NCBI GenBank assembly: GCA_029210325.1
Contig: JARGPU010000001.1
Span: forward strand, 940,126-1,004,125
Origin: Alcanivoracaceae bacterium
Lineage (GTDB): Bacteria; Pseudomonadota; Gammaproteobacteria; Pseudomonadales; Alcanivoracaceae
Direction of reading: 5' to 3'
DNA length: 64,000 bases
Each line of letters begins with the position of its first letter. Positions within the stretch are counted from its first letter, which is position 1. Positions 1-64,000 of this stretch are shown here, piece by piece. The position numbers and the translations under genes were made by a program. A model generated the notes under the pieces. The model saw nothing but the letters and a program-made list of their open reading frames with translations. It had not been told where the DNA came from and did no database searches.

Positions 1-323
1 CGTAACTCTTGTTTCATCACCCAACGCAGGTCCATGCCGAGCCAGCCATACAGCACCCAGATATCGAAATGGCTAAGGTGGTTGGCGGTAATCACATAGC
101 TTTGTCCGCGGCGAATATTGTCAAGGCCGTGCAGGTGTACTTTGATGCCGCTAAGAAATAGCCCAAGCCTGGCCCACGGGACAGCAGTCAGGCGAGCGGT
201 GCGAGCCGGGCCAAGGGCTGGCACGATGAGCAGGCAGAGCAGGCCGAAAAACGCGGTGGCCAGCATCATCACTGGCACTAGAAACAGCCAGACATAAGCA
301 AGGTGCAGCATGCGGACCATCAT
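1..323 (-). CDS. lysophospholipid acyltransferase (PlsC-like), C-terminus beyond window edge
   Basis: Reverse-strand reading gives MMVRMLHLAYVWLFLVPVMMLATAF...SYVITANHLSHFDIWVLYGWLGMDLRWVMKQEL with the acyltransferase NHxxxxD motif; runs off the window start. Confidence 0.75.
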   Translation of the reverse strand, partial: MMVRMLHLAYVWLFLVPVMMLATAFFGLLCLLIVPALGPARTARLTAVPWARLGLFLSGIKVHLHGLDNIRRGQSYVITANHLSHFDIWVLYGWLGMDLRWVMKQEL

Positions 324-344
324 TGAACTCCTTTTCAACTCCTG

Positions 345-1133
345 CTAGCGAGCAGGATTGGCCTGATCGACGGTCATGCTTTCAATGGGTGCGGCTGGCG
401 GGTTGCTGTAAAGGTAGCTACGGGCGGAGATAAGGTTGCCTGGTCGGCCGGGTCCGCGCAGCTCGATGTAGTCAAAAAACTGACCCTGATACTCGGCACG
501 GCTGATGATGCGGCGCAGGCGTTCGAGGGTGAAGTAGGGGGCGTCTCGCAGCAGCACGTTGGCTAGCCATGCAGGGATATAGCCGCCCGGGTCCAGAACC
601 AGCTGATAGACCACTTGGACCTGATCCTCACCCAGGCGGGTAATTTGAAAGATGCCTTCCATTTCTGGAAAGCGAACATATTCCGAGTTTACTGGCAGTA
701 AGGTCGGGCGGTTGTCCAGATAGACCGTAACGTTCTCCACATCAGGCATGACAGTGGTCTCAACCCGAGCTTCAAGGATGGCCTCACGATCGTTCAGTGG
801 CCAGGGTAGCTGGGTGGTAAAGCGCAGTTGGCGCAGTAGCGGGCCGTCACGATTGAACTCTGTGGCGCCATCGATGAAGTGAAGCCAGCGCGGGTAGCTT
901 GCGTAGTCTTCCAGCAGGGATACCAGAGCGTACTCGTCGGAAAGCTGGATTTTGCTGACGCCGCGAAAGGTCTTCAGACGCGAGTCGTCCTGATGCCGCA
1001 TATACACCTGGATGCCATTGCGGTCGGTAATCAGCTTCCAGGAAGGGTCCAGCCCTGCATCATCCGTAATGTCGGCGCCCGCCAGAACGCTGATGGTCAG
1101 CGTTAGCAGCAGGGCAATCAGGCGAATGGTCAT
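345..1133 (-). CDS. START domain-containing exported protein
   Basis: ORF 262 aa with signal peptide; WKLITDRNGIQVYMR...PWPLNDREAI...GGYIPAWLAN typical of START/SRPBCC proteins. Confidence 0.75.
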   Translation of the reverse strand: MTIRLIALLLTLTISVLAGADITDDAGLDPSWKLITDRNGIQVYMRHQDDSRLKTFRGVSKIQLSDEYALVSLLEDYASYPRWLHFIDGATEFNRDGPLLRQLRFTTQLPWPLNDREAILEARVETTVMPDVENVTVYLDNRPTLLPVNSEYVRFPEMEGIFQITRLGEDQVQVVYQLVLDPGGYIPAWLANVLLRDAPYFTLERLRRIISRAEYQGQFFDYIELRGPGRPGNLISARSYLYSNPPAAPIESMTVDQANPAR

Positions 1134-1231
1134 TCAGTTCTCCGCATCAGGGTACGGGCAAGTATAGGCAACGCATTCAACTGTCACAATTGTCTGGTAT
1201 CAGGCATTTGCTGCTGAATGGTTGCCGGGTG

Positions 1232-3034
1232 TTACACCATGTCCTGAGCGGCTATATGGGGCCAAGTCTGCTCGAAGGAGCAGGGCTTGCTGATGTGATA
1301 GCCCTGTGCGTAATTCACCCCCAGCGAGGCAAGTAGCTCCATGACCTCGGCATCTTCGACAAATTCGGCAATAGTCAGCAGGTTGAAAGCGCGGGCAACA
1401 TCTACCAGCGCCTTAATCAGCACCTGGTGCTCACTGTCGCCGACCAGATTGCGGACAAAGGAACCATCAATCTTGATGTAATCCAGTGGCAGCTTTTTCA
1501 GGTAATAAAGAGAGGAAAAGCCTACCCCGAAGTCGTCCAGAGCAAAGCGACAGCCCTCATGGCGCAGTGCATCCATAACCTGAATGGAGGCATCAATATC
1601 AGCCAATGCTGCGGTTTCAGTGATTTCAAAAATCACTGAGGCGGGCGGCACCGCAAACTCCTTCAGGCAGCGGCGTACATGGGGCACCAGGTTCGGGTTA
1701 TTAAAGGACCGCCCGGACAGGTTTACTGCCAGCTGTACCGGTTGATCGGCCTGCTGCAGCTGAGCCAGGTGCTCGAATACTCGACGAATGACTTGCTCAT
1801 CGAGACGATGGATCATGCCGTTCTGCTCCGCCGCCATAATCAGCTGGGCGGTATGCAAAGGCTTGTTGTCCTCGTCGTGTCCGCGTAACAGAGCTTCATA
1901 ATGGGTAACGGAGCGGCTTTGCAGGTTTAGAATCGGTTGGTAGTGCATTTCTACGCGCTGCTCATCAAGCAGTTTGCGAATCTGTCTATCCCAGAACATT
2001 CGCTCGTGAATGCGGGCGCGGTGGATGTCATCCCCATCAAACAGGTGCCAGTCATTGCGGCCGTGGGCCTTAGCCTGATAAAGGGCAATATCCGCGTTGG
2101 CCAGCAGTTCATCAATGTTCTTACCGTGTTCCGGGCACAGCACCACGCCGATGCTGGTGGTAACGGCGATGTTGATGTCAGCTTCGAGTGGCGGTAACTG
2201 GTGTAGCGCTGCGCAGCAGCGTCGGGCGGCATGTTCGACGCTGGCCCGGTCGCCGCCATGCAGCAGGATGCCGAATTCGTCTCCACCCAGCCGGGCGATA
2301 ATGTCGGACTGGCGCAGCTCGCCGCGTAGTACCTTGCTCACTTGTTGTAGCAAGCGGTCACCCTGGTGGTGGCCGCTGAGGTCATTGATGTCCTTGAACT
2401 GGTCAAGATCCAGCAGCATCAGGGCAAAGCTACTGCCGCTGGCAACCATGGCCCGGGCGCGCTCAAGAAAGCCACGGCGGTTGAGCAGGCCGGTAAGCGG
2501 GTCATGCAGGGCTAGCCAGCTAAGGTGCTCCTCTGCCAGCCGCTGGTCGGAGATATCCAGCCCAATGCTGACCAGCCGCGCCTCGCCGCCGTCGTGAAGG
2601 TGCCAAGGCACATGCCACCAGGCCAGCAGCAGTGGCTCCGCCCCGGGTCGGGTCATGGCACATTCGTGACGGTAGTGGTTGCGTCGACCGCTGAGTAGTT
2701 CATTCAGCCGAATCGGCAGATCGGCTGGCGCATTGTGCAGCAGCTCGAGAAAGCGTAACCCGTTGGGGATGGCGTCGGGCACCCCGGATAGCCAGCGGCC
2801 GTGCCGGTTGACCGATAGCAATTCGCCACTCTGATTTTGGGTGAAAACAACGATGTCCGCCGTGTCCTGCAGGAGGCGGCTCAGGTCTTGTTGCTCGGCC
2901 AGACTTTTGGCCAGCGAGTCAGCGATGCGTGCAGGTTTTCTGCGCCAATTAAGCAGAGCCATTAAATTTTTCCGTCGGGTCAGAGTCAGGGTTGACGGAT
3001 AGTTGAAGCTAGCAGCTGTTATGCTACCGCACAA
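1232..3034 (-). CDS. PAS-GGDEF-EAL protein (putative c-di-GMP cyclase/phosphodiesterase)
   Basis: Intact GGDEF motif (ARLGGDEFGILL) and EAL motif (HYEALLRG); likely start is internal (MALLNWRRKPARIAD). Confidence 0.9.
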   Translation of the reverse strand: MCGSITAASFNYPSTLTLTRRKNLMALLNWRRKPARIADSLAKSLAEQQDLSRLLQDTADIVVFTQNQSGELLSVNRHGRWLSGVPDAIPNGLRFLELLHNAPADLPIRLNELLSGRRNHYRHECAMTRPGAEPLLLAWWHVPWHLHDGGEARLVSIGLDISDQRLAEEHLSWLALHDPLTGLLNRRGFLERARAMVASGSSFALMLLDLDQFKDINDLSGHHQGDRLLQQVSKVLRGELRQSDIIARLGGDEFGILLHGGDRASVEHAARRCCAALHQLPPLEADINIAVTTSIGVVLCPEHGKNIDELLANADIALYQAKAHGRNDWHLFDGDDIHRARIHERMFWDRQIRKLLDEQRVEMHYQPILNLQSRSVTHYEALLRGHDEDNKPLHTAQLIMAAEQNGMIHRLDEQVIRRVFEHLAQLQQADQPVQLAVNLSGRSFNNPNLVPHVRRCLKEFAVPPASVIFEITETAALADIDASIQVMDALRHEGCRFALDDFGVGFSSLYYLKKLPLDYIKIDGSFVRNLVGDSEHQVLIKALVDVARAFNLLTIAEFVEDAEVMELLASLGVNYAQGYHISKPCSFEQTWPHIAAQDMV

Positions 3035-3075
3035 GCATGAGAGGGCGGCTCAGGATATTTTACTTCTATAGGGTT

Positions 3076-3102
3076 GCTGGAGACCGCTGAACGGTCTCCA
3101 GC
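3076..3102. terminator. 11-bp stem hairpin between convergent/tandem genes
   Basis: gctggagaccg-ctgaa-cggtctccagc perfect inverted repeat. Confidence 0.5.
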
Positions 3103-3111
3103 AGGTGTTAC

Positions 3112-3690
3112 TCAGTCGAGAATATGTACATCATCAGCCTGATCGCCGCGCTCACTTTGGCGGATGCTGAAGCGTACCTTCTGACCCTGACGCAGGGTGC
3201 GGCGGTCGCCATTGTGCACTGCACGGAAGTGAACAAAAATTTCCTGACCATCGTCTGACAGGATAAATCCGTAACCCTTGTTGGGGTTGAACCACTTCAC
3301 CTGCCCCTGAAGCTGACCGGCTTTTAATGGTCCGGCGGGCATGCGCATCGGTAGCAGGCCAATCAATGGCAGCAGGTACACTGCAAGCGGTATCCATAGC
3401 CATAGCGGGGCAGCACTGTCAGCACTGATAAAGCTGATGCTTAGACCGGCAAGATAAAGGCACAGCAACGGGTGGAGAATGGCGCGACTGTCACTACGAA
3501 TGGTTACGTACAGACTGATACCTGCGGCCAGCAGCAGACCAAAAGCGGTTTGCTGAGCGGCTACCAAGGTGCCCGGTGGATAGAACATCTGTTTGCCGAT
3601 CAGGACAATCGGGTCGATTAATAGCCAGATCCCTGCGACAGCAAAAAGCAGGGTAAAGACAAGATGGAATACAGTTAGTAAGCGTTGCAT
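3112..3690 (-). CDS. membrane protein with C-terminal cold-shock domain
   Basis: N-terminal hydrophobic segments followed by VKWFNPNKGYGFILSDDGQEIFVHFRAV (RNP1/RNP2 of CSD). Confidence 0.85.
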   Translation of the reverse strand: MQRLLTVFHLVFTLLFAVAGIWLLIDPIVLIGKQMFYPPGTLVAAQQTAFGLLLAAGISLYVTIRSDSRAILHPLLCLYLAGLSISFISADSAAPLWLWIPLAVYLLPLIGLLPMRMPAGPLKAGQLQGQVKWFNPNKGYGFILSDDGQEIFVHFRAVHNGDRRTLRQGQKVRFSIRQSERGDQADDVHILD

Positions 3691-3842
3691 GGAATAAAAA
3701 CCTCTCAGGTGGAACAGATGGCTGAATACTGCAAAAAGCCCCGTCGGCGCGTCGACATATGCAAGGGACCGTTAGTGGCAATCTCGCGCCTTCACATTGT
3801 AGCCAAAGTTGCCGCTGCCTGTCTGTGTATGGTGTCAGGGCA

Positions 3843-4898
3843 ATGAAGCTGGACTACCCATTTCTGCAGCCGGCCTTTTTTAATGCCCTGGAGCAATGCG
3901 GTGCTGCCTCCGTGGCAACCGGCTGGCAGGCCGCGCACCTGCAGCAAGGTGATGACTGGATGCCGCTTTATCTGAAGCAGCACAATCGCGGTGAGTATGT
4001 GTTTGATCACGGCTGGGCGCAGGCCTATGCCGAGCATGGGCTGCCCTATTTCCCCCGCTTGGTGACAGCGGTGCCGTTCAGTCCACTCAGCGGGCCCCGC
4101 TGGCGCGGCAATCCCTCTGGCGACTGGGTCGCCGAGCAGGTTCGTGACCTTGCCGACCAACACGGCGCCTCATCCTGGCATGTACTGTTTCCTGATAAAG
4201 AAGCGTTGAGGGCGTTTCAGGCGCTGCCATTGCCTTTGGCACAGCGTGAGGCCTGCCATTTTCGTTGGTTTAATCGAGGTTATTCCGATTTCGATGCCTT
4301 TCTCGGCGGCCTGACCTCGCGGCGACGCAAGTCCATTCGTCGCGAGCGCAAGCAGATTCAGGATTCGCCGGTGCGTATTGAACAGGCCTGTGGTGAGCAG
4401 ATCCCGGCACATTGGTGGTCGGCGTTTTACCAGTGTTATGCCGATACCTACTTCAAGCGCGGCCAGAGACCCTACTTGAGCGAGGACTTTTTTCAGCAAT
4501 TGCGTCATTCGCCTTTGGGGTCTCAGCTAATGCTGGTAATGGCGATGATGGATGAAAGGCCAGTCGCCGCTGCCTTCTACTTATTCGATCAGCACACCTT
4601 GTACGGCCGCTACTGGGGTAGTCTGCTGGATATCGACGGGCTACATTTTGAGCTGTGTTACTACCGTGGGATTGAGTTTTGTATTGAGCGCGGGCTACAG
4701 GAGTTTGATCCGGGGGTGCAAGGTGAGCACAAGATTTTGCGTGGTTTTGAGCCGGTCATTACCCATTCCCTGCACTGGATGCGGGAGCCGGCATTTCAGC
4801 GGGCAGTAACGGACTTTTGCCAGCGCGAGGCACTGATGGTGCAAGCCTATCAGCGCGAAGCGCGCACATTGCTGCCTTATCGCCAGCAGGACGACTGA
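3843..4898 (+). CDS. GNAT/FemAB-like N-acyltransferase (COG3146-like)
   Basis: MKLDYPFLQPAFFNALEQCGAAS...RRRKSIRRERKQIQ...FDPGVQGEHKILRGFEP; start within longer ORF 3759. Confidence 0.7.
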   Translation: MKLDYPFLQPAFFNALEQCGAASVATGWQAAHLQQGDDWMPLYLKQHNRGEYVFDHGWAQAYAEHGLPYFPRLVTAVPFSPLSGPRWRGNPSGDWVAEQVRDLADQHGASSWHVLFPDKEALRAFQALPLPLAQREACHFRWFNRGYSDFDAFLGGLTSRRRKSIRRERKQIQDSPVRIEQACGEQIPAHWWSAFYQCYADTYFKRGQRPYLSEDFFQQLRHSPLGSQLMLVMAMMDERPVAAAFYLFDQHTLYGRYWGSLLDIDGLHFELCYYRGIEFCIERGLQEFDPGVQGEHKILRGFEPVITHSLHWMREPAFQRAVTDFCQREALMVQAYQREARTLLPYRQQDD

Positions 4899-4910
4899 GG
4901 TCAGATGGGA

Positions 4911-5312
4911 TCAGGCCGCTCGGCTTTGCTGGGCATCAAAATAAACCAGCGCCATGGTGATCAGGTCTTTAAGGTCGCGGGCCGGGTGGCTCGGGTCCTT
5001 GGGGCCCAGTTGTGCGGTGACGTCTTCGAAGTCACCGTCGTCCGGGCAGGACAGGTCGACGAAATACTCAACTACTTTGCGATCCTGGGTGACCAGCGTA
5101 CCGGAGTAGACGCCCTCGTCGAACACCCCAAGGCAGGGAAACACGGCCTCGCCAAGACTGACTCCCTGTGCCTGAAACCAGTCCAGCAGGGTCCGTTCCG
5201 ACTCGCCATGGCGAATCTGGTCAGTCGCAGTAGCCACTGCGTCCCAGGCGTTCTGCTCGCTGATTTTGCTGAATTCCATAGAGCGCTCCGCAATCCTTGT
5301 GCTGGTTGCCAT
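4911..5312 (-). CDS. hypothetical protein
   Basis: ORF 133 aa with plausible position; alternative start at 5279. Confidence 0.5.
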   Translation of the reverse strand: MATSTRIAERSMEFSKISEQNAWDAVATATDQIRHGESERTLLDWFQAQGVSLGEAVFPCLGVFDEGVYSGTLVTQDRKVVEYFVDLSCPDDGDFEDVTAQLGPKDPSHPARDLKDLITMALVYFDAQQSRAA

Positions 5313-5402
5313 TTTAGTTTGCCGGACCCGGTATCTGGCCAGTGTCTCGGCGACGTCCGGTAGCTATCCGCTGACAGACAGAATTTATGCGTATTGGGGC
5401 CG

Positions 5403-7340
5403 TCAGGCAACCTTGCTAGACCCTTGCAGCAATGGTGGCATCGGGCAGTCCATCAAGGTGGCAATGCCGCGTAGCAGCTCTGCCTCCTGTACCTGAATCA
5501 TGCCGTCCGCCCGGGCAACATCGGCAAGACCGTCCAGAAGCGGCCCTTTCAGCAAGGGGGTCAGGTCGCGCAGGTCGGTGAGCGCCTGATCAAGTAGCTC
5601 GATGCGGCACTTGTCTTTGCCTAGCAGTGTGCGGCCGGCAGGTAGCAGTGTGCCGGAAGCACTACTGAACAGCTGCCGGGCCTGTTCGTCCTTGGCACCG
5701 GAGGCATGCACCATCAGCGATAGCACCAGCTGGATCTGAGCTGCCACGGAGGAATATTGGCGGAAACGGATCGCCGCAGAACGACCAGCATTGGTGCGCA
5801 GGTGGTCAGCAAGAATCCGTGTCAGAACGAACTCAAACAGGGTCAGCCGCTTGTCCTCACGGACCAGGTTTTCCAATTCCTGCAAAAAAGCATCCCGCTG
5901 AGCGTCTGGTAGTTGCTTCAGCGCCGGAATGGCCAGGTCGGTTAATGGCAGGCGCAGGCGCGTGCCCAGCGCGCTAATCTGATCAGCCAGCTGCTGAACA
6001 ATCTGCTTTTCAAGAGCAGTCAGCGACAGGCTGGCGGTCAATTGTTCCGGGCTGGAGCGACTGGCGCCGATGGCCAGAGCCAGGACTACCCATCTGGCAG
6101 ATTCTGGCTGGCGCAGGTTCTGCTTGATCTCTTCCGGGATCGATTGATACAGGCTTTGGGCGTAGCCCATATGAGTCTGCGCCACGGTGCCGATGGAGCC
6201 GGAGATGCCCAGCGCGGCCACCGAGGTTGCCAGTTGGGCCGGTGAATTGCCGGCAAACCCCATGGCTTGTTCTGGCGCTGCCATGGTTGAGCTGTGCGGG
6301 GTGCCGCCGTTTTGCTTTTGTCGCACACGGGCACGCGCCAACCAGTCGCCGCCCAGTGCTTTCAGGCGGTTATCCAGCGGTGGATGAGTGGCCAGAAGGT
6401 GCTGAAGATGAAATGGCACCGTGGCGCCAAAACACATATGGCTCATGTCTTCGCCGTGACTGGAAAGCAGGTGGCTACCGTGCTGGTTGCGAATCTTGAT
6501 CAGAGCATTGGCGATGCCTGATGGATTACGGGTGAACTGTACTGAGGATGCATCGGCAAGCAGCTCGCGCTGCCGGGAGATGGCGGCCTTGATCAGGCGA
6601 CCGAAAAACAGCCCGATGTAGCCGATGATCATCATTGCCAGGCCAAGAATAATCAAAAAGGCGATGCCGGCAGCTTCGTTACGTCCTGAGCGGTGGTTGA
6701 AGAATCGAGCCCGGGTGTTGGCATGCAGGAGCAACTCACCGACCTTGCCAATGGCCAGAATGCCCGCTAGCACAGCGATCAGGCGCATATTCAGACGCAT
6801 ATCAGCATTGAAAATGTGGCTGAACTCATGGGCGATCACGCCCTGCAGCTCCTCTCGACTAAGCGCATCAAGGGTGCCACGGGTAACGATCAGTACCGCC
6901 TCGGTGGGGCGGTAGCCAGCCACCAGAGCGTTGATAGCCTGCTCATGTTCCATAACAAAGGTACGCGGCGCGGGAATGCCAGAGGCAATCGACATCTCCT
7001 CGGTGACATTGCGTAGCTGGCGATCTTCCTGGGTTGTGGCGTCGGGAAGTACTTCCCGGGCGCCGAGTAGCTCGGCCAGTGCTACCCCGCCGCCACGTAG
7101 TTGCCAGGCCTTGCGAGCACTGCCGACCAGAACGATCAACAAGGTGATGATGACACTCCACAGCATGGCGGGAGATTGCAGCCACTCACTGAGTGGATAA
7201 TGACCACCACGCATCCACATGGCCGCCAGATACAGGCACAGGCTGACCGCGCTGACTATGGCGAGAATGGCCAGAACAAAGTAACTGGCCAGTAGCCAGG
7301 TACGTCGCCGGGCACGCTCCTGATGCTGAAAGAAATTCAT
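5403..7340 (-). CDS. M48 family membrane metalloprotease (HtpX-like)
   Basis: HExxH motif VIAHEFSHIFN flanked by transmembrane segments. Confidence 0.9.
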   Translation of the reverse strand: MNFFQHQERARRRTWLLASYFVLAILAIVSAVSLCLYLAAMWMRGGHYPLSEWLQSPAMLWSVIITLLIVLVGSARKAWQLRGGGVALAELLGAREVLPDATTQEDRQLRNVTEEMSIASGIPAPRTFVMEHEQAINALVAGYRPTEAVLIVTRGTLDALSREELQGVIAHEFSHIFNADMRLNMRLIAVLAGILAIGKVGELLLHANTRARFFNHRSGRNEAAGIAFLIILGLAMMIIGYIGLFFGRLIKAAISRQRELLADASSVQFTRNPSGIANALIKIRNQHGSHLLSSHGEDMSHMCFGATVPFHLQHLLATHPPLDNRLKALGGDWLARARVRQKQNGGTPHSSTMAAPEQAMGFAGNSPAQLATSVAALGISGSIGTVAQTHMGYAQSLYQSIPEEIKQNLRQPESARWVVLALAIGASRSSPEQLTASLSLTALEKQIVQQLADQISALGTRLRLPLTDLAIPALKQLPDAQRDAFLQELENLVREDKRLTLFEFVLTRILADHLRTNAGRSAAIRFRQYSSVAAQIQLVLSLMVHASGAKDEQARQLFSSASGTLLPAGRTLLGKDKCRIELLDQALTDLRDLTPLLKGPLLDGLADVARADGMIQVQEAELLRGIATLMDCPMPPLLQGSSKVA

Positions 7341-7363
7341 CGATCAACTGGCTCGCGGGCGCG

Positions 7364-7951
7364 TTAGAAGCTGACTTTTACTGCCTTGCGAGCTTCCGGA
7401 TCCTCAAGGTCAAGCTGCTGGGCACCTTTGAAGTCGCCGAAAAGTCCGCCAATAAAGTTGTTCGGGAATTGCTCGCGGTAGGTGTTGTAGTCCATCACCA
7501 GATCGTTGAATGCCTGACGGGCAAAGCCGACCCGGTTCTCCGTGCTGGACAGCTCTTCCATCAGTTGGGAGATGGTTTCGTTGGCTTTCAGCTCCGGGTA
7601 TTGCTCGGATACCGCATAGAGATTGGCTAGTGAGCCGGATAACAGGCCTTCTGCGCGACCCAGTGTGGCCATGGCGCCCGCGTTGTCCGGGTTGGCGCGG
7701 GCACTCTTACGAGCGCTTTCCGCCTGGTTACGGGCCTCAATAACCTGAGTCAGGGTTTCTTTCTCGTGTCCCAGGTAGGCCTTGGCAGACTCCACTAGCG
7801 ACGGGATCAGGTCGTGACGGCGTTGCAGCTGCACGTCAATCTGGGCGAAGCCATTCTTGAAGCGGTTACGCAGCGCGATCAGTTTGTTGTAGACGGCGAT
7901 CAAATAGATCAGCACCAACAGCAAAAATCCGAGAAATAGCCACATGCCCAT
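7364..7951 (-). CDS. lemA: LemA family protein
   Basis: YNKLIALRNRFKNGFAQIDVQLQRRHDLIPSLVESAKAY; pairs with M48 protease. Confidence 0.92.
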   Translation of the reverse strand: MGMWLFLGFLLLVLIYLIAVYNKLIALRNRFKNGFAQIDVQLQRRHDLIPSLVESAKAYLGHEKETLTQVIEARNQAESARKSARANPDNAGAMATLGRAEGLLSGSLANLYAVSEQYPELKANETISQLMEELSSTENRVGFARQAFNDLVMDYNTYREQFPNNFIGGLFGDFKGAQQLDLEDPEARKAVKVSF

Positions 7952-8071
7952 AATGTTTCCCCCTTCGCCTGATCGCTGTGCCTGATGGCAGAAATTGTTG
8001 TCATCAGCCCGGGCTGTTAGCCGCCGGGCTTTGGCCAGACTATAACTAGCCTGACCGTCGCTGTCAGCGAC

Positions 8072-8980
8072 TCAGTAACCGCTGGTCCGGCTGAGCACGC
8101 CAAATGGCAGATAGTGATCCACTAACAGGGCGGCAAACAGGACAAACAGATAGGTGATGGAATAGCCGAAGGTCTTCATCGGCAGGCTTGGGTCTTCGCT
8201 AAAGCGCAACCGGGTGGCATGTAACAAAAAGATCCCGCCAAGCACCAGAGCGGCAACCAGATAGATCAGCCCGCTCATGCCGGTCAGGTAGGGCAGCAGC
8301 GAGGTCACCACCAGCAGGATGGTGTAATAAAGCACTGACTGGCGAGTAAACGGAATGCCGTGGGTCACCGGCAGCATGGGAATGCCGGCCTTGGCGTACT
8401 CATCGCGGCGGTGAATCGCCAGCGCCCAGAAGTGCGGTGGTGTCCAGACGAAAATAATCAGCACCAACAGCCATGCATAGGCATGGGCTTCGCCGGTGAC
8501 GGCGGTCCAGCCAAGCAACGGCGGGATGGCTCCGGCAAGACCGCCAATAACGATGTTCTGCGGTGTCGCCCGTTTTAGATAGAGGGTGTAGATAAAGGCA
8601 TAGCCAATAAAACCGAACAACGTTAGAAAGGCAGTCAGCGGATTGACCAGCCAGTACAGCAAGGCCATGGACGCGGCAGCCAGAAAAATGGCAAAGGCTA
8701 CGGCGCGGCGCGTGTCCAGGCGACCGGTGACAATGGGTCTGTTCTCGGTGCGTGCCATGATGCCATCAATCTTCTGGTCCATGATCTGGTTGATCGCTGC
8801 GGAAGACATCATCGCCAGAGACATGCCTATAAAGGCGGGCACAAATATTTTAAGCGGCACCATGCCTGCCGGCTCGGTGGCCAGAAACATACCAGCCACT
8901 GCGGTAACCATCAGCAGGGCGACAACGCCCGGTTTGGTCAGTGCCCAGTAGTCGCGCCAGCTCGTGCTTTCTGTGTTCAT
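8072..8980 (-). CDS. cyoE: protoheme IX farnesyltransferase
   Basis: UbiA-family motifs NQIMDQKIDGIMARTENRP, multi-TM; cox locus. Confidence 0.93.
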   Translation of the reverse strand: MNTESTSWRDYWALTKPGVVALLMVTAVAGMFLATEPAGMVPLKIFVPAFIGMSLAMMSSAAINQIMDQKIDGIMARTENRPIVTGRLDTRRAVAFAIFLAAASMALLYWLVNPLTAFLTLFGFIGYAFIYTLYLKRATPQNIVIGGLAGAIPPLLGWTAVTGEAHAYAWLLVLIIFVWTPPHFWALAIHRRDEYAKAGIPMLPVTHGIPFTRQSVLYYTILLVVTSLLPYLTGMSGLIYLVAALVLGGIFLLHATRLRFSEDPSLPMKTFGYSITYLFVLFAALLVDHYLPFGVLSRTSGY

Positions 8981-10017
8981 TCGTCACGTCCCACTGGAAC
9001 GCGAATCGCGCGGCCAAATAGCACCAGGCTGACCAGTAGCACCAGAGCAAAGAAGTTATGCGCCACAGCCATCAGCAGAGGCACTTTGAAAATAATGTTG
9101 CCAAGTCCCAGGCAGATTTGCCAGATCAGTAAGCCGCCAATAGCCAGAGCGAAGTTACGATAAAAGTGGCAGCGGGCGTTGCGCAGAATGCGAATAACCA
9201 GCGCACCGACCACCAGTAACACCACAAGCGCGCCGAAGCGGTGCATCACATGAATAGTTGTGCGGGCATCGTTAGCCAGTACGCCGAATTCATAGTCCGG
9301 TTTGTCGTGCTCATGACCCCAGAAAATAAATGCATCACTGAAGTTGATGTGATCCTGCCAGCCTTCCTCGCAGATCGGCAGTTCGGTGCAAACCACGGCA
9401 GCATAGTTAGCGGTGGTCCATCCTCCCAGAGCGATCTGTAAAATGACTACAGTGATGGCCGCAGCACTGAGGCCGCGCAGCGAGCGCACATCGCAGTCGT
9501 TAAGAAACTTTGGCCAGTTGTACAGTTTTGCTGCCAGCCAACAAAGCAGCGTCATGGTGGTAAAGCCGCCTAGCAAGTGCAGCATAACAATGGTGGGCTG
9601 TAGCCCCATGGTGACAGTTAATTTGCCCAGAATGCCCTGGCAAATAACGATGACCAGAAGCAGGTTGGGCAACCACAGAGGCTGATCGGCAGAGCGACGA
9701 TTGCGCCAGGCCAGTACAGTGATTATCAGAATTAACAGGCCGAGGGAGGAAGCAAAGTAGCGGTGCACCATTTCCGGCACTGTTTTGAACGCTTCCCGAT
9801 AAGTGCCTGGCTCTGCGGCATTGCGCTCATTGACATAGGAAATTGCCTTGCGCACATCAAGGTGGCCGTAACAGCCTGGCCAGTCCGGACAGCCGAGCCC
9901 GGCATCGGCGAGCCGGGTCCAGGCGCCAAGCATAATAACCACTGCGGTCATCGCAATGGTGACCAGAGTCAGGCGGCGTTGCCAGCGTAGAGCGGCGTTA
10001 GGAGCAGAATCTTGCAT
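8977..10017 (-). CDS. ctaA: heme A synthase (COX15/CtaA)
   Basis: GAWTRLADAGLGCPDWPGCYG...EMVHRYFAS...HVMHRFGAL. Confidence 0.93.
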   Translation of the reverse strand: MQDSAPNAALRWQRRLTLVTIAMTAVVIMLGAWTRLADAGLGCPDWPGCYGHLDVRKAISYVNERNAAEPGTYREAFKTVPEMVHRYFASSLGLLILIITVLAWRNRRSADQPLWLPNLLLVIVICQGILGKLTVTMGLQPTIVMLHLLGGFTTMTLLCWLAAKLYNWPKFLNDCDVRSLRGLSAAAITVVILQIALGGWTTANYAAVVCTELPICEEGWQDHINFSDAFIFWGHEHDKPDYEFGVLANDARTTIHVMHRFGALVVLLVVGALVIRILRNARCHFYRNFALAIGGLLIWQICLGLGNIIFKVPLLMAVAHNFFALVLLVSLVLFGRAIRVPVGRDE

Positions 10018-10024
10018 GTCTGGG

Positions 10025-10636
10025 TTACCCGATCAGTGAGCCTTTGAGGGTGCGTTTCAGGTCGTGAAGAATTTTGTCAGACTCGAGAAGCACGTCCTGT
10101 ATGTCCTCGTGCGTGGGGTACCACATAAAAATCTGCCCATCCGGGGCGACCAGAAAAATATGATTAGTTGCCTCGCTGGCGCCACTCATAAATGGCAACA
10201 AGGCGTGGTTCACCGCATCAGCATCGGTCTGAACTTCAATCATCCCGGCGACATTGTCATCAAGAAAGCTGCGTAGCTCGTCGCTGGCATCGGCAGTGTG
10301 GGCCACCAGCCGGCGCACGCGTGGCGCATCCGAGCCAAGCCCCAGGCGTAATTGTTTGACTAGATAATAGAGGCCGTTTTTGCAAGCGGTGCCGCACTCG
10401 CCGGCGGCGATGTAAAGCAGTGTCCACTGGCCGTTCAGCTCACTTGACTGAAAGCGGCTGCCATCGGTGTGCAGTGGCTTTAAATCTTCAAACTGTACAT
10501 GTGGCAGGATGAGTGTGCCCTTGTTGGTTCGATCCAGATCTTCCAGATCAACAAACAGGTGCACAAACGCCATGGTCAGGGCGAAAGGTGCAATGATCAG
10601 CAGCATAATCAAAAGGTTTTTATTGCGCTGGGTCAT
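10025..10636 (-). CDS. cytochrome oxidase-associated membrane-anchored thioredoxin-like/SCO-like protein
   Basis: Single N-terminal TM, GQWTLLYIAAGECGTACKNGLYYL; between SURF1 and ctaA genes. Confidence 0.65.
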   Translation of the reverse strand: MTQRNKNLLIMLLIIAPFALTMAFVHLFVDLEDLDRTNKGTLILPHVQFEDLKPLHTDGSRFQSSELNGQWTLLYIAAGECGTACKNGLYYLVKQLRLGLGSDAPRVRRLVAHTADASDELRSFLDDNVAGMIEVQTDADAVNHALLPFMSGASEATNHIFLVAPDGQIFMWYPTHEDIQDVLLESDKILHDLKRTLKGSLIG

Positions 10637-11382
10637 GAGCTTTTGTCCTGTATGTCACTTGTCTGTCGGCGGCGAAAACTGGCGAAGACAAAGAAAATAA
10701 ATGCAGCAGCTGCCATGGCAAACCACTGCACCGCATAACCATGGTGGCGCTCTGGTCCCATAACCGGGTCGTGCCACACCCGCGGCAGTTCGGCGCCGGC
10801 CTCAATGTCGCTGTGCTCGGCGACACGTATTTCAAAGGGCGCCAATTCTACTCCAAGAATTCCTGCCAGTGCGTCGATTTCGACTTTCTGCACTCGCAAC
10901 GGCCAGGACGGCGTTGACAGGTCGTCTTCGGCCAGGGTGAAAGTGCGTTCGCTGTACTGATAGGTGAACCCTTCGACGGTGACAGCGCCGTCAATGGCAG
11001 GGATGTCTGGCAGTACATTGCGGTCGGCGCCACGGCCGATCCAGCCCCGGTTGATCAGCACCCAGTGACCGGACTCGCTGTGCAAGGGAGTCAGTACATG
11101 GTATCCGGCCACCCGCTCAAGTACCCGGTTGTCGAGCAGCACAACCCGGCTGTTGTCAAAATGGCCGCGCACGCTAACCGGGTAGTTGGCCGGAGAGTCC
11201 AGTTCCAGTGCCTGAGGCAGGGTCATAGGTGCGCTGCTGCTACGTTCCGCCTGCTCCTGAATCCAGCGCGCCTTGGTGTCCGCCCGCTCCAGTTGCCAGA
11301 ACGCCAGCCGCAGACAAACCGCTACCACCAAAACGGTCGCCAGAGTGGCCGCAACTGATGGTTTGAAGGGGGGCAGAGCCAT
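10633..11382 (-). CDS. SURF1 family protein
   Basis: FWQLERADTKARWIQ...GHWVLINRGWI...HHGYAVQWFAMA typical SURF1. Confidence 0.9.
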   Translation of the reverse strand: MALPPFKPSVAATLATVLVVAVCLRLAFWQLERADTKARWIQEQAERSSSAPMTLPQALELDSPANYPVSVRGHFDNSRVVLLDNRVLERVAGYHVLTPLHSESGHWVLINRGWIGRGADRNVLPDIPAIDGAVTVEGFTYQYSERTFTLAEDDLSTPSWPLRVQKVEIDALAGILGVELAPFEIRVAEHSDIEAGAELPRVWHDPVMGPERHHGYAVQWFAMAAAAFIFFVFASFRRRQTSDIQDKSS

Positions 11383-11536
11383 TTTTTACCTCTGTCAGTA
11401 CCGTGCCTGGCGGATACAATCACCCGCTGACCACAGTGCCGGGCTAGAATGGGGCGGCATTCTAGCCGACTCGTGGGCAGAGTGCCTGCTGGACTGGCAT
11501 TTTGTCGGACGGTTAATCGACGCGGCGGAGGTAGTT

Positions 11537-11788
11537 ATGTTGTGGGTGAAGGTGCTGGCGCTGTTGTTGCTGGCGGCGGCCGTGGTGGCACTGTTCAGCG
11601 GCTTGAATTCAATGGTTCGCGGACAAAGTGCTGATGGACGTACGGTGCGCGCGCTGGCCTGGCGTGTGGGGCTGTCGCTGCTGGTGTTCCTGTTTCTGAT
11701 TCTATCCATGTATATGGGCTGGGTAGAACCACACGATGTGCGTTATAACGAGCGTTATGGGGTGCCGATTGAGGATGGCACCGAATGA
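11537..11788 (+). CDS. twin-transmembrane protein (DUF2909-like)
   Basis: MLWVKVLALLLLAAAVVALFSGL...GLSLLVFLFLILSMYMGWVEPH. Confidence 0.75.
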   Translation: MLWVKVLALLLLAAAVVALFSGLNSMVRGQSADGRTVRALAWRVGLSLLVFLFLILSMYMGWVEPHDVRYNERYGVPIEDGTE

Positions 11789-11803
11789 ACAGGGAGTTCA
11801 TAT

Positions 11804-12559
11804 ATGGCTGCAATTCGCTGGATTGTATTGGGGTTGGCACTAACCGGTAATGTGCTGGCGGACACTATCCGGGTGCGGGCGGACGTCTGGTATCCGGTTA
11901 ATGGTGATCCAGCGGCTGTCAGGCCCGGGTTTGGTATTGAAGCTCTCAGGCTCATTTGGGGCGAAGCTGGCCATCAGATTGACTATCAGCTGATGTCCTG
12001 GGGGCGAAGCCTGAGCGCTGTTCGTAGCGGAGCGGCAGACTGCGTTATCGGGGCTTACAAGCAAGATGCGCCCGACCTGCGTTTCCCGGCGCAAATGTTG
12101 GGGCAGGATGGCGTCGGGGTGTACGTTCGAGCGCCCGATGATTGGCGCTACACCGGTACCGAGTCTCTCGCAGGTCGTACGGTTGGTGCGATCGCAGACT
12201 ATAGCTACGGCAAAAGTCTGGATGATTGGCTGGCGGACGCGACTAATGCCGATCGTATTGAAATCGCCTACGGTGTCGACGCGTTAGAAGGCAATATCCG
12301 CAAGCTGCTGGCGGGTCGGGTGGACGTTCTGTTCGAATCGCCCATGGTGATGGCCAGCTCTCTAGGTACTCTGGATCTGGAGCCCTTTGTTCGCCTCGCC
12401 GGCGAGGGCAAGCCAGAGACTCCGTTCTATATTGCCTGTTCGGCGACCAGCTCCGAGGTGCCGCAGTGGCTGGAGCAGTTTGATGGAGGCATGCAGAGCC
12501 TGCGTGAAAGCGGTCAATGGCGCAGGCTTCTGGCTGACTATGGCCTGAGCGAGGATTGA
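11804..12559 (+). CDS. extracellular solute-binding protein family 3
   Basis: Signal peptide then SBP_bac_3-like fold segments (GFGIEALRLIWGEAG...LAGRTVGAIADYSYG). Confidence 0.75.
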   Translation: MAAIRWIVLGLALTGNVLADTIRVRADVWYPVNGDPAAVRPGFGIEALRLIWGEAGHQIDYQLMSWGRSLSAVRSGAADCVIGAYKQDAPDLRFPAQMLGQDGVGVYVRAPDDWRYTGTESLAGRTVGAIADYSYGKSLDDWLADATNADRIEIAYGVDALEGNIRKLLAGRVDVLFESPMVMASSLGTLDLEPFVRLAGEGKPETPFYIACSATSSEVPQWLEQFDGGMQSLRESGQWRRLLADYGLSED

Positions 12560-12580
12560 CCGCTTGAGCTCTGGGCGGGT

Positions 12581-12919
12581 CTAGCTGTTTCCGCCCTTGG
12601 GTGGCGGGTTGAAGGACATGGGGAAGGCGGTGACATTGCTGCCGCTGGCGTCGGTCACCTTGGCAACGCCCTCCTTCTCTACCTCGTCAATGCGGATAAT
12701 GGCCTGCATGGGTATAAAGGAGCGCTGTACCCCGGCGAATTCGCTCTTCAAGCGCTCTTCTGAGGGGTCCACCACCACTTGGGCGCGCTCGCCAAACAAA
12801 AATTCTTCAACCTCGATAAAGCCGTACAGATCGCTTTGATAAATGCTGGATACGTAGATCTCGTAGATCTTTCCTTGATTGAGAAAGATAACCCGGTATA
12901 TCTGGCGATTGGCTGACAT
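12581..12919 (-). CDS. DUF1820 family protein
   Basis: YRVIFLNQGKIYEIYVSSIYQSDLYGFIEVEEFLF. Confidence 0.8.
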   Translation of the reverse strand: MSANRQIYRVIFLNQGKIYEIYVSSIYQSDLYGFIEVEEFLFGERAQVVVDPSEERLKSEFAGVQRSFIPMQAIIRIDEVEKEGVAKVTDASGSNVTAFPMSFNPPPKGGNS

Positions 12920-13323
12920 GATCTGAATGACCTTTATATCCGGCTGAAGCTAAGGGCGCGGAAGAATAGCACAAACCGTTTGCCCTGCATCTGGCCGAAT
13001 GAAGTGACCGAAATAGGCAGGAAAGACACCATCAATCGTCTGGACTTTGCCGGATTGAGTCACTAAAGTTAGCGCCCGATGTGCAGGGTGGGGCGAAATG
13101 CCGCACCCGGAAAGGGAAACTTTTGAAATTTCGATCGCAACTGATTGATTCTTCGACCTTTCCGGTCACCGAAGACAAGGGTCATCCCCTGACTCGTTCT
13201 CGGTGTGTAAAGGACCGGGCAACAGCCGTCCTGCGCCAATCCTGAAACCGCTTTCCATGGCCTTGCGGCCGTCAACATCGTGCGTCCCTAACCGGCGCCG
13301 GGGAAAACAGGGAGCCTAAAAGC

Positions 13324-14526
13324 ATGCAGTCAACACTGTTCCGTCGCGTGACCGCCGCGCTGACATTGCTGCTGGTCAGTGGTGTAAGTGTCGCCAGCGA
13401 CTGGACCGAACGGTCCAACGTCAACCTCCGTCCCGGGGTCACCGACATCAGTCAGGACGTCTTCGGTCTGCACGTTGCAATCCTTTGGGTTGTCTCGGTG
13501 ATCGGTCTGGCCGTATTCGGTCTGATCATGTACTCCGCCGTGGCCCACCGCCGCAGCAAGCGGCCACAGGCTTCCACCTTCCACGAGCACGTCGGCGTGG
13601 AAATTGCCTGGACTGTTATTCCATTCATCATCCTGATCTTTATGGCGATCCCGGCTACCCGGGTATTGATTGCCATGGATGACAGCGCCGAGTCGGAGTT
13701 GACCATCAAGGTCACTGGCTATCGCTGGAACTGGAGCTACGAGTACCTGACCTATCAGGACGATAACGACGTTGGCGTGTTCTTTTTCTCCAACCTGAAG
13801 ACTCCGGCTGAGCAATACCACACGCCAGTACTGAAGGATGGTCTGTTCCCCTATGGCACCGCTGCCGACCGTTTTGGCGCCGAGCCGCAGGAAAAGGATC
13901 ACGACTATATGCTGGCGGTAGACAAGCCCCTGATTCTGCCGGCTGGCGTCAAGGTACGCTTTCTGGTCACTGCGGATGATGTGATTCACTCCTTCTTTAT
14001 GCCTGACTTTGCTATCAAGAAGGACGCCATCCCCGGTTTCGTCAACGAAGCCTGGACCGTGGTGCCGGAAGATGCCACTGGCATTTACTACGGTCAGTGT
14101 GCCGAGCTGTGTGGTAAGAACCACGCCTTCATGCCGATTGAAGTGCACGTCGTAGCGAAGGAAGAGTTCGACACTTGGCTTGCGGAAGAGAAAGAGAAAG
14201 CTGCCAGTGGTCCAGACCTGACTCCGTTCTCCAATCTGGAAGCGGCCATGACGCTGGGTAAGGAGAAATACAATGCTGCCTGTGTGCTTTGTCATGGCGC
14301 AGAGGGCCAGGGTGGTATCGGTCTGCCGTTTGCCGGCACTGCACTGATGAACGATTCGGCGCGCATCCAGGAAAACATTGATGTGCTCATTAAAGGTCGG
14401 AACGCCATGCCGTCGTTTGCTGCCCAGCTAACGCCGCGTGATATTGCCGCCGTGATCACTTACCAGCGCAATGCGTTCGGTAACGAAACCGGCGATCTGA
14501 TTCAACCCGCCGACGTCGCGAAGTAA
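13324..14526 (+). CDS. coxB: cytochrome c oxidase subunit II with fused C-terminal cytochrome c domain
   Basis: CuA motif CAELCGKNHAFM; C-terminal heme motif CVLCH. Confidence 0.95.
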   Translation: MQSTLFRRVTAALTLLLVSGVSVASDWTERSNVNLRPGVTDISQDVFGLHVAILWVVSVIGLAVFGLIMYSAVAHRRSKRPQASTFHEHVGVEIAWTVIPFIILIFMAIPATRVLIAMDDSAESELTIKVTGYRWNWSYEYLTYQDDNDVGVFFFSNLKTPAEQYHTPVLKDGLFPYGTAADRFGAEPQEKDHDYMLAVDKPLILPAGVKVRFLVTADDVIHSFFMPDFAIKKDAIPGFVNEAWTVVPEDATGIYYGQCAELCGKNHAFMPIEVHVVAKEEFDTWLAEEKEKAASGPDLTPFSNLEAAMTLGKEKYNAACVLCHGAEGQGGIGLPFAGTALMNDSARIQENIDVLIKGRNAMPSFAAQLTPRDIAAVITYQRNAFGNETGDLIQPADVAK

Positions 14527-14540
14527 GGGAGGGGAGCCTA

Positions 14541-16148
14541 ATGACTGCCGTAGCAGCACATCACGATCATCATGATGATCACCACCACGCCCCGCATGGC
14601 CTGAAGCGTTGGCTGTTCTCCACCAACCATAAGGACATCGGTACTCTGTACCTGTGGTTCAGCTTTGCCATGTTTATGGTTGGCGGATTTATGGCGTTGG
14701 TTATTCGCGCCGAGCTGATGTACCCGGGTATGCAGGTTGTTGATCCCGAGTTCTTTAACCAGATGACCACCGTGCATGGTTTGATAATGGTATTCGGCGC
14801 AGTAATGCCGGCTACCGTTGGCCTTGCCAACTGGATGATTCCGCTGATGATCGGCGCGCCGGATATGGCGTTGCCGCGGATGAACAACTGGTCGTTCTGG
14901 ATTCTGCCGTTCGCTTTCACCATTCTGATTGGCTCGGTGCTGATGAGTGCCTTTGGTGAAGGCAATCCGAGCGCGCCGAACTTCGGCTGGACTTTCTATG
15001 CTCCGCTGTCCACCAAGTATGGTCCGGCATCTACCGATCTGTTCATTCTGTCGGTTCATATGATGGGTATTTCATCCATCATGGGCGCCATCAACGTCAT
15101 CGTTACCGTGCTCAACATGCGAGCGCCGGGCATGACCATGATGAAGATGCCGCTGTTTGTCTGGGCCTGGTTGATTACTGCGTTCCTGCTGGTTGCGGTA
15201 ATGCCGGTTCTGGCCGGTGCGGTAACCATGATGCTGACCGACCGTCATTTTGGCACCAGCTTCTTCGATGCCGCCGGTGGCGGTGACCCGGTACTGTTCC
15301 AGCATATTTTCTGGTTCTTCGGTCACCCCGAGGTTTACATCATGATTCTGCCGAGCTTTGGTATTGTTTCGGCGATCATTCCGGCATTTGCTCGCAAGCC
15401 GCTGTTCGGTTATGCCTCCATGGTTTACGCCACTGCCTCGATTGCGCTGCTGTCGTTCGTGGTATGGGCACACCATATGTTCACCGTGGGCATGCCGCTG
15501 GCCGGCACCCTGTTCTTTATGTACATGACCATGCTGATCTCGGTTCCCACCGGGGTGAAAGTGTTCAACTGGGTGGCCACCATGTGGCGCGGTTCGTTGA
15601 CCTTTGAACTGCCGATGAAGTGGGCGCTGGCCTTTGTGGTGCTGTTTACCTGTGGCGGTCTGTCCGGTCTGATGCTGGCGCTGACGCCAGTGGACTTCCA
15701 GTACCACGATACCTACTTCGTAGTGGCGCACTTCCACTATGTACTGGTATCCGGTGCCATCTTCTCGATCTTTGCTGCGGCCTATTACTGGTTGCCCAAG
15801 TGGTCGGGCGTGATGCCGAATACCTTCCTTGGCGAGCTGCATTTCTGGAATAGCTTGCTGTCCGTGAACCTGCTGTTCTTCCCGATGCACTTTGTCGGCC
15901 TGGCCGGTATGCCGCGTCGTTATGCGGACTACGCGCTGCAGTTTGCGGATTACAACTGGTGGATTTCCGTCGGTGCTTTCTGGTTCGGTATTTCCCAGCT
16001 GCTGTTCGTTGCCGTGTGCGTTCTGTGCGCGATGAAGAAGGGCAAAAAGGCGGAAGCCGCACCCTGGGATGGCGCTGAAGGTCTGGAATGGACCGTGCCT
16101 TCACCAGCACCGTTCCATACCTTTGATACTCCGCCGGTTATCAAGTAA
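14541..16148 (+). CDS. coxA: cytochrome c oxidase subunit I
   Basis: WFFGHPEVYIMILPSFGI, HHMFTVGM, HFHYVL motifs. Confidence 0.97.
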   Translation: MTAVAAHHDHHDDHHHAPHGLKRWLFSTNHKDIGTLYLWFSFAMFMVGGFMALVIRAELMYPGMQVVDPEFFNQMTTVHGLIMVFGAVMPATVGLANWMIPLMIGAPDMALPRMNNWSFWILPFAFTILIGSVLMSAFGEGNPSAPNFGWTFYAPLSTKYGPASTDLFILSVHMMGISSIMGAINVIVTVLNMRAPGMTMMKMPLFVWAWLITAFLLVAVMPVLAGAVTMMLTDRHFGTSFFDAAGGGDPVLFQHIFWFFGHPEVYIMILPSFGIVSAIIPAFARKPLFGYASMVYATASIALLSFVVWAHHMFTVGMPLAGTLFFMYMTMLISVPTGVKVFNWVATMWRGSLTFELPMKWALAFVVLFTCGGLSGLMLALTPVDFQYHDTYFVVAHFHYVLVSGAIFSIFAAAYYWLPKWSGVMPNTFLGELHFWNSLLSVNLLFFPMHFVGLAGMPRRYADYALQFADYNWWISVGAFWFGISQLLFVAVCVLCAMKKGKKAEAAPWDGAEGLEWTVPSPAPFHTFDTPPVIK

Positions 16149-16175
16149 TCGTCAGACATCAGACAGGAGCGCACC

Positions 16176-16745
16176 ATGAGCGAACTGAACGATCTGGAAC
16201 AACGTAACAACCGTGTCCTGCGCAAGCTGGTCATTGGTAGTGTGCTGATGTTCGGTTTCGCTTTCGCCATGGTGCCGCTCTATGACGTGTTGTGCGATAT
16301 CACCGGTTTGAATGGCAAGACCAGTGACACTGCTGCCAGCGGTGAAGTGCAAATGGATGAGGACCGTCTGGTGACGGTGCAGTTCGTGACCACTTCCAGT
16401 GGCGGGATGGTTTGGGATTTTAATCCGCAAGTGCGCAGCGTTAAGGTTCATCCGGGCGAAATTACCCAGGTGAATTTTCAGGTAAAAAACCCTGCTGATC
16501 ACACCATTATTGGTCAGGCGATTCCTTCCGTATCGCCGGGCTTGGCAGCTCCCCATCTGCTCAAAACCCAGTGTTTCTGTTTTGATAATCAGACCCTGCT
16601 GGCCGGTGGCGAAGCAGATATGCCGATGATTTTTTATCTTGATCCGGCTTTGCCAAAACACATCAACACCATCACGCTGTCCTACGCCATGTTCGACGTA
16701 ACCGAGCGCGTGACGGGGAATAAAGACAAGCTGGCGGCCCGATAA
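16176..16745 (+). CDS. ctaG: cytochrome c oxidase assembly protein CtaG/Cox11
   Basis: QCFCF copper-binding motif; VPLYDVLCDITGLNGKT. Confidence 0.95.
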   Translation: MSELNDLEQRNNRVLRKLVIGSVLMFGFAFAMVPLYDVLCDITGLNGKTSDTAASGEVQMDEDRLVTVQFVTTSSGGMVWDFNPQVRSVKVHPGEITQVNFQVKNPADHTIIGQAIPSVSPGLAAPHLLKTQCFCFDNQTLLAGGEADMPMIFYLDPALPKHINTITLSYAMFDVTERVTGNKDKLAAR

Positions 16746-16775
16746 GGTCGTTAGTCAGACAGGAGAGACAAACTC

Positions 16776-17675
16776 ATGGCGGAAAACAGCAGCAAATATT
16801 ATGTGCCAGAAAGTAGCCCTTGGCCGCTATTCGGTTCCATTGGTCTGTTTCTGATCGCGATTGGTGCGGCCAACTTTATTCAGCAGAGCACCCAGTTCGG
16901 CCAGAACACGCTGCGCGCTGACGGTACCTGGGGCCAGTACGTGCTGATGGCCGGTGTGCTGTGGATGATCGCAACCATGTTCTTCTGGTGGCGTGACACC
17001 ATCAAGGAATCCTTGACCGGCTTGCATAACGAGCAGCTCAGCGGCTCCTATCGCCAGGGCATGATCTGGTTCATTTTCTCCGAAGTGATGTTCTTTGGTG
17101 CCCTGTTCGGCGCATTGTTCTATGCACGCTGGCTGATTATTCCGTGGCTTGGCGGCGCCGGTAATAACGCCATGACCCACGAGCTGCTTTGGCCCGGATT
17201 TCAGGCCATGTGGCCGCTGACCACCACTCCGGATGGCCGCACCACACAGGTGATGGGCGCTTGGGGCCTGCCAGCGATCAACACCGCGATCCTGATTGTC
17301 AGCTCCATTACCTTGACCATTGCTCACCACGCACTGATTGTTGGTGAGCGTGGCCGACTGATCCTGTTTCAAGGCATCACCATTCTGCTTGGCCTTTTCT
17401 TCCTGAGTCTGCAGGTTTACGAGTATTACCATGCTTATCACGAGCTGGGTCTTACTCTGGAAGCAGGTATCTACGGCAGCTTGTTCTTCTTCCTCACCGG
17501 TTTTCACGGTATCCACGTCAGCATGGGTACTCTGATGTTGATAGTGTGCTTCTTCCGTATTCTGAAAGGGCACTTCACCAAGGAAAACCACTTTGTCTAT
17601 GAAGCGTCAGCCTGGTACTGGCACTTTGTTGATGTGGTTTGGCTATTCCTTTTCGTGGTGGTCTACTGGCTGTAA
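16776..17675 (+). CDS. coxC: cytochrome c oxidase subunit III
   Basis: FIFSEVMFFGALFGALFYARW; TGFHGIHVSMGT; YWHFVDVVWLFLFVVVY. Confidence 0.96.
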   Translation: MAENSSKYYVPESSPWPLFGSIGLFLIAIGAANFIQQSTQFGQNTLRADGTWGQYVLMAGVLWMIATMFFWWRDTIKESLTGLHNEQLSGSYRQGMIWFIFSEVMFFGALFGALFYARWLIIPWLGGAGNNAMTHELLWPGFQAMWPLTTTPDGRTTQVMGAWGLPAINTAILIVSSITLTIAHHALIVGERGRLILFQGITILLGLFFLSLQVYEYYHAYHELGLTLEAGIYGSLFFFLTGFHGIHVSMGTLMLIVCFFRILKGHFTKENHFVYEASAWYWHFVDVVWLFLFVVVYWL

Positions 17676-17686
17676 GACGCCGGATC

Positions 17687-17718
17687 AAAAAAAGGGGCGA
17701 TTTTATCGCCCCTTTTTT
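17687..17718 (+). terminator. rho-independent terminator after coxC
   Basis: aaaaggggcga-tttta-tcgccccttttttat hairpin followed by T tract. Confidence 0.9.
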
Positions 17719-17771
17719 ATTGTTCACCTATCAAGCCCGCAGTTTCCCAGACGAAGAAAAATACCCGTTAG

Positions 17772-20624
17772 TTAGTCGTGGCCAACCACAATGAGCCTTA
17801 TTGCAGCGAGTTGGCAGTGGGCCTGCTGCAGAGAGCCTTGCAGGATTTCACCCAGCTGAATCAGGAACGCCAGCTCCTCCTCAGGAATCGCCGGGTTACG
17901 GCGCATCAGGTCGCGTAGCCGGAGAAGCTCCTGCTGCTGCTCATTCTGCTGGTTAGTGAGCGCTTCCTGTATCAATGCTTCAATCCGTGACTGAACGATG
18001 TCTTCGCCATCGCGCAGTAGCTTGTCGAGCACTTCCTTCTGGCTGGCAACGATTTTCCGCGCCAGCGCTTTGTCCAGCTTGTGGCACTGTTTGCTGAGGG
18101 CCTCATGAGCGATGGTGGCTGACAGATCCTTACCGCGGGCATCCAAAAGCACACGCATCATGGAGACGGGCAGGAATCGTTCTGCCTGCAGGCTTTTCGG
18201 CGCTTGTACTTCAATCCGGTAAAGCCCTTCCAGTAGCAAAGTGCCTGCTGGAATACGTTTGTTCTTCAGCAGGGTCACGCAGGCCTTGCCATGATCATCG
18301 CCGAGCACCAGATCAATGGCGCCTTCCACCAGCGGATGTTCCCAGGACAGGAAATGCATATCGTCGCGAGCCAGCGCAATGTTGCGCTGATCTGTCACGG
18401 TAATGCCGTCATCGGGGAGTCCGGGGAAGCCGGCAATCATCTGCGGACTGGGCTGCAGAATCCATGCATCTCTGGAATGATCTTCCTGCTCCACCCCATA
18501 GCGTTCGAACACCTGCTCCATAAAGGTGATCGGTGAATGCTGGTCCGCCTCTGCAAGCTGGCCTACCAGCGTGGCTGCTCGATCAGGATCAAAAGAGGAC
18601 AGCTCCAGCAAGCGATCACGACCGCTTTCCAGCAGCTCGCGGGCACGACTGCTGGCCTCGCGGGTCTGCTCAATCAGGCGTTCGCTGAGTGAGTCGTCCG
18701 CTGGTGCCATTAGCGCCTGTTCCAGCAGCTCCCCGGTTTCCGTGCTAATGATTGAGCCGGCAGCATTGGGCTGGCTGAATGCATCCATGCCTTCGTGGTA
18801 CCAACGCAGCAGCACCTGCTGGGCCTGACCGGAAAAGTGGGGAAGATGAATCTGGATGTCCTGTTGCTGACCAATACGGTCAAGGCGACCAATACGTTGC
18901 TCAAGTAGATCCGGGTTGCGTGGCAGATCGAACAGCACCAGGTGATGGGCGAACTGGAAGTTCCGACCCTCGCTGCCGATTTCCGAGCATACCAGTGCTT
19001 GTGCGCCGTCTTCGCTCTCGGCGAACCATGCTGCGGCCCGGTCGCGGGCAATCAGATCCATGTGCTCATGGAACACGCCAACATTAAAGCCATGCTTGTA
19101 GTTCAGCCAGGCTTGCAGGTCGCTGGCGGTTTCGCTGCGGGCGCAAATCACCAGCACCTTGTCACGCCGTTGCTTCCGCAAAAACTCCACCAGCCAGCTG
19201 GCTCGACTATCTATCTCGCACCAGCGGTCATCGCTGAACAGGCGCTCGGGGAATAATCGGTCCTCCAGAGTATCGTCAGGTTGCGCGATATAGTCGGACG
19301 GGCAGGGCAGCGGCACCAGATTGGCAACACGGGCGGGAAAGCCCTGCACGTGCTTGCGGGTATTGCGGAACATCACCCGGCCGGTGCCGCTGCGATCAAT
19401 CAGCTCACGCAGAATCAGCTCGCGATTTTTCTCCTCGATGGCCACATCGCTGACGTACTCCGCCGCCTGCTCCTTCAGTGATGCAGGCCAGACCGGTTGA
19501 TCGTGCAGCGCGGCGGCCAGTTCGGCCACCACCCGATAGTGATCCTGCTCGTCGATGAATTGCTCTAGCGACGGATAGCGATCCGGGTCGAGCAGGCGCA
19601 GTCTGGCGTAGTGGCTTTCGCGGCCGAGCTGCTCCGGTGTGGCGGTGAGCAGCAGCACACCGCGTGATGCATAGGCGAGCTGCTCCGCCCGCCGGTAGGC
19701 TTCGCTGGCATGATCCGGCGACCATTCCAGATGGTGCGCCTCATCAATCACCAGCAAATCCCAGCCTGCGGAAACCAGTTCTTCGCTGTTGCACTGCAGC
19801 AGGAAGTCGCTGCTGATCAGGACTAACTGTTCGCTCTGGAACGGGTTGGGCATCACCGTTTCGAGCAGCTCATCTTCCTCCGCCCGCGCCGGCATATACT
19901 CGTGACGCAGGGACTCCAGGCGGGAAGCATCGAAAATACTGAAGTGCAGGTTGAAGCGCCGCACCATCTCCACAAACCACTGATGCACCAGCGCCGGCGG
20001 CACCACGATCAGCACCCGCTCGGCGCGATGGCTGCGTAGCTGCTGATGCAGAATCATGCCGGCTTCGATGGTCTTGCCGAGGCCCACTTCATCGGCCAGT
20101 AGCACCCGTGGGGCAAAGCGATGGCCCACTTCATGGGCAATATGCAGCTGGTGGCCAATCAGGTCGACCCGTGGCCCCATCAGGCCGCGCACCGGCGAGC
20201 GGATCAGCTGGTCCTGAGCCTGCATGGCGGCATAGCGCAGATTGAACCACCCGGAGGTATCCAGCTGCCCGGCGAACAGGCGGTCGCTGGCGGTGCGTAA
20301 GTCCAGCTGATGACCGAGCTGGCTTTCCGGCACTAACTGCATGGCGGAGGGATCGTCTTCCGGGCAGGCTTGATAGATCAGTATGCCTTCCACATCGCGC
20401 ACCCCGGCGACAATAAAGCTGTCGCCTTTGGCGGTGGTGATGGTGTCGCCTACGGAAAAGGACATGCGCGCCAAAGGCGCATTGTCACGGGCATAGGTGC
20501 GTTCTTCTTCACATGCCGGGAAGTAAACCGTAACGAGGCGGTAAGCGAGGTCTTGAATAATACCGAGGCCAAGCTCGGTCTCGGTTTCGCTGAGCCAGCG
20601 CTGGCCGAGGGCAAAATCTGTCAT
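17772..20624 (-). CDS. rapA: RNA polymerase-associated SWI2/SNF2 ATPase RapA (HepA)
   Basis: ADEVGLGKTIEAGMI, DEAHHL, EQRIGRLDRIGQ helicase motifs; 950 aa. Confidence 0.96.
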   Translation of the reverse strand: MTDFALGQRWLSETETELGLGIIQDLAYRLVTVYFPACEEERTYARDNAPLARMSFSVGDTITTAKGDSFIVAGVRDVEGILIYQACPEDDPSAMQLVPESQLGHQLDLRTASDRLFAGQLDTSGWFNLRYAAMQAQDQLIRSPVRGLMGPRVDLIGHQLHIAHEVGHRFAPRVLLADEVGLGKTIEAGMILHQQLRSHRAERVLIVVPPALVHQWFVEMVRRFNLHFSIFDASRLESLRHEYMPARAEEDELLETVMPNPFQSEQLVLISSDFLLQCNSEELVSAGWDLLVIDEAHHLEWSPDHASEAYRRAEQLAYASRGVLLLTATPEQLGRESHYARLRLLDPDRYPSLEQFIDEQDHYRVVAELAAALHDQPVWPASLKEQAAEYVSDVAIEEKNRELILRELIDRSGTGRVMFRNTRKHVQGFPARVANLVPLPCPSDYIAQPDDTLEDRLFPERLFSDDRWCEIDSRASWLVEFLRKQRRDKVLVICARSETASDLQAWLNYKHGFNVGVFHEHMDLIARDRAAAWFAESEDGAQALVCSEIGSEGRNFQFAHHLVLFDLPRNPDLLEQRIGRLDRIGQQQDIQIHLPHFSGQAQQVLLRWYHEGMDAFSQPNAAGSIISTETGELLEQALMAPADDSLSERLIEQTREASSRARELLESGRDRLLELSSFDPDRAATLVGQLAEADQHSPITFMEQVFERYGVEQEDHSRDAWILQPSPQMIAGFPGLPDDGITVTDQRNIALARDDMHFLSWEHPLVEGAIDLVLGDDHGKACVTLLKNKRIPAGTLLLEGLYRIEVQAPKSLQAERFLPVSMMRVLLDARGKDLSATIAHEALSKQCHKLDKALARKIVASQKEVLDKLLRDGEDIVQSRIEALIQEALTNQQNEQQQELLRLRDLMRRNPAIPEEELAFLIQLGEILQGSLQQAHCQLAAIRLIVVGHD

Positions 20625-20720
20625 GAAAGGCTGCCGGTCTGCCGGTTGGGGCGGGCATTATAGGCGCCCCAACCGATGGGTGCGCCATGACTGGCGCAAA
20701 ATTGCTGAAAAAACTGCGGA

Positions 20721-21488
20721 TTAACGAATAAATTTCATTAACGCCTGCCAGCTGGTGCGGTCTGCGGCCTCGTCATAGGCCAGCGGCATGTCGAATTGCT
20801 TGCCGACTTCGGTGGCGTCCGGGTTGGTAAAGCCATGCAGAACATTGGGGAAGCTGAATAGCTGCAAATCCACCCCGGCACTAGACATCTCGGTGACAAA
20901 CTGACCCACCTGCTGGGCCGGTACCATGGGGTCGGCGCCGCCAGTGGCCACCAGTACGCGGGCTTTGACGCTGTCTTCGGTGGCTGGTTTTTTGCTGCCC
21001 AAACTACCGTGGAAGCTGGCCACCCCGGCCAGATCGGCACCCATGCGTGCCTGATTCAGCACCACCGCACCGCCAAAGCAGTAACCGACAGCGTAGATGC
21101 GCGCGTTGTCCACATTGGCTTCAGCGGCCAGTACCGCACGGGCAGCATCAAACCGGGCGTTCATTTTGTCCGGTTCAGCGAAGGCGGCTTCCATAAAAGC
21201 ATTGGCATCCTTGGGATGATTGGCCACCTTGCCATGGCCATACATATCCACCGCAATGGCGCTGTAGCCGGCCTCCGCTAACTGACGGGCTCGGTCACGG
21301 GCGTAATCATTCAGGCCCCACCACTCATGCACCACAATCACCCCGGGGCCAGCCTTTTTGCCTTTGGCGGTATACAGCACCGCAGTGCCCAGGTTGTCCG
21401 GCAGGGCGACCTGACGCTCCTTGACGGCGGCCAGTGAAGGCACCGACATCAGCAGACACAGCGCAGCGATCCAGTGAGCTAACTTCAT
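20721..21488 (-). CDS. dienelactone hydrolase family protein
   Basis: VIVVHEWWGLNDYARDRAR...YAVGYCFGGAVVLNQA nucleophile-Cys motif; signal peptide. Confidence 0.9.
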   Translation of the reverse strand: MKLAHWIAALCLLMSVPSLAAVKERQVALPDNLGTAVLYTAKGKKAGPGVIVVHEWWGLNDYARDRARQLAEAGYSAIAVDMYGHGKVANHPKDANAFMEAAFAEPDKMNARFDAARAVLAAEANVDNARIYAVGYCFGGAVVLNQARMGADLAGVASFHGSLGSKKPATEDSVKARVLVATGGADPMVPAQQVGQFVTEMSSAGVDLQLFSFPNVLHGFTNPDATEVGKQFDMPLAYDEAADRTSWQALMKFIR

Positions 21489-21922
21489 GGTGATTTCTCC
21501 TGTTGATTGCTATCGACCCATTCCCAACGTAACGGCTCGCCAAAATCGTCATAAATCAGTTGCCGGCGTGGCTTGTTGCTGCGTCCGGCGGCCTTGCGTT
21601 TGATACTTTTCTGCTGCTTGCGCAGTTCAATTGCGGCCACCACCTCCGGCACTGGGGTGCGTTCCTGGCGTGGCCCGGAGCTGAAGTGGGTGGCCGGCGG
21701 CGGGCGCAATGCATCTGCGCGGCCCGATACCCCAGGATTAACGCGATCGATGTTGCCGCCGCGGGCTATAAAGTCCTCGGTTTGGCGGCGCAGTCGTGCG
21801 CGTAACTGATCCTTATATACAGAGTGGCTCAAGGCGGCATCCTGCAAAACGGGGGTATTAGCTTTGAAAGCAATGTTAAAGAGTAACCTTAACAAGCCGG
21901 CGCCGGAGCGGCCAGCCAACAA
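21485..21922 (-). CDS. hypothetical small basic protein (start uncertain)
   Basis: ORF 145 aa with FIARGGNIDRVNPGVSG segment; overlaps dienelactone hydrolase start by 4 nt; N-terminus may be internal. Confidence 0.6.
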   Translation of the reverse strand: MLAGRSGAGLLRLLFNIAFKANTPVLQDAALSHSVYKDQLRARLRRQTEDFIARGGNIDRVNPGVSGRADALRPPPATHFSSGPRQERTPVPEVVAAIELRKQQKSIKRKAAGRSNKPRRQLIYDDFGEPLRWEWVDSNQQEKSP

Positions 21923-21926
21923 CAGG

Positions 21927-22463
21927 TCATTCCGACAGGGCTGCCTTTACTGCTGCTTCCAGCGGGCTACCCAGTGGCTCAACCCGAGAGGCAAAGGACT
22001 GCCTGACGGTGCCGTCACGGCCGACCAGATACTTGTGGAAATTCCATGCCGGCTCGCCTTGCGCGGCTGCCAATGCCTTAAACAAGGAGTTGGCCTGTTT
22101 GCCGCGTACTTCGCTGGTGGCAAACATGGGGAAGGTCACGCCGTAATTGATATAGCAGACCTTGGCGGTCTGATCCTCATTGTCATGTTCCTGGCGAAAC
22201 GCGTCGGAGGGAAAACCCAGCACTACCAGGCCGGCCTCGCGGTACTTCTGATAGAGCGCTTCAAGGTCGCTGAATTGACCGGTGTAGCCACACTGGCTGG
22301 CGGTGTTAACGACCAGCAGCACCTTGCCCTGATAGGCATCACAAAGATTGGTGTTGTCTTCCGTGGCAAGACTGCGGTGGCTGTAATCCAGCAAGTTGCC
22401 GCACTCGGCAACGGCAGGGCCGGCGAGGAGCAGGGTGATGGTCAGAATAAGGGTTCGTAGCAT
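21927..22463 (-). CDS. glutathione peroxidase family protein
   Basis: [42 protein letters not shown]. Confidence 0.93.
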
Positions 22464-22590
22464 CGGAATCTCCCAATTGGTGGATCAACCATGCAGCGGC
22501 TGGCGTCAAGGCGGGGCGAAAACCGGTGGGCTACAGGCCGGGCCTCGGCATAAATTACCAGCGGCCCGGACTGCAGTGTTGCGCTCGCTG

Positions 22591-23247
22591 TTACTTGCCC
22601 GGTGCCTTGGTGTAACGCAGGTAGGGCAGTTTGATGTCGATGCTGCCGAACTTCTCCTTGGCCTGCTCGTCGTTCAGGCTCAGAGCCACGATCACATCCT
22701 CGCCTGGCACCCAGTTTGCGGGCGTAGCAACAGGCACACCGTCCGTGGCCTGAATGGCATCCAGCGCGCGCAGGATCTCGGCAAAGTTACGACCCACCGA
22801 CATCGGATAGGACATGGTCAGGCGCACCTTCTTGTCCGGACCGATAATAAACACGGTGCGCACGGTGGCACTGTTGGCTGGCGTACGCCCCTCTGGCAGG
22901 TAAGCATCCGCCGGCAGCATGTCGTACAACTTGGACACAGCCAATGAGGTGTCGTCGATGATCGGGAAGTCGGCGGGTGCACCGGAGAACGCCTCGATGT
23001 CGCGCTTCCACTTCACATGCTCTTCGACGCTATCCACGGACACGCCCATAACCTTGGTTTTACGCTTGGCAAATTCGGGGGCCAGCTGGGCTACAGCACC
23101 AAACTCGGTGGTGCATACCGGGGTGAAGTCCTTGGGGTGGGAAAACAGGATGGCATAGCTGTCGCCAATCCACTCATGCAGATTTAGCTCGCCGGCAGTG
23201 GAATCGACAGTGAAATCAGGTGCGACATCATTAATACGCAGGCCCAT
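22591..23247 (-). CDS. 1-Cys peroxiredoxin (Prx6 family)
   Basis: LFSHPKDFTPVCTTEFGAVAQL; 218 aa. Confidence 0.94.
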   Translation of the reverse strand: MGLRINDVAPDFTVDSTAGELNLHEWIGDSYAILFSHPKDFTPVCTTEFGAVAQLAPEFAKRKTKVMGVSVDSVEEHVKWKRDIEAFSGAPADFPIIDDTSLAVSKLYDMLPADAYLPEGRTPANSATVRTVFIIGPDKKVRLTMSYPMSVGRNFAEILRALDAIQATDGVPVATPANWVPGEDVIVALSLNDEQAKEKFGSIDIKLPYLRYTKAPGK

Positions 23248-23443
23248 GATGAAAATCCTCCATTCTATCAGTTGGCCGCCAATTGGCTTGGTGTTTTCAG
23301 GGTGGAGACAGAGTAACGCGAATCCTGCCTGGATAGGCGTTTATCCGTTGCTTCCATTTCCCATTGTGGACAGCGGCGATTACGGCAGAAAGTACTTTGT
23401 CTCTATGACAGTAAATGGAAATGCATATGGGGTAGCTTGCGCC

Positions 23444-24100
23444 TTACCGGGTCAGGCCGAATCCCTCCATGGCGCCGTTAATCAGCAGACTGTTAGCGGC
23501 GACCAGATCGGCTCTGGGAGTTCGGTAACCATCCAGTAGCCAGTGCAGGGCGGTTTGGCTGATGGCGCCCACCAGAGCGAGGGAGATGATGCGTGGCTGG
23601 TTATCGTTGAGCGGTGCGTCCGGTTTTAGTGACTGGGCAAACATCAGTAGCAACTGAGCAAACAGCTTCACACGCTGGTTATACAGGGTATCAATATCGG
23701 CGCTGACGCCTAGTACCTCAAGCCAGCAGACCCGCGCCACGGCCTGGTCTTCGATGGCGGTAAAAAAAGCATCCAGCCCGGCATTGATAGCGGCGTGCGG
23801 ATCCTTGGCTATGCCAGCGCGCTGAACTGCCTCGGCGATTGCACCGGTGATGCCGTCCATGGCTTCGGTATACACCGCCGCCAGTAGCGCCTCCTTGTCT
23901 TTGAAGTTGCGGTAAAAGTAGCGGTCAGTCAGGCCGGCCACCTGGCATAGCTGTTTCACCGTGCTGTGGCGGTAGCCCTCAGAGCCAAATACCTGCAGCC
24001 CGGCTTGCAGAAACTGGCGTCTCTGACGTGCCTTGCGCTGGCTGGCTGTTTCGCCGCCATAGACCCGAAGGGGCTGGCCGGAATGATCAATTTTCGACAT
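23444..24100 (-). CDS. TetR family transcriptional regulator
   Basis: RQFLQAGLQVFGSEGYRHSTVKQLCQVAGLTDRYFYRNFKDKEALLAAVY; start MSKIDHSG within longer ORF. Confidence 0.9.
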   Translation of the reverse strand: MSKIDHSGQPLRVYGGETASQRKARQRRQFLQAGLQVFGSEGYRHSTVKQLCQVAGLTDRYFYRNFKDKEALLAAVYTEAMDGITGAIAEAVQRAGIAKDPHAAINAGLDAFFTAIEDQAVARVCWLEVLGVSADIDTLYNQRVKLFAQLLLMFAQSLKPDAPLNDNQPRIISLALVGAISQTALHWLLDGYRTPRADLVAANSLLINGAMEGFGLTR

Positions 24101-24176
24101 GGTTTGTATTTGACGACAGAGATAGTCAAAAGTAAAGTGACGACACCTATCTTCAGATAACAATGGCGTCACCACC

Positions 24177-25634
24177 ATGCAGACATTCAAGGTCATCATC
24201 ATCGGTAGCGGTTTCGGCGGGCAGTGCGCAGCAATGCGGCTGATCGAGCAGGGCATTACGGACTTCCGTATTCTTGAGCGCCGCCCGTTTATGGGCGGGA
24301 CCTGGTGCCAGAACAGCTACCCCGGCGCAGCGGTGGACGTGCAGTCGCCACTATATTCCATTTCCTCTGAGCCCTATCGCTGGTCGCAGATGTTCGCCGA
24401 GCAGGACGAGCTGCAGCGCTACACGGAAATGGTGATCGAAAAGCATGGTCTGCGCGAAAAGACCCAAACCAATGCCAACGTTAAACAGGTGCGCTGGGAT
24501 GAACAGCGTCAGCGATGGCATATCGAAACCGACGCCGCGGGCACCTTCGAGGCGCAAATACTGATCAATGCATCCGGCCCCCTGAGTACGCCGGTGATCC
24601 CCAACTTCCCCGGCCGCGATACTTTCAAGGGCAAGACATTTCATACCAATGATTGGGATCACAGCTATGACTACCGCGGCAAGCGCGTGGCCATCATCGG
24701 CAGTGGCGCCAGTGCTGCCCAGGTGATCCCGGCCATTGCCGACAAGGTGGGGGAGTTGCATGTATTCCAGCGTTCGCCCCATTGGGTGCTGCCACGGCCA
24801 GATCGGCAATTTTCCAGCTTTGAGCAGGGGCTGTTGGGCTTCAAGCCACTCTACAAAGCACTGCGCTGGAGTATCTACTGGGCGCTGGAGTCACGGGTGG
24901 TGGGCTTTAAATATTCCGCCAAAGGGTTGGAGTTGTTTGCCCAGCGCAAGGCAGAAAAGTTTCTTGAGCAGCAGGTCAAGGATCCGGTGTTGCGCAACAA
25001 GCTCACACCGGACTTCACCATCGGCTGCAAGCGCATCATTTTGTCGAGCACGCTTTTCCCCGCACTGTGCCGGGATAACGTTACCCTGCATGACAAGCAC
25101 GACGGCATCGCCTCAATAAATGAAAGCGGCATTGTTACCCAAAGCGGCGAGCAGGTGGATGTGGATCTGATTATCTGGTCCACCGGCTACGATGCCACTG
25201 ATGGTGTCATTTCTTACCCGGTAATTGGTCGCGACGGGCGCACCATTGCCGATGTCTGGTCAGAGTTTCCCCGCGCCTATCTGGGCACGGCGCTGCCCGG
25301 TTTTCCCAACCTGTTTATCGTCACCGGGCCGAATACTGGCATCGGTCACACCTCCGCCATCTTCATTATTGAAGCGCAGATGAACTACATCATGGACAAC
25401 ATCAGGCGGCTCGAAAAGGCCGGCTGTGAGGCAGTGGAAGTTCGTCCTGAAGCCGAGCAGGCCTATACCACCATGATTCATCGTGAGATGGAAAAAACAG
25501 TATGGAAGACCGGTGGTTGTAATAGCTGGTACCAGAGCAAGAGCGGCCACGTTATTGCCATGTTCCCCGGTTTCAGCTTCACCTACCGGCAGATGGCGCG
25601 CCGTTTCAAGCCCCAGGATCATGTCTTTTCTTGA
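24177..25634 (+). CDS. flavin-containing/Baeyer-Villiger-type monooxygenase
   Basis: GxGxxG FAD motif IIGSGFGGQCAA and BVMO fingerprint FKGKTFHTNDWD (FxGxxxHxxxW). Confidence 0.9.
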   Translation: MQTFKVIIIGSGFGGQCAAMRLIEQGITDFRILERRPFMGGTWCQNSYPGAAVDVQSPLYSISSEPYRWSQMFAEQDELQRYTEMVIEKHGLREKTQTNANVKQVRWDEQRQRWHIETDAAGTFEAQILINASGPLSTPVIPNFPGRDTFKGKTFHTNDWDHSYDYRGKRVAIIGSGASAAQVIPAIADKVGELHVFQRSPHWVLPRPDRQFSSFEQGLLGFKPLYKALRWSIYWALESRVVGFKYSAKGLELFAQRKAEKFLEQQVKDPVLRNKLTPDFTIGCKRIILSSTLFPALCRDNVTLHDKHDGIASINESGIVTQSGEQVDVDLIIWSTGYDATDGVISYPVIGRDGRTIADVWSEFPRAYLGTALPGFPNLFIVTGPNTGIGHTSAIFIIEAQMNYIMDNIRRLEKAGCEAVEVRPEAEQAYTTMIHREMEKTVWKTGGCNSWYQSKSGHVIAMFPGFSFTYRQMARRFKPQDHVFS

Positions 25635-25643
25635 GGATATTTT

Positions 25644-26471
25644 ATGAAAAACTTCAAAGATAAAGTTGTGGTGATTACTGGTGCTGGCTCCGGTATGGGA
25701 CGGGCCTATGCGCTGGCCTTTGCGGCACTTGGCTCGAGGTTGGCATTGAACGACTATGACAGCCAGGGGCTGGCCGAAACCGTTAAGCGGGTGAGCCAGC
25801 AATCGCCAGCTACACGAGTGCATGCGCAAGCCTTCGATGTGTCAAAACGTGCGGATATGGAGTTGTTTGCCGCGGGTGTGAAGGAAGCCATCGGTCCGGC
25901 CCATGTGATTATTAACAATGCCGGTATAGAAGGTGCGGGCAAACCAGTGTGGGCGACACCGCTGGAAGCCTATGAGCGTGTCTTTCAGATAAACTTTTTC
26001 GGTGTGCTGCATGGCACTCAGGTTTTTCTGCCACAACTGCTGGAAAACGGAGAAGGTGCGATCGTCAATGTGTCGAGCATATTCGGCCTGATCGGCACGC
26101 CGAACAGCACCGACTACAGTGCCACCAAGTTTGCCGTAAGAGGTTTTACTGAAGCGCTCATGGTGGAGCTAATGGATAGTCCCATTAGCGTGCACCTGGT
26201 ACACCCGGGTGGCATCGCCACAAACATCGCCCGCGCAGACAATACCAAAGCTTTTTCTGCGCATTACCTGACTACTTCACCTGAAGATATCGTTCGCCAT
26301 GTGATTAAGTCTATTAGCAAGGGGCGCCGCCGTATCGTTTATGGCAATGGCGCGTTGAAGGCGCACCTTGGTGCTTTGTTAGTGCCATTAAAACTGCTCA
26401 ACCGGATCATTTGGCAGGATATGAAGTCTGTGATGGATGTTAGTGATTATCCGCCTGGGGGTAAGCGCTGA
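25644..26471 (+). CDS. SDR family NAD(P)-dependent oxidoreductase
   Basis: VVITGAGSGMGRAYA; NNAGIEG; YSATKFAV. Confidence 0.93.
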   Translation: MKNFKDKVVVITGAGSGMGRAYALAFAALGSRLALNDYDSQGLAETVKRVSQQSPATRVHAQAFDVSKRADMELFAAGVKEAIGPAHVIINNAGIEGAGKPVWATPLEAYERVFQINFFGVLHGTQVFLPQLLENGEGAIVNVSSIFGLIGTPNSTDYSATKFAVRGFTEALMVELMDSPISVHLVHPGGIATNIARADNTKAFSAHYLTTSPEDIVRHVIKSISKGRRRIVYGNGALKAHLGALLVPLKLLNRIIWQDMKSVMDVSDYPPGGKR

Positions 26472-26472
26472 T

Positions 26473-27684
26473 TCACTTTGCTGGCTGATTGAACCCGCAA
26501 ACGGGCTGTCCCAAGGCACGCTGTGTGGCGGGGGAGTTGAGTACCAGGTTGCCCAGCTGTGCCTGGGATGAGGTCCCTGTCTTCCTGAAAACACTTTTTA
26601 ACTGGCTGCGTACAGTATGAACCGAAAGGTTATAGCAGCGTGCCATCTCTGCTGGGCTCATGCCGCGCGCCACCGCCGCAGCCGTGCGTGCTTCCGCATT
26701 GGTCAGGCCAAGCAGCTCTGCTAGCAACGGTTGGTTAATCTGTAATTCGGATTCTGTATCGACAATAAAAACGGCAGCGAATGCACGCACCGGAAACAGC
26801 GGGTTGTCCGTTGCATCCGGGTGAACAGGCATCACCAGCAGGCGAAGGTCTGGCTGGCCCGGACGTTCCACCGCTACGATATTTCCGGCGCTGCCACGGC
26901 GGCTGCTCAGGACTTCCTGCAAGGTGGCGAGTAATGTCTGCTGAGCCCTTTGCGATCGCAGCTGAATCTGCTCCGCGCGTATGATGATTGCACTGGTATC
27001 ACTCAGATAATCCTCGGCTTCCTTGCTGGTGTACACCACCCGCCCCTGAGCATTGATCAGTATCATTGGTGCGCAATTGTGTTGCTGGTCTCTGGCGGCC
27101 TGTTGATAGTGTTGTTGCCACTGCAATGACTCAATCAGTAATGCGCGTCGAATATGAGGCACCAGGTCATTCAGAACCTGCATGGAGTCGTAACAGAAAT
27201 GGCCTTGTCCACCCGTGCGCTGTACTAATAGCTGAACATTCAGCTCATCGTGGCACCAGATTGTGCCGCAGGCCCCATGGTGGATATCCAGCGGCTTGGC
27301 CCAATCGTTGAAAAATTCGGATCGGTAGAAGTCCTTTTGGTCACGGGAAAAGTCCAGAAATGTGGAGTAAAGCCTGCCCGGCGTTTTTTGTTTTAGCTCA
27401 GGGCGCCATGGGCAAAGATTGACGTAATGATCGACATAGGCAAGGTGAGCACTCTGGTCTGTGTTCACCTGAATGCTGCTGTGTACCTTATCTGCCTCAC
27501 GATTGAGAATCAGCATGCGTGCAGAGCGGCTGCCCGTGAGTCCGACCAACTCATTCAGGAATTGCTGCCAGCCGGTACTATTGAATGGCGCCAGATAAAG
27601 ACTGTCGAGTAGCGCCTGATGCCGGTGCTCTGATAGCTGCACTGCGGGACCTCCGCTGCATATTCTTGCGTATCGTCGGATCAT
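26473..27684 (-). CDS. LuxR-family transcriptional regulator
   Basis: C-terminal HTH LGLTNAEARTAAAVARGMSPAEMARCYNLSVHTVRSQLKSVFRKTG; probable start MIRRYAR. Confidence 0.88.
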   Translation of the reverse strand: MIRRYARICSGGPAVQLSEHRHQALLDSLYLAPFNSTGWQQFLNELVGLTGSRSARMLILNREADKVHSSIQVNTDQSAHLAYVDHYVNLCPWRPELKQKTPGRLYSTFLDFSRDQKDFYRSEFFNDWAKPLDIHHGACGTIWCHDELNVQLLVQRTGGQGHFCYDSMQVLNDLVPHIRRALLIESLQWQQHYQQAARDQQHNCAPMILINAQGRVVYTSKEAEDYLSDTSAIIIRAEQIQLRSQRAQQTLLATLQEVLSSRRGSAGNIVAVERPGQPDLRLLVMPVHPDATDNPLFPVRAFAAVFIVDTESELQINQPLLAELLGLTNAEARTAAAVARGMSPAEMARCYNLSVHTVRSQLKSVFRKTGTSSQAQLGNLVLNSPATQRALGQPVCGFNQPAK

Positions 27685-27754
27685 GTTAACGTATTTCAAA
27701 TGCGAAGTAGGACCATCTGTCCTGTGTTTTTCGACTTTGTCGGGGGTAACCGTT

Positions 27755-28525
27755 GTGAAGTTTGAGAAAATCCTGTCTGCATCCGGCGAGCTCGCCGCCA
27801 CCCGCACGGGCGCCGGTGAGCCGCTGATCGTACTGGTTCATGGGTGGACCTGCCGGCGCAGCCACTGGGCCGGCGTAATGCACATGCTGGGCGCATATGG
27901 CGAGGTGTTGGCGGTGGATCTGCCGGGCCATGGTGATAGTGCATGCAGCCCGCCGGCGACGGCGACGGTGGCAGGGCTGGCCCAGGAGTTGGCGAAGATC
28001 ATTGAACAGCAGGGGGCGCGCCCTGTGATCCTGGTCGGTCATTCCATGGGCGGCGCGGTGGCGCTGGAAGCGGCACGCCTGCTGAATCAGGCCCATGCAG
28101 TGATATTGGTGGATACCTTCGTGATTCCCTACGGCGACTTGGCGGAGGAGCAGGCACAGGAAATCGAACAAGCCTTTGCCGCCGACTTTGTTGGTGCCAT
28201 GCAGGGTCTGGTGGACGGCAACACTAATGAGGGCATGCCTGCTTCATTGAAGGCGCAGTTGCACCACGATATGGCCAGTGCGGACCCAGCCTGGGCGTTG
28301 CCGTTATGGGGGGACTTGCTGCGCTGGCAGCCGGATGCGGCTTTGTCACAGTCGGGGGTGGCAATTCATGCGATCAACGGAGGCCTGATTCCCGAGCCGG
28401 CCCGTCAACGTTGCGCGGGCCATGTGGTTGAGCAGGTGATCGCCGAGGCAAAGCACTTCCCCCAGTTGGAAACCCCTGAGAAGTTCGAGCAACTGCTCGA
28501 GCAGACTATCAAGGACCTGCTGTAA
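27755..28525 (+). CDS. alpha/beta hydrolase
   Basis: LVHGWTCRRSHW; LVGHSMGGAVALEAA nucleophile elbow; probable GTG start. Confidence 0.9.
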   Translation: MKFEKILSASGELAATRTGAGEPLIVLVHGWTCRRSHWAGVMHMLGAYGEVLAVDLPGHGDSACSPPATATVAGLAQELAKIIEQQGARPVILVGHSMGGAVALEAARLLNQAHAVILVDTFVIPYGDLAEEQAQEIEQAFAADFVGAMQGLVDGNTNEGMPASLKAQLHHDMASADPAWALPLWGDLLRWQPDAALSQSGVAIHAINGGLIPEPARQRCAGHVVEQVIAEAKHFPQLETPEKFEQLLEQTIKDLL

Positions 28526-28654
28526 CGGGCTGAAAGCCACATCTTCACAGCCCAATAACAGTTCCTATACCCCATTTGGGGGATGACCCGCTGTGACGGG
28601 TTGGTCAGCATCAGTGTGATTTTATGGGGTTAAGCCCTTAAGGAGTAATCACAC

Positions 28655-30880
28655 ATGAAGCTGAAACCACTTTGCCTGGCGGCGGCGATTGCCCTGGCCG
28701 GCTGTGGAGGCGGTGGCGGTGGCTCGTCCTCTGCTCCGGATACCACGGCGGTCTCGGGGGGCGGCGTAAAGGGGCCGCTCGCCAATGCAGAGGTCAACGC
28801 CTATGCACTGGATACCGCTGCTGCGGATCTCAAGGGGGCGCTGCTTGGCAGTGGCTCCACCAATGCCGCTGCGGCCATTACTGGCCTCTCCATTCCTGCA
28901 GACACTACCGGCCCCGTGCTGATCGAAGTGACCGCGGATGGCGACACGGTTGATCTGACCACCGGCGGCGCACCGGTCATTACCCGGCTAACCACAGTGC
29001 GCAATGCCGCGGATATTACCGCTAACACCTACGCCACGCCGCTTACCACCATGGTAGTCGAACTGGCGCGCCTGAATGCGGACAAGAGCACGCTTGGCTA
29101 CAGTGGCAACAACAACGCTGAGATTAGCAATGCCGAGTACCTGGCGGCTTTGGTTGTCGCCCAGGCTCAGGTGAAAAGCAGCTTTGGCTTTGGTTTGCTC
29201 GACGGCATTGATATTTTTGCCCAGCCGCCGGTGATAACCGCCGACACAGCGGACGCGCCTTCACAGCAGGCAGTACTGGCTTACCGCACTGCCGTTGAAG
29301 CGGTTGCTGCGGTGGCAAAGAAGCTTGAAGATGACGCCAAAACCAACAATGCAGGGTCCACTGCCACCACAGAAGATATGTTCAAGGCGCTGGCGGATGA
29401 CCTTAGCGACGGCGCCGTGGACGGTAACGGCAGCAGCGGCTCGATCACGACTTTCACGGATGTGAGCAATGTCGCCACCAGCGTCACAGTGGACCCGTCC
29501 ACGCTGACGGTGCCGGGTACCGCCATCTCTGTTACCTCGATGGGGGCCGAGTTGGTGGCTGAGCAGTCCAACACTGGCGTGACCACAGTCGTGGATGCCA
29601 GCGTAGAAACCGCCACCACTACACCTGTCCCGGTGGAGCCCATTCCTGACTCTGATGATGACGGCACGCCGGACAGCGCGGATGCTTTCCCGCTGGACCC
29701 GAGCGAAGACACTGACACGGATCAGGATGGGGTTGGCGACAACGCGGACGCGTTCCCGAGCGACCCCACTGAAACGGCGGATACCGACGAAGACGGCGTC
29801 GGTGATAACGCGGATGCGTTCCCGAATGATCCGACTGAAACCACCGACTCCGACAGTGATGGCGTTGGTGACAACAGCGATGCGTTCCCGAACGACCCGA
29901 CGGAAACGGCAGATACCGACGCGGACGGTGTGGGTGATAACGCAGATGCCTTCCCGAATGATCCGACTGAAACCGTCGACACGGACAGCGATGGTGTTGG
30001 TGATAACAGTGATGCCTTCCCGGAAAATCCCAACGAATCCGCCGACACAGATGGTGACGGCGTCGGCGATAACGCGGACGCGTTCCCGAGTGATCCCAGC
30101 GAAACCACCGATACGGATAGCGACGGTGTGGGTGATAACGCGGATGCCTTCCCCAATGATCCCACTGAAACCGCCGACGCCGACGGTGATGGCGTAGGGA
30201 ATAACGCGGACGCTTTCCCCAACGATCCCAGCGAGACCACCGATACGGACAACGACGGTGTGGGTGATAACGCCGATGCATTCCCGAACGACCCCAGTGA
30301 AACCACCGATTCCGATAGTGACGGTGTGGGTGACAACGCGGATGACTTCCCCAATGATCCGACCGAAACCACCGATACCGATAATGATGGCGTTGGTGAC
30401 AACAGTGACGCTTTCCCGAACGATCCTGCGGAGTCGTCCGATCTGGATGGCGACGGCACCGGTGACAATGCGGACCCTTCTGATCTGGACCCGTGTGATC
30501 CGAGCGATACAGTGGCTGCCTGCGATACCGACAGTGACGGCACCCCTGATGGTCTGGACGCCTTCCCGAATGACCCGGCGGAAGATACGGATGCCGACCT
30601 TGATGGTGTTGGCGCCAATGCCGATCCGAATGACGCCAATGCCTGTACGCCAGATAACACCGTGGCGGCTTGTGATAGCGATTCAGATGGCGTGCCGGAT
30701 GGTCTGGACGCGTTCCCGAACGACCCGACCGAAACCGCAGATGCAGATAACGACGGTGTCGGTGATAACGCTGACACCAATGATGCTGACCCCTGTATCC
30801 CCAACGATCAGGCGGCAGCCTGTACGGCGGCCGGTGCAGTATGGAATGCCTTTAACTGGAACGAAGCCAACTGGCAGTGA
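28655..30880 (+). CDS. lipoprotein with thrombospondin type-3-like Asp-rich (Ca-binding) repeats
   Basis: Lipobox ALAGC; many DTDxDGVGDNADAFPNDPTET units. Confidence 0.9.
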   Translation: MKLKPLCLAAAIALAGCGGGGGGSSSAPDTTAVSGGGVKGPLANAEVNAYALDTAAADLKGALLGSGSTNAAAAITGLSIPADTTGPVLIEVTADGDTVDLTTGGAPVITRLTTVRNAADITANTYATPLTTMVVELARLNADKSTLGYSGNNNAEISNAEYLAALVVAQAQVKSSFGFGLLDGIDIFAQPPVITADTADAPSQQAVLAYRTAVEAVAAVAKKLEDDAKTNNAGSTATTEDMFKALADDLSDGAVDGNGSSGSITTFTDVSNVATSVTVDPSTLTVPGTAISVTSMGAELVAEQSNTGVTTVVDASVETATTTPVPVEPIPDSDDDGTPDSADAFPLDPSEDTDTDQDGVGDNADAFPSDPTETADTDEDGVGDNADAFPNDPTETTDSDSDGVGDNSDAFPNDPTETADTDADGVGDNADAFPNDPTETVDTDSDGVGDNSDAFPENPNESADTDGDGVGDNADAFPSDPSETTDTDSDGVGDNADAFPNDPTETADADGDGVGNNADAFPNDPSETTDTDNDGVGDNADAFPNDPSETTDSDSDGVGDNADDFPNDPTETTDTDNDGVGDNSDAFPNDPAESSDLDGDGTGDNADPSDLDPCDPSDTVAACDTDSDGTPDGLDAFPNDPAEDTDADLDGVGANADPNDANACTPDNTVAACDSDSDGVPDGLDAFPNDPTETADADNDGVGDNADTNDADPCIPNDQAAACTAAGAVWNAFNWNEANWQ
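29643..30780 (+). repeat. in-frame 66-bp (22-aa) TSP3-like coding repeats, degenerate toward 3' end
   Basis: Repeated DxDxDGVGDNxDAFPxDPxE units at 66-bp spacing. Confidence 0.9.
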
Positions 30881-30920
30881 GGCCGTTGGTTAACAGGAAA
30901 AACCTTAAGAGGTGATTGAA

Positions 30921-31577
30921 ATGAAAAAAGTAATCCTGACTGGCCTCACGGCTGCCATGCTTGCCACTGGTGCATTTGCAAGTGAACTGACTGCAGGTGT
31001 GGATACCACTACCTTTGCCCCAAGCACGCCGGCGCTGGCGGCCGAGGTGAACGCAAACTTTGCTGCGCTGATTGACGCAATCAACGACAACTCCCAGCGA
31101 CTCGATGTGCTTGAAGGTGTTGTTGGTGACGGCAGTGTGGCCGGCACCTATACCTTTATCGAACTGGCCGTTGAGCTGGCCGCCGATAGCGGTACTGCTT
31201 CCAGCGCAGATGGCTATTCCGAAATTTCCACTTTCAGCTCTTCGGGGTCCTTTACCTTCGATATTGCTGGCACTTTTACCGGCACCATCAATGAAAACCG
31301 GTCCTCGCTCGTGGATTCCCAGAATGGCGACTGTGGCTCCCCGGAAGGGTGCCGTCTCGCGTTTGATCCGGACTTTGGTAACACCGGATCAGAGCCGCTC
31401 AGCGGCACCTGGGTCGATGATGGCTCCACCGTGACCTTGACGCTTGGGCCCGGCGACACAGTGGTGCTCAACAAGGCTGGCCTGAACATGCTGGTGTTTA
31501 GTGATAAAGATACGGTGACGACTGACGGTGAGCCGATTTATGACTTCACTAACATCGTGATGCTGATCAAGCAGTAA
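30921..31577 (+). CDS. exported hypothetical protein
   Basis: Signal peptide MKKVILTGLTAAMLATGAFA then FAPSTPALAAEVNANFAALIDAINDNSQRLD. Confidence 0.8.
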   Translation: MKKVILTGLTAAMLATGAFASELTAGVDTTTFAPSTPALAAEVNANFAALIDAINDNSQRLDVLEGVVGDGSVAGTYTFIELAVELAADSGTASSADGYSEISTFSSSGSFTFDIAGTFTGTINENRSSLVDSQNGDCGSPEGCRLAFDPDFGNTGSEPLSGTWVDDGSTVTLTLGPGDTVVLNKAGLNMLVFSDKDTVTTDGEPIYDFTNIVMLIKQ

Positions 31578-31587
31578 GGTCGCAAAG

Positions 31588-31620
31588 AAAAAGGGGCTGC
31601 CTTTTGGTGGCCCCTTTTGG
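31588..31620 (+). terminator. rho-independent terminator
   Basis: aaaaaggggctgcc-tttt-ggtggccccttttg hairpin just after stop codon. Confidence 0.75.
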
Positions 31621-31797
31621 GTGCCTTTTAGTTTCTCCTCCCTTGGTATCGCATTTCTGCCATGCCGGAAAGAAAATCTAACGCTCTTACGATGTTGACA
31701 CAGACCGATTCGATGTCGGTCGGGTCCGGCGGCGCTGTGCTATTTAACTGATTGATTTTTAGCTTGGAAGTGGGGCGGTGCTTGGTGGCAAAGCAGA

Positions 31798-31874
31798 TGG
31801 TGGCTACGGGTGGATTTGAACCACCGACCCCAGCATTATGAGTGCTGTGCTCTAACCAACTGAGCTACGTAGCC
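31798..31874 (-). tRNA. tRNA-Met (CAT), CCA encoded
   Basis: GGCTACGTAGCTCAGTTGGTTAGAGCACAGCACTCATAATGCTGGGGTCGGTGGTTCAAATCCACCCGTAGCCACCA; acceptor, D, anticodon and T arms pair. Confidence 0.97.
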
Positions 31875-31972
31875 TTTTCTGATATGCCTCACAGGGCGGG
31901 CCCTGTGAGGTCGCGCATTTTCCGGCAGTGGGGCGGGTCTGTCAACCGGCCAGCCGGGTAAATTCCTCTGCC

Positions 31973-33064
31973 TCAGACGTTAAAGCGGAAGTGCACTACG
32001 TCGCCGTCCTGAACCACGTATTCCTTGCCTTCCAGGCGCCACTTGCCGGCATCCTTGGCGCCTGTTTCGCCGTTGTAGGCGATAAAGTCGTCATAGGCGG
32101 TGACTTCGGCGCGGATAAAGCCTTTTTCGAAGTCGGTGTGGATTACGCCCGCGGCTTTCGGGGCGGTGGCGCCAATCGGCACGGTCCAGGCGCGCACTTC
32201 TTGCTTGCCGGCGGTGAAGTAGGTCTGCAGGCCGAGCAGGCGGTAGCCGGCGCGGATAACCCTGTTCAGGCCCGGCTCTTCCATGCCCATTTCACCGAGG
32301 AAGTCTGCTTTCTCTTCATCGTCCAGTTCGGCGATTTCGGATTCGATCTTGGCGCAGATCGGCACCACCTGGCTGTTTTCGCTGGCGGCCAGATCTTCTA
32401 CTGCTTTGAGCAGGGCATTGTTGTCGAAGCCATCCTCGGCCACGTTGGCGATATACATGGTCGGCTTCAGGGTCAGCAGGTTGTAGGAGCGCAGACGCTT
32501 CAGTTCATCGTCGTCCAGGGCGATGCTGCGCGCCGGTTTGCCTTCGTTCAGTGCCGGTTGCAGCTTCTCCAGCACCTTGACAACGGCGGCGGCTTCCTTG
32601 TCCTGTCCTTTGGCGGCTTTCTGGGCGCGCAGCAGGGCTTTCTCTACGGCGTCCATGTCGGCCAGTGCCAGTTCGGTGTTGATGGTTTCAATGTCCGCTA
32701 GCGGAGCAACCTTGCCGGACACGTGAATAACATTGTCGTCTTCGAAGCAGCGCACCACATGGGCGATGGCGTCAGTTTCGCGGATGTTGGCGAGGAACTT
32801 GTTGCCCAGGCCTTCGCCCTGAGACGCGCCCGCAACCAGGCCGGCGATGTCGACGAATTCCATGGTGGTGGGCAGGATGCGCTGGGGATTGACGATGGCA
32901 GCCAGCTTTTCCAGCCGTGGGTCCGGCATGGGCACTACGCCGGTGTTCGGTTCAATGGTGCAGAATGGGAAGTTCTGGGCTTCGATGCCGGCTTTGGTGA
33001 GGGCATTGAACAGGGTGGATTTGCCAACGTTTGGCAGGCCGACGATACCGCATTTGAAGCCCAT
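31973..33064 (-). CDS. ychF: redox-regulated ATPase YchF
   Basis: [40 protein letters not shown]. Confidence 0.97.
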
Positions 33065-33212
33065 GATTCGCACCTCGAAAAAATGAGGCGCGATATTAGC
33101 AGAAACCCGGCAAATACGCCGCCTTCTGACCGCAATGACGATTGACCGCGGCGCCCCTGCCTCTACGGGTTGCGCGTGGCTGGCTAGACTGCACGGGCCA
33201 AGGAGGAGCCCC

Positions 33213-33965
33213 ATGAGTCAGACCCGTATCCTGTATCAGTTTCCGATCTCCCATTACTGCGAAAAAAGTCGCTGGCAGCTTGATCATAAGGGGCTGCCCT
33301 ATGTGACCCGCAACCTGTTGCCCGGGCCCCACCGTGTGCGCACCAGGCTGATGGCGAATATCGACACCTTGCCGGTTCTGCGCGACGGCAAGCGCACCAT
33401 CGGCGACTCCACCAAGATTGCTTACTATCTGGAAAAGTATTACCCGCATGACCCGCTGATTCCGGCTGGGGGTGATGATCGTCAGAAGGTGATCGAGCTG
33501 GAGCAGCAGTTTGATCGCTATGGCATTTATGTGCGCCGCTGGATGTATGGTTTGGTGCTGGGGCAGGCAGCGGTAATGGATGCCATGTTCGATCCGTTTC
33601 ATTTGCCTAAATTCATCAAGAGCCTGTTGGTGCCGATCACCGAGCGAGGTATTGCTCAGCTATATGGCATTCGCCCGGATAAGGTCGCGGCAGCAGGGGA
33701 AAAGGTGCTGGAAGGTCTGGCGTTGATTGAGCGCCATATCAAGGGCGATGCGGATCGTTATCTGGTGGGCGATAAATTGACGCTGGCGGATATTGCTGCG
33801 GCATCCCTGTATGCGCCGTTACTGGCGCCGCCGGGTACGCCGTGGGACATGATGCCGTTCGAGCAGCAGCCAGAGTCAGTGCAGCAAGCGTTGCAGCCAA
33901 TTCGGGACAGCGCGGCAGGGCAGTGGGTGTTGCGTCGTTACCAGAAGGATCGGGTCAGGCTTTGA
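33213..33965 (+). CDS. glutathione S-transferase family protein
   Basis: [50 protein letters not shown]. Confidence 0.9.
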
Positions 33966-33997
33966 AGCCGTTCAGGCTATTCATTACCCGGTTGATG
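33915..33997. repeat. direct repeat copy A (GST 3' end + pth 3' tail remnant)
   Basis: 83 bp, about 81/83 identical to 38283-38365. Confidence 0.95.
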
Positions 33998-34021
33998 CGC
34001 TTTCAAGAACTCTGCTATCAA

Positions 34022-34660
34022 CTACGGCTTTTCTATGGCACTGAGCCTGCCAGCCTTTCGTGAGCCGCCGACGCCTGACTGATGGCCATTCTTCTTCAGG
34101 TATTCGCGCAGCATGCTGTAGCTCAACCCCCAGATACAGTGACCTTGGTAACGACAGCACGGCAGGCGCAAACGTCCCAGTGGCGAGCGCCAGTACATCA
34201 CCGACTGCTGCTCCGGTGCTGCCAGATGCGCCAGCGGAATCCAGACCAGCGATTGCACCTCATGGTTGAGCGCGACGTCATCATGGCCGTGCCAGGCATA
34301 CACGTACGGGGTAATCACCATCGGTCGCCAGCGATGGTGCTGGCGTGTGAGCCGGTCGGACAGGCGCTGCTCGAAGCTGCCATGCCGGGCCAGATCAAGG
34401 CCCGTCTCTTCAAAGGTTTCGCGTTCGGCTGCGGCGCGCGCGGTGGAGTCATCCCCATGCATACGCCCACCGGGAAAGCTCATGTCTCCCGACCAGGGGT
34501 CACCCGCGCGATGGGCGCGCTCCATGAACAGCAGCTCGCGCTGGCTTTCATCATTAGCACTGGCACGGTCACGGTAAATGATCGCCACGGCCGCACGTGC
34601 CATACGCCGCCGCAGTGGGATCTTCAGAGGCGAGCCAACTCCGGGAAGGGGCACATGCAT
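34022..34660 (-). CDS. NUDIX hydrolase
   Basis: Nudix box GGRMHGDDSTARAAAERETFEETGLD. Confidence 0.92.
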   Translation of the reverse strand: MHVPLPGVGSPLKIPLRRRMARAAVAIIYRDRASANDESQRELLFMERAHRAGDPWSGDMSFPGGRMHGDDSTARAAAERETFEETGLDLARHGSFEQRLSDRLTRQHHRWRPMVITPYVYAWHGHDDVALNHEVQSLVWIPLAHLAAPEQQSVMYWRSPLGRLRLPCCRYQGHCIWGLSYSMLREYLKKNGHQSGVGGSRKAGRLSAIEKP

Positions 34661-34723
34661 CTCCTGTGCAAGGGCAAGGACTGCCCGGTCTATTCAGCCC
34701 GCTCACGGCGAGCCCGTGTGTGG

Positions 34724-35752
34724 TCAGTCTTTGTCAGTTAGCCAGAGATCCGCGCCTCTCTGTCGCCAATGACGTGGTGACAGGCCCCCGGCCTGCTTGA
34801 ATGCCTGACGGAAGCAGGCAGTGTCACGATAGCCGAGCCGGTCGGCTATCTGCTCGATGCGGGCATCGGTGTCGCGCAGGTAATGCACCGCCAGGTCATG
34901 GCGTACACCTTTGAGCAGGTCGCGGAAGTTCACGCCATCTTCCTGCAGCCGCCGGCGCAGGGTGCGCTCCGACATGGACAGTTTTCTCGCCACATCGGCT
35001 ATGGCCGGGTTCTCGGCCACGTTCAGTGCCAGCATCTCGCGGACTCGGTCAGCAAGGCGAGTGCGCGACTGCACCTCGGCCAGTTCCTTCTCGCACTGGG
35101 CGGTGAGCAGGCGCAGGTTCACTGGATTGCCGGTGAGTACTTTTGCATCCAGGTCACGGGTGCGGAAGGTGAGCGATTGGTAATCAGCATTGAAGGTAAT
35201 GGGTGCGCTGATCCAGCGCTTGAACTGCTCGGTATAGGGCGGCTCGCGTTGCATCAATGTCGCCGCAATGGGGCGGGTATCGGTGCCGGTGAGTTGCTGA
35301 AGACTTACCGCCAGGTTCACGAGCATGGCTTCACCCAGGGCGCAGCTGAATTCCGGGTAGCGCGCCGAGGTGTGAATGCGCACCTCGGTGTTGCTGCCCT
35401 TCTCTTCCGCCTCAGCGCGCACCCCGGGCAGGGCAATGGAGACAAAGCGGGTAAACAGCTCAAGGGTGTCGTGCAGGGTGCCGCTGGCCATAAAGGCCAT
35501 GCCCATGTTGCCGTGGGCGGTCACCGGCACGGTGGCACCGAACTCGAGGAAAAACCCGGCCAGCTGCGGGTGCTGGTACAGGCGCAGAAACGCATTGGCC
35601 AACACCTCTTCCGGCAGACGCTGGCCAAAGCCGATCTGGCTGGCATCATCAATACCGGCAGCCTTGAAGATGTCGCTGACATCAAAGCCACGCTGGCGCA
35701 GGATCTCATCCGCGTAGGCCAGATAGATGCTGTAGCCGCTTACTTGCTCCAT
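34724..35752 (-). CDS. AraC-family transcriptional regulator (arabinose-binding-like N-terminus)
   Basis: C-terminal HTH AIADVARKLSMSERTLRRRLQEDGVNFRDLLKGVR...IADRLGYRDTACFRQAFKQAGGLSPRHWRQ. Confidence 0.92.
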   Translation of the reverse strand: MEQVSGYSIYLAYADEILRQRGFDVSDIFKAAGIDDASQIGFGQRLPEEVLANAFLRLYQHPQLAGFFLEFGATVPVTAHGNMGMAFMASGTLHDTLELFTRFVSIALPGVRAEAEEKGSNTEVRIHTSARYPEFSCALGEAMLVNLAVSLQQLTGTDTRPIAATLMQREPPYTEQFKRWISAPITFNADYQSLTFRTRDLDAKVLTGNPVNLRLLTAQCEKELAEVQSRTRLADRVREMLALNVAENPAIADVARKLSMSERTLRRRLQEDGVNFRDLLKGVRHDLAVHYLRDTDARIEQIADRLGYRDTACFRQAFKQAGGLSPRHWRQRGADLWLTDKD

Positions 35753-35905
35753 GCCACCCCTTTGCTACGGTCTTTGGCCGAAAATATCCCATTCTGGCCC
35801 TGTGGGTGCCTACAGGGCAAGCCCCGACCTATATAACTTGTATACCACGCTGTGCGGAAAAGGCCCGAGACAGGGCCGGAAAACGACAATGACCGGGAGA
35901 ACCCC

Positions 35906-37123
35906 ATGCTTCGTTACTTGCGTTTCTTTGTGAACCCCATCGTCATGACGATCATTTCCATTGGCCTACTGTTTGGCGGCGTGTGGATGTGGCTGCCGGG
36001 CATTCTCTACATTGCCGGCGTCGCCATTGCCGACCAGCTCTACCCGCACGACACCAAGGAAGCGCCGTACAAATTCCCGGCGGTGCTGGATGTGGCCCTG
36101 TACCTGTCGCTGCCCATGGTATTGCTGCTGTTCGTCTGCCTGATGTGGGCCATGGGCTCGGGCAGCACCGACATCTTCGGCATCGGTGCCTTTATCCAGC
36201 AGAACACCGGCATTGATGTGGTCGCTGCGCGCAACAGTACGGCCTGGTACCACTACCCGCTGATGCTGCTGTCCATCGCCCTGCCCGCCAACGGCGCGTC
36301 CGGGCTGGCCGGCCACGAGCTGACCCACCGCACCTCGCGTCCATTCGACCTGTGGCTGGGCCGTACTGCCATGGCCACCTGGTGGGGTATCGCCTTTCCC
36401 ATCGAGCATGTTTACGGCCACCATGCGTACGTGGCCACCACGAAAGATCCGGCCACCGCCGCCCGTGGTGACTCGCTCTACCAGCACCTGCCCAAGGCGC
36501 TCAAGCGTACCGTGGTGAACGCTTGGGAAATCGAAACCGCACGTCTGAAAAAAGTGGGCAAATCGTTCTGGTCGCCGTCCAACGTACTGCTGCGCATGGC
36601 AGTGGTGGCAAGCTTCTTCACCGTGTCTGCATACCTGCTGGCCGGCATTCCCGGTCTGCTGGCCTACTTATACATCTGCTTCATGTGCAAGGTAACGCTT
36701 GAGGCGCTCAACTATGTGGAGCACTACGGCCTGCTGCGCCAGCCCGACCAACCGGTGCAACCGCGCCACAGCTGGAACTGCAACCACACCGTCTCTGGCG
36801 TGTTCACCTACAATCTGACCCGCCACAGCCATCACCACGCCGATGCCCAAGTGCACTACCAGGATCTGAAAGCCTTTGCCGAGCAGCCGGAAATGCCCGG
36901 TGGTTTGCAAACTGCCTACCTGTCCGTGTTCATTCCGTCGCTGTGGCGCAAGAAGATCGCACCGAAGCTGATCGCCTGGGATCGCGAGCAGGCGGCTGAA
37001 TCCGAGTACCCACTGCTGGCACAAGCCAATATCGACAGCGGCTGGCCGGAGCTGATGGACAGTGTGGCCAACGAAAAGACCGGCATGCACGGCCACACCA
37101 ATGACCAGACCGCAGCGGCCTGA
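35906..37123 (+). CDS. AlkB/XylM-family membrane di-iron monooxygenase
   Basis: His boxes GHELTHR, EHVYGHHAYVATTKDPATAARGDSLY, NYVEHYGLLR, LTRHSHHHADAQVHYQDL; multi-TM; start MLRYLRFFVNPIV. Confidence 0.9.
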   Translation: MLRYLRFFVNPIVMTIISIGLLFGGVWMWLPGILYIAGVAIADQLYPHDTKEAPYKFPAVLDVALYLSLPMVLLLFVCLMWAMGSGSTDIFGIGAFIQQNTGIDVVAARNSTAWYHYPLMLLSIALPANGASGLAGHELTHRTSRPFDLWLGRTAMATWWGIAFPIEHVYGHHAYVATTKDPATAARGDSLYQHLPKALKRTVVNAWEIETARLKKVGKSFWSPSNVLLRMAVVASFFTVSAYLLAGIPGLLAYLYICFMCKVTLEALNYVEHYGLLRQPDQPVQPRHSWNCNHTVSGVFTYNLTRHSHHHADAQVHYQDLKAFAEQPEMPGGLQTAYLSVFIPSLWRKKIAPKLIAWDREQAAESEYPLLAQANIDSGWPELMDSVANEKTGMHGHTNDQTAAA

Positions 37124-37193
37124 TCGTCCTGGCCGATAAAAACAGCCAGACTTGCCCGGCAATATTGATATCGGGCGATCGGAGGAGACAGTT

Positions 37194-38240
37194 ATGTTCG
37201 GTTTTCCGAAAGCCAAACCGCAGCAAGTCACCTTGGTGAATGACGCCGGTGAAACGGTGACGACCTTTACCCTTGAGCCAAAAGAAACCTTGCTCAATGG
37301 TGCCTTGCGCAATGGCGTGGATTTCCCGTACAGCTGCAAGGTAGGTGGCTGCGCCAGCTGCAAGTGCCAGCTGGTTGAAGGCAAGGTCAAAGAGCTCACC
37401 GACAAGAGCTACCTGCTCAGTGCCGAGGAGCTACAGGAGAACTACATCCTTGGCTGCCAGAGCATTCCGAAATCGGAAGTGGTGGTGCGCATGCCCGATG
37501 CCAGCTCTGCAACCGTGCCCGGCACGCTCACCAGCATCCACTGGCTCACCCACGACATTGCCGAAGTGCACCTGAAGCTGGACAGCTCGGTGACCTATCG
37601 ACCCGGGCAATACGCCTCGGTGGCACCGGCGGATCAAAGCCTGCCGGCGCGCTGTTATTCCTTTGCCCACGCGGTGGACGATGGCGGTGACAGTGCTGTG
37701 TCGTTTTTCGTGCGCAAGATTCCCGGTGGCAAACTGAGCCACTGGCTCACCGACAGCGATAACCTTGGCAAGGCCATTACCCTGTCTGCCGTGGCGGGTG
37801 ACTGCACCCTGCGAGAAGGCACCGCAGCCATTGTCTGCCTCGCCGGCGGCTCGGGCCTCTCACCCATTGTCGCCATTCTCGAAGGCGCCCTGAAAAGCGG
37901 TCAGGACACACGCCCGGTACAGCTGCTGTTCGGTGCCCGAGGCCAGGAAGACCTGTACTACCTCAATGAGCTCAATGCCCTGGGGGAAAAGTGGCGCGCC
38001 GATTTCACCATCACACCGGTGCTCTCGGACGAACCGCAGGACAGCGACTGGCAAGGCAAACGCGGCTGGCTCGCCGATGCCATCACCGCAGACAACGCCG
38101 CCGGCCACCAGGCCTACTTGTGTGGCCCGCCGGTAATGATTGATACCTGCATGGAAAAACTGAAAGGCCTGAGCAGTGCTCCGGGACAGATATTCTTTGA
38201 TCGTTTCAGTGACCAGAGCGAGGGCGGCAGCGCCGGCTGA
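37194..38240 (+). CDS. XylA-type reductase: N-terminal [2Fe-2S] ferredoxin + FAD/NAD(P)-binding domains
   Basis: YSCKVGGCASCKCQL (CX4CX2C); RCYSFAHAV; CLAGGSGLSPIVAIL; AYLCGPPVMIDTCM. Confidence 0.92.
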   Translation: MFGFPKAKPQQVTLVNDAGETVTTFTLEPKETLLNGALRNGVDFPYSCKVGGCASCKCQLVEGKVKELTDKSYLLSAEELQENYILGCQSIPKSEVVVRMPDASSATVPGTLTSIHWLTHDIAEVHLKLDSSVTYRPGQYASVAPADQSLPARCYSFAHAVDDGGDSAVSFFVRKIPGGKLSHWLTDSDNLGKAITLSAVAGDCTLREGTAAIVCLAGGSGLSPIVAILEGALKSGQDTRPVQLLFGARGQEDLYYLNELNALGEKWRADFTITPVLSDEPQDSDWQGKRGWLADAITADNAAGHQAYLCGPPVMIDTCMEKLKGLSSAPGQIFFDRFSDQSEGGSAG

Positions 38241-38248
38241 CCCACGGC

Positions 38249-38322
38249 CAGCTATATGGTATTCGCCCGGATAAGGTCTGCAGCAGGGCAGTGGGTGTTG
38301 CGTCGTTACCAGAAGGATCGCG
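38249..38322 (+). pseudogene. decayed GST 3' remnant (internally deleted duplicate of 33657-33965)
   Basis: 38249-38278 matches GST 33657-33686 (1 mismatch); then joins sequence matching 33915 onward at a gcaggg microhomology. Confidence 0.85.
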
Positions 38323-38365
38323 TCAGGCTTTGAAGCCGTTCAGGCTATTCATTACCCGGTTAATG
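38283..38365. repeat. direct repeat copy B (GST tail remnant + intact pth 3' end)
   Basis: 83 bp, about 81/83 identical to 33915-33997. Confidence 0.95.
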
Positions 38366-38910
38366 TCGCCGCGCAGGATGTCGGCGCTGTAGCTCACCGC
38401 TTCATCAACGGCCCGTTCGATTTTATCCCGGTCCGCAGCGGATGGTTTGCCAAGTACGTGTGGTGTCACCAGTGCGGCATCACCTGGATGGCCAATGCCT
38501 ACTCGCAGGCGGATAAAATTATTCTGATTGCCGTGGCAGCTGACGATATCGCGCAGGCCATTGTGGCCGCCGTGACCGCCGCCGATTTTCAGGCGAATGG
38601 TGCCCGGTGCCAGATCAAGTTCATCATGGGCTACCAGCATTTGGCTGGTGGGAATTTTGAAAAAATTCGCTAGTGCTGATGTCGCCTGACCGCTGCGATT
38701 CATATAGGTGGTGGGAATCAACAGGCGCACCTGATTGCCTTCAAAGGTGAAGGTACCGGTGAGGCCGAAGTATTTCTTGTCTTCAGAAAGCGAAACGCCC
38801 CGGCTGCGCGCCAGGGCGTTGACGAACCAGGCGCCGGCATTGTGACGGGTGTCTTCGTATTCGCGGCCGGGATTTGCCAGGCCAACAATAAGCAGAACAG
38901 GATCCGTCAC
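38323..38910 (-). CDS. pth: peptidyl-tRNA hydrolase
   Basis: [50 protein letters not shown]. Confidence 0.97.
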
Positions 38911-38942
38911 AACACCAAGCCTTTATTACTTTGAAGGGGCGA

Positions 38943-39572
38943 TCAGGCCTCTTCACCGCCTTCTGCAGTTCCTTCTTCTTCATCAGCAGCGGCAGCACCT
39001 TTCTTGGTGTGTACCGATACCACCGGCAGATCGTGCTCATGGGCCAGCTGAACCAGCTCAACGCCTTTCGGCAGTGTGATGTCAGACAGGTGAACGATCT
39101 GGTTGAGTGCCACGTCGGTCATGTCGACTTCGAGGAACTCTGGCAGGTTCTGCGGCAGACAGCTGACTTCTACTTCAGCCAGGTTGTGCTGGATTTCGCC
39201 ACCTTCGTTCTTAACGCCGGTGCACTTCTCTTCGTTGAGGAAGTGAACGGGGACCATCATGGTGATCTTGTGGGTCTTGTCGACGCGCAGGAAGTCTGCG
39301 TGCAGCGGGAAGCCCTTGGAAGGGTGACGCTGCAGATCACGGATAACGGCTTGCTCTTTTTTGCCGCCAACATTGATGGTCAGAATGTGGCTGTAAAACG
39401 CTTCGTTCTCCAGGGCCTTAACCAGCTCGCGGGTTTCGATGCTGATCATGGCTGGCTCTTTCTCGCCACCGTAGATGATGCCGGGAATACGTGCGGTGTG
39501 ACGCAGGCGGCGGCTCGCACCTTTCCCTGCATCAGCACGTACTTCAGCATTCAGGGTAAATTCGTTGCTCAT
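38943..39572 (-). CDS. rplY: 50S ribosomal protein L25/general stress protein Ctc
   Basis: MSNEFTLNAEVRADAGKGASRRLRHTARIPGIIYGGEKEP. Confidence 0.96.
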   Translation of the reverse strand: MSNEFTLNAEVRADAGKGASRRLRHTARIPGIIYGGEKEPAMISIETRELVKALENEAFYSHILTINVGGKKEQAVIRDLQRHPSKGFPLHADFLRVDKTHKITMMVPVHFLNEEKCTGVKNEGGEIQHNLAEVEVSCLPQNLPEFLEVDMTDVALNQIVHLSDITLPKGVELVQLAHEHDLPVVSVHTKKGAAAADEEEGTAEGGEEA

Positions 39573-39736
39573 GGGACTCTCCAAAAGTGATGTTCCGCTG
39601 CAATCCGCGACCAGAACTGCATACGGCCCGCCAGCCGGAAGGGCTCGCGGGGGCGCGATTATCGTTCAAAGTGGTGGTGAAATCCACCGCTGTTAGTAAT
39701 CCATGGCTCTTGGTTGGGGTTGCAGTGACCTTCGTC

Positions 39737-39848
39737 GGCCCTCTGCGCTGTTGGGGCTTTCCGGGACACGCACGAGTACATCCATGTAGCTCATCTCAGC
39801 CATCCCTGGCTTCGATGGTCCCGGAAAGCCCCAACAGCGCAGAGGGCC
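39737..39848. repeat. intergenic inverted-repeat element 1 (31-bp perfect arms, 50-nt interior with two hairpins)
   Basis: Arms 39737-39767 and 39818-39848 are perfect reverse complements; interior contains tacatCCatgta and agccaTCCCtggct hairpins. Confidence 0.95.
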
Positions 39849-39892
39849 TGGCATTTGCCTGTTCTGCGGAGATCGGAAATGCGCTGGAGCTA

Positions 39893-40006
39893 GGCCAGAG
39901 AGGTGTTTAGTGTCTCCCGGGACTGTGTGAGGCATGGATGCCGAACTCAAGCCCCCAGGGATGGGTTTACGGCGTGTCCCGGGAGACACTAAACACCTCT
40001 CTGGCC
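39893..40006. repeat. intergenic inverted-repeat element 2 (31-bp perfect arms, 52-nt interior), opposite orientation
   Basis: Arms 39893-39923 and 39976-40006 are perfect reverse complements; interior contains ggcatGGatgcc and a ...cccccaGGGAtgggttt hairpin. Confidence 0.95.
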
Positions 40007-40038
40007 GGGTCGTTCACTGCAATCCACCCAAACACCAC

Positions 40039-40065
40039 AAAAAAGGCCGCCATAAAGGCGGCCTC
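40039..40065 (-). terminator. rho-independent terminator for prs
   Basis: Minus strand gaggccgcc-tttat-ggcggcctttttt. Confidence 0.88.
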
Positions 40066-40083
40066 AATGACTGGCAGCAAAGG

Positions 40084-41043
40084 TCAGATCAACTCAAGTC
40101 GATCAAACATGGCTGACAGCGATTCCTCGTTGTTGATCCGGCGGATGGTCTCAGCAAGCATCGGAGCCAGTGACAGCACGCGGATACGACCGGTGGCCTT
40201 GGCCGCCTCGGACAGCGGCACCGTATCGGTCACCACCAGCTGGTCCAGCGCCGACTGGCTCAGATTTTCGATGGCCGGGCCGGACAGGATCGGGTGGGTA
40301 CAGTAGGCAATCACCTTCTTGGCGCCATGATCCTTCAGCGCCTGAGCGGCCTTGCACAGGGTGCCGGCGGTGTCGACCATGTCATCGACGATCACACAGC
40401 TGCGGCCTTCTACTTCACCGATGATGTGCATTACCTGAGATTCATTTGCCTTCGGACGGCGCTTGTCGATGATTGCCAGATCAGCATCATCCAGTTGCTT
40501 GGCCAGCGCGCGGGCACGAACCACACCACCCACATCCGGCGAAACCACCATCAAGTCGTCGTAATTCTGGCGCTCGATATCGGCCACGATCAGCGGGGTG
40601 GCATAGACGTTGTCCACCGGAATATCGAAGAAACCCTGAATCTGATCAGCGTGCAGATCAACGGTGACAACGCGATCGACGCCAACGCCGGTGATCATAT
40701 CGGCAACCACCTTGGCGGTGATTGGCACCCGTGCTGAGCGCACGCGACGATCCTGGCGGGAGTAGCCGAAATAGGGCACTACCGCAGTAATACGGCCAGC
40801 AGACGAGCGGCGCAGGGCATCAGCCATGACCACCAGCTCCATTAAATTGTTGCTGGTCGGCGCGCAGGTGGACTGGACGATGAATACGTCCTTGCCGCGC
40901 ACATTTTCATGAATTTCAACGGACACTTCGCCGTCACTGAAGGTGCCAACATCGGCGGCGCCGAGCGGGATGTTCAGGTGGCGCACCATGGCGCGGGCAA
41001 GATCGGGGGTAGCGTTACCGGTAAAGACCACGAGCTTGGACAC
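40084..41043 (-). CDS. prs: ribose-phosphate pyrophosphokinase
   Basis: [56 protein letters not shown]. Confidence 0.97.
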
Positions 41044-41110
41044 AGGTGTCTCCTGGTTTCGTCAGTGTCGACGTCAGCGATGTGCAGAGTAAAAAAGGCG
41101 AGAAAAATAA

Positions 41111-41186
41111 TGGCTGGGGTACCAGGACTCGAACCTGGGAATGACGGGATCAAAACCCGTTGCCTTACCAACTTGGCGATACCCCA
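41111..41186 (-). tRNA. tRNA-Gln (TTG), CCA encoded
   Basis: TGGGGTATCGCCAAGTTGGTAAGGCAACGGGTTTTGATCCCGTCATTCCCAGGTTCGAGTCCTGGTACCCCAGCCA. Confidence 0.97.
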
Positions 41187-41189
41187 ACA

Positions 41190-42050
41190 CTAACTTGTTG
41201 CGTCTCGCAGTTTCGCCAGCGCTACATGGGCGGGCGATTCATTAACACTGCGAGCCACGAAACCTTGCCATGGCGTTGGCAAATTATGAAGCAATGCTTC
41301 ACCTTGTTGCCGGTTGGCGATCCGGGCGAAAACACATGCTCCGGTGCCAGTCAGTCGGGCGTTGCCCGTCTGTTTTTCAAGCCACTCTATGGTAGCGCGA
41401 ACCTCTGGAAAAAGCCGGCTCGCAACCGGTTCGCAATCATTGCGGAAGAGTGTTTCCGCAGCCGGTCCAAGAAAGGCGGCTACTCTACTTTCGGGGGTAC
41501 GCCTTGTCAATTGCGGATCGGCGAAAATTGCGGCAGTTGCAATGCTGATTCCCGGGTGCACCACAAGAAAAAATTGTTCGGCTAACTCAAGCGGTTGCAG
41601 TTGCTCACCAATGCCGTCTGCCCAGGCGCTTTGTCCACGCACAAATACCGGCACATCGGCGCCCAGCGACAGGCCAATTTGTGCCAGCTGGTCGATGGAC
41701 AGACCCAGCTGCCAGAGGTGATTGAGACCAAGCAGGGTGCTGGCGGCATCGCTTGAGCCGCCGCCTACGCCGCCGCCGGCAGGCAGCCGTTTGTCCAGAC
41801 GGATGGCAGCGCCGAGTTGGCAGCCGCTGCTTTGCTGCAGGGCACGGGCCGCACGCAGGATCAGGTTGTCGTCCCCGCCCAGTTCGGCCGGGGCATCCAG
41901 AGTGAGTTGCCCGGCGCTGGCAAAATGCAGGGTGTCGCCGTAGTCGAGTAAGGCAAAGACGGTCTGCAGGGTGTGATAGCCGTCTGCCCGTTGGCCGGTG
42001 ATATGTAGAAACAGATTCAGTTTTGCCGGTGCCGGCAGGCTGAAGTTCAC
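41190..42050 (-). CDS. ispE: 4-diphosphocytidyl-2-C-methyl-D-erythritol kinase
   Basis: LPAPAKLNLFLHITGQRADGYHTLQTVF; LPAGGGVGGGSSDAASTL. Confidence 0.96.
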   Translation of the reverse strand: MNFSLPAPAKLNLFLHITGQRADGYHTLQTVFALLDYGDTLHFASAGQLTLDAPAELGGDDNLILRAARALQQSSGCQLGAAIRLDKRLPAGGGVGGGSSDAASTLLGLNHLWQLGLSIDQLAQIGLSLGADVPVFVRGQSAWADGIGEQLQPLELAEQFFLVVHPGISIATAAIFADPQLTRRTPESRVAAFLGPAAETLFRNDCEPVASRLFPEVRATIEWLEKQTGNARLTGTGACVFARIANRQQGEALLHNLPTPWQGFVARSVNESPAHVALAKLRDATS

Positions 42051-42610
42051 GGCAGCGGCTCCCAGCGACGGATCACCAGGGTAAAGCGCTGATCCTTATG
42101 GCTGGCGCGGATGCGCTGGGGCAACACTAGCGCACCGGCACTGACATAGTCAGAAAACTGCAGCTCCCAGCCAAGCTGGGTGAGCTGCTCCAGCTGGCCG
42201 TCCTGATTACGCTGTTCCTGCCACTCGGCGTCAGGCCAGGGCAGTCCACGCACCCAGAACTGCAGTGCTTCGACGGGCAGCCATAGGCCGGTGAGGCGCC
42301 AGGCCAGTTCGGTACTGCTGGCGGCGCGCAGTTGTTCCTTGCCCGTATCCAGCTCGGCGCCATCCGGGGACCAGAACAGCCGCGCACTGCCAATGCCCAC
42401 CGGGCCGGAAAAACGCAGTTCGCCATCCGGGTGCCGTTGGCGCCAGTCCAGCGAGGCGGAGCCGCCGTCGTTGCCGGCCCGATAGCCCAGCCGGCCGGAA
42501 AGATTCCAGCTCTGCATGGCCTCCACGGACTGCGGCAGGGAGCTGTCGGGTAAACGGCTCTGACAGGCGCCGAGTAGCAGCGCCAGAACAATAATGGCGC
42601 TGCGTATCAT
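42047..42610 (-). CDS. lolB: outer membrane lipoprotein LolB
   Basis: Lipobox LLGAC; WNLSGRLGYRAGNDGGSASLDWRQ; conserved position beside ispE. Confidence 0.92.
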   Translation of the reverse strand: MIRSAIIVLALLLGACQSRLPDSSLPQSVEAMQSWNLSGRLGYRAGNDGGSASLDWRQRHPDGELRFSGPVGIGSARLFWSPDGAELDTGKEQLRAASSTELAWRLTGLWLPVEALQFWVRGLPWPDAEWQEQRNQDGQLEQLTQLGWELQFSDYVSAGALVLPQRIRASHKDQRFTLVIRRWEPLP

Positions 42611-44352
42611 GGGGCGGGAGAGCCGGTCAGGCGTTCAACGGTGGGTGGCACCAGAGTGTTGTCCGGCTTCAGCTCCATGGCCTCGCGCCAGATGCGTCGT
42701 GCTTCATCCTGTTGGCCCAGTACCCACAGTACTTCGCCCAGATGGCTGGCAACTTCCGGGTCGGGAAAGGCCTGCCATGCTTTCTGCAGCCAGGGCAGTG
42801 CTTCGTCTGGTTGGCCGAGTCGGTAAAGCACCCAGCCCATACTGTCCATCACGGCGGGGTCGGTGGGGCGCTGTTCGATGGCGCGGCTTATATAGCCATA
42901 GGCTTCCTGATGACGATCGGTGCGGTCGGCCAGAGTGTAGCCAAGCGCGTTCAGGGCCACGGAGTCGTCCGGCTTGAGTTCCAGAATGCGTCGCAGGTCG
43001 GCCTCTAGCTGGCCCAGGTTATCCAGCTTTTCTGCCACCATGGAGCGTGCATAAAGCAGATCGGTCTGATCCGGGAAGTCGCGCAGGGCTTCGTTCAGCA
43101 GGGCCATCGCCGGCAGGTAATCCTGACGTTGCGACAGCATGTCAGCCTCAGCGGCATACAGGGCCGGAATCTGATCGGGTTGCTGATCGCGCAGCTGGGC
43201 CATCAGCTCTGCCGCCCGGGCATCCTGACGGGTTTCATAAAGCAGCCGGGCCGCTTGAACCCGGGCGCGCAGCTGGGATTCGCCAGTGCCCACCTGCATA
43301 TAGTGTTCGATAGCCGCTTGCGGGTCCTCATCAAGCTCCGCAGCGCGGGCCAGATACAGACGCATGTCGTCAGGCCTGAAGCCTTCGTCGAGCAGTTCTT
43401 TCAAGGTGCTGCTGGCCTGCTTGCGGGCGCCTTGCTCCATGCCGAACAGGGCCAGGGAGAAACGCAGTTCCTGATCTTCCGGGTGGCGCTTGGTCAGCTC
43501 GGCCAGTTGCTCACTGGCTTCGCGGCGTTGGCCGTCTTCCAGCAGCAGGCGTATATACAGCACCCGCACCCGCTTGGCGTCCGGGTAGCGGCGCAGCAGG
43601 CTGCTGAGGTGGCGCCAGGCCTGATCCTTGCGATCCATCTGGTAGAGCAGGCGGGCTTTCAGTAGCAGTGCATCTTCGTGCTGTTTGTTCAGTGACAGGG
43701 CCTTGTCTGTGGAAGACAGGGCGGCTTCCAGTTCCCCTTGCTGCTGCTGGTGCAGTGCCCGGGCATACCACAGTGGTGCCTGTTTCGGGTGTTCCTCGGT
43801 AAGGCTGGCAAGCGCGCTAAGCAAGGCTGTGTTGCCGTCGCTATCCAGTCCGCGGGACTGGTTAACCAGCCGCATCAGAGCCTGATCCGGGTCGGTCTTG
43901 AGAAGGAAATCAATGTGGCTGGCGGCGCCAGCCACATCCCCGGCATGAATGCGGGCGATGGCAAGCAGTTCATGGGCTTCGATGTTATCCGGTTCGCCAG
44001 CCAGCCAGATATCCCCCAGTTCGATGGCTAGCAGGGGGTCGTCCAGATAGGCAGCCAGTCGGGCGGCCTGTTCGGCGATCTTCGGGTCGCGGCTGGCGAT
44101 GGCTTCGCGACTGTAATAGTTCAGGGTGACGCCCAGCACATTACGTTGCGCGGACACCTCTGCGACTAGCAGATCGGCAAAAGTCTGTGCGCTATAGCTG
44201 GGGGCTGCAGGCTCTGCTGATGCGGCTTCGGTGGGCTCGTCGACTGGCTGAGGGCGGCTGGCACAGCCGCTCAGCGTGACAAAGCTTGCAAACATAGCGG
44301 CCAGTAAGGCGGCGCGACGCGGGAAAGGCAGCGCAAACATAGTATTGGTCAT
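42607..44352 (-). CDS. tetratricopeptide repeat lipoprotein
   Basis: Lipobox TLSGC and many TPR units (e.g. DSVALNALGYTLADRTDRHQEAYGYISRAIEQRPTDPAVMDSMGWVLYRLGQ). Confidence 0.9.
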   Translation of the reverse strand: MTNTMFALPFPRRAALLAAMFASFVTLSGCASRPQPVDEPTEAASAEPAAPSYSAQTFADLLVAEVSAQRNVLGVTLNYYSREAIASRDPKIAEQAARLAAYLDDPLLAIELGDIWLAGEPDNIEAHELLAIARIHAGDVAGAASHIDFLLKTDPDQALMRLVNQSRGLDSDGNTALLSALASLTEEHPKQAPLWYARALHQQQQGELEAALSSTDKALSLNKQHEDALLLKARLLYQMDRKDQAWRHLSSLLRRYPDAKRVRVLYIRLLLEDGQRREASEQLAELTKRHPEDQELRFSLALFGMEQGARKQASSTLKELLDEGFRPDDMRLYLARAAELDEDPQAAIEHYMQVGTGESQLRARVQAARLLYETRQDARAAELMAQLRDQQPDQIPALYAAEADMLSQRQDYLPAMALLNEALRDFPDQTDLLYARSMVAEKLDNLGQLEADLRRILELKPDDSVALNALGYTLADRTDRHQEAYGYISRAIEQRPTDPAVMDSMGWVLYRLGQPDEALPWLQKAWQAFPDPEVASHLGEVLWVLGQQDEARRIWREAMELKPDNTLVPPTVERLTGSPAP

Positions 44353-44497
44353 CGTCTCGACTTGCGGTTAGCAGGCGCCAATCATGGCACAGGGGCGAAG
44401 TCCCTGACAGGGCTCTGCGACTTAGGTTCCATTGTTTAGCGGGGGCGATTGCCGCAAAATGCTGGCCCCAGCGACTGCGCCGATGAATACTCCTGCT

Positions 44498-45802
44498 ATG
44501 GAACTACTGACAGCGGGTCTTAACCATACCACCGCCGATGTTGCGTTACGCGAGCGTGTCTCGCTGACCGGTGCGGCGCTGGATGCTGCCCTGCGCGAGC
44601 TGCGTAGCCAGCCGGGTGTGCGTGAAGTGGCCCTGCTGTCCACCTGCAATCGTACGGAAATCTATTGTCTGGCGGACAAAGACACGGTGGACTTGCCCGG
44701 TTGGCTGGCCAGTCATCAGCGTTTGTCAGACGGCGTGCTGCGCAAGGCCATGTATCAGTACCGCAATCAGGACGCCCTGCGCCATATGATGCGGGTGGCC
44801 GGTGGGCTGGATTCTCTGGTGCTTGGCGAGCCACAAATTCTTGGCCAGATGCGTGATGCCTATTCCTATGCCAACGACAGCGGGGTCATGGGCGGCAATC
44901 TGGCCAGGCACTTTCAGCAGGTGTTTGCCGTTGCCAAGCGTATCCGTACCGAAACCGGTATTGGCACTCACCCGGTGTCCGTGGCCTATGCCGCCGTGTC
45001 CTTCGCCCGACATATTTTTGCCGACCTGTCGAAGAGCCGGGCGCTGCTTATTGGCGCCGGTGAAATGATCACTCTGGTGGCCCGTCATTTGAAAGAACAG
45101 CAGGTCGCCGATATTGCCATTGCCAATCGCACCCTGGCCCGCGGGCAGGTGCTGGCGGAGCAGGTTAATGGTCGGGCGATTACCCTGGAAGAGTTGCCCG
45201 GTGCGCTTGAGCATGCGGACATCGTCATCAGCTGCACCGCCAGTCCGGTGCCGGTGCTTGGCAAGGGTGTGGTGGAGCGTGCTATCAAGAAGCGCCGTCA
45301 CAGTCCGATTTTTATGGTGGATATTGCCATTCCCCGGGATATCGAACCGGAGGTGGGCAAGCTCAATGATGTCTACCTTTATACCGTTGACGATCTCCAT
45401 GAGGCCATCGAAAGCAATGTGCGCCAGCGTCAGGAAGCGGCCCGCGAAGCGGACAAGCTGATCAACGAGTCGTTACTCCGTTACGAACGCGAATCCCGCG
45501 AACTGGACGCTGTCGATACGGTGCGAGCCTACCGCGAGAAAATGCAGTTACAGGCCAGCGCCGAGTTACAGCGTGCTCTGCGCCAGCTTGAATCCGGTCA
45601 GGACCCCACTGAGGTGCTGCAACGTTTCCAGCAAAGCCTGATCAATAAAATCCTCCATGCGCCAAGCGTTCAGTTGCGCCGGCTGGCAGCGGAACGGCGC
45701 GAAGATGCTTTGCGTGTGGCCCGGGAAATTCTGCTGGCTGATCCCGGTCCTGATTCATCTTCTGCGCCGCAGGACAATCCCGCCAGACAACCTGAAGAAT
45801 AG
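44498..45802 (+). CDS. hemA: glutamyl-tRNA reductase
   Basis: [50 protein letters not shown]. Confidence 0.96.
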
Positions 45803-45804
45803 TC

Positions 45805-46896
45805 ATGACTCCGCGTCTTAAACAGAAACTCGACCGTCTGGTTGAGCGTCACGAAGAGCTGTCCGCGCTGCTATCTGATGCCTCGGTAATCAGTGATCAA
45901 TCCCGCTTTCGTGATTACTCCCGGGAATACTCCGAGCTTGAGCCCGTGGTTGCCTGTCATCGTCACTGGCATCAGGCGCAGCAGGATATTGAATCTGCCA
46001 CCCTGATGAGCAGTGACAGTGATGCGGATATGCGCGCCATGGCGGAGGAAGAACTTGCCGACGGCAAAGTCCGCGCCGAGCAGTATGAGCAGGAATTGCA
46101 GCGTTTGATGCTGCCCCGGGATCCGCGTGATCAAGCCAATGTGTTTCTGGAAATTCGCGCCGGCACTGGCGGCGATGAAGCGGCGATTTTTGCCGGCGAT
46201 CTATTTCGTATGTATTCCCGCTATGCCGACCGCCAGGGCTGGCGCGTGGAAGTGATCAGTGCCAGTGACGGTGAGCATGGTGGTTATAAAGAAATCATCT
46301 CCCGCATTCATGGCCAGGGCGTTTATTCCAGACTGAAATTTGAATCCGGTGCCCATCGGGTGCAGCGGGTGCCGGCAACGGAGTCACAGGGACGTATTCA
46401 TACTTCTGCCTGCACGGTTGCGGTGATGGCCGAGGCGGAAGATCTGGGTGATATCGAGATTCGCAATGAAGATTTGCGTATTGATACTTTCCGTTCCTCC
46501 GGCGCAGGTGGCCAGCACGTTAACACCACCGACTCTGCGGTGCGCATTACTCATATTCCCACAGGCGTGGTGGTGGAATGTCAGGACGAGCGTAGTCAGC
46601 ACAAAAACAAGGCCAAGGCCATGTCCTGGCTGGCGGCGCGGCTTTATGACGAGCGCGAGCGCAAACGTCATCAGGAGCAGGCCGCAGCACGTAAATCACT
46701 GGTTGGCTCGGGTGATCGTTCTGAACGCATTCGCACCTATAACTTTCCCCAGGGGCGTCTGACGGATCACCGCATTAACCTGACGCTCTATCGCCTCGAT
46801 GAAATTGTTCAGGGTGATCTGGACGAGGTGTTTGACGCTTTGCAGACTGAGCATCAGGCAGAGCAGCTGGCCATGCTTGCCGAGAGCGCGGTTTGA
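45805..46896 (+). CDS. prfA: peptide chain release factor 1
   Basis: [42 protein letters not shown]1 PATE variant context ([13 protein letters not shown]). Confidence 0.97.
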
Positions 46897-47741
46897 AAAC
46901 CATCTCAGCCGCACTGCAGCAGGCGCGCCAGCGCCTGAAGCAAAGTGATAGCGCCGCGCTGGATGCGGAGCTGTTGCTATGCCATGTGCTGGGCAAGCCG
47001 CGCAGCTACCTTTTTACCTGGCCAGAGCAGCAGCTGGATGACAGCGCTGCGGCGCGCTTCGATCAATTGCTGGATCAGCGCCAAGCGGGTCGGCCGGTGG
47101 CCTATCTGCTCGGTCGCAGGGAGTTCTATGGCCACGAATTCCTGCTTTCTGAAGATACCTTGATTCCACGACCGGACACCGAGCTGCTGGTGGACCTGCT
47201 GCTGGAAAAGTTGCCGGCGGACACCTCTTGCCGGGTGGCGGACCTGGGCACCGGTAGCGGTGCTATTGCTATCAGCGCCGCCTTGGCCCGCCCACACTGG
47301 CAGGTGCTGGCGGTGGATTATCTGGTCAGCGTGCTGGATATGGTTGAGCGTAATGTGCAGCGTCTCAAGGCAAATAATGTGACGCCGCTGCAATCGAACT
47401 GGTATGAAAAACTTGATGGCCTGTTCCATGCCATTGTGAGTAATCCGCCTTATATTCGCCACAACGACAAGCATTTAAGTCGTGGCGATGTGCGTTTTGA
47501 GCCGCGCTCGGCGCTGGTGGCCGGGGAAGATGGCCTGGATGATATTCGCCTGATTGTTGCTAAGGCCCCTCAGTATTTGCAGGCTGATGGCTTGCTGGCA
47601 GTGGAGCATGGATATGACCAGAGGCAAGCAGTTCGTTTGCTATTTGCCGAGGCCGGTTTTGAACAGATTGAAACACGCCGTGATTACGGGGATAACGATC
47701 GAGTGACTTTCGGATTTTGCGGAGCGAATCATGCTCAGTGA
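46893..47741 (+). CDS. prmC: release factor glutamine methyltransferase
   Basis: [37 protein letters not shown]. Confidence 0.96.
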
Positions 47742-48477
47742 TGATCAGTTGCTACGCTACAGTCGCCATATTCTTCTGGATGATATTGATCTTGCTGGCC
47801 AGGAAAAACTCTTCGCTGCCTCGGTGTTGATTATTGGTGCTGGCGGACTGGCCAATCCGGCCGCCTTATATTTGGCGGGAGCCGGTGTGGGCCGACTGTT
47901 GATCGCCGACGGCGACACGCTGGAAGTTTCCAATCTGCAGCGTCAGATCGGTTTCCGGCAAAGCGATGTGGGTAGTAACAAGGCGCAGGCCCTTGTGGCA
48001 CAGCTTGCCGCGCTGAACGACAGCGTTCAGTTGCAGGCCCATCCACAGTTTGTTGATCAGCACTGGCTTGCGGAGCAGCTCCATGATGTGGATGTGGTGC
48101 TTGATTGCAGTGATAACTTTGCTACCCGAGCCATGGTCAATGGGGCCTGTGTTGCGGCAAGAGTGCCGCTGGTATCCGGCGCAGCAATTCGTTTTAGTGG
48201 TCAGTTGGCGGTATTCGATTTGCGCCGTGATGATGCTGCCTGCTATGCCTGCCTTTATGGCAGTGGCGAGTCACGGGATGAGCTGTGCAGTGAGTCCGGC
48301 ATCCTTGGCCCGGTGGTGGGCACCATGGGAACATTGCAGGCCTTACAGGCAATCCGCTTGATTTGTGGTTTGCCGGTGGCAGAAAAACTGCAGCTGTTTG
48401 ACGGGCATACCCTGGAGTGGAAGTCGCTGGGCTTTCGTAAGGACCCGGCTTGCCCGGTCTGCGGCTTGCAGCGCTGA
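47731..48477 (+). CDS. moeB: MoeB/ThiF-like molybdopterin-synthase adenylyltransferase
   Basis: LLRYSRHILLDDIDLAGQEKL; IIGAGGLANPAALYLAGAGVGRLLIADGD; CYACLYG. Confidence 0.9.
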   Translation: MLSDDQLLRYSRHILLDDIDLAGQEKLFAASVLIIGAGGLANPAALYLAGAGVGRLLIADGDTLEVSNLQRQIGFRQSDVGSNKAQALVAQLAALNDSVQLQAHPQFVDQHWLAEQLHDVDVVLDCSDNFATRAMVNGACVAARVPLVSGAAIRFSGQLAVFDLRRDDAACYACLYGSGESRDELCSESGILGPVVGTMGTLQALQAIRLICGLPVAEKLQLFDGHTLEWKSLGFRKDPACPVCGLQR

Positions 48478-48484
48478 AATTGCT

Positions 48485-49591
48485 TTACTGATTCTGAACG
48501 CCGAAGGAGCTGTCCGGCGTGCCGCGAAGACAGTTCAGAATGTAGGGGAAGGTCTCGGTGACGTAGTAGCCGTACTTGCCACCGATTTCCATGCCGTTAC
48601 ATTCGTCCAGATCGCCGCTGCCAGCCGCGTACTCGTAATCTTCAACATAAGTACCGTTATAAAAATACTCGCCTGCCTCTGTCATGACGGAACCGCTTTT
48701 CAGCCGGTAACTGGAAGTCGCCTTGCGAATCACGCCGCCGTCATCGAACCAGGGACCAAAAATCGGGTAGCCATCGGCGGCTAGACCGATAATGCCGGAC
48801 AGGGTGCCGTCGTCCAGATACAGCTCGCGCGGGTCACCATGGTAGTGGTAGGTGCCGTCCGGCAGGGTGTGGGCATGATGCTCATCCATGCCGTATAGCG
48901 CCGGTGCATGCATCGGGTTGGCGTTGTATGGCAGTCCGCAGTCAGTGCCGGCGCAGGTGTTCTCCCGGTGCTGGATCAGTACGCCGTTCAGTAGCACGCC
49001 ATCAAAAGAGTTGCCGGAAAGCGCAGTGATCTGATCCGCCGGCGCCCGCATCGCTGGCACCCGCAACAGTCGTTGCCACGGTACAATCTCGGCAGGACTT
49101 TCACTGTTGGGGAAGCTGCTGGTGATGTAGTCCGGCAATCCATCCGAGAAAATATAGACAAACTCAGGGTTGTCCGGGTCGAGCGCGAGGATGCAGGGGC
49201 CGGGCTCAGGGACGATTTCAATCTCCAGACCGCCACCGCCTAGACCAATCTGGATGCCGTCTTTGGGAGCACGCGGTACAGATTTTCCGGTGACAGTCAT
49301 TGTGTCGGAAAACATGTCCGGATCGTTCAGAATAATTGCGGTGATATTGGTTGAAAGAGTTAAGGTCGCGGAGCTGCCCATAGAGAAGGTGGGACCAAAA
49401 TACAATCCACCTTGAAACGAGCTCTCATTGATTGCCGGAGGCGCTAGACGTAACGGTGAGGAGGCATAGCGGTTGTCCACCGGCGTAACACAGGTCAATG
49501 AGCGAGGCGCAGGATCATCCTCAGTGCTGCCCCCGCAGCCAGCCAGCGCAAGAGCCGCAATCATAATGCTGGTCAGTCGTGTCGTTGCCAT
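48485..49591 (-). CDS. YHYH domain-containing lipoprotein
   Basis: Lipobox ALAGC; LPDGTYHYHGDP motif. Confidence 0.85.
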   Translation of the reverse strand: MATTRLTSIMIAALALAGCGGSTEDDPAPRSLTCVTPVDNRYASSPLRLAPPAINESSFQGGLYFGPTFSMGSSATLTLSTNITAIILNDPDMFSDTMTVTGKSVPRAPKDGIQIGLGGGGLEIEIVPEPGPCILALDPDNPEFVYIFSDGLPDYITSSFPNSESPAEIVPWQRLLRVPAMRAPADQITALSGNSFDGVLLNGVLIQHRENTCAGTDCGLPYNANPMHAPALYGMDEHHAHTLPDGTYHYHGDPRELYLDDGTLSGIIGLAADGYPIFGPWFDDGGVIRKATSSYRLKSGSVMTEAGEYFYNGTYVEDYEYAAGSGDLDECNGMEIGGKYGYYVTETFPYILNCLRGTPDSSFGVQNQ

Positions 49592-49608
49592 CCTGGCGTC
49601 CCCGTGTG

Positions 49609-50109
49609 TCAGCGAGCTTTTGGCACCACCACAGTTTCGGTGGATGATAGTGAGTCATGCAAGGTCTGTTTGGCTGGCAGCAGGGCGATCAGCCAGCCGA
49701 TGCCAAGTAACCCGGTAGAAATGATGCCACTGAGAAAGCGGCTAACGGTTTGCAGCAGGGTCATCTGCCGGCGGTGAATGTCGCGGCTGAGTAGCTTCCA
49801 GGCGCGCATGCCCAGGGTCTGGCCGCCATGGGTCCAGAACCACGCATAGAATCCCCAGGTCACCAGCAGTAGCAAGGGAAATAGCAGCCAGTGCAGGGCT
49901 GCCTCGGAGGGCACCATCACGCCGCTGACATCGTCCATGGGCAGGCCGGTTTTCGGGTAGATCGACACCAGAATGCCGGCGGTGATAAACCACACGGCGA
50001 CCAGCAGCAAGCCGTCGTAGATCATTGCCACCAGCCGGCGCCATAGCGGTGCCGGCGGCAGGTCAGCGAGGAAAAGATCCTGTTGGCGGTCTGCGGAAGG
50101 GTCGCTCAT
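49609..50109 (-). CDS. RDD family membrane protein
   Basis: APLWRRLVAMIYDGLLLVAVWF; GQTLGMRAWKLLSRD. Confidence 0.9.
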   Translation of the reverse strand: MSDPSADRQQDLFLADLPPAPLWRRLVAMIYDGLLLVAVWFITAGILVSIYPKTGLPMDDVSGVMVPSEAALHWLLFPLLLLVTWGFYAWFWTHGGQTLGMRAWKLLSRDIHRRQMTLLQTVSRFLSGIISTGLLGIGWLIALLPAKQTLHDSLSSTETVVVPKAR

Positions 50110-50360
50110 GTTGGCCTCTTCAAGGGGGTGACCAGCTGTTAGAAACTCGCGAGGGGGTGAATTAAACCCTCTAAAGCCGGGAAAAGCGAGTGTCGGCGGA
50201 CGGTTTGGCGGGCTGTGCTAGCCGGCAAGGCGGGCCATAATCAGGCAAGTACACATCTTGTTTTGCTCCGTACACTGCCATGGAGCGTGCGGGCTGCTAT
50301 AACGTCATCCTCGTTAATAACGCTACAACCTTTGGTGATACCAAAGTCAGGAGATAGCAG

Positions 50361-51110
50361 ATGGATAAGGCCATGCCCGCGATTCGCCCGGAAGCCCTGC
50401 CGGAGATCGATGCGCGCGAATTTATCAAGGTGGTGCAGTCGCGCCGCTCGGTGCGACGCTTTACCGATGAGCCGGTACCGGACGAGATCGTTGATCAGTG
50501 CCTGGATCTGGCCATGCTCGCACCGAACTCCTGCAACTTGCAGCCGTGGGAGTTTTACTGGATCAAAACCGACTCGGTGAAGGCGAAAATTGTTGAGGCG
50601 TGTCTCGGCCAGAACGCAGCACGTACGTCGCAGCAGTTAATCGCCGTGGTGGCGCGCACTGGCACCTGGCGTAAACACTGCGAGCAGCAGCTAACTGAAT
50701 GGCCGGATGAAAAGATTCCGAAGATCATCGACACTTTTTACAAGCGCGTGGCGCCGTTTCAGTACGCCCTTGGTCCATTTGGTGTGCTTGGCTATGCCAA
50801 GAAGGCGTTCTACGGCGTTATTGGTCTGACGCGCCCGGTGCCGCGCGGTCCATACTCTGCTGCTGAGATGCGCGAGTGGGCGGTAAAAAGTACCGCGCTG
50901 GCGTCGGAAAATCTGATGTTGGCGTTTCGTGCCTTTGGTTATGACTCTTGCCCCATGGAGGGCTTCGATGCGGTGCGGGCTCGCAAGATCCTCAAGTTGC
51001 CGAAGGATGCGGAGATCGTCATGTTCGTTGGGGTGGGAAAGCGGGCGGAAAATGGTATTTATAATTCCCGGCTACGCTTCTCCCGAGATCAATTTATCAA
51101 GCATGTGTAA
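50361..51110 (+). CDS. nitroreductase family protein
   Basis: FIKVVQSRRSVRRFTDEPVPDEIVDQCLDLAMLAPNSCNLQPWEFYWI. Confidence 0.92.
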   Translation: MDKAMPAIRPEALPEIDAREFIKVVQSRRSVRRFTDEPVPDEIVDQCLDLAMLAPNSCNLQPWEFYWIKTDSVKAKIVEACLGQNAARTSQQLIAVVARTGTWRKHCEQQLTEWPDEKIPKIIDTFYKRVAPFQYALGPFGVLGYAKKAFYGVIGLTRPVPRGPYSAAEMREWAVKSTALASENLMLAFRAFGYDSCPMEGFDAVRARKILKLPKDAEIVMFVGVGKRAENGIYNSRLRFSRDQFIKHV

Positions 51111-51126
51111 GTTGCATTGCCCGACG

Positions 51127-51162
51127 TATAAATATCCCCGCTTTAGTGCGGGGATATTTATA
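51127..51162. terminator. bidirectional terminator-like hairpin
   Basis: 15-bp perfect stem tataaatatccccgc-tttagt-gcggggatatttata between convergent genes. Confidence 0.8.
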
Positions 51163-51179
51163 ACTGGCGAGCAGGCGGA

Positions 51180-51683
51180 TTAAACATAACGGCTGGCGAA
51201 TTCACCCATTAGCTTTTGTGCCTGTGTGGAGTCGCTACGGAATTTCTGTTTCAGGTCTTCGGCGACCACGGCTGCGAGCTTTTCGCCCACCAAAGGCACA
51301 TTAATTTTCACCGAAAAATTCAGATCCAGCACCGTTTCGCCGCCCTGATCGGTCAGTGTCATGTCGCATTTGACCTCGGCGGGCATGCCTTTGAAATCAA
51401 TGTCCAGGCGGCCGGTTTTAGTGGCGCTATCCCAGCTATCTGTCTGCGTTACGGTAATGGTGTGTGGCACGAATTTTCTGGCAAACGCAGGTATATCCAC
51501 ATCGAGATCGACTATGCGGCGAATGGTGATGCGTGAGCGGCCATCTTGCTTGGTGCTCTCTATTAGCTCAATTTGCTTGGCGCCGGCAAGCTGATACTTG
51601 GCCAGAAAATAGTCTTCATTGGCGAAGGTTTTCAGTACTGCATCCAAGGGGAACGGGTAGCGGTTTTGTTCTTTGAATTGCAT
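51180..51683 (-). CDS. DUF2505-like SRPBCC family protein
   Basis: RYPFPLDAVLKTFANEDYFLAKYQLAGAKQIELIE. Confidence 0.8.
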   Translation of the reverse strand: MQFKEQNRYPFPLDAVLKTFANEDYFLAKYQLAGAKQIELIESTKQDGRSRITIRRIVDLDVDIPAFARKFVPHTITVTQTDSWDSATKTGRLDIDFKGMPAEVKCDMTLTDQGGETVLDLNFSVKINVPLVGEKLAAVVAEDLKQKFRSDSTQAQKLMGEFASRYV

Positions 51684-51808
51684 CAGCGATTTCCTTTGCA
51701 GTGCGCCCTGGCAACGGATTTGATCGGATGTTGTTCTGCGGGGGATGCGTTAACTCTTTGATTTTTAAGTTAACACTGCACTTCCTCGGAGGACATCGGA
51801 AGTATAGT

Positions 51809-51836
51809 TGGTACAGAGGCCGGACTCAAAGCCGAC
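51809..51836 (-). other. tRNA-3'-end-like sequence; candidate island attachment-site remnant
   Basis: Minus strand GTCGGCTTTGAGTCCGGCCTCTGTACCA resembles a T-arm/acceptor end with CCA but no upstream tRNA; loop is 8 nt so non-canonical; marks change from core to accessory sequence. Confidence 0.35.
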
Positions 51837-52283
51837 ATCATCCTATTGATTAATAATGCTTTTTATCGAACCTGATTCGCAGTTGGCCCCAGAGTTGGCC
51901 CCGCAAAAAGAGCCTTGGAAGTTCGAGTTCAGACAAGCAGCACCATCCGTCAGGACCAGTATAGCGATTTTAATGCGCGCTGCTAAGAGTAATGGCAGTG
52001 AAGCTGTTGTGCCCGGATGGATCTTGGGTGCGGAATCCTGCTGGGTTTCAGGTTGTGTTTGTAGAGGGCTGAAGCGTAGGTGTGGGTATCTGTATAGAGC
52101 CTGCTGCCATGGGGGAAATTGATTTGAGCAGTGTGTCGTGCGCGGGCACTGGACTCTATTGGACTTGCTCGGACTGGCTGTGCTTTTTTTTAGGCGGCAG
52201 GGCTTTACAAGATGTGCTAAAAAGTTATTATCGGCCCTACGTCGACTCACAATCGATGAAAATATGGCTGAAGGTAGAAAGTC

Positions 52284-52475
52284 CTTCATAAGTCCAACAT
52301 CAAAAGGCGGAAGGTTATTCCTTCATAAGTCCACGACAGGCAGAAGGCTTTGGTCTTCATAAGTCCAACATCAAAAGGCGGAAGGTTATTCCTTCATAAG
52401 TCCACGACAGGCAGAAGGCTTTGGTCTTCATGAGTCCGACATCAAAAGGCGGAAGGCTAGTCCTTTGTGAGCCCT
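52284..52475. repeat. 71-bp tandem repeat array (two identical units plus a diverged third), each built of 37+34-bp half-units
   Basis: 52284-52354 and 52355-52425 identical; third unit starts 52426; half-units both start CTTCATAAGTCCA. Confidence 0.95.
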
Positions 52476-52772
52476 GCCAATCAGGAAAGTCCGTAGGAAT
52501 GAATCGGTATCTGCGGCTAATCCATTGAGAATAATCGGGCCGGCGTTCAGCTTGCAGGTAAAGGATCACACAGATCGCCCCCGACAAAGCCTTTATGGCC
52601 ATTGAAAAGCTGAGAAAGCGGTTAAATGCCGCCTTACGTCGAAGATGAATTTTCGAGCTCAGCTTCAGCTTTTAGAACTGCAAACGAAACTTTCTTTCAC
52701 TGGCTGGTATTCGGCCGGCTTGCGTTGCGCTCTTTATAAATCGCGACGCCAGCATCTATTGAGGACTTAAAG

Positions 52773-53045
52773 ATGGACAAGGTTAACGAAAAATCTGGCG
52801 ATTCTGTAATTCATGAAAAGGCAAATGTGTACGAACGCGAAAGCTTCCTACGTGCGAAGGATGCCTGGCAGCTGATAGGTGCCGGGAGGTCGACGTTTTA
52901 CGCCCTACAAAATCCGCAGTACAAGCAGTATGACAAAAGCTTCCCAGCGCCATACAAGATTGGGGCGCGAGCGAGAGTTTGGTCGACGGTAGAGCTGATG
53001 GCTTGGGTTGAATCGCGACCTGCGTTGCCTGAAGGGAGGGTGTAA
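52773..53045 (+). CDS. AlpA-like DNA-binding protein
   Basis: FLRAKDAWQLIGAGRSTFYALQNPQYKQYDKSFPAPYKIGARARVWSTVELMAWVESR. Confidence 0.8.
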   Translation: MDKVNEKSGDSVIHEKANVYERESFLRAKDAWQLIGAGRSTFYALQNPQYKQYDKSFPAPYKIGARARVWSTVELMAWVESRPALPEGRV

Positions 53046-53047
53046 AA

Positions 53048-54535
53048 ATGCAAAACTTTCACGATAAAAATGTGATGCTGGATCCGAGCATTGAGCAAAA
53101 GCTTCTTGCCCGATGCCCATTGGTTGGGGCAGCGGTCATGCAGAGTGAACAGTACTTCAAGGCTGATGTTAAGGTGGTTCTGCCTGCTCATATCGGCGCT
53201 ATTTCTGCAATATTAGGGCCTGTACTTAAGGTGAAGACGCCAAATCAGCAGGTTTCAAACTCTGCGCTATTTATCCTGGCAATGAGTCCGCCAGCAACAA
53301 AGAAAACGCCGATCATGGATCGTGCGTACAGGCCGATATACAGCTTCGAAAACGGTTTGAGCGAAATCAACGAGAAGGCGGAAAGAACTTACAATTCGGA
53401 GATGGCGCTGTGGAAGGCTCGCGAACGTTGTTTACGAAGAGAGGAGCGAAACTGTCCTGGTTTTCCTGGCCAAATGGAAGAAATACACCAAAAAATGGAG
53501 AGCCACTCGCGAAGTATTCCCGAAAAAATGGGGAGGAAGCAGATGCTTTTCGAGAACCTGACTGAGGCTGGGATTGTTTCGACATTGCAGGCTACAAAAG
53601 CAGCCTGCATCGCTACAAGCGAGGGAGTCAATGTAACGGGAAGTAAGACCCTTGACAGCATCGGGATGTTCAATTCATTGCACTCTGGGTCGCCGGTGAC
53701 TGTTAATCGAGGCTCTCGCGAGCCTGTTCGCGTAACTGGCGCGGCTCTCTCTATTTGTATTTTTACGCAGAATGAGATGATGTCCTCCATTCCCAAGGCG
53801 AAGAAGAAGAAGCTCCTCGATACCGGCTTTCTCCAAAGATTCCTTGTTTTCAACAACGAGCCTGATCATGGAATATATCAGGATGTCGAGAGTGGTTACG
53901 GGACGGAAGCCATGGATATTTTTGAAATGCGACTTGAGGAACTGTCGGATCTCCTTTTGTCAGCTATTTGTGATAACAATTTTGTTCAGCGCGTAGTTGG
54001 GTTCGATGCCGCTGCAACAGATTTTTGGAATGTTAAAGAAAAATCCATCAGATCTGAAATGCAGTCTGGAGGTTCTTACGAGTATGCAGCTGATCATGCG
54101 TCAAAGTTGGCGAATAATGCGGCCAGGCTTGCTTCCTTGCTTCATCTATTCGAAGGAAAAGACGGGGAAATATCCAGGGATACTTTGGAGATTTCTTTTG
54201 ATATTTGTGAACTTTGCTCGAAGGATTACATGAAGGTCTTTGCCAAAGGCCCTGAGCACGTTACTGATGCAGAGCTGCTTTTCGAAAAGCTGGAGGATTT
54301 CTATGAAATGGGGAGGTACCCCATCCCTAAGGTCATGGCACGAAGAAATGCTCCGCTGCCTTTGAGGGAGGGAAAGAGGTTCTTCAAGGCATTAAGTTAC
54401 TTGGAAAGTGAGCACAGGGTTCGTGTAGTGCAGGGTCAAGACGGTAAGCAGTACATTTTCTTTCCGGATAATCTGCCTCCGCAGTACATAGATCGGTCAC
54501 AGTTTGGTATGACATCTCTTGATCCTTTCAGATAG
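53048..54535 (+). CDS. DUF3987 (YfjI-like) protein of an integrative/satellite element
   Basis: AISAILGPVLKVKTPN...SPPATKKTPIMDRAYRPI...EGVNVTGSKTLDSIGMFNSLHSGSPVTVNR; directly downstream of AlpA-like gene. Confidence 0.75.
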   Translation: MQNFHDKNVMLDPSIEQKLLARCPLVGAAVMQSEQYFKADVKVVLPAHIGAISAILGPVLKVKTPNQQVSNSALFILAMSPPATKKTPIMDRAYRPIYSFENGLSEINEKAERTYNSEMALWKARERCLRREERNCPGFPGQMEEIHQKMESHSRSIPEKMGRKQMLFENLTEAGIVSTLQATKAACIATSEGVNVTGSKTLDSIGMFNSLHSGSPVTVNRGSREPVRVTGAALSICIFTQNEMMSSIPKAKKKKLLDTGFLQRFLVFNNEPDHGIYQDVESGYGTEAMDIFEMRLEELSDLLLSAICDNNFVQRVVGFDAAATDFWNVKEKSIRSEMQSGGSYEYAADHASKLANNAARLASLLHLFEGKDGEISRDTLEISFDICELCSKDYMKVFAKGPEHVTDAELLFEKLEDFYEMGRYPIPKVMARRNAPLPLREGKRFFKALSYLESEHRVRVVQGQDGKQYIFFPDNLPPQYIDRSQFGMTSLDPFR

Positions 54536-54549
54536 GAGTAGGAAGTCAG

Positions 54550-54579
54550 AAAGTCACGCCCATCATTGGGCGTGACTTT
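54550..54579. terminator. hairpin terminator after DUF3987 gene
   Basis: 13-bp perfect stem aaagtcacgccca-tcat-tgggcgtgacttt. Confidence 0.85.
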
Positions 54580-54585
54580 CTTATC

Positions 54586-54740
54586 CTATCGCCACATCAA
54601 TTTTTCCTGTTTTTTACTGGTCAGAAGATCGTTGATGTTGCGTAGCCCCATATGCCGCGCAGGACCATCTCCCATGTCGGCATAATTAACGGCCAGTGCC
54701 TCAAAATGCGCCTTGCCGCATTCGATCTTGGCGATTCTCT
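54586..54740 (-). pseudogene. C-terminal remnant resembling type III restriction enzyme Res subunit
   Basis: Open minus-strand reading LERIAKIECGKAHFEALAVNYADMGDGPARHMGLRNINDLLTSKKQEKLMWR-stop, no start/upstream gene. Confidence 0.5.
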
Positions 54741-54935
54741 CTAACCTACAAAGATCGGAGCTAAATCTGGTTGGGGCTGCGCCAGGCTAAGAGGCGAGAC
54801 ATACAGTTGCTTGCCATTGCAATTTTGCGGGCCAGAGGGCTTAAGCCCGTTGGTATGGAAGCGCGAGAACAGGCTGGCGGGCGTCTTGCTAGGATGCCTG
54901 ATTATAAATGGAAAGAATCCCATGGAAATCTGTAG

Positions 54936-54953
54936 GGATTCTATATAGAATCC
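54936..54953. promoter_or_regulatory. 18-bp perfect palindrome, candidate operator of the adjacent RHH protein
   Basis: ggattctatatagaatcc; additional gaatcc half-site at 54915; 31 bp upstream of RHH start. Confidence 0.6.
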
Positions 54954-54984
54954 GAAGCTGGTGTGGCTGATGCGTGCCCAAGGA

Positions 54985-55185
54985 ATGACTAAGAAAATTC
55001 AAGTCTCGTTTTCTGACAGACAAATGGCTTTAATTCAGCGCCTTAAGGGCGAGTTTGGTGCAACAGATGCCGACGTAGTCAGAGGCATTGTTTTGGCGTG
55101 GCTGGCTGAAAAGAGCTTTATTAGCACGGTGGTCAAGCAGCGAATTAACTCGGAAGCAGAGAAGAGTGCGAAAGATGAGTCCTGA
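54985..55185 (+). CDS. small putative ribbon-helix-helix regulator
   Basis: MTKKIQVSFSDRQMALIQRLKGEFGATDADVVRGIVLAWLAEKSF. Confidence 0.65.
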   Translation: MTKKIQVSFSDRQMALIQRLKGEFGATDADVVRGIVLAWLAEKSFISTVVKQRINSEAEKSAKDES

Positions 55186-56413
55186 GCGCCGCCGTTTGCC
55201 AGACATAAAGCCCCAAACGCCCATAGCCAAGCTTGATCGAGAAAAATACCTGAGTCTTGAGTATGAATTTCCGGTTGAGGCCGTGTCAAGAGTTGTGGGC
55301 ATGTCGTCCTCTTTCATACGCAAGGTGTGTGGAAAAAAAGGCCGCCTATCAGTAGTGGACGTTCTTCTCCTGCTTGATCAGGACGCTTTTTCTGAAACTT
55401 TTGTTCCTAGAAGCCGTGTGATTGATTATTTGCTAAGTAAAAAGAATCTTGATTTAGAAACCACTGTAAATAATACACCAAAATTTCTTCAAGCATACGA
55501 TGAAAAAATTTCTCTTCTCCATGGAAATGCCTTGGACATAGTTGCCAATTTGCCACATAAGTCCATTCAGTGTGTTGTGACTTCTACTCCCTACTGGGGG
55601 CTTCGAATATATAAGAATTCTCATTTTGTTAGATGGGCAGATGGAGAGGAATGTCCATACGGACATGAGCAGACTCCGGACGGCTTTGTGCGGCATACTA
55701 GTCAAATCCTTGAAGCCCTATTTGAGGTGGTCGCAGACGACGGGTCGATCTGGTGGAATGTAATGGATACTTTCAACACCCGCACACAAATTAGAGATAA
55801 TGCAGCAGAGGCACTTCGTGCCATGCAGGGAAAAGACGGTCGCAAGTGGAGTGAGCACGAGTGCCGGCGCTATAGCGCCGGCCATGCATACTTAAAAGAT
55901 GGGGAGCAATGTTTGATTCCTGGGCTCATCGCAGAAAGAGCATCCAGAATGGGTTTCTATGTGAAGTCTGTAATCACTTGGGCCAAAACCAGTTCATTGC
56001 CCGAGCCTCAGAACTCTAGAGTTAGTAGAAACCTAGAATACATTCTTCACCTGAGTAAAAGTAGAGCGCCAAAATTTGACAAGAGTGCCTACCGATCGCT
56101 GCCTGCCTCTGCAGGAGGGCGAAGCGGCCCTGGCGAACCGGACAAGCTATCTGATGTCTGGATGCTGCCAACGTCATCCGGGCGCGATGGCCATGGAGCC
56201 CAATTCCCAGTGGCTTTGCCGGCACGATGTATAGCTGTGTCCACTGGTCCGGGCGATACAGTTCTGGATCCCTTTGTTGGATCCGGAAATGCTGGCGTTG
56301 CTGCCAAACTACTTGGTTGTCGTTTTATAGGAATTGATATTAATAAGGATTATCTTTCCCTGGCAAATCGACGCATCGGAAAGGTGCTAGAGCCCGTCCA
56401 GAGTAGAACTTAA
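55175..56413 (+). CDS. DNA methyltransferase (beta-class N4-cytosine/N6-adenine type)
   Basis: Catalytic TSTPYWGLR (TSPPYW-like) and SAM-binding DPFVGSGNAGVAAKLLGCRFIGIDI in beta order; overlaps RHH gene. Confidence 0.87.
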   Translation: MSPERRRLPDIKPQTPIAKLDREKYLSLEYEFPVEAVSRVVGMSSSFIRKVCGKKGRLSVVDVLLLLDQDAFSETFVPRSRVIDYLLSKKNLDLETTVNNTPKFLQAYDEKISLLHGNALDIVANLPHKSIQCVVTSTPYWGLRIYKNSHFVRWADGEECPYGHEQTPDGFVRHTSQILEALFEVVADDGSIWWNVMDTFNTRTQIRDNAAEALRAMQGKDGRKWSEHECRRYSAGHAYLKDGEQCLIPGLIAERASRMGFYVKSVITWAKTSSLPEPQNSRVSRNLEYILHLSKSRAPKFDKSAYRSLPASAGGRSGPGEPDKLSDVWMLPTSSGRDGHGAQFPVALPARCIAVSTGPGDTVLDPFVGSGNAGVAAKLLGCRFIGIDINKDYLSLANRRIGKVLEPVQSRT

Positions 56414-56416
56414 GCG

Positions 56417-57604
56417 TCAGGCCAATGTTGAAAGAAACTCTTCGACAACGTCTAAGTTGTGCATCGGCAACAGCGCTTCAATAACTATCACTCTATCCGG
56501 AGTAATGTACTCGCGAACAATAGGGAGTTCTCCATCAAATAATGGGGCGAGAATCACTCCCTTTGTAAGATTATTAGCAGAAAGATATGCGTGCATTTGA
56601 TAATGATCAGAGGCGCTGGGAATCTTGTACTTTGCGTCTGCTATCAATTGAATTTGGCCATTTCTCTCAATTACGATATCGGGGCTCAATTCAAAACTAC
56701 CGTCAGTATATAAAGTCGACTTTGCGCTGCCGCCCTTCACAACTAGATAGCCTTTATTGTTATAGAGGTCCCTCAGCACATTTCGTAGATATCTCTCAAA
56801 AACATCTGCTGTATTGAATAAAATGGCGTCCCCGAGAACTGATTTTCCGTTGCCGATCCCGATCCCGTTAACGCCCAATATGACTAGTGATAACATTAAG
56901 GCCTTTTTATAGTAATCCCTTGCGCCACCATATTTTCCTCGAGAAAATCTCTCCTCTATATGAGTGGCATCCGCGCCGATGTCATCCGGTCTCGGGAACC
57001 TTCCGGTCCATCTGTCTACAACAGACTGATACTCCCTATCGGTGCCCTTTTGGAAAAGTAGCGCGCCCGCCTTTTTTAGGGCTTCGCTAATAATGCGGTT
57101 CTCGGGAATGTCTGTTGTCCTTTCTTTGACTTTATAGACAACGGGCTCTTCTCGGCAACACGCAACATTCATCGCTGTTTCGACCACATTCACATCGCCA
57201 CGTGCAAAAAGGCCTCGTCTACGCTTTGATACTCTTTCCTGAAGGGGGCTTTTTCGCATGATTTCGTCTGCAGCCACAAGTAAACTCCGCGCGACCACAT
57301 GCTCGATACTTGCCTCGTCTTCAACTGAGTACTCTACAAATTGCTCGTATATTCTTTCCAGTTCATCTTGGTGTCCATCTGCTTTTAGAAGCAGCCTGAA
57401 GAAGTTTAGCTTCCCTATCTTCGGAATTATCTGAAGGGTCTTGCCATTCGCAAGAGGCACTGAGCCAGCAACATTGACTGCCTCAATCCCTAGCTCGTCT
57501 CGTCGTAAATGAACTCTAATCATTCTTGACAAATTGGAGGGTAGGTCTTCTGGTTTAAGGCCAGAAAACCAAGTTAGCGTTCCTTCAATGGCCTGTAGGG
57601 TCAT
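56417..57604 (-). CDS. McrC-family restriction nuclease subunit
   Basis: PD-(D/E)xK segment ELSPDIVIERNGQIQLIADAKYK; VFERYLRNVLRDLYNN; adjacent to McrB-like gene with 4-nt overlap. Confidence 0.82.
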   Translation of the reverse strand: MTLQAIEGTLTWFSGLKPEDLPSNLSRMIRVHLRRDELGIEAVNVAGSVPLANGKTLQIIPKIGKLNFFRLLLKADGHQDELERIYEQFVEYSVEDEASIEHVVARSLLVAADEIMRKSPLQERVSKRRRGLFARGDVNVVETAMNVACCREEPVVYKVKERTTDIPENRIISEALKKAGALLFQKGTDREYQSVVDRWTGRFPRPDDIGADATHIEERFSRGKYGGARDYYKKALMLSLVILGVNGIGIGNGKSVLGDAILFNTADVFERYLRNVLRDLYNNKGYLVVKGGSAKSTLYTDGSFELSPDIVIERNGQIQLIADAKYKIPSASDHYQMHAYLSANNLTKGVILAPLFDGELPIVREYITPDRVIVIEALLPMHNLDVVEEFLSTLA

Positions 57605-59139
57605 TGGTCACCAAAAAGATGGTCGGCCAAATTATCTATAGTCTCCAGGTCGGGGCGTCTGAGCGGGCCAAGAAAGTTATTCAGCACGGGTCTGATTCTT
57701 GTTTTATAGAAGAATAGAAAGTCCGCGTTATTTGCTTCATCAGGAAGGCCGGAAAAATACGCATGACCAAGAGGATAAATTGACTGTATTTCAGCAAAGA
57801 CTTGACGAATCTTATCTCGATTTTGCGGCGTAATATTTTTAAGAGATAAAATGGTAGCTAAGTCTTCTACGCGCGGGGGGAACTCGACCCCGGCCATGCG
57901 CCCCAGTAACGCGTCATCAACCTCTTCTGTAGATTTGTCAATTGTATTCATGGTTAAAAGAAAAACAGTTTCCTTTGATATGCTAAAAAGTTCGCTGCTC
58001 CTCAGTTCAATTTCGTTGCTATCGCCGCGGTATCCTTCCTCAATTAGAGAAAAGACTTCGCCTAAAGCCTGAGAAATATTGGTTCTGTTGGCTTCCTCCA
58101 AGACAATATACTTTTTCTGCTCTTTGATCGCTCTCTTCAGTGGGCCGTCTTTCCAAACCCAAGAGCCGTCTGGCTCGGGCTTCAGGCCTTCTATGAGATG
58201 GTCGTAGCCCCAGCCATCATGAATCTGTATCGTCACCCTCTCATCAGAGTCACGGGGAACAAGGCTATCTATAACCCATGTTTTACTTGTTCGAGGAGGG
58301 CCATATAGAAGAATCGCTCCTGCCCCCTCTTCTATCAATCTACGAAGGTCCTCTCGGGGATCTGATCTTATCCAGTGGGGATTATCAAGCCCTGAAACCA
58401 TTCCTTTAACCCTCCTTACATAAGACTTGAAGTCGATTCTTGTCGGCGTGTTTACAGCAGCTTGATCTCCATCAGCAAATGGCTTGCATATTGAGAAAAG
58501 CTCTCGATCGGTTAGTGGCTTACTTTTGAGACCTATAGAGAGATCATCGTCTACGAATATGACAGCCTTCTCTTCGGAAGATATATGTAGCTCTTTCAGC
58601 ATATTCTCAACAAGATAGAGCTTAGGCTGCTTACTATCGGGAATTTTTGTTTGGCGCGCATACCATACAGAAAATGCCGTTATGGGAATGGAAACCACGC
58701 TTTCTTGATCTAGGGCAAAGCCAGACTCCCCGAAACCAAGACCAAGTGGATATTTTCTTCCTGGCTTTACATAGAGCTTGCGACCATCTTCTGAACGAGA
58801 AAAGTCAAGGTAGCTTGTGGGGTCGCAAGTAACTACAGAACCACTAGAGGCCCATCGCTGAATGTTGGTCTGCACAATAGAGCGAGCAGCATCATGCTTC
58901 ATATTCGTCCAGCGAGGCTTGTGAGCAAAAGGAACGAAGAAAGAATGATCCGGCGAGCCGCAGGAAAACAGTCGAATTAGGGAGGGCTCAGAGTTTGCTG
59001 TATCTATTTCAACTGGAGCGCGTCCTACAGCTAGACCCATGTGCTTAAGGGCGAACCAGATCTTTAATAGGTGACCGGCTGTACCATATAGTTCGTTTAA
59101 GGCTTGCTTGAGGGTGGCACCATCGATGTACATTCGCAC
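57601..59139 (-). CDS. McrB-like AAA+ NTPase with unusual N-terminal domain
   Basis: P-loop-like GAILLYGPPRTSKTWV, Walker B-like YIVLEEANRTN, McrB-type MNTIDKS. Confidence 0.82.
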   Translation of the reverse strand: MRMYIDGATLKQALNELYGTAGHLLKIWFALKHMGLAVGRAPVEIDTANSEPSLIRLFSCGSPDHSFFVPFAHKPRWTNMKHDAARSIVQTNIQRWASSGSVVTCDPTSYLDFSRSEDGRKLYVKPGRKYPLGLGFGESGFALDQESVVSIPITAFSVWYARQTKIPDSKQPKLYLVENMLKELHISSEEKAVIFVDDDLSIGLKSKPLTDRELFSICKPFADGDQAAVNTPTRIDFKSYVRRVKGMVSGLDNPHWIRSDPREDLRRLIEEGAGAILLYGPPRTSKTWVIDSLVPRDSDERVTIQIHDGWGYDHLIEGLKPEPDGSWVWKDGPLKRAIKEQKKYIVLEEANRTNISQALGEVFSLIEEGYRGDSNEIELRSSELFSISKETVFLLTMNTIDKSTEEVDDALLGRMAGVEFPPRVEDLATILSLKNITPQNRDKIRQVFAEIQSIYPLGHAYFSGLPDEANNADFLFFYKTRIRPVLNNFLGPLRRPDLETIDNLADHLFGDQ

Positions 59140-59602
59140 CTTCTAAAAAGTTTGTTTATCAACGCGTTATGATTATTCTTGCCTTTTTTAATGCATATAA
59201 TGAAACGATAGATGAACCTAGACTAGGCTAAAGCGCAAAGCAAGCTGTATTGATTTGAGTGATTTCCTTGGATCATCTGAGCACGCAATCATGACCTGTG
59301 ACGCAATGGTGTCTGCGTACCCTGCCAGTGATGATAACCCTAATTCGACCGATGTTTTTATCAAAGCGGTGCCTATGCACTACAAGGTCCGAACAGGGCT
59401 CTCAGCCAGAATCGAAGCGGAGCCAATCTGAACAGGAAAGCACTCCGCGCCACCACAGCATAAGCTAGCAGAGTGTCGCCCAGTATGCAGCTGCTTGAAT
59501 TTGATGATGATATGGCAGGAGGAAGCCACCGAAGACTGCACCAAACTCTTCGAGACCATATTATCATTCCCTCTCCCTCAGTACTGGCCAAAAGAATAGT
59601 CA

Positions 59603-60271
59603 ATGTGCGGCCGCTATAACCTCATCCACGACCCCGCCGTCTGGCGCCTGACCCGCCCGATCAAGGTCGGCAAGACGGCGCCTTTCCAGCCCCGGTACAA
59701 CATCGCGCCGGGGCAGCTGGTGCCCGTGTACCGCGAAGCCGGCGACGGATTGGAACTGCTGGACATGATCTGGGGCTACGTCCCTCACTTCGTCACGGAT
59801 GATCACCCCAAGGTTCACCCCATCAATGCCCGGGCGGAGAGCGCCTTCGACAAGCGCTACTTCAGTGAGTCCATGCACAAGCGTCGCTGCCTGATTCCGA
59901 CCACCGGCTACTATGAGTGGCAGGCACAGGGCGACCACAAGCAACCCTTCCACATTCACCTGCCTCGGCAGCATCCGTTCCTGGTGGCCGGGATCTGGGA
60001 TTACCGGGGCGGTGACGAAAGCCAGCCTACCGTGGCAATCCTGACCACTCAGGCACCGATGGACCTGACTGCCATCCACGAACGAATGCCGGTCATCATC
60101 CCCAATGAGCTGATCTACAACTGGTTCGAGCAGCCTGACAACCGGCTGCTGATGCCGGTGAGTGCTGGAGTGTTTCAGGCGGACCCCATCAGTACGCGCA
60201 TCAATAATGCCCGCAACGAAGGGGCTGATATTTTGACTGTATCGGGCGCAAAAAGCGACGACGTGAAATAG
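59603..60271 (+). CDS. SOS response-associated peptidase (SRAP/YedK/HMCES family)
   Basis: MCGRYNL with catalytic Cys2; NARAESAFDKRYF; CLIPTTGYYEWQ. Confidence 0.94.
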   Translation: MCGRYNLIHDPAVWRLTRPIKVGKTAPFQPRYNIAPGQLVPVYREAGDGLELLDMIWGYVPHFVTDDHPKVHPINARAESAFDKRYFSESMHKRRCLIPTTGYYEWQAQGDHKQPFHIHLPRQHPFLVAGIWDYRGGDESQPTVAILTTQAPMDLTAIHERMPVIIPNELIYNWFEQPDNRLLMPVSAGVFQADPISTRINNARNEGADILTVSGAKSDDVK

Positions 60272-60277
60272 AAAAAC

Positions 60278-60311
60278 CTGCTATTCCTGCTACCGGTAGC
60301 AGGAATAGCAG
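60278..60311. terminator. 17-bp perfect inverted repeat after SRAP gene
   Basis: ctgctattcctgctacc-ggtagcaggaatagcag flanked by A tract and T tract. Confidence 0.75.
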
Positions 60312-60494
60312 TGTTTTCAGATTCGCGCATGCGAAAAACTAATTCCGGAGCAAAAATATAAGGTCAATGTATATTCTGCTGGGATATAGAGGTGGTCCTG
60401 ATGAGGGGTATATAGATATATATAAATAAAGCAATAACCTAATATAAAAATACACGGTGGCACTACTTGTGATGAAAACAATCACGAGACCACC

Positions 60495-61157
60495 ATGAAC
60501 AACATCATCGATAGTAAACTCATATACGGATCAAACTGGAACGGATACCGAATACTGGATCAATATTCACCCTTCATAGAAAACTACCTCTACAGAAACC
60601 TCCTGACGATAGAGCATGCAACAAATCAATACCCTCGGGTATTTGCAATCAGGGTGGACCTGCATCTACCACCCGGATATGACGAGACCGATACAGCGGT
60701 GATCAGTCGGTTCTTTGATTCAATGAACAGCCAGATCTATGAAGACTATGTCCGCCAGGCTCGCCGTGGCGTGTATCTGAACAGCTGTCGCCTCAGGTAT
60801 GTATGGGCCAAGGAGCGTGGCCCAGAGAATGGCAATATCCATTACCACGTTTGCTTGATCCTGAATCACAAGCGGTATGCAGCATTGGGTCGGTATGTTC
60901 ATAGCGACCTGATTGACTGGAATGAGGCGCAGCGCAATATGGCGCATCGGATTAGCAAGGCCTGGTATTCCGCTACCCAAGGGATGGCCTATCCCGGTCT
61001 GGTTCACTTTGCAGACAATGCGGGCTATGAGCTAAACCGTAATAGCCCGGATTTCCATATGCAGAAGGCGGAGCTGTTCAAGCGCCTAAGCTACTTAGCT
61101 AAGGTGTGGACCAAGGAAGCGATTGAAGGCCGGCGGTATGGGAGTAGCCGGGGTTGA
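60495..61157 (+). CDS. inovirus Gp2/YagK-YfjJ-like protein
   Basis: RVDLHLPPGYDETD...GNIHYHVCLILNHKRYAALG...RISKAWYSATQG...FKRLSYLAKVWTKE. Confidence 0.75.
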   Translation: MNNIIDSKLIYGSNWNGYRILDQYSPFIENYLYRNLLTIEHATNQYPRVFAIRVDLHLPPGYDETDTAVISRFFDSMNSQIYEDYVRQARRGVYLNSCRLRYVWAKERGPENGNIHYHVCLILNHKRYAALGRYVHSDLIDWNEAQRNMAHRISKAWYSATQGMAYPGLVHFADNAGYELNRNSPDFHMQKAELFKRLSYLAKVWTKEAIEGRRYGSSRG

Positions 61158-61437
61158 CGTGACATATGGTGGTTCAAGGTAGATCCATACAGGGCCAACA
61201 TGGCTACGCTGAGCACGACTTGCCTCGCAAATGTCGATAATGCACGTGCCGACAGAGGGGTGTCGCATTCGCCAGACTCCTTGCTGCATAACGGCAGCGA
61301 CTGGTCGGCCTTCAAGCGACGGGGTCATTCTACCTAACCCAATAATAGGGCCAATGAGCTCTGCTCCTGTTCTGGTGTAGGCGTTCAAATGACGTTGCTG
61401 TAGGAAATTTCCTACGGGGGTTGGGCGACGGACAAAG

Positions 61438-61737
61438 TTACTTTGTAACCTCCACTCTCGACCCTGAGTCTGATTGAAGCGTCATTACTCTCGCTTCAAA
61501 GTCGGGTGGCAGAGTTTGCTGGCTGGTACCCGGTGCCCCAGGGCGGGTGCCAAGATCGTAGTCAAAGGGTGTTTCCAAGCAGCAAGTCACTGGCTTCATG
61601 AATGTCTGTTCGATGTTGCACTGGAGTGCTTTGTACGGGCGCTCTGCTGGACACCCTGTCTCACTATCCTCAGCGTACAGCTGTCCTACGCTAAGCAAGC
61701 CTGCGACCATGATCAATATGAAAGACTTACTCGCCAT
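61438..61737 (-). CDS. small exported Cys-containing hypothetical protein
   Basis: Signal peptide MASKSFILIMVAGLLSVGQLYA; Cys residues at CPAERPYKALQC and TCC; overlaps upstream ORF stop. Confidence 0.6.
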   Translation of the reverse strand: MASKSFILIMVAGLLSVGQLYAEDSETGCPAERPYKALQCNIEQTFMKPVTCCLETPFDYDLGTRPGAPGTSQQTLPPDFEARVMTLQSDSGSRVEVTK

Positions 61738-62401
61738 TGCCGATCTCCTTAGCGTAAGAGTCAATGCAGGATTCGAGCGTTCGCGAGCCCGGATAGCGTG
61801 ATATCAGATTCGTGCATCTTCTGGTAATTTCTTCGATGCTTACTTTTGGCTCTTCTAATATGGCGGATAGAGGGCGCCCCTGCATAGGGCCAAAGCTCGG
61901 CGATTGATTGGTAGTGTATTGGCCCGGCCAGACTCCTCCAACGGTCACCATAATCGCCCCAACGGCAATTGCTGCCAGTCCCGGAGTGCTCGCTTTGACA
62001 TCAAAAGCGAAGCCTTGCACTGACCCATTGAGGTCAACCCCGCCCTCCTTAACGCCCAGTACTGCAAATGCGAGCCCGATACAGATCACTGTGAGGCCGA
62101 TCAGTACAACCATAGATCTGATCAGCTGCTTGCTGATAACAACAGACTCATTGGTTCTCTCAAGAAACATTACGGTGTACAAGGCGTAATCGTTCGAATG
62201 ATTCATCGTCCCTTGTAGACTCGATATTTGCTCCCCAATCTCGGAGACACTCATGCGGCTGTCCAGCGAGTCCATGACGTCGTTCATGCTGGTAAGTGCA
62301 ATAAAAATAACGATAACTGGTATAACTATTCCAAGCACAAATGCGGAGACCATCTGTATCCTGAAGAAAATATTCCCCGTTCCGGTCTCTTTTACTTCCA
62401 T
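61727..62401 (-). CDS. hypothetical membrane protein
   Basis: Three hydrophobic segments; 1-nt spacing to downstream-coordinate nuclease gene. Confidence 0.65.
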   Translation of the reverse strand: MEVKETGTGNIFFRIQMVSAFVLGIVIPVIVIFIALTSMNDVMDSLDSRMSVSEIGEQISSLQGTMNHSNDYALYTVMFLERTNESVVISKQLIRSMVVLIGLTVICIGLAFAVLGVKEGGVDLNGSVQGFAFDVKASTPGLAAIAVGAIMVTVGGVWPGQYTTNQSPSFGPMQGRPLSAILEEPKVSIEEITRRCTNLISRYPGSRTLESCIDSYAKEIGNGE

Positions 62402-62402
62402 G

Positions 62403-63365
62403 TCAATACTCCGGGTAGTCCGCTTTGCAGTTGTACGCTAAGGACTTGGGCATTCTGCCAGGAAAGGCCCAAAGATCGGTGGCTTCGATGGCAGTTAAGG
62501 CTTCGTCGAATGATATGCCAGACCTATCAGCAATATGCTCAAGGGTTGTGATAGACGCGGCGAGGTAATCTCGCATGCTGTCGTTGCTTACCTCCGAATC
62601 GTCATTTGAAAGCAAGAACGAGATGGCTTCGGTTTGCTCTGCTTCTTTCCGTACGATGATTCTGTACTGATGGCTAGGAATGGCGACTCTCGTGCCTCGC
62701 TTGCCGGTCATTCGCCAAGCAACTTGGTCTGCATCTCGGCTCTGATCTCCATAGCGATCAAAAAGCGTTCCGGCGATAACCCAAACCTCCCCATGGCTGT
62801 CGGCCCATCTGCGTGTAAGCTCCTCAAGTACCTGCCAAGGTCCTCGGTTAAACTGGCAGTGCTGAGCGGTCATATTGCTCATTAGGAAGGTGGTGGCCAT
62901 CGCTTCTTCGCTGCGCTTCATGTCCGCAGAGGGAACCATGTGGCCCTGGTCGAAAATGTCCTCTTTGTAATCTGCGCAATCGGATCTCTCCCAGTAATCA
63001 AGTCGAGGATCGGACCGAAATGAGTCGGACCGGGTAACGCCATCATTGATGTCGTCCGCCGTTAGACGATATGCGACCCAAAGAGGGGCCCTTAAATCCT
63101 TGTCGTACCAGGTGATAAAGTGAGGTTGAACAAGTATTTCTTCGTTATTGGTGCGTATATTGGAGCTGGGGATCGGGAATGGTAGGTTGTCCGCGATGAT
63201 TTGCGCAGCTTCTTGGGAGCGATTACTGGGAAGTCTGCTGTCTACGGCTTCGATAAAGTCTTCGGTGATGTCAGTGTCCCATGCACAGTACGCTTCTTTC
63301 TCTCGTGCGAAACTTGCTACGCTCAGGTGAAGGCAGGCTAAAGCCAGAACGATCCTGTATTGCAT
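62403..63365 (-). CDS. exported DNA/RNA non-specific endonuclease (NUC1/EndoG-like)
   Basis: Signal peptide; DQGHMVPSADMKRSEEAMATTFLMSNMTAQHCQFNRGPWQVLE corresponds to DRGHMAPxxD...N...QxxxxNRGxW. Confidence 0.85.
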   Translation of the reverse strand: MQYRIVLALACLHLSVASFAREKEAYCAWDTDITEDFIEAVDSRLPSNRSQEAAQIIADNLPFPIPSSNIRTNNEEILVQPHFITWYDKDLRAPLWVAYRLTADDINDGVTRSDSFRSDPRLDYWERSDCADYKEDIFDQGHMVPSADMKRSEEAMATTFLMSNMTAQHCQFNRGPWQVLEELTRRWADSHGEVWVIAGTLFDRYGDQSRDADQVAWRMTGKRGTRVAIPSHQYRIIVRKEAEQTEAISFLLSNDDSEVSNDSMRDYLAASITTLEHIADRSGISFDEALTAIEATDLWAFPGRMPKSLAYNCKADYPEY

Positions 63366-63386
63366 TATTATCTCCTGGTTAATCTT

Positions 63387-64000
63387 CTATGCAACACAGA
63401 CTCCATAGCGAGGCAGCACATCGTTGACTATTGAGAAGCGGGTGGCTTGCAGTGCATCGTGGAAGCATTTCCAGTCAGAGATAAGGAAGGATGGGCGGAA
63501 GGTAAATATTTCATTCCTGCCATCGACGGCCTTTTCCTGACCTATAGCCTCATGCTTCCATGATCCTATTCCCTTGGGAATGTAATCAAGATCTGCGGGG
63601 CCAAAAGAGAACTGTCCGCACTTGATGGCTTCAATCCATACCTTGTGGCGTGCCTCCCCATCTCCTCTCGTGCGCTCAACCAGGAGACGAACGGCATCGG
63701 CGTCAGCGCTTGGTAGCCCATGATGCGCGTTGAGGTCGAGGTTGGTGTCTTCGGCCCTAAACGCTCGGAGAGCGCGGCACATGTATTCAACAGCCTCGCA
63801 AAAGTCGTCTGCATTGTTACGCACGACCTGCTCTCCGAGGCCATTTGTATAGGACCAGCGAAGGTACGGTTTGTCGGGATGGCTTAGGGCTGCTCCATGT
63901 CCCAGCGGGAAAGCTTTGGAGAGAAGCATATTCTGGAGTCGAACTTTCCAGCCTTGCTTCTTAAGCTTTTTTGCCAGCTGCTTGTCTTCTTCCGGTTCAT
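63387..64000 (-). CDS. hypothetical protein, N-terminus beyond window edge
   Basis: The 63929 ATG is internal: frame stays open to window end (EPEEDKQLAKKLKKQGWKVRLQNMLLSKAFPLGHGAAL). Confidence 0.6.
   Translation of the reverse strand, partial: EPEEDKQLAKKLKKQGWKVRLQNMLLSKAFPLGHGAALSHPDKPYLRWSYTNGLGEQVVRNNADDFCEAVEYMCRALRAFRAEDTNLDLNAHHGLPSADADAVRLLVERTRGDGEARHKVWIEAIKCGQFSFGPADLDYIPKGIGSWKHEAIGQEKAVDGRNEIFTFRPSFLISDWKCFHDALQATRFSIVNDVLPRYGVCVA

Follow-up and report, generated by a model that had tools for sequence, protein, structure and literature searches.

A conserved four-gene cassette pairing an N4-cytosine-type DNA methyltransferase with McrBC-like proteins and its likely role in restriction of unmodified DNA

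We describe a cassette of four genes in a 64,000-nucleotide stretch of DNA from an Alcanivoracaceae bacterium (hereafter, the window), in which an operon of a small ribbon-helix-helix-type (RHH) gene and a DNA methyltransferase (MTase) gene converges with an operon for McrC-like and McrB-like proteins (56417–59139). The cassette probably constitutes a self-contained restriction-modification (R-M) system that, similarly to LlaJI and PcaRCI, restricts unmodified DNA. These two examples have already established that R-M systems can direct McrBC-like nucleases at unmodified DNA. What seems undescribed is the combination of an MTase of the N4-cytosine (N4C) type, an RHH regulator and a DNA-reading domain without known relatives.

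The RHH reading frame extends 11 bp past the MTase start codon (ATG at 55175), the McrB-like and McrC-like genes overlap in ATGA, and only 3 bp separate the MTase stop (56413) from the McrC-like stop (56417). The original prediction, an RHH-like gene overlapping a beta-class MTase whose stop faces that of a convergent McrC–McrB-like operon at a distance of 3 bp, is therefore borne out, the open reading frames lying where it placed them (Table 1). The PADLOC models recognise the methylase and weakly match the McrB half (E = 0.0056); none of them matches the McrC half.

Table 1. Coordinates in the window of the four genes, the candidate operator and the parts of the McrB-like protein
Feature	Position	Strand	Supporting observation
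Candidate RHH operator	54927..54953	+	block AATCTGTAGGGATTCT, conserved in L021, and palindrome GGATTCTATATAGAATCC
Small ribbon-helix-helix-type regulator, 66 aa	54985..55185	+	64% identity to L021 copy
Beta-class amino-DNA methyltransferase, N4-cytosine type by motif	55175..56413	+	PF01555, TSTPYW
McrC-like nuclease, DUF2357 and PD-(D/E)xK	56417..57604	-	PF10117, motif intact
McrB-like AAA+ GTPase (NxxD branch by sequence), unmatched N-terminal domain	57601..59139	-	AAA_5, McrB structures
Presumed DNA-reading part of McrB-like protein, residues 1-145	58705..59139	-	59% identity to L021
Linker subdomain of McrB-like protein, residues 146-262	58354..58704	-	pattern and weak similarity to MTase-linked McrB-like proteins

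All four genes recur, with order, orientation, RHH–MTase overlap and tail-to-tail junction retained, in the unrelated MAG BC.035 (locus L021), where the identity to the window is 64% for RHH, 66% for the MTase, 41% for McrC and 54% for McrB. The background there is different, with genes that by their sequences resemble those for ParA, RadC and recombinases. L021 is the one complete cassette found beyond the window, and these two loci are the only ones in which McrB with the window-type N-terminal domain was found. Close relatives of the MTase were found in few places only when 2.9 million viral contigs and the GTDB species genomes were scanned; the MTase occurs in one genome out of 399 sampled from the phylum, and elsewhere in one out of 395 and one out of 291, the positive genome being in each case the one already known, and an MTase of strong similarity was present in 1 of 46 sampled genomes of the bacterium's own family. 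The rarity of the MTase family and the finding of this particular McrB in these two loci only make their joint occurrence by chance implausible, and by sequence and gene order the four genes form a conserved unit. The synteny survey thus sustains the co-conservation of MTase and McrBC genes that the original prediction implied, with all four genes kept in L021, overlaps included.

The MTase matches PF01555 (N6_N4 MTase) at 1e-40 and carries its motifs in the beta order, with motif IV (TSTPYW) preceding motif I (DPFVGSG) and both intact. Motif IV conforms to the pattern [TS]S(P/T)PY rather than DPPY, and the similar TSPPYW is motif IV of the MTase on a phage-like contig (L053) and of XcyI-type MTases; judging from this motif, the enzyme is probably an N4-cytosine rather than an N6-adenine MTase. 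It has an N-terminal extension of ~110 aa that looks HTH-like, and its best-conserved part is the central segment 201–256 (93% between the window and L021), which tops conservation in all six MTase comparisons (71–93%) and is presumed to be the target-recognition part. The nearest well-populated MTase relatives, ~33% identical and bearing TSPPYW, belong to XcyI-family type II R-M systems such as that of plasmid pRA2; in these systems, however, the MTase is paired with a type II nuclease of the XcyI family and lacks most of segment 201–256 as well as the N-terminal extension.

The proteins of the opposing operon belong among the McrBC-like motor nucleases, as both motifs and profiles identify an AAA+ GTPase domain and a McrC-type nuclease. 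The McrC-like protein matches PF10117 (DUF2357) at 6e-29 and its PD-(D/E)xK motif is intact (PD309...D323-A-K325; PDIVIERNGQIQLIADAK). For the McrB-like protein, matches were obtained to AAA_5 (1e-16) and to McrB proteins of solved structure (6ut3, 7.6e-17; 6hz4, 4.7e-14), and a two-sequence profile reaches 6e-21 against McrB structures. Its Walker A motif reads GPPRTSKT, with S in place of a G present in L021 (GPPRTGKT), and its NxxD signature reads MNTIDK. Translation may begin at GTG 59139 or ATG 59133, of which the latter is more likely given a Shine-Dalgarno-like sequence, AGAAGGTG. Scans of the viral contigs with a single sequence or with a two-sequence alignment found no relatives of the McrB-like protein.

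The N-terminal 262 residues of the McrB-like protein have no significant match to Pfam in profile search (best, RecR_C at 0.18) and no match to PDB better than E = 1.3 by sequence, and none of the known methyl-reading domains (DUF3578, EVE/YTH, SRA-like, PUA) was detected in them by sequence. This is in line with the original prediction, which took the domain for something other than a methyl-reader of the DUF3578, EVE or PUA kind. It also bears on the possibility that a classical type IV McrBC adjoins an unrelated or orphan methylase by chance in a defence-rich island. McrBC is, after all, classically modification-dependent, and the surroundings are specific to this genome: a congener is syntenic only up to 51113, and the genes nearby include the mobile-element genes AlpA, DUF3987 and YagK/YfjJ (no right border was found in the empty-site comparison with the congener). 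We nevertheless consider such a chance arrangement improbable, since L021 shares the gene content, the overlaps and the convergent arrangement, the McrB-like protein has no known methyl-reader domain recognisable by sequence, and E. coli cells are killed by the combination of an N4C methylase with classical McrBC. The methylase in that experiment was M.PvuII, whose product is a McrBC target (PMC2614495). If the MTase makes N4mC, as motif IV suggests, a classical McrBC beside it would be self-destructive, an argument already made in the original prediction and now backed by the M.PvuII experiment, and modification-dependent reading is consequently unlikely.

Conservation within the proteins suggests where the DNA may be read. 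Between the window and L021, identity is 58.7% in residues 1–145 of McrB and 58.2% in the motor, compared to 38.5% in the linker and 41.1% in McrC. Residues 1–145 are presumed to read DNA, and their constancy together with that of MTase segment 201–256, while other parts drift, is what would be expected if the methylase and the DNA-reading domain are tied to one site. The linker has the pattern IPxxAFxVWYxRxxxxP...ISxxExxxIFxxDxL, which is weakly common to other MTase-linked McrB-like proteins. No sequence match to the B3 fold was found in the N-terminal domain, and the AlphaFold models were too poor for a comparison with it (mean pLDDT of 48 for the full McrB-like protein with four sequences and 37 for the N-terminal 262 residues with two).

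Relatives of the MTase are also found with other partners or alone. In Cellulomonas (L020) and on a provirus contig (L052), MTases 61–63% identical to that of the window lie tail-to-tail, at 16 bp and 7 bp, respectively, with a pair consisting of an AAA+ protein and a PD-(D/E)xK protein without a PF10117 match, and on a Rhodococcus fascians plasmid (L017) the MTase lies head-to-head with yet another AAA+/PD-(D/E)xK pair. Homology is evident between the N-terminal domains of the AAA+ proteins from L017 and L020 (29% over 209 aa, 2e-11), whereas the AAA parts of the two proteins showed no detectable similarity. The reader of the window compared with those of L017, L020 and L052 gives an hhalign score of 23.5 (shuffled sequences, 14.3 ± 2.5, maximum 20.5), which is suggestive of a common origin at the level of sequence, although we do not claim one. 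On two phage-like contigs the MTase gene lies beside portal and head protease genes (L053) or beside endolysins (L019), with no partner gene in the flanks examined; such lone phage copies are expected if the mark protects DNA from restriction. We tentatively propose that these loci represent a modular class of R-M systems, in which a single rare N4C-type MTase, its site being fixed, works with motor-nucleases that can be exchanged for one another (McrBC in the window and L021, other AAA+ and PD-(D/E)xK pairs in L020/L052 and in L017). A new family of N-terminal reader domains would direct all of them to this one site in its unmodified state, and the orphan MTases would be the response of the phages.

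One could also envisage two layers of defence, with the MTase hiding host DNA from another nuclease and McrBC, modification-dependent but blind to this N4mC context, attacking other modified phage DNA. R-M-like and type IV systems are combined in some loci, for example BREX with type IV in the portion of the source consulted (PMC8565348). This arrangement would, however, leave unexplained both the co-conservation of the DNA-reading domain with the recognition segment of the MTase and the exchange of motor modules beside the same MTase, and we regard it as quite improbable.

The likeliest start of the RHH gene is ATG 54985, and the L021 homologue begins at the same residue. The window copy has no significant Pfam match; the L021 homologue matches RHH_1 at E = 0.012, short of the curated cut-off, and the RHH assignment rests on this match and on the sequence pattern. 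Upstream of the gene, a 16-bp block AATCTGTAGGGATTCT (54927–54942) is kept in L021 at 15 of 16 positions, a match exceeding those of all 300 dinucleotide shuffles (shuffle maximum 14). The block lies within GATTC/GAATC repeats and runs into a perfect 18-bp palindrome, GGATTCTATATAGAATCC, at 54936–54953, the start of which coincides exactly with the left limit of the feature as originally delineated. A search upstream of mcrB for the palindrome at ≤3 mismatches did not find it. The conserved block fits an RHH operator, and the RHH protein presumably controls the MTase operon. Regulators of the RHH type are typically found at toxin-antitoxin and plasmid loci, which, along with the S for G in Walker A, would agree with a non-restricting regulatory or plasmid-maintenance module where MTase and RHH steer expression or stability and McrBC is degenerate. 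We find this very improbable indeed, as the catalytic motifs of both the nuclease and the AAA domain are intact, Walker A of L021 reads GPPRTGKT, and an R-M system would bring an addiction effect anyway.

The R-M system that we infer would operate as follows. The MTase would methylate one specific site in host DNA, probably at N4 of cytosine, and the N-terminal domain of the McrB-like protein would recognise the same site only if it is unmodified. The McrB-like protein and the McrC-like nuclease would assemble into an NTP-driven motor, presumably using GTP as its homologues do, and cut unprotected incoming DNA. By binding the GATTC-type repeats at its own promoter, the RHH protein may time the expression of RHH and MTase in such a way that protection comes first, with the restriction operon transcribed separately, from the opposite end.

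The closest parallels are two systems with which the cassette shares the genetic coupling of an MTase to McrBC-like genes, but not the 5mC type of MTase (PF01555, TSTPYW). According to the part of the LlaJI report consulted (PMC1459862), this system of the Lactococcus plasmid pNP40 restricts unmethylated DNA in vivo, the N-terminal domain of LlaJI.R1 binding the unmethylated site and R2 being predicted to cut. The likeness comprises a McrB-like subunit that has a GTPase domain and binds DNA through an N-terminal part of its own, a PD-(D/E)xK partner and a dedicated MTase. As described there, however, LlaJI has two 5mC MTases, an asymmetric site and one operon, compared to one beta-class amino-MTase and convergent operons here, and that part of the report describes no RHH gene. 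Its reader is a B3-type domain (PMC12707154); the reader of the window has no detectable relatives. PcaRCI of Pectobacterium combines a Dcm-like MTase with a McrB/McrC-like enzyme acting on unmethylated DNA (PMC8989522); it is similar in having one MTase, a McrB/McrC-like nuclease for unmethylated sites and an N-terminal reader unrelated to McrB, and is thought to be mobile. Its MTase is of the Dcm-like 5mC type (CCNGG) whereas that of the window is N4C-like by motif, and its McrC homologue is McrC-like in the nuclease domain only, with large extensions, in contrast to the full DUF2357 type found here. E. coli McrBC (type IV) has a homologous motor, with AAA+ GTPase and McrC nuclease, but a methyl-reading N-terminal domain and no cognate MTase.

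In the portion consulted of a census of McrB GTPases, these are prevalently associated with DNA methyltransferases, details being announced for another paper, and one clade, similar by description, likewise has an NxxD-type McrB GTPase beside a predicted DNA MTase, for which that portion names neither MTase class nor site nor reader (PMC11090510). Neither an N4C-type branch with RHH and such a reader nor an exchange of motors beside one MTase was found in the literature searched, the coverage of which is incomplete. The original prediction of an undescribed GTP-dependent R-M system was too broad, restriction of unmodified DNA by McrBC-like enzymes being known from LlaJI and PcaRCI; the novelty lies in the class of MTase, in the RHH gene and in the presumed reader domain. 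The cassette would extend the small set of McrBC-based systems restricting unmodified DNA by a branch with an amino-methylase of the N4C type. If the reader binds the unmodified MTase site, modification-dependent and modification-blocked restriction would share one motor, and the N-terminal domain would be the only switch between them. The occurrence of one methylase with several motors provides a natural experiment for studying the coupling of AAA+ motors to site readers. On three plasmid loci (L088, L090, L091), McrB-like/AAA+ genes adjoin 5mC or N6 methylases.

Synteny between the window and the genome of a congener, G789, ends at position 51113, the nitroreductase gene region being 93.6% identical between the two at the DNA level. 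Downstream of 51113 no alignment of G789 to the window was found, which places the cassette in a part of the sequence specific to this genome. The AlpA-like and DUF3987 genes immediately upstream of it and the YagK/YfjJ-domain gene resemble components of a P4-like or satellite element, but no integrase was seen among the ORFs inspected.

Features of the cassette surroundings and of other loci
Feature	Location	Description
AlpA-like, then DUF3987	window 52773-54535	excisionase/regulator (PF05930), then helicase-like protein
Inverted repeat	window 54548-54581	perfect; 15-bp arms, 4-nt loop; AGAAAGTCACGCCCA / TGGGCGTGACTTTCT
MTase extension	window 55175-55504	~110 aa; VVGMSxxFIRKV...LSxxDVLxLLDQDAF
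YagK/YfjJ domain	window 60495-61157	
DUF3644 protein	L017:3487-4578	Rhodococcus fascians plasmid
5mC locus	L088:1525-7470	Staphylococcus epidermidis plasmid; DNA cytosine (5mC) methylase, McrB-like protein, PF10117 McrC
Large protein	L102:2263-12771	same contig, downstream of window; 3502 aa

The inverted repeat, placed right behind the DUF3987 gene, is probably a terminator that sets this gene apart from the RHH-MTase operon. Within that operon, the N-terminal extension of the MTase, kept in all seven of the relatives (7/7), resembles a helix-turn-helix domain, through which the MTase could possibly regulate its own expression.

Methylase and motor-nuclease genes also occur together elsewhere. 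The staphylococcal locus, which is broken up by an IS1182-type element, encodes a McrB-like protein whose linker is similar to that of the window McrB-like protein (FLNLSDNELQELFHDD), and is likely another methylase-guarded McrBC. In the Rhodococcus locus the DUF3644 protein, encoded downstream of the AAA+/nuclease pair, possibly belongs to the restriction module.

Separately, the large protein encoded beyond the window appears to combine cadherin-like and RHS-type repeats.
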